Source: an uncultured Candidatus Pelagibacter sp. (GTDB taxonomy: Bacteria > Pseudomonadota > Alphaproteobacteria > Pelagibacterales > Pelagibacteraceae). Taken from it: a stretch of DNA of 14,823 bases. The notes beneath the pieces were generated by a model. It ran no database searches, was not told where the DNA came from, and was given only the letters and a program-made list of their open reading frames with translations. A program made the position numbers and the translations under genes. Shown piece by piece: positions 1 through 14,823 of the stretch (the first letter of the stretch is position 1; every line of letters begins with the position of its first letter). The DNA is taken from contig CAJQSW010000013.1 of NCBI GenBank assembly GCA_905616455.1, positions 1 through 14,823 on the forward strand. Reading direction: 5' to 3'.

Positions 1-204
1 ATTTTTTTAAGATTTGAGTTTAATTCATGGGTAAAATTAAATATATCTTTAGCTTCAATTTTAAAAGGAAGCTTTTTTAAATTAATAGAATTAATAATAT
101 TTTTTTCTCTAGTATTATTATTCAATTTTTACCTTTTTTGTAAATGTGAGGCACAAGGTCAATTTGATTATTTTATTAAAACACAAAATACTTTAATAAT
201 ATAG
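1..204 (+). CDS. C-terminal fragment of a possible membrane protein (partial, unrecognised)
   Basis: Frame 1 is open from the window edge to a TAG at 202-204, giving 67 residues. That is long for a chance frame in DNA this AT-rich. The peptide has a basic stretch, then one strongly hydrophobic segment at about residues 32-47 (many Ile, Leu, Phe), then a polar tail containing Cys-Lys-Cys. I recognise no family. The start lies outside the window. A competing reading exists on the minus strand from a TTG at 125 to the left edge (41 codons, with an AAGG six bases before the TTG). It is less hydrophobic and looks protein-like too. Only one of the two is likely real; the longer plus frame is preferred, weakly. 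Confidence 0.4.
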   Translation: MFLRFEFNSWVKLNISLASILKGSFFKLIELIIFFSLVLLFNFYLFCKCEAQGQFDYFIKTQNTLII

Positions 205-375
205 AATAAAATCATTAAGTATTGACTAATAAAAAAGATTCAATTTCAGGTAGAAGCTTTTTAACTTCTCTAAATATATAATACAGTAAAAATTGCTGTA
301 AAATGATGCCGTATATACCAGGTGTTATTTTTGAGAGACTTTCTTATTAATAAATCAATAGAGGAGAGAGAAAAA
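205..375 (+). promoter_or_regulatory. Upstream region and leader of the PQQ dehydrogenase gene
   Basis: This 171-base stretch holds no gene. It contains a perfect -10 hexamer TATAAT at 277-282, but no convincing -35 at 16-18 bases before it. Initiation near 289 would leave a leader of roughly 85 bases. Two short inverted repeats are visible: AGAAG/CTTCT (252-256 with 265-269) and TACAG/CTGTA (282-286 with 296-300). An unusually purine-rich ribosome site, GAGGAGAGAG at 361-370, lies five bases before the ATG at 376 and fixes that start. Confidence 0.45.
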
Positions 376-1662
376 ATGAAAAAAATACTTTCGATATTAA
401 GTACTTTTTTGTTCGTTAGCTCAATAGCTACTTCTGTTTTTGCTGCTGGAGATGAAGCAACAATTAAAAAACTAAGTAGCATGTACAAATCTGGTGACGA
501 GACACAAGCAATTGTAATTCCACAAGATACTAAATTTGCTGCAAATATTAGAAAAAATATTTTGCCAAATATTAATATGCCGGCTGGATTTAAAATTGAT
601 ATATTTGCTGTAGTGCCTGACGCGAGACACATGGCTGTTGCAAGAAATAAAACAACAGTATGGATTGGAACAAGAAAAGATAAGGTTTGGCAAGCAACCG
701 ATAGAGATATGGATAATGTTGCTGATTCAGTAATGCAATTTGCTTCAACTGTTAAGTTTGACGTCCCCAATGGTGTTTGTTTTAGTGATGATGGACATTT
801 GTATGTAGCAGAAAGAAACAGAGTTTTATGGTTCCCAGCTGCTGAATATTTTGGTGAACAAACTGACACTGTAGCTGTACCAATCATTGCTCAAGGTAAT
901 TTGATACCAGTTGAAGAGGAATCTTATAACCACACTGCTAGAGTTTGTGCTATTAATAAAGCAGACAATAAACTTTATGTTAGTTTAGGTCAGCCACACA
1001 ACGTAGCTCCAGCAGACAAATTAGATCTATACCAAGAAGTAGGAATTGGTGGAATGATTAGTTTTAATCGTTTCCCAGGAGACCTGGATAGAAAAGTTGT
1101 TGCAACCGGAATAAGAAACTCAGTTGGACATGCTTTTAATCCTAAAGATGGATCTTTGTGGTTTACTGATAACCAAGTTGACGGTATGGGAGATGAAACT
1201 CCCCCAGGTGAACTTAACAGAATGCCAAAAATGGGCATGTGGTATGGTCACCCATACGATGGTGGTGGATCAGTTAGAACTAACGAGTATAAAGGAAAAA
1301 CAATCCCTAAAAAAGATGCAGATAGATATGTAAAACCTCAAGTAGAGATGGTTGCACATGCTGCAGACTTAGGAATGATGTTTTATACTGGTAAACAGTT
1401 TCCAAAAAAATACCATAATGCAATCTTTAGTGCACAACATGGTTCATGGAACGCTGTAAAACCAAGAGGTGCTAGAGTTATGGTTACTTACCTAGACAAA
1501 AAAGGTAATGCTACCAAAACAGAACCTTTTGCTGATGGTTGGATGACTGAAATGGGTACCTACTTAGGTAGACCAGTTGATGTTCAACAATACTTTGATG
1601 GTTCTATATTAGTTTCAGACGATAAAGCTGGAATAATATACAGAATATCATACTCAGGATAA
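376..1662 (+). CDS. Secreted PQQ-dependent sugar (sorbosone) dehydrogenase-like protein
   Basis: The 428-residue protein resembles the L-sorbosone dehydrogenase branch of soluble PQQ-dependent beta-propeller dehydrogenases, which oxidise sugars or aldehydes in the periplasm. The ATG at 376 is chosen because it follows a strong GAGGAGAGAG ribosome site and begins a clean signal peptide, cut near Ala23 (SVFA/A). A GTG 54 bases upstream would bury that signal. Family-like segments include GFKIDIFA near residues 71-78, a DVPNGVCFSDDGHLYVAERN blade at about 129-148, IRNSVGHAFNP (Arg247, His252; position of the usual catalytic-site Arg), AQHGSWN (His355) and the terminal GRPVDV...DGSILVSDD blade at about 398-416. 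Length is normal for the family. A terminator follows. The nearby cytochrome c could accept electrons. The substrate is unknown and PQQ dependence is inferred from the family. Confidence 0.85.
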   Translation: MKKILSILSTFLFVSSIATSVFAAGDEATIKKLSSMYKSGDETQAIVIPQDTKFAANIRKNILPNINMPAGFKIDIFAVVPDARHMAVARNKTTVWIGTRKDKVWQATDRDMDNVADSVMQFASTVKFDVPNGVCFSDDGHLYVAERNRVLWFPAAEYFGEQTDTVAVPIIAQGNLIPVEEESYNHTARVCAINKADNKLYVSLGQPHNVAPADKLDLYQEVGIGGMISFNRFPGDLDRKVVATGIRNSVGHAFNPKDGSLWFTDNQVDGMGDETPPGELNRMPKMGMWYGHPYDGGGSVRTNEYKGKTIPKKDADRYVKPQVEMVAHAADLGMMFYTGKQFPKKYHNAIFSAQHGSWNAVKPRGARVMVTYLDKKGNATKTEPFADGWMTEMGTYLGRPVDVQQYFDGSILVSDDKAGIIYRISYSG

Positions 1663-1674
1663 AAAATATAAATT

Positions 1675-1707
1675 AAGGACCAGTCTAATAGCTGGTCCTT
1701 TTTTTTT
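1675..1707 (+). terminator. Rho-independent terminator after the PQQ dehydrogenase gene
   Basis: A nine-pair stem AAGGACCAG/CTGGTCCTT (1675-1683 with 1692-1700) encloses an eight-base loop and runs into a T tract ending at 1707. It lies 12 bases after the stop at 1662 and only about 30 bases before the next ATG, so it probably sets the dehydrogenase transcript apart from the two genes that follow, allowing some read-through. Confidence 0.9.
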
Positions 1708-1736
1708 AACAAGATTAATTCAAAAAGGAAAATTCC

Positions 1737-2132
1737 ATGATTAAAAAAATTATAATAATCTTATCGTTTTTAGCAATTACCACTGGAGTAAGTTATGCAA
1801 ATACTGATGAAAAAAAAATATGTACTGGATTTGGTAAGTGGACTAAAGAAGGTGAGTATAAAATAATTAGAAGTAAATGTATTACCGAAAAAGAATATCA
1901 GGCATCATTAAATGCTCCTGATTATCTTTGTAAATACTACCAAAAATCTATTTGGAAAGAATCTGAAAGAGCATATGGAAAAAAACAATATAAATATACA
2001 GATTCTAGTTTAAGTAAAATAAATAATTTAAGAGACGAAGGAAAAGCCTTGTGTGAAGATGGGAAATTAAAAGAGGGAGAAGCAAAGCTTGTAGAGGCAA
2101 TTACTATAATTAGTCATACTCGAATGAATTAA
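1737..2132 (+). CDS. Small secreted protein with four cysteines, unrecognised
   Basis: This encodes 131 residues. A classical signal peptide of about 21 residues (Lys-rich start, Ile/Leu core, cleavage near SYA/N) sends it to the periplasm. The mature part is short, Lys/Glu-rich and carries four Cys at 29, 48, 65 and 106, an even number that could form two disulfides. There is no CXXCH, so it is not a c-type cytochrome. The second half, rich in charged residues, is probably helical. An AAAAGGAA ribosome site precedes the ATG. The stop is eight bases before the cytochrome start, with a GAGAG between, so the two are very likely co-transcribed. I do not recognise the family; the position suggests a periplasmic accessory to the neighbouring redox proteins, which is inference only. 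Confidence 0.75.
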   Translation: MIKKIIIILSFLAITTGVSYANTDEKKICTGFGKWTKEGEYKIIRSKCITEKEYQASLNAPDYLCKYYQKSIWKESERAYGKKQYKYTDSSLSKINNLRDEGKALCEDGKLKEGEAKLVEAITIISHTRMN

Positions 2133-2140
2133 TAGAGAGT

Positions 2141-2524
2141 ATGAAAAAATTAATTATAATAAGTATATTTTCTTTATCACTTTTAAGTGCCTCCCAATTA
2201 ACTGCAGAAGTTAAATTAACGGAAACACTTAAAGCTGGTAAAGAAAAAGCACAAAACATTTGTTCAGGGTGTCATGGCGTTAGTGGTAAGGCCGAATCAG
2301 GAGGAAACTCAGGTGCAGTTCCAAATATATATGCGCAACAAAGAGACTACCTTACATTAAAGCTAAAAGATTATAAATCTGGAAGATTACAACATCCACA
2401 AATGACTATGATAGCTCAGATGCTTTCTGATGAGGATATAGATAATGTTGCAGAGTGGTATTCTAGAATAAAAGTTAAAATATTTGATCCTGAAATAGAA
2501 CTTTCAGAGCCTGGTCTATATTAA
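2141..2524 (+). CDS. Periplasmic class I cytochrome c, single heme
   Basis: The 127-residue protein has a signal peptide cut near Ala22. One heme-attachment motif, CSGCH (Cys41, Cys44, His45), lies near the start of the mature protein. The pattern then follows single-domain c4/c5-like cytochromes: a Pro-Asn-Ile-Tyr-Ala-Gln-Gln segment (61-67), YLTLKLKDYKSGR (70-82) and MTMIAQMLSDEDI (88-100), where Met88 is the best candidate for the second axial heme ligand. A short tail after the final helix ends in SEPGLY. It should carry single electrons in the periplasm, toward a terminal oxidase. The PQQ-type dehydrogenase two genes upstream is a plausible donor, since such enzymes often sit beside c-type cytochromes. 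Its 3' end converges on a minus-strand gene six bases away, with no terminator visible. Confidence 0.9.
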   Translation: MKKLIIISIFSLSLLSASQLTAEVKLTETLKAGKEKAQNICSGCHGVSGKAESGGNSGAVPNIYAQQRDYLTLKLKDYKSGRLQHPQMTMIAQMLSDEDIDNVAEWYSRIKVKIFDPEIELSEPGLY

Positions 2525-2530
2525 ATCTAC

Positions 2531-2923
2531 TTAGACAGATCTAGGGTAACATTGACCAACACCTATTTGGCCACCACCTAGTTCATTAAAATACATATTA
2601 GAATATTTGGCAGAACGAGATATTTTATTAAATGTAAAAATATTAATCACCATATCATTGAAAAAATATCCTACTAATGCTTCTTCATTGTTTATTAAAA
2701 TATCCAACGTATCAATATAATCTTTAATTTGTCTATCAAAGATTCTTATATTAATATTATCTTCAACATAAAAGTCATAGTCGATATTTTTTTGACTCCA
2801 TTCATTTTTATCAGTTTCATAAAACTTAGTATTCATTTTACAAAAATAATGAGTTGTTTTTATTTCTGCATGAGATTCGAGAGGAAGAAGAACTAACAAA
2901 ATTAATATATAAATATATTTCAT
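2531..2923 (-). CDS. Small secreted protein next to HupE-like gene, unrecognised
   Basis: This encodes 130 residues on the minus strand. The N-terminus is a typical signal peptide (MKYIYILILLVLLPLESHA, cut after residue 19). The mature protein is rich in Asp, Asn, Tyr and Phe, looks mainly beta-strand, and has two Cys (28 and 125) near its two ends that could pair. Its ATG overlaps the stop of the upstream HupE-like gene by four bases (ATGA), so the two are translationally coupled and probably act together. No family is recognised. A role beside a metal or small-molecule transporter in the periplasm is inferred only from this coupling. Confidence 0.75.
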   Translation of the reverse strand: MKYIYILILLVLLPLESHAEIKTTHYFCKMNTKFYETDKNEWSQKNIDYDFYVEDNINIRIFDRQIKDYIDTLDILINNEEALVGYFFNDMVINIFTFNKISRSAKYSNMYFNELGGGQIGVGQCYPRSV

Positions 2924-4038
2924 AAAAATATTCTTTGAATAAACCAGTAAAAACCAACAGTAGCAATAATTAATGAAAGAGGTCTGGTAACTCTATTACG
3001 ATACCATGATTTCTTTTGAAATAATAATGCAATAAAAATATAAGATAAAATAATTATACTAATTTGTCCAAGTTCAACACCTATGTTAAAAGAAACTAGA
3101 CTTGAAATAAACTGTCCATCTGAAATACCAATTTCGTTTAAAACCCCAGCGAATCCTAACCCATGGAGTAACCCAAAAATAAAGATTATATAAGGTCGCA
3201 TTTTTTTTATATTTTCAGTAAACAAGTTTTCAATGGCAATGAAACAAATTGATAGAGCTATTATGGGTTCAACAATTATTGTTGAAATTTTTATTATATT
3301 AAGAGCACCAAGGAATAAAGTAATTGTATGAGCCAAGGTAAAAATAGAAATTTGTAAAATTAAGGGCTTTAGTTTTGATGACAATAAAAACAAAGCTAAA
3401 ACAAATAATATATGGTCTAAACCTTTGGGTATTATGTGTTTAAAGCCTAGCTGAGTATATGATTTAATATTATCAATAAGGCTCTCTTCACTTTTGTTTA
3501 TGGTACTAAACCAATCTGATTTTTTACCAGCCTCTATTAGTTTTGAATATAAAGCTTCATTACTAGCAGAATTAACGCGCAAAATAATTGATCCTAAATT
3601 TTTATCCCAAGAAAATACTAAATCATCATCTTTTAAATTTTTAACGTTAAAATCCATAATTGTGTCCCTAATAATGTTGGTATTTCCCACTTCTGGAATA
3701 TTTATGTTTATTAGGGTTAAATTATAATCAGAATTGGATGATTTTAAGTAAATTCTTTTTTGAAAATTTTTTATTTTAGAGTTAAATTTTTCTAGCAGTT
3801 CAAATGAACTCATATTTCTTAGATTTTCATATTCTTTAGATTCTTTGGATTTTTCAGTATTAGAGTGCTCAATGCCTATTTCTGCAATAATAGCTTCAAG
3901 ATTTAATCGAATTGATAGATTGCCATTTATGATATCGTCTTTTTCATAAATATTAAAATTTGCAATTGCTGGACGTAATTCGTGAGCATAAGATGTTTCA
4001 ATGAAAAATAATAAAAATACAAATATTTTAAAAAACAT
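2920..4038 (-). CDS. HupE/UreJ-type membrane protein with periplasmic N-terminal domain
   Basis: The 372-residue protein matches the HupE/UreJ_2 pattern. Residues 1-18 are a signal peptide; the mature chain begins HELRPA, a hallmark start for this family. A soluble, mostly beta domain of about 170 residues follows, then about six membrane helices (roughly 203-372). Conserved membrane motifs are visible: HIIPKGLDHILF (His201, Asp208, His209), FTLAHTITL (His237), a Glu-Pro at 257, LLHGLGFAG (His292) and FNIGVELGQ (Asn318, Glu322). Such His/Asp/Glu-bearing helices fit metal permeases; HupE and UreJ are linked to nickel or cobalt uptake. The start codon lies inside the opposite-strand DUF4198-like gene (38-bp overlap), and no Shine-Dalgarno is evident. 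The transported metal is not deducible from sequence. Confidence 0.82.
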   Translation of the reverse strand: MFFKIFVFLLFFIETSYAHELRPAIANFNIYEKDDIINGNLSIRLNLEAIIAEIGIEHSNTEKSKESKEYENLRNMSSFELLEKFNSKIKNFQKRIYLKSSNSDYNLTLININIPEVGNTNIIRDTIMDFNVKNLKDDDLVFSWDKNLGSIILRVNSASNEALYSKLIEAGKKSDWFSTINKSEESLIDNIKSYTQLGFKHIIPKGLDHILFVLALFLLSSKLKPLILQISIFTLAHTITLFLGALNIIKISTIIVEPIIALSICFIAIENLFTENIKKMRPYIIFIFGLLHGLGFAGVLNEIGISDGQFISSLVSFNIGVELGQISIIILSYIFIALLFQKKSWYRNRVTRPLSLIIATVGFYWFIQRIFL

Positions 4039-4840
4039 TCACTTATTAAATCAGATTTTTTATTTTTTTGTAGTCTTATTATTGACTAATTTTTTAAAAC
4101 CTAATGTCCACGCTCATGAGTTGTGGCTCGAACCAATTAATTTTAAATTTGATAATAAAAAATTATTAAAGATAAATATTAATATAGGTCAGAACTTTGC
4201 TGGTTCGCCATTTGGTTATTATGATCCAAATAAAAAAAAATTATATATAGAAAACAAAAATAATGTAAAAAATTTAACTCCAAGAAATGGAGACTTTCCA
4301 GCTATTCAAGCATTAATTTTAGATAAAGGATTTCATATTTTAAATTATGAAACTAATTATGAATTCTTAAAATATGAATCTGTAGAAAAATTTGAAGATT
4401 TTTTAAAAGAACAAAATCTCCAGAGTGCGGCAGGTAAATTTGATATAAATAAAATTCCTACAGAGAGTTATAGAAGATTTGCGAAAACATTAATAACAGA
4501 TGGAGGTAATAATTTTTTTATTCAAAAACCAAAATTAGATTTCGAGATTATTCCCTTAACTTCACCTTATAACTTACAGGAGGAGCTATTTGAGTTTCAG
4601 CTATTTGAAAAAGGTAATCCTCTAAAAAATTGGCAAATTACTATTTTCAGCAGAGATGAAGAAAATAACTATAAAGAAATTGTAAAAACAAACTCAAATG
4701 GAGTTGGTAGAATAAAAATTTTTGATAATAGAACCTACTTACTAAGTGCAGTTAAGTTGGACAAAGCAAATTATTTAGAAAAAATAAAGTATAAATCAGA
4801 TTGGTTTAGTTTATGGGCGAGTTTAACTTTTAAAAAATGA
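4001..4840 (+). CDS. DUF4198-type periplasmic protein, putative metal-uptake partner
   Basis: This 279-residue protein has an N-terminal hydrophobic signal (about residues 18-38) ending VHA/H, so the mature chain begins HELWLEP, the usual opening of DUF4198 proteins. The C-terminus, a Trp-Phe-Ser-Leu-Trp-Ala-Ser-Leu-Thr-Phe segment, also fits that family. A Gly-rich turn before a beta-strand array near residues 225-250 resembles a carboxypeptidase-regulatory-like beta sandwich. DUF4198 proteins often occur beside nickel/cobalt transporters (NikK-like). The neighbouring divergent HupE-like gene supports a metal role. The ATG at 4001 is the only standard start that keeps the signal peptide, and it places the 5' end inside the divergent gene. 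No Shine-Dalgarno is visible, so a non-ATG start slightly downstream remains possible. Confidence 0.75.
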   Translation: MKNNKNTNILKNIHLLNQIFYFFVVLLLTNFLKPNVHAHELWLEPINFKFDNKKLLKININIGQNFAGSPFGYYDPNKKKLYIENKNNVKNLTPRNGDFPAIQALILDKGFHILNYETNYEFLKYESVEKFEDFLKEQNLQSAAGKFDINKIPTESYRRFAKTLITDGGNNFFIQKPKLDFEIIPLTSPYNLQEELFEFQLFEKGNPLKNWQITIFSRDEENNYKEIVKTNSNGVGRIKIFDNRTYLLSAVKLDKANYLEKIKYKSDWFSLWASLTFKK

Positions 4841-5000
4841 TTCAATTTATAGTTGTAGTCAAAATAACCGTACACTTAACTTAGCCATATATAGCATCGT
4901 TTTTATAACTAATGTTGAGTAGTAATCCTTAGACTCTAATTCTGATTTATGTTTAAAATGTAGATAGTTAATTAACTAATATAACAAGGAGAGAGAAATA
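4841..5000 (+). promoter_or_regulatory. Promoter region of the TRAP transporter
   Basis: This 160-base non-coding stretch must carry the promoter of the downstream binding-protein gene. A possible pair is TTAGAC (4929-4934) and TAAAAT (4954-4959), but the 19-base spacing is long, so the assignment is weak. A strong Shine-Dalgarno, AAGGAGAGAG (4986-4995), lies five bases before the ATG at 5001 and suits a highly made solute-binding protein. No terminator for the preceding gene is evident. Confidence 0.4.
4965..4978. repeat. 14-bp perfect palindrome upstream of the TRAP operon
   Basis: TAGTTAATTAACTA reads identically on both strands and ends seven bases before the Shine-Dalgarno of the binding-protein gene. 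The position, between a weak promoter candidate and the ribosome site, fits an operator for a dimeric repressor. In DNA this AT-rich such a palindrome could also arise by chance. Confidence 0.35.
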
Positions 5001-6161
5001 ATGATTAAAGATAAAAAATCATTAAAGAATTCAACGTCTTCAAGACGTAAGTTCTTTAAAACTGCTGCTAAAGCTGGTGCTGTAGCTGCAGCTACTGTTG
5101 CAATGCCAAATATTGCAACTGCAGGAGCTCATGCTACTGTATTAAAGATGCAAGCTGCTTGGCCTTCAGGAGCAAACATCTTTTTTGAAATGGCACAAGA
5201 CTATTGTAACATGGTTAGCGACATGTCTGGTGGATCACTTAAAATTGATCTTCAGCCCGTTAACTCAATTGTTAAAACTTCGGAAATCGGAGCAGCGGTA
5301 AGTGATGGAATAGTTGATATGGGTCACTGGGTGACTGCATATTGGTATGGTAAAAACGCTGCAGCTTCACTTTTTGGAACTGGTCCTTCATACGGAATGT
5401 CATCTCAAGAAGTTATGGGATGGATGGAACGTGGTGGTGGAAGAAAATTATATGAAGAAGCAGTAGCTAGTGTTGGATATAACTACACTGGATTCTTTCA
5501 TATGCCTATGCCAGCACAACCTTTCGGTTGGTTCAAAAAGAATGTAACTAAAGTATCTGATGTTAAAGGTATGAAGTATAGAACAGTTGGTCTAGCGACT
5601 AACGTTTTAACTGCTATGGGAATGGTTGTAAGACAATTGCCAGGTGGTGAAATCCAACCAGCAATGAAAACTGGTTTGATTGATGCTGCAGAGTTTAACA
5701 ACCCAACATCAGACTCACAGTTTGGAATGCAAGATGTCTCTAAACACTATCACTTAGGAAGTTTCCACCAATCTCAAGAGATGTTTGAAATTCCTATGAA
5801 CACGAAGAGACTAAAAAGCCTTTCACCTGCTCATCAAGCTATCTTAAAAAACGCTGCTTATGCTGCGAATACAGATAACTACTTCAAAGCACTTGTTAGA
5901 TATTCTGACAGTTTAGCTATGCTGATGAACGAACATAAGGTTAATGTTTACCAAACATCTGATGCTATTTTAGCTGAACAGTTAAAAGGTTGGGATAAAA
6001 TTGTTGGAGAGTTCTCTGCAAAAGATGCATTCTTCAAGAAGGTTATCGATTCTCAAAAAGCATATGCTAAGAAAGTAATGAAGTACTTGTTGATGAATCA
6101 ACCTAATTACAAACTAGCTTATGAAAATGAGTTTGGTCCAATTGGAAAAGTTAAGATTTAA
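5001..6161 (+). CDS. dctP: TRAP transporter solute-binding protein, Tat-exported (DctP family)
   Basis: The 386-residue protein captures a small organic acid in the periplasm for the TRAP permease encoded downstream. The N-terminus has a twin-arginine signal, SRRKFFK at residues 14-20, then an Ala-rich core, cut near residues 41-45, so it is exported folded. The body fits the 2-oxoacid/mannitol/chloroaromatic (TakP/FcbT1-like) subfamily: LKMQAAWPSGANIFFEMAQ (48-66), a GMKYRTVGLA segment whose Arg194 is the usual carboxylate-binding position, RQLPGGEIQPAMKTGLIDAA (211-230) and EFNNP (231-235). The symbol denotes the family, not the substrate. A very strong ribosome site precedes it and a terminator hairpin follows, both favouring higher output of this subunit than of the membrane parts. 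Confidence 0.92.
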   Translation: MIKDKKSLKNSTSSRRKFFKTAAKAGAVAAATVAMPNIATAGAHATVLKMQAAWPSGANIFFEMAQDYCNMVSDMSGGSLKIDLQPVNSIVKTSEIGAAVSDGIVDMGHWVTAYWYGKNAAASLFGTGPSYGMSSQEVMGWMERGGGRKLYEEAVASVGYNYTGFFHMPMPAQPFGWFKKNVTKVSDVKGMKYRTVGLATNVLTAMGMVVRQLPGGEIQPAMKTGLIDAAEFNNPTSDSQFGMQDVSKHYHLGSFHQSQEMFEIPMNTKRLKSLSPAHQAILKNAAYAANTDNYFKALVRYSDSLAMLMNEHKVNVYQTSDAILAEQLKGWDKIVGEFSAKDAFFKKVIDSQKAYAKKVMKYLLMNQPNYKLAYENEFGPIGKVKI

Positions 6162-6184
6162 TTAGCTTTTAAATAATTTAAAAG

Positions 6185-6210
6185 AGGGGAGTCTAGGCTC
6201 CCCTTTTTTT
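6185..6210 (+). terminator. Terminator or attenuator between TRAP binding-protein and permease genes
   Basis: The six-pair GC stem GGGGAG/CTCCCC (6186-6191 with 6198-6203), extended by an A-T pair, has a six-base loop and is followed by seven Ts (6204-6210). It begins 24 bases after the binding-protein stop and lies about 40 bases before the permease genes. Because those genes lack an obvious promoter of their own, it probably acts as a partial terminator. Confidence 0.85.
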
Positions 6211-6251
6211 ATAGTACAGTTTTTAAAAAATTAAGGTATTCTATTTAAATC

Positions 6252-6839
6252 ATGATGAGAGCTTACATAAAATTTGCTGACACATTAAGCACTTCAATAG
6301 GTAAGGCTTTTTCTTGGTGTATTGTTATTTTGATGGGTGGAACCTGTTATGAAGTAACAATGGCGTATATATTTAACAAACCAACACTTTGGAATTTTGA
6401 CTTTAGTATGCAGATGTATGGTGCGATATTAATGATGTCAGGAGCTTATTGTTTGGCAACAGAATCTCATGTTAGAGGAGATGTGATCTACAGATTATTC
6501 AAACCAAAAACACAAGGTTGGATTGATTTAATACTCTATTTTATTTTCTTTTTTCCTGGCGTAATAGCTTTGGCATTTTATGGATTTGAATATGCGGCAC
6601 TTGCCTGGAAGATAAAAGAAACTAGCTGGAGTAGCCCAGCACAGATTAATATTTATATGGCTAAATCTTTGATACCAGCAGCAGGAGTATTCTTAACTAT
6701 ACAAGGAGTTGCTGAGGTCTTTAGATCAATCATTTGTATTCAAACTGGACATTGGCCTGCAAGAATGGTTGTTGCTGAAGAAACAGAACAAATTTTAATG
6801 AGAACAGCTCAGGACGAGGATCAAAAAGATGTTATTTAG
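6252..6839 (+). CDS. dctQ: TRAP transporter small membrane subunit (DctQ family)
   Basis: The 195-residue protein is the small permease subunit that supports the large DctM channel in the inner membrane. Four hydrophobic segments are visible (about 16-38, 52-70, 91-112 and 137-158), the family's normal topology. A conserved His-Val-Arg-Gly-Asp (73-77) follows the second helix, as in other DctQ proteins. Two ATGs are adjacent (6252 and 6255); an AAGG at 6233-6236 is rather far from either, so the start is uncertain by one codon and translation may be modest. Its last 11 bases overlap the dctM start, implying coupled translation. The C-terminal tail is acidic and Gln-rich. Confidence 0.88.
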   Translation: MMRAYIKFADTLSTSIGKAFSWCIVILMGGTCYEVTMAYIFNKPTLWNFDFSMQMYGAILMMSGAYCLATESHVRGDVIYRLFKPKTQGWIDLILYFIFFFPGVIALAFYGFEYAALAWKIKETSWSSPAQINIYMAKSLIPAAGVFLTIQGVAEVFRSIICIQTGHWPARMVVAEETEQILMRTAQDEDQKDVI

Positions 6840-8190
6840 TTTAACAAATCCAGAGGTAGCCATCTTAATGATGGGGATATTTTTATTTGCAGTACTATTA
6901 GGGTTTCCAATTGCGTTTACTTTAATGGCAATGGGAATAGGCTTTGGATATTATGCTTATTATGATCCTGTTTTAATGGATCATATTTTTGATAATAGAA
7001 TATTTTCATTATTTGTAAAAAACACCTACACGGTTATGGACAATAATGTCCTCACTGCAGTCCCACTCTTTTTATTTATGGGGTATTTAGTTGAAAGAGC
7101 TGGAATTGTATCAAAATTATTTTTTGCGATAAGACTTGCAGCTCATAGATTACCAGCCTCAATGGCAGTAGCTGCATTAATAACTTGTACTTTATTTTCT
7201 ACAGCAACTGGAATTATCGGTGCTGTTGTAACTTTAATGGGTTTGCTTGCTTGGCCTGCAATGGTTAAAGCGGGATATGATAAAAAATTTGCATCAGGAG
7301 TTATTTGTGCTGGTGGATGTTTGGGTATTTTAATACCACCAAGCATTATGCTAATCGTTTATTCAGTGATTGCACAATTATCACCTTTAAGATTATTTGC
7401 TGCAGCAATTTTCCCGGGACTTTTACTTGCAAGTTTATATATAGCTTATGTAGTAATTAGAGCTTGGATAAATCCATCAATTGCACCTAAGCCAGATGCA
7501 GCGGATATTCCACCAAGAGCAGAGATTTTAAAAGAAGTACTAGTTTCTTTTGTCCCTCTTTTTGGTTTAATCATGTTAGTACTTGGGACAATTTTAGCAG
7601 GTATAGCAACACCAGCTGAAGCTGCAGCAGCAGGAGCATTTGGAGCAATACTCTTATCCTGGTTTTACAAAACTCTTAAGTGGCAAAGTTTTAAAGAATC
7701 TGTCTTTCTAACGGCAAAAACTACAGCAATGATTATGTGGTTATTTATTGGATCTTGGACCTTTTCTTCAGTCTTTTCTTATTTAGGAGGTCATGAAATT
7801 TTTGAACATTTTTTCAAATCAATAGAAATAACAACTTGGCAATTCTTAATTATTACACAAATAATAATTTTTCTTTTAGGATGGCCATTAGAATGGACTG
7901 AAATTTTAATTATATTTGTTCCAATATTCTTACCATTGCTTGAGGTATTTGATGTTAATCCATATTTCTTTGCAATGTTAATTGCTTTGAATTTACAAAC
8001 ATCCTTTTTGACACCACCGATGGCCATGTCTGCCTATTATTTAAAAGGTGTACAAAAAAATAATGTTGAGCTGATGGAAATATTCGCAGGAATTATGCCA
8101 TTCTTGGGCATAGTAATATTTGCAATGTTTCTTATGTATATGTTTCCAGGTATTGCTTTGTGGCTACCAGAAACATTATTTGCAAACTAG
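6829..8190 (+). CDS. dctM: TRAP transporter large permease subunit (DctM family)
   Basis: The 453-residue protein is almost wholly hydrophobic, with about 12 membrane segments. It is the DctM channel that moves the solute inward using a sodium (usually) or proton gradient. Recognisable features include GFPIAFTLM near residues 25-33, VPLFLFMGYLVERAGI (78-93), the ATGIIGAVVTLMGLLA segment (126-141), a Gly-Gly-Cys-Leu-Gly-Ile-Leu-Ile-Pro-Pro-Ser motif (162-172) and TPAEAAAAGAFGA (261-273), all typical of this family. A GAGGA ribosome site lies inside dctQ, eight bases before the ATG. The stop is followed after 13 bases by an amidase gene in the same direction, so the three form one operon. Confidence 0.93.
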   Translation: MLFSLTNPEVAILMMGIFLFAVLLGFPIAFTLMAMGIGFGYYAYYDPVLMDHIFDNRIFSLFVKNTYTVMDNNVLTAVPLFLFMGYLVERAGIVSKLFFAIRLAAHRLPASMAVAALITCTLFSTATGIIGAVVTLMGLLAWPAMVKAGYDKKFASGVICAGGCLGILIPPSIMLIVYSVIAQLSPLRLFAAAIFPGLLLASLYIAYVVIRAWINPSIAPKPDAADIPPRAEILKEVLVSFVPLFGLIMLVLGTILAGIATPAEAAAAGAFGAILLSWFYKTLKWQSFKESVFLTAKTTAMIMWLFIGSWTFSSVFSYLGGHEIFEHFFKSIEITTWQFLIITQIIIFLLGWPLEWTEILIIFVPIFLPLLEVFDVNPYFFAMLIALNLQTSFLTPPMAMSAYYLKGVQKNNVELMEIFAGIMPFLGIVIFAMFLMYMFPGIALWLPETLFAN

Positions 8191-8203
8191 GTAATTTAAA
8201 ATT

Positions 8204-9538
8204 ATGAACATATTTTCTCTTACAGCCAATAAATTAGTAGAACATCTAAAAACAGGTCAAATTTCTTCAGTGGAAGTTTGTACTCAATATATTGAAAGAA
8301 TTGAAAAATTTGAAAAAGACATCCATGCTTGGGAATATTTTGATAAAAAAAAACTTCTAGAAAAAGCAGAAGAGGCGGATGAACACAGAAAATCAGGAAA
8401 GCCTCTGGGTTCTTTACACGGACTACCCATTGCAGTTAAGGATATAATAGGTACTTTTGAAATGCCTACTGAATGTGGAACTCCATTAAGAAAAAAAATG
8501 CCAAGTTCTCAAGATTCTGAAGTTGTTAATTTACTTAAAATTGCAGGAGCAATAGTTATGGGGAAAACTGTAACTACGGAACTTGCATATTTTCACCCAG
8601 GAAAAACTACTAACCCACACGATAATTCAAGAACACCTGGGGGATCTTCAAGCGGCTCTGCAGCTGCAGTTGCAGCTCATATGGCACCACTATCAATTGG
8701 ATCACAAACTAATGGATCAATAATTAGACCTGCTTCTTATTGCGGGGTTGTTGGGTACAAACCATCTTATGGTCTAATCTCTCGAAGTGGAGTTTTAAAA
8801 CAGTCAGACAAACTAGACCACATTGGTGTTTTTGGAAAAACGGTAGAAGATGTTGCTCTGTTTGCAAAATCATTAATAAAAAAAGATTTATACGATAGTT
8901 CAACTATCCATTATTCATCTGATGAAATGTTAAAAGTTTGTAAAAAAGGACCGTTATACGAACCAAAATTTATCTTTTACAAAACTAAAAATTGGAAAAA
9001 TGTAGATAAAGAATCTCAAAAGTCTTTTGAGTTTTTTATAAAAACATTCAAAAAAAATATTGAAGTATTTGATACGCCTTCATATTTTGATGATATTCCA
9101 AAATATCATAAAATAATTCATGAAACAGATATGGCTAATAATTTTCAAGGTTATTACAAAAAATCTAAGAAAAAACTTTCTAAAGAAATGGTTGGTGCCA
9201 TCGAAAGAGGTTTAAAATACTCAGCAAAAGATTATGTTGAAGCAATGGACTTTATGAAAAGAAGTTATGAATCCTTTAAAGAAGTGTTTGAGGACTATCA
9301 TGGTGTGTTAAGTCCATCTACAACTGGGGTTGCACCTAAGGGTTTAAAGAGTACAGGTAGCCCAGAATTCTGTACTACTTGGACTTATATGGGTTTACCT
9401 TCTATTTCATTACCTTTACTTACAGGTGCTAATAATTTACCATTAGGAGTTCAGTTAATTGGAGACAAACTAGACGATTTAAGATTTTTAGGTGTAGCCA
9501 ATTGGTTAGAAAAAAATTGTAAAAAATATGCTAAATAA
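8204..9538 (+). CDS. Amidase, amidase-signature family
   Basis: The 444-residue cytoplasmic hydrolase belongs to the amidase-signature family, which cleaves amide or carbamoyl C-N bonds. The Ser-cisSer-Lys triad is visible: Lys79 in GLPIAVKDI, cis-Ser148 in GGSSSGS and nucleophile Ser172 in QTNGSIIRPAS. The spacings (69 and 24 residues) equal those of malonamidase E2. It resembles GatA but lies away from gatB/gatC, so it is more likely catabolic. It starts 13 bases after dctM with only a weak ribosome site (TAGG), probably read by coupling. Its place right after the TRAP genes suggests it acts on the imported compound, releasing ammonium or a carboxylate; the substrate is unknown. Its end overlaps the next small gene by 11 bases. 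Confidence 0.9.
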   Translation: MNIFSLTANKLVEHLKTGQISSVEVCTQYIERIEKFEKDIHAWEYFDKKKLLEKAEEADEHRKSGKPLGSLHGLPIAVKDIIGTFEMPTECGTPLRKKMPSSQDSEVVNLLKIAGAIVMGKTVTTELAYFHPGKTTNPHDNSRTPGGSSSGSAAAVAAHMAPLSIGSQTNGSIIRPASYCGVVGYKPSYGLISRSGVLKQSDKLDHIGVFGKTVEDVALFAKSLIKKDLYDSSTIHYSSDEMLKVCKKGPLYEPKFIFYKTKNWKNVDKESQKSFEFFIKTFKKNIEVFDTPSYFDDIPKYHKIIHETDMANNFQGYYKKSKKKLSKEMVGAIERGLKYSAKDYVEAMDFMKRSYESFKEVFEDYHGVLSPSTTGVAPKGLKSTGSPEFCTTWTYMGLPSISLPLLTGANNLPLGVQLIGDKLDDLRFLGVANWLEKNCKKYAK

Positions 9539-9707
9539 TATAACAAAATTTCTAGGTACTTTTCTTGCTGCAATTTTTCTTATTGGTTTAGCAACTACAC
9601 TGACAAGATCATCGATGATAGGTTTTTGGGATGTATTGCCAGTATTTATTTTGATGGCTATTGCAATTTTTATGATGGTTTACGAAGCCTTTTTCGAAAA
9701 AAAATAA
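9528..9707 (+). CDS. 59-aa two-helix membrane protein, unrecognised
   Basis: An ATG at 9528 opens a 60-codon frame ending at TAA 9705-9707. Its first 11 bases overlap the end of the amidase gene and its stop is 13 bases before the GTG of the EamA permease, so it fills the gap exactly as a translated operon member would. The peptide has two hydrophobic helices (about residues 8-24 and 37-52) joined by a short loop containing Arg-Ser-Ser and a Trp-Asp, and ends in a charged Phe-Glu-Lys-Lys. No family is recognised. It is too short to transport anything alone; a helper to the TRAP or EamA permease is possible but unsupported. Confidence 0.7.
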   Translation: MLNNITKFLGTFLAAIFLIGLATTLTRSSMIGFWDVLPVFILMAIAIFMMVYEAFFEKK

Positions 9708-9720
9708 TTTTCCACTTGTA

Positions 9721-10614
9721 GTGAATAATCCTAAAAATAATTATTTACCATTCCTGTTATTATTTATTCAACCAATTTTTATGGCCAGTAATCTAGTAGT
9801 TGCGAGAGGAGCTGCTGACTTTGTGCCACCGATTTCTCTAGCTTTTTGGAGGTGGTTAGTTTGTTTTTTAATACTTTTACCATTTACTTTTAAATATCTA
9901 ATTAAAAATTATAAAAGTTATAAAAATGAGTTAAGTAAAATATTTATTCTAGGTTTTTTAGCATGTGGAGTGTGTGGAGCATTTCCTTTTATTGCTGGAA
10001 AAACTACAACAATTATAAATATGGGAATAATATACTCTTCTTCTCCAATTTTTATTATCTTAATATCCACACTATTTTTTAAAGAAAAAATAAATTTTGT
10101 TAGAGTTTTGGGAGTACTAATTTGTATTTGTGGGGTAATAGCGATTATTATTAAAGGTAATATAGGTTTATTTTTTCAACTTAAATTTAATACAGGAGAC
10201 CTTTGGATGTTGGGGGCTTCATTAGGATGGGCTCTTTATACTATCTACTTATTTCACTGGAAATCATCAATGCCAATATTGGAGAGGTTTTCTCTCATAG
10301 CAATGTGTGGTGCAATCAGCTTATTTCCTTTTTTTATTTTAGAAGAAATTTTTGTATCTAAAACAAATTATGATTTAATATTTTTATTCTGGGTTTTGTT
10401 TGCTGCTATTTCTCCAAGTATAATAGCATTTATGTTATTCAATTTTGTTAATAAGGAATTAGGAGCGTCAATTACAGGTTCTGTTTTATATCTTTACACG
10501 GTGTACGGTGCGATTTATGGAACTCTTTTCTTCAATGAGTATCTAGAATCATTTCATTATCTAGGTACGATTCTTGTATTTATGGGAATATTTTTAATAA
10601 AAAAAAGGATCTAA
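9721..10614 (+). CDS. EamA/DMT-family permease
   Basis: The 297-residue inner-membrane protein has about ten hydrophobic segments arranged as two EamA repeats (about 9-143 and 156-295), the normal size and layout of drug/metabolite transporters. Typical motifs are visible: a first helix with Met-Ala-Ser-Asn-Leu-Val-Val-Ala-Arg (21-29), PPISLAFWRW (36-45) at the start of helix two, and a second-repeat GDLWMLGASLGWALYTIYLF segment near 160-179. The GTG at 9721 is chosen because it precedes helix one with a short polar leader; the next Met (residue 21) would cut into that helix. No Shine-Dalgarno is evident, so translation probably depends on the gene before it. Members export or import amino acids, sugars or other metabolites; the substrate cannot be told. 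Confidence 0.87.
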   Translation: MNNPKNNYLPFLLLFIQPIFMASNLVVARGAADFVPPISLAFWRWLVCFLILLPFTFKYLIKNYKSYKNELSKIFILGFLACGVCGAFPFIAGKTTTIINMGIIYSSSPIFIILISTLFFKEKINFVRVLGVLICICGVIAIIIKGNIGLFFQLKFNTGDLWMLGASLGWALYTIYLFHWKSSMPILERFSLIAMCGAISLFPFFILEEIFVSKTNYDLIFLFWVLFAAISPSIIAFMLFNFVNKELGASITGSVLYLYTVYGAIYGTLFFNEYLESFHYLGTILVFMGIFLIKKRI

Positions 10615-10671
10615 TAAAATTACAGGTTTAAATTAAGACACAATCTGACCAAATAATTTACTAATTTCATT

Positions 10672-10685
10672 TATATAAATAGACA
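10672..10685 (+). promoter_or_regulatory. Possible -10 element for a leaderless transcript
   Basis: The 71-base gap after the permease gene ends with TATATA/TATAAA (10672-10679) only 6-8 bases before the GTG at 10686, with no Shine-Dalgarno between. If this is a -10 box, transcription would start at or next to the start codon. No good -35 is seen; TCTGAC (10644-10649) is too distant. Confidence 0.3.
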
Positions 10686-11249
10686 GTGAAAAAATTTATT
10701 GCCACTCTATTTACCATAATTTTTATTTCAAATTATACAATTGCAGAAAACACAGAATCTTCAGTAAATAACCTTTTTCACATAGGTCAAATGAACTCAC
10801 ATGACAAACGCTTTACTCTTTTTTTTAAGACTAGAGATAAAGCTGTTTTAGCAAGAGGTGAGAATTATAATTATATTACAGATTTTCCTCAGGATTTATA
10901 TATTTATAATAATGAAACAAAAATTTCATCTTCATTAATTTCATATGAATGGTTTCCTTCACAGGCAAAATATCTTTTAAAAAGTTATGACTATCCAGTC
11001 TTTCCAGAAGACTTTGCTTACTATCTTTTGAAAGATAATAATACCTTAGTAATGATCAGTGCAGTCAAGAATATTAGTAAAAATTTTAAGTTTGATATTA
11101 CGGATAAGAAATTAAATTCATATCCATCAAACGGTAAATTTGATTTTATAATTTCTTCTATTGCTAAAAATTGTGGACATTCGACTCTTAAGGAAAATTA
11201 TAAATGTACCTATTACAAACCTTTAATCTCCAATAATTTGATTAATTAA
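10686..11249 (+). CDS. Secreted protein of unknown function
   Basis: The 187-residue protein begins with a signal peptide (Met-Lys-Lys, hydrophobic core, cut near Ala20 before Glu). The mature part is rich in Tyr, Phe, Ser and Lys with alternating hydrophobic and polar stretches suggesting a beta fold, and has two Cys near the C-terminus (about residues 162 and 170) that could form one disulfide. No membrane helix or known catalytic motif follows the signal. GTG is the only start that preserves the signal peptide. The 3' end overlaps the end of ftsY on the other strand by eight bases. I do not recognise the family. Its base and codon use look like its neighbours, so there is no sign of recent acquisition. 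Confidence 0.75.
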   Translation: MKKFIATLFTIIFISNYTIAENTESSVNNLFHIGQMNSHDKRFTLFFKTRDKAVLARGENYNYITDFPQDLYIYNNETKISSSLISYEWFPSQAKYLLKSYDYPVFPEDFAYYLLKDNNTLVMISAVKNISKNFKFDITDKKLNSYPSNGKFDFIISSIAKNCGHSTLKENYKCTYYKPLISNNLIN

Positions 11250-12159
11250 TTTGAGTAAATGCTTCAGCAAATTTTTTCGCATTAAAAATTTGTAAGTCAT
11301 CTTCTTTTTCACCAAGACCTAGAGCAATTATTGGAAGTTTATATTTCTTAGCGAGTGCTAGTAAAATACCACCTTTTGCAGTGCCATCTAATTTTGTCAT
11401 TACTAAACCAGTGATTGGAATAATTTTATTAAATTCTTCTACCTGGTTGATAACATTTTGACCTGATGTAGCATCAAGAACTAAAATTACATCATGTGGA
11501 GCATCTGGGTCTATTTTTCTAGTAACGTTTGCAATTTTTTTATATTCTTCCATTAAATTTTTCTTATTTTGCAATCTTCCTGCTGTATCAATCAAAACAT
11601 GATTAAAATCACCTTTAATTGCCTCCTCTATTGCTTTGTAAGCAACAGAAGCAGGATCAGATCCTTGTGAAGATTTAGTAATTTGAACATCAATTTTATT
11701 AGCCCAACTCTCTAACTGTTCTATTGCAGCCGCCCTAAAGGTGTCACAAGCAGAAAACATAACTTTACTCCCATTTAATTTTAAAATTTTTCCGATCTTT
11801 CCGATAGTTGTTGTTTTTCCAACCCCATTAACGCCTGAAACTAGAACTGCATTAAGCTTTTCTTTTTTATTAAAGAAGCTCTCATTTTCTAAAGGCTTCA
11901 TTAAAGTGGTTATATAATCTTTTAAAATTAAGCTAATTTCATTAATGACATCATTTTTAGGGTCAATTTTTTCTTGAGCAATAATTTGTTTAATTTCTGC
12001 AGCAGCAGTCAGACCTACATCTGATTGAATTAAATATTCCTCAATTTGATCTAATGTTTTGTCATCTATCTCTTTTTTGACAATTATATCCTTTAAGCCA
12101 AATGTAAAAGCAGAAGCAGTCTTTTTAAAACCAATTTTAAATTTATCAAAAATTCCCAT
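11242..12159 (-). CDS. ftsY: Signal recognition particle receptor FtsY
   Basis: This 305-residue GTPase docks ribosomes carrying SRP to the SecYEG translocon at the inner membrane. The N domain spans about residues 1-95; the G domain carries G1 GVNGVGKTT (109-117), DTFRAAA (139-145), the DTAGR box (191-195), TKLDGTAKGG (255-264) and the closing GLGE (281-284). It is a minimal FtsY: the long acidic A domain seen in E. coli is absent, and only a short basic, Phe-containing N-terminal helix remains for membrane contact, as is common in alphaproteobacteria. Its ATG overlaps the dapF stop by one base (TAATG), so translation is coupled. Its partner Ffh is encoded divergently beyond dapF. Confidence 0.96.
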   Translation of the reverse strand: MGIFDKFKIGFKKTASAFTFGLKDIIVKKEIDDKTLDQIEEYLIQSDVGLTAAAEIKQIIAQEKIDPKNDVINEISLILKDYITTLMKPLENESFFNKKEKLNAVLVSGVNGVGKTTTIGKIGKILKLNGSKVMFSACDTFRAAAIEQLESWANKIDVQITKSSQGSDPASVAYKAIEEAIKGDFNHVLIDTAGRLQNKKNLMEEYKKIANVTRKIDPDAPHDVILVLDATSGQNVINQVEEFNKIIPITGLVMTKLDGTAKGGILLALAKKYKLPIIALGLGEKEDDLQIFNAKKFAEAFTQIN

Positions 12160-12983
12160 TACAGTTTAATCTCAATATTTTTAATATTAGAAACGGGTCC
12201 TTTCATATGAATGCTATTTTTTTCATCAATAGAAATTGTTAGTTTTCCAAGCATAAACTCTATATCTACAGTTTTATCTACTAATGATCTGATGTTCCCT
12301 GCTACGGCGGTTGCGCATGCTGCAGTACCACAGGCCTTAGTAAGTCCCGCACCTCTTTCCCATACTTTAACTTTTATTAAATTTTTATTTACAACTTTAG
12401 CTAGTGTTAGATTGCATTTTTCAGGAAATAATTCATGATTTTCAATTTCAGGTCCAATCTTTTTTAAATCAAAACTTTCAATATCATTTACAAAAAAAAC
12501 TATATGGGGGTTTCCTACATTTACTGCAATTCCACCAATATGCTTGTTATTGTTTTTGTCTATAATTTCAATCTTAAGGTCTTTAGTATCTAACTTTCCA
12601 CTTAAAGGAATCTCTTCCCAATTTGTTTTTGGAATACCTATTTCAGTCTCTACTAAATTATTTCCTAAAATTTTAGATTTTAATAATCCAGAGGATGTCC
12701 GCACAGTTATTTCTTTTTGGTTACTTTCTTTTGATAAAAAATCAGCAATACATCTTGTCCCATTTCCACAGGCACCTGAAGTACTGCCATCTGAATTATA
12801 AAACTCTAAACCAGCATCTATTTCTCTATTTTTTTTAATTAGAATAAGCTGATCACATCCAATAAAACTTCGATCACATATTTTGATTATTTGATCTTTG
12901 CTTAAATTAAGATCATGAATTCGTTGATCAATAATTACAAAATCATTGCCTAAACCATTCATTTTAAATGCTTTAATATCCAT
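12159..12983 (-). CDS. dapF: Diaminopimelate epimerase
   Basis: This 274-residue cytoplasmic enzyme converts LL- to meso-diaminopimelate, the last shared step before lysine and peptidoglycan crosslinks. The two catalytic cysteines are both present: Cys72 in ACGNGTRC and Cys218 in ACGTAACAT, acting as a thiolate/thiol pair without cofactor. FKMNGLGNDFVIID (6-19), GNPH (157-160) and the Glu-Arg-Gly-Ala-Gly of 209-213 complete the substrate pocket. Length is normal. It is first in a minus-strand unit with ftsY; the stop and the ftsY start share one base. Many alphaproteobacteria place an MtaB/MiaB-like methylthiotransferase between these two genes, and none is present here. The ATG at 12983 is 159 bases from the divergent ffh start. 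Confidence 0.97.
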   Translation of the reverse strand: MDIKAFKMNGLGNDFVIIDQRIHDLNLSKDQIIKICDRSFIGCDQLILIKKNREIDAGLEFYNSDGSTSGACGNGTRCIADFLSKESNQKEITVRTSSGLLKSKILGNNLVETEIGIPKTNWEEIPLSGKLDTKDLKIEIIDKNNNKHIGGIAVNVGNPHIVFFVNDIESFDLKKIGPEIENHELFPEKCNLTLAKVVNKNLIKVKVWERGAGLTKACGTAACATAVAGNIRSLVDKTVDIEFMLGKLTISIDEKNSIHMKGPVSNIKNIEIKL

Positions 12984-13030
12984 ATATAGATATTTAACTT
13001 ATTTATTGACTTTTAGAACCTCTATTATAG
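12984..13030. promoter_or_regulatory. Divergent promoter region between dapF and ffh
   Basis: The same AT core offers -10 boxes in both directions: TATAAT on the minus strand (13029 down to 13024, toward dapF) and TATTAT or TATAGG on the plus strand (13023-13028 or 13026-13031, toward ffh). For ffh, TTATTG (13003-13008) is 17 bases from TATAGG, while the better hexamer TTGACT (13006-13011) is only 14 away. Neither -35 is compelling, so start sites are uncertain by several bases. Confidence 0.4.
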
Positions 13031-13119
13031 GTTGTCTTCGTTTCCACAAAAACGTTAAATTTGTGGTGTCTTTGGAAACAAAGAGATCAACACTAGTCAG
13101 CGATATTCGCCCACTAGTG
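13031..13119 (+). promoter_or_regulatory. Structured RNA leader of ffh (putative cis-regulatory element)
   Basis: The leader forms consecutive hairpins on paper. P1 is CCACAAA/TTTGTGG (13044-13050 with 13060-13066). P2 is TCTTTG/CAAAGA (13069-13074 with 13079-13084) closed by a GAAA tetraloop. P3 is CACTAGT/ACTAGTG (13091-13097 with 13113-13119), continued past a two-by-two internal loop by GCGA/TCGC with a TAT loop. GTTGTC (13031-13036) can pair with 13085-13091 (one bulge), enclosing P1 and P2 as a three-way junction, if transcription starts early enough. The region is less AT-rich than its surroundings. No Shine-Dalgarno lies between P3 and the ffh ATG. Comparative work on 'Candidatus Pelagibacter ubique' reported a likely cis-regulatory RNA before ffh; this fits that position. 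It is not 4.5S RNA: the conserved SRP-RNA core is absent. Confidence 0.72.
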
Positions 13120-13142
13120 AAAAACTGCTGTGCGTAATAAAT

Positions 13143-14501
13143 ATGTTTGAAAACTTAACAAATAAATTCGAAGAAATTTTTTCTTCTTTAAAAAAAGCAG
13201 CTTCACTTGATGAGAATCAAGTAGATGAAGGATTAAGAAGTATTAGACAGGCCTTATTAGAGGCTGATGTGTCTCTAGATGTAACTAAAGATTTTATAGA
13301 AAAAGTTAAGCCAAAGGTAATGGGTCAAGAGATAATTAGATCAACCTCTCCAGGAGATATGGTTGTTAAAATTGTTTATGATGAATTAGTTAGTCTTTTA
13401 GGTGAAAGCAACACTGACATTAATTTAAATGCAGTTCCACCTGTCCCAATGATGTTGGTAGGCCTTCAAGGTTCTGGTAAAACTACAACAACAGCAAAAT
13501 TAGCCAAATATTTAGAAAAAAATAAAAAGAAAAAGATAATGATGGTGAGTCTTGACGTATATAGGCCAGCCGCTCAAGAACAGTTAAGATCATTGGGAGA
13601 GCAAAATGATATTTTAACACTACCTATTATTGAAGGACAACTACCAGCAGACATTTGTAGAAGAGCAGTTAGTGCTGCAAACCTAAATGGTGCAGAAATT
13701 ATATTATTTGATACAGCGGGAAGAACACAAATAGACCTTCAGATGATGAGTGAAATCAAACAGATAGAAAGTATAATTAACCCAACGGAAGTATTTTTAG
13801 TTGCAGATTCTTTAACAGGACAGGTTGCTGCAGAAGTTGCAAAAGAATTTAAAAATACTGTAAATGTAACAGGAATTGTTTTAACACGAGCCGATGGTGA
13901 TGCAAGAGGTGGTGCGGCCCTTAGCATGAAGTATGTCTCACAAGTTCCAATTAAATTCTTAGGGGTAGGAGAAAAAATAGAAAATTTAGAGGTTTTTCAC
14001 CCAGATAGGATAGCCAATAGAATATTAGGTATGGGAGACATCGTTTCTCTCGTCGAAAAAGCTGCAGAAGATCTTGGTGAAGAGAACATAAAAAAAGCAG
14101 AAGAGAATTTAAAAAAAGGGCAATTCTCTATGGAAGATTACCTAACCCAATTGAGACAAATGAAAAAAATGGGAGGCATAGAAGGAATCATGTCATTCAT
14201 GCCAGGTGTTTCTAAAATGAAATCACAGATGGATGCTTCAGGAATTGATGAAAGCGTTATTACCAAAAATGAAGCAATCATTTTATCTATGACGAAAAAA
14301 GAAAAAGGAAACCCTAAAATCATTGATGGTTCTAGGAAAAAACGAATTGCTAATGGCTCTGGAACAGATGTGGCCACTATCAATAAATTGCTTAAGCAAT
14401 TTAAAATGATGTCTGAAATGATGAAGAAGATGTCAAAAGGAAACCTGAAGGGTATGTCTGATAAAGGAATACCTCCAGAGCTATTAAATCAACTTAAATA
14501 A
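13143..14501 (+). CDS. ffh: Signal recognition particle protein Ffh (SRP54)
   Basis: This 452-residue GTPase binds 4.5S RNA and the hydrophobic signal sequence of nascent membrane proteins, then docks with FtsY. The N domain (about 1-98) has the [11 protein letters not shown] segment (37-47). The G domain shows GLQGSGKTT (107-115), [11 protein letters not shown] (138-148), DTAGR (190-194), [10 protein letters not shown] (248-257) and GVGEK (274-278). The M domain (about 325-440) is Met-rich, with [13 protein letters not shown] at 343-355 for signal binding and [10 protein letters not shown] (398-407), the RNA-contact motif. Length is typical. The ATG at 13143 has no Shine-Dalgarno and follows a structured leader, so translational control is plausible. 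rpsP follows 14 bases later on the same strand. Confidence 0.97.
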
Positions 14502-14515
14502 ATAAAGGAAAAAAA

Positions 14516-14823
14516 ATGATAAAAATAAGACTATCAAGAGGTGGAACAAAAAAAAGACCAGTGTACAAAGTAGTTATAGCTGACAGTCGTCGTGCAAGAG
14601 ATGGCAGATTTATTGAAAAAGTAGGATTCTTTAATCCTCTTTTACCAAAAGATAAAAAAGAAAGAGTAGGACTAGAAGCAGAAAGAATTAAATATTGGTT
14701 AGGTCAAGGTGCTCAACCAACAGCTAGAGTTGCAAGAATTTTAGGTGAAAATAATATTATCCCTATGCCTGCAAACGCTAACAATCCTAATAAAGCTATA
14801 CCTAAAAAAGAAAGAAAAAAAGA
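14516..14823 (+). CDS. rpsP: 30S ribosomal protein S16 (3' end cut by window)
   Basis: An AAGGAA ribosome site (14505-14510) precedes ATG at 14516. The frame stays open for 102 codons to the window edge. The protein begins [18 protein letters not shown] and continues through [21 protein letters not shown], the unmistakable S16 core that helps assemble the 30S subunit; [17 protein letters not shown] follows at about residues 60-76. The tail is Asn/Pro- then Lys-rich and may continue beyond the window. It lies 14 bases after ffh. In many bacteria rpsP leads an rpsP-rimM-trmD-rplS operon, so those genes are expected just to the right, though this is inference. Confidence 0.96.

Follow-up and report, generated by a model that had tools for sequence, protein, structure and literature searches.

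The window, meaning the whole 14,823-nucleotide stretch of an uncultured Candidatus Pelagibacter sp. analyzed here (contig CAJQSW010000013.1), carries near its 3′ end the divergent genes dapF and ffh, and the gap between them holds three consecutive hairpins (P0, P1, and P2), all on the ffh strand. The features of the locus are as follows.

12159 to 12983, minus strand: dapF (open reading frame), divergent neighbor of the ffh leader
12999 to 13029, plus strand: promoter-like block ending in TATTAT (13023 to 13028) and an A, a pattern conserved among relatives
13044 to 13066, plus strand: P0, hairpin CCACAAA/UUUGUGG (13044 to 13050 with 13060 to 13066), from covariation in the SAR11 and wider alignments
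13065 to 13088, plus strand: P1, hairpin with core UCUUUG-GAAA-CAAAGA (13069 to 13084) and a GGU/AUC base, from covariation and an alignment-free test
13091 to 13119, plus strand: P2, hairpin CACUAGU-CA-GCGA-loop-UCGC-CC-ACUAGUG with a conserved C/C mismatch, from an RF01793 match and covariation
13120 to 13142, plus strand: unpaired tail between P2 and the ffh start, with no Shine-Dalgarno sequence and no U-run
13143 to 14501, plus strand: ffh, 452 amino acids (open reading frame)
14516 to 14821, plus strand: rpsP, ribosomal protein S16 (open reading frame, truncated by the window end)

P2 consists of 7 pairs, a 2 × 2 internal loop CA/CC (13098 to 13099 and 13111 to 13112), 4 pairs, and a loop (11 pairs in total). 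The base of P1 pairs 13065 to 13067 with 13086 to 13088, and its GG is common to P0 and P1. An original prediction, made from the letters of the window, had placed three hairpins before ffh, among them a GNRA-capped stem at 13069 to 13084 and an 11-pair stem at 13091 to 13119; the hairpins are real, and both stems lie at those positions. On the other strand (11242 to 12983), ftsY directly follows dapF in the window with no intervening mtaB gene; such a gene is annotated between dapF and ftsY in Rhizobium and was seen by eye in SAR11 locus L106.

For comparison, 80 Pelagibacter-type relatives (89 to 99% identity to the window, best segment) were kept. The 31-nt promoter-like block (T or A allowed at one position) was present in 80 of 81 sequences (80 Pelagibacter-type loci and the window), and TATTAT was present in all 81, 61 to 62 nt upstream of P2. 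A consensus scan gave no sigma-70-type site at 12999 to 13029; TTGACT and TATTAT are just 11 nt apart in the block, an odd spacing for a sigma-70 promoter. The transcript is presumed to start a few bases 3′ of the block, so that P0, P1, and P2 would all be transcribed.

Structure of the leader

Folding of 13031 to 13119 gave a z score of −4.17, and 13085 to 13130 alone gave −4.13 (0/200 dinucleotide shuffles as good in each case); the first two hairpins alone (13031 to 13090) gave −1.82 (10/200 as good). The last hairpin is the one clearly supported by single-sequence folding, and all three are supported by comparison. Single-sequence folding also drew a CGUUU/AAACG hairpin; as first hairpin, relatives support CCACAAA/UUUGUGG instead. 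The minus strand of the gap (12995 to 13142) also folds well (z, −4.12), which is expected because inverted repeats fold on both strands.

An alignment of 73 SAR11 sequences (72 distinct) had 95.6% of cells paired over the 26 proposed pairs, with 12 of the 26 changed on both sides, each value being reached by 0/500 column shuffles; sliding the partners by 1 to 3 columns lowered pairing to 36 to 52%. The tally of additional pair types carries less weight, since 46/500 shuffles reach it. Changes on both sides occurred at 4/7 pairs of P0 (95.2% of cells paired), 6/8 pairs of P1, and 2/11 pairs of P2, where eight pairs are invariant; the P1 pair at columns 33 and 50 is unpaired in 50 of the 72 rows. 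RNAalifold alone found the same three hairpins, pairing GG 13065 to 13066 with the UC of P1 and not with the CC of P0; the P0 and P1 helices compete for this GG.

A wider alignment held 86 full-length matches (out of 89 chosen loci and the window), 85 of them from other alphaproteobacterial loci. In this alignment, which leans toward the three-hairpin model because it was fitted to it, 25/26 pairs were changed on both sides and 93.1% of cells were paired (0/500 shuffles). By hairpin, both-side changes were found at 7/7 pairs of P0 (83.1% of cells paired), 8/8 pairs of P1, and 10/11 pairs of P2 (99.9% of cells paired). Compensatory changes, proposed with the original prediction as its check, are thus present in every stem, in the 72 distinct SAR11 sequences as in the wider 86. 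G-U cells outnumber A-C cells in the wider alignment (124 versus 33; in P2, 34 versus 1), an excess that identifies the ffh strand as the RNA strand.

P1 was also evaluated free of alignment, by asking whether distinct sequences have a hairpin of −4 kcal/mol or better immediately next to P2. It passed in 56/56 SAR11, 6/11 SRP-less (the order described below), and 85/100 other sequences; the corresponding rates for dinucleotide shuffles were 17%, 2%, and 51%. At the same energy, P0 was present in 55/56 SAR11 sequences (shuffles, 19%), only modestly above shuffles in others (63/95; shuffles, 47%), and found in 0/11 distinct sequences of the SRP-less order. The P2 core is strongly conserved (inner stem GCGA/UCGC in most sequences, the C/C mismatch, and flanking bases), and some positions of the tail at 13120 to 13142 are common to different groups. 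Only part of SAR11 has the GNRA cap: the P1 loop is GNRA in 29 of the 30 distinct SAR11 sequences bearing the window-type P1, but half of the distinct SAR11 sequences (30/60) bear a different P1. Other lineages are more variable still, and the GNRA loop is not supported as an SRP-like feature.

Three further helices were considered and rejected. The original prediction allowed for a closing helix and a possible three-way junction, reconstructed here as GUUG 13031 to 13034 with CAAC 13088 to 13091. Among 33 distinct Pelagibacter-type sequences, 17 formed the complete helix, and one of its pairs was broken in 15; 86.4% of cells were paired, but both-side changes were lacking, so covariation gave the helix no support and it was abandoned. 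A helix joining the sequence upstream of P0 to the tail that precedes the AUG was convincing by eye and was dropped after a pairing test on 119 distinct SAR11 sequences, which paired with their own tails (mean −6.73 and median −6.60 kcal/mol) scarcely better than with those of others (mean −6.36 and median −5.90 kcal/mol); set against distant tails, 20/119 ranked in the top 10%, where about 12 would be expected. For UUUCC/GGAAA, an alternative helix in the centroid of single-sequence folding, 78.7% of cells were paired with no both-side changes, no better than shuffles.

Family membership and distribution

Rfam family RF01793 ("ffh") matched 13076 to 13127 at 48.5 bits (cutoff, 35) and is typed by Rfam as an sRNA. 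In the text available from Meyer 2009 (PMC2704228), the ffh motif is described as a single bulged hairpin with conserved cytosines before ffh, is judged unlike the Ffh-binding part of 4.5S RNA, and is said to have been detected in small-RNA metatranscriptomes cited there. P2 of the window has what defines RF01793 in that part of the source, namely, a position upstream of ffh and a bulged hairpin in which two cytosines are conserved. The position before ffh, which the original prediction mentioned as published, is known (PMC2704228, as far as available); in the comparison with the motif that it proposed, P2 agrees, and P0 and P1 are absent from the RF01793 model.

Two covariance models were used, R1, built from SAR11 only, and R2, a wider three-hairpin model. 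R1 gave full-length matches in other lineages (e.g., locus L114 at 64 bits). R2 matched 211/385 alphaproteobacterial genomes at an E value of 0.01, compared with 121/385 for RF01793 (81 over its own cutoff), a gain of 93 genomes with 3 of the 121 missed; 174/385 genomes of the class had no R2 match. Within SAR11 (the order of genome G002), RF01793 was found in 131/147 genomes. At 112 loci (110 of 123 RF01793 places and two SAR11 loci), ffh was downstream in 105, rpsP without ffh in 4, and a contig end in 3. R2 places were sampled from 38 of 44 newly matched genomes among the matches listed, plus one place known from RF01793; R2 contains no ffh information, yet ffh was downstream at all 39 places (RF01793 has no match in the genomes of 38).

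Below an E value of 5, ffh was the sole Rfam family to match the window gap, and no SRP RNA family (RF00169) matched 12980 to 13150 among matches up to an E value of 10. rRNA mimicry was considered and dropped, as the best rRNA match of R2 in the E. coli rrnB operon (filters off) was at chance level (5.3 bits; E value, 2.8). Phage sequences gave no match to the window gap. A mobile copy of the element was likewise discounted. A table in the available part of PMC5596092 lists RF01793 on a Mesorhizobium huakuii plasmid; our plasmid search returned six matching records, and of the three examined, two had the ordinary order dapF/element/ffh on large replicons. At the third, the place of the element was without annotation. 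A second plasmid search returned nothing, and the M. huakuii copy was not located.

Linkage to the rpsP operon

A typical gene order, that of Rhizobium sp. NLR16a, is ftsY-mtaB-dapF facing element-ffh-chorismate mutase-rpsP-rimM-trmD-rplS. The SAR11 operon in three loci (L001, L015, and L079) is ffh-rpsP-trmD-rplS, and trmD came after rpsP in those SAR11 and SRP-less loci that were examined. No rimM match was found between rpsP and trmD in these three SAR11 loci or in one SRP-less locus; two other SRP-less loci had one.

The search for S16 covered 80 of the 121 RF01793-bearing genomes and found it in 78; in every one, rpsP lay downstream of the element, on its contig and strand (within 2.6 kb in 74 and at 3.4 to 5.1 kb in 4). 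rpsP was also within the stretch examined at 36 of the 39 R2 places, and two stretches end too early; in G031, one of the R2 places, it was about 1.1 kb after ffh. Second S16 genes were seen in G082 (contig C103) and G317 (contig C73), and in G082 a second L19 gene was about 1 kb away.

L19 was found in all 80 genomes searched for it (14 SRP-less, 6 SAR11, and 60 others). Its gene, rplS, followed the element on the same strand within 5.5 kb in 66 and at 7 to 11 kb in 4, was on another contig in 8 (uninformative), and in G210 was probably across the contig origin. In G286, the element precedes ffh and rpsP, rplS is 2.03 Mb away, and no element was found in the 19 kb around rplS. G286 also has a second, weak R2 match. 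On these placements, S16 is the ribosomal protein for which gene and element remain together wherever both could be placed.

An order without detectable SRP proteins

All 4 of the loci with rpsP and no ffh belong to one order, here termed SRP-less and represented by 18 genomes (G273, G350, G177, G052, and G388 to G401; loci L115, L120, L132, L143, and L197 to L206). The genomes are small (0.9 to 1.4 Mb) and AT-rich. RF01793 was over its cutoff in 14 of the 18 and had no match in 4; rpsP was the next gene after the element at 14/14 loci, and dapF was on the other side at 13/14. The SRP54 GTPase domain, common to Ffh and FtsY, was over the cutoff in 0/18 genomes (one subthreshold stretch at 20.5 bits), and the Ffh M domain was over the cutoff in 0/18 (one stretch at 16.7 bits) versus 5/5 SAR11 controls. 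No ftsY match was found at the 14 loci; an mtaB-like gene after dapF was seen by eye at five of them. SRP RNA was found in 0/18, a weak test because only 3/5 SAR11 controls matched. With the same tool, L19 was found in 14/14 motif-bearing genomes, so the genomes are searchable. The whole SRP pathway has apparently been lost in this order, which would be notable in itself if confirmed.

At 12 of the 14 loci, P2 had 132/132 cells paired, with 9 cells changed on both sides at two pairs (a number of pairs that 208/500 shuffles reach). This intact pairing before rpsP, where Ffh is undetected, suggests that the element has been kept under selection without Ffh. The rpsP start was 34 to 41 nt after P2 (13 loci measured), with an anti-Shine-Dalgarno energy of −5.6 to −5.9 kcal/mol.

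Translation start and termination signals

As originally predicted, the ffh AUG of the window (13143) is 23 bases after the last stem and has no Shine-Dalgarno sequence; its duplex with the anti-Shine-Dalgarno sequence was −1.4 kcal/mol, versus −5.7 kcal/mol for rpsP. Among SAR11 ffh starts, 37/175 reached −4 kcal/mol or better. The distance from P2 to the start codon was 23 to 28 nt in the 8 SAR11 loci measured and 17 to 292 nt elsewhere (median, 51; n = 98), a spread that no single initiation-blocking geometry fits. The window gap holds no terminator-like site (a stem and a U-run). A T-run (at least 5 T within 8 nt after P2) followed P2 in 4/84 SAR11, 3/10 SRP-less, and 54/99 other alphaproteobacterial sequences, which fits premature termination in the last group. 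The available text of PMC2573895 places sm5 of Sinorhizobium meliloti in the dapF/ffh gap on the ffh strand, as a small RNA candidate predicted with a terminator and enriched among RNAs of <200 nt; the dapF/ffh gap of S. meliloti Ak57 matched R2 at 49.5 bits.

Interpretation

Judged by comparison of relatives, the ffh leader is a genuine, conserved RNA element that belongs to a known Rfam family, is larger in structure than the motif published, and probably has a role other than the one assumed. Structure, coding-strand bias, position, and persistence without detectable Ffh all emerge from this comparison. We infer that the element acts in cis, very probably as the leader of the ffh-rpsP-trmD-rplS operon. 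Its retention before rpsP where ffh has apparently been lost makes control of ribosome genes likelier than a response to Ffh. The available text of PMC7247131 states that the ligand of a ribosomal leader is often not the product of the next gene. One mark of ribosomal-protein leaders is found here: the RNA is structured and conserved, and the operon downstream of it includes the gene of the candidate ligand.

Our preferred reading, held tentatively and at a little under an even chance, is a feedback leader that binds S16. The protein that binds the leader when in excess of free rRNA would be S16 or, with lower probability, a different ribosomal protein encoded in the operon. The predicted binding site is P2, where the conserved C/C mismatch lies, along with the adjoining P1, and binding would lower expression of the operon. 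ffh would be a passenger, tying output of the SRP protein to ribosome output. Gating of translation by the leader is possible: in SAR11, where P2 is 23 to 28 nt before the AUG (8 loci measured) and ffh mostly lacks a Shine-Dalgarno sequence, a protein bound to P2 would border on the initiating ribosome and could hinder it. The U-run after P2 in about half of the other sequences would also permit premature termination. The argument for S16 is purely one of linkage, and several points stand against it: rplS is also linked in most genomes, likeness to rRNA (E. coli), which ribosomal-protein leaders show often though not always, is not above chance, no match was found in 4/18 SRP-less genomes and 174/385 genomes of the class, and P0 was not seen in the SRP-less order.

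A leader of the same kind with L19 or the tRNA methyltransferase TrmD as ligand is unlikely. In its favor, rplS lies within 5.5 kb in 66/80 genomes and at 7 to 11 kb in 4 more, rpsP is followed by trmD in those SAR11 and SRP-less loci that were examined, and Firmicutes and Flavobacteria have known L19 leaders (PMC7247131, as far as available). The placement in G286, where the element stays before ffh and rpsP with rplS 2.03 Mb off and no element within 19 kb of it, appears to weaken L19, if from a single genome. Rfam includes an L19 leader family; ffh is the one Rfam family that matches the window gap below an E value of 5. RimM would be weakened as ligand, since three SAR11 loci have no rimM match in the interval from rpsP to trmD. 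To an attenuator or released small RNA, with P2 ending a short transcript and the RNA itself or the termination ratio mattering in place of protein feedback, we give a similarly low probability. The T-run in 54/99 other alphaproteobacterial sequences, sm5 with its predicted terminator and enrichment at <200 nt (PMC2573895, available part), the Rfam type sRNA, and the small-RNA metatranscriptome detection cited by Meyer 2009 (PMC2704228, available part) would agree with it; the T-run is found in just 4/84 SAR11 and 3/10 SRP-less sequences, however, the window gap has no terminator-like site, and constant linkage to one operon favors cis action.

Binding of Ffh to its own leader, as originally proposed, was the obvious guess; RNA-binding proteins often control their own mRNA, and ffh is the next gene at 105/112 and 39/39 loci. 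Ffh is very probably not the ligand, and its autoregulation is highly improbable: the element precedes rpsP in 14/18 genomes of an order without detectable Ffh or FtsY and so does not depend on the presence of Ffh, the gap matches no SRP RNA family up to an E value of 10, the GNRA loop is unconserved, and the motif is unlike 4.5S RNA according to the available text of Meyer 2009. A passive role, in which the hairpins merely stabilize the 5′ end of the mRNA, is hardly more credible; the sequence of P0 and P1 varies while pairing is mostly kept, as would suit it, but the strongly conserved core of P2 suggests a specific partner.

Taken as a whole, the reading in which the "ffh sRNA" is an S16-sensing three-hairpin leader that ties the SRP protein to ribosome synthesis across much of Alphaproteobacteria, with an SRP-less lineage having kept the switch for rpsP alone, is plausible but somewhat doubtful. 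An element annotated so far under the vague label "ffh sRNA" would gain a full structure, a named candidate ligand, and a regulatory role open to testing, and the SRP-less order serves as the natural experiment by which Ffh autoregulation is replaced. This reading also suggests how a bacterium may keep protein targeting in step with ribosomes. If true, it would supply feedback control for the rpsP-trmD operon, on whose regulation, according to the available text of a 2024 review (PMC10931766), no information exists.

Comparison with known systems

No function for the ffh motif (RF01793) is given in the available parts of the literature found (PMC2704228, PMC5596092, and PMC2573895 among it), and the available text of a 2020 survey of leaders (PMC7247131) has no occurrence of ffh. 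The three-hairpin structure, the rpsP link, and the SRP-less case were not found in the literature searched, which was partly available and mostly outside subscription journals' coverage. The S16 leader of Flavobacteria (PMC7247131, available part) is alike in lying before rpsP, usually with rimM, and in its proposed binding of S16; it is reported there for Flavobacteria only, and the likeness drawn here is one of position, not structure. sm5 of S. meliloti (PMC2573895, available part) shares the dapF-ffh position, the ffh strand, and enrichment as an RNA of <200 nt; it is described as an sRNA candidate with a predicted terminator, and no three-hairpin model was seen in that text. Bacterial SRP RNA (RF00169) resembles the leader in the GNRA-type loop of part of SAR11 and differs in that it has no match in the gap and that the loop is unconserved in the ffh leader. 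The published RF01793 motif is the same hairpin (P2) in the same place before ffh with the same conserved cytosines; it is a single hairpin, whereas here P0 and P1 are added and the element is linked to the rpsP operon rather than to Ffh.
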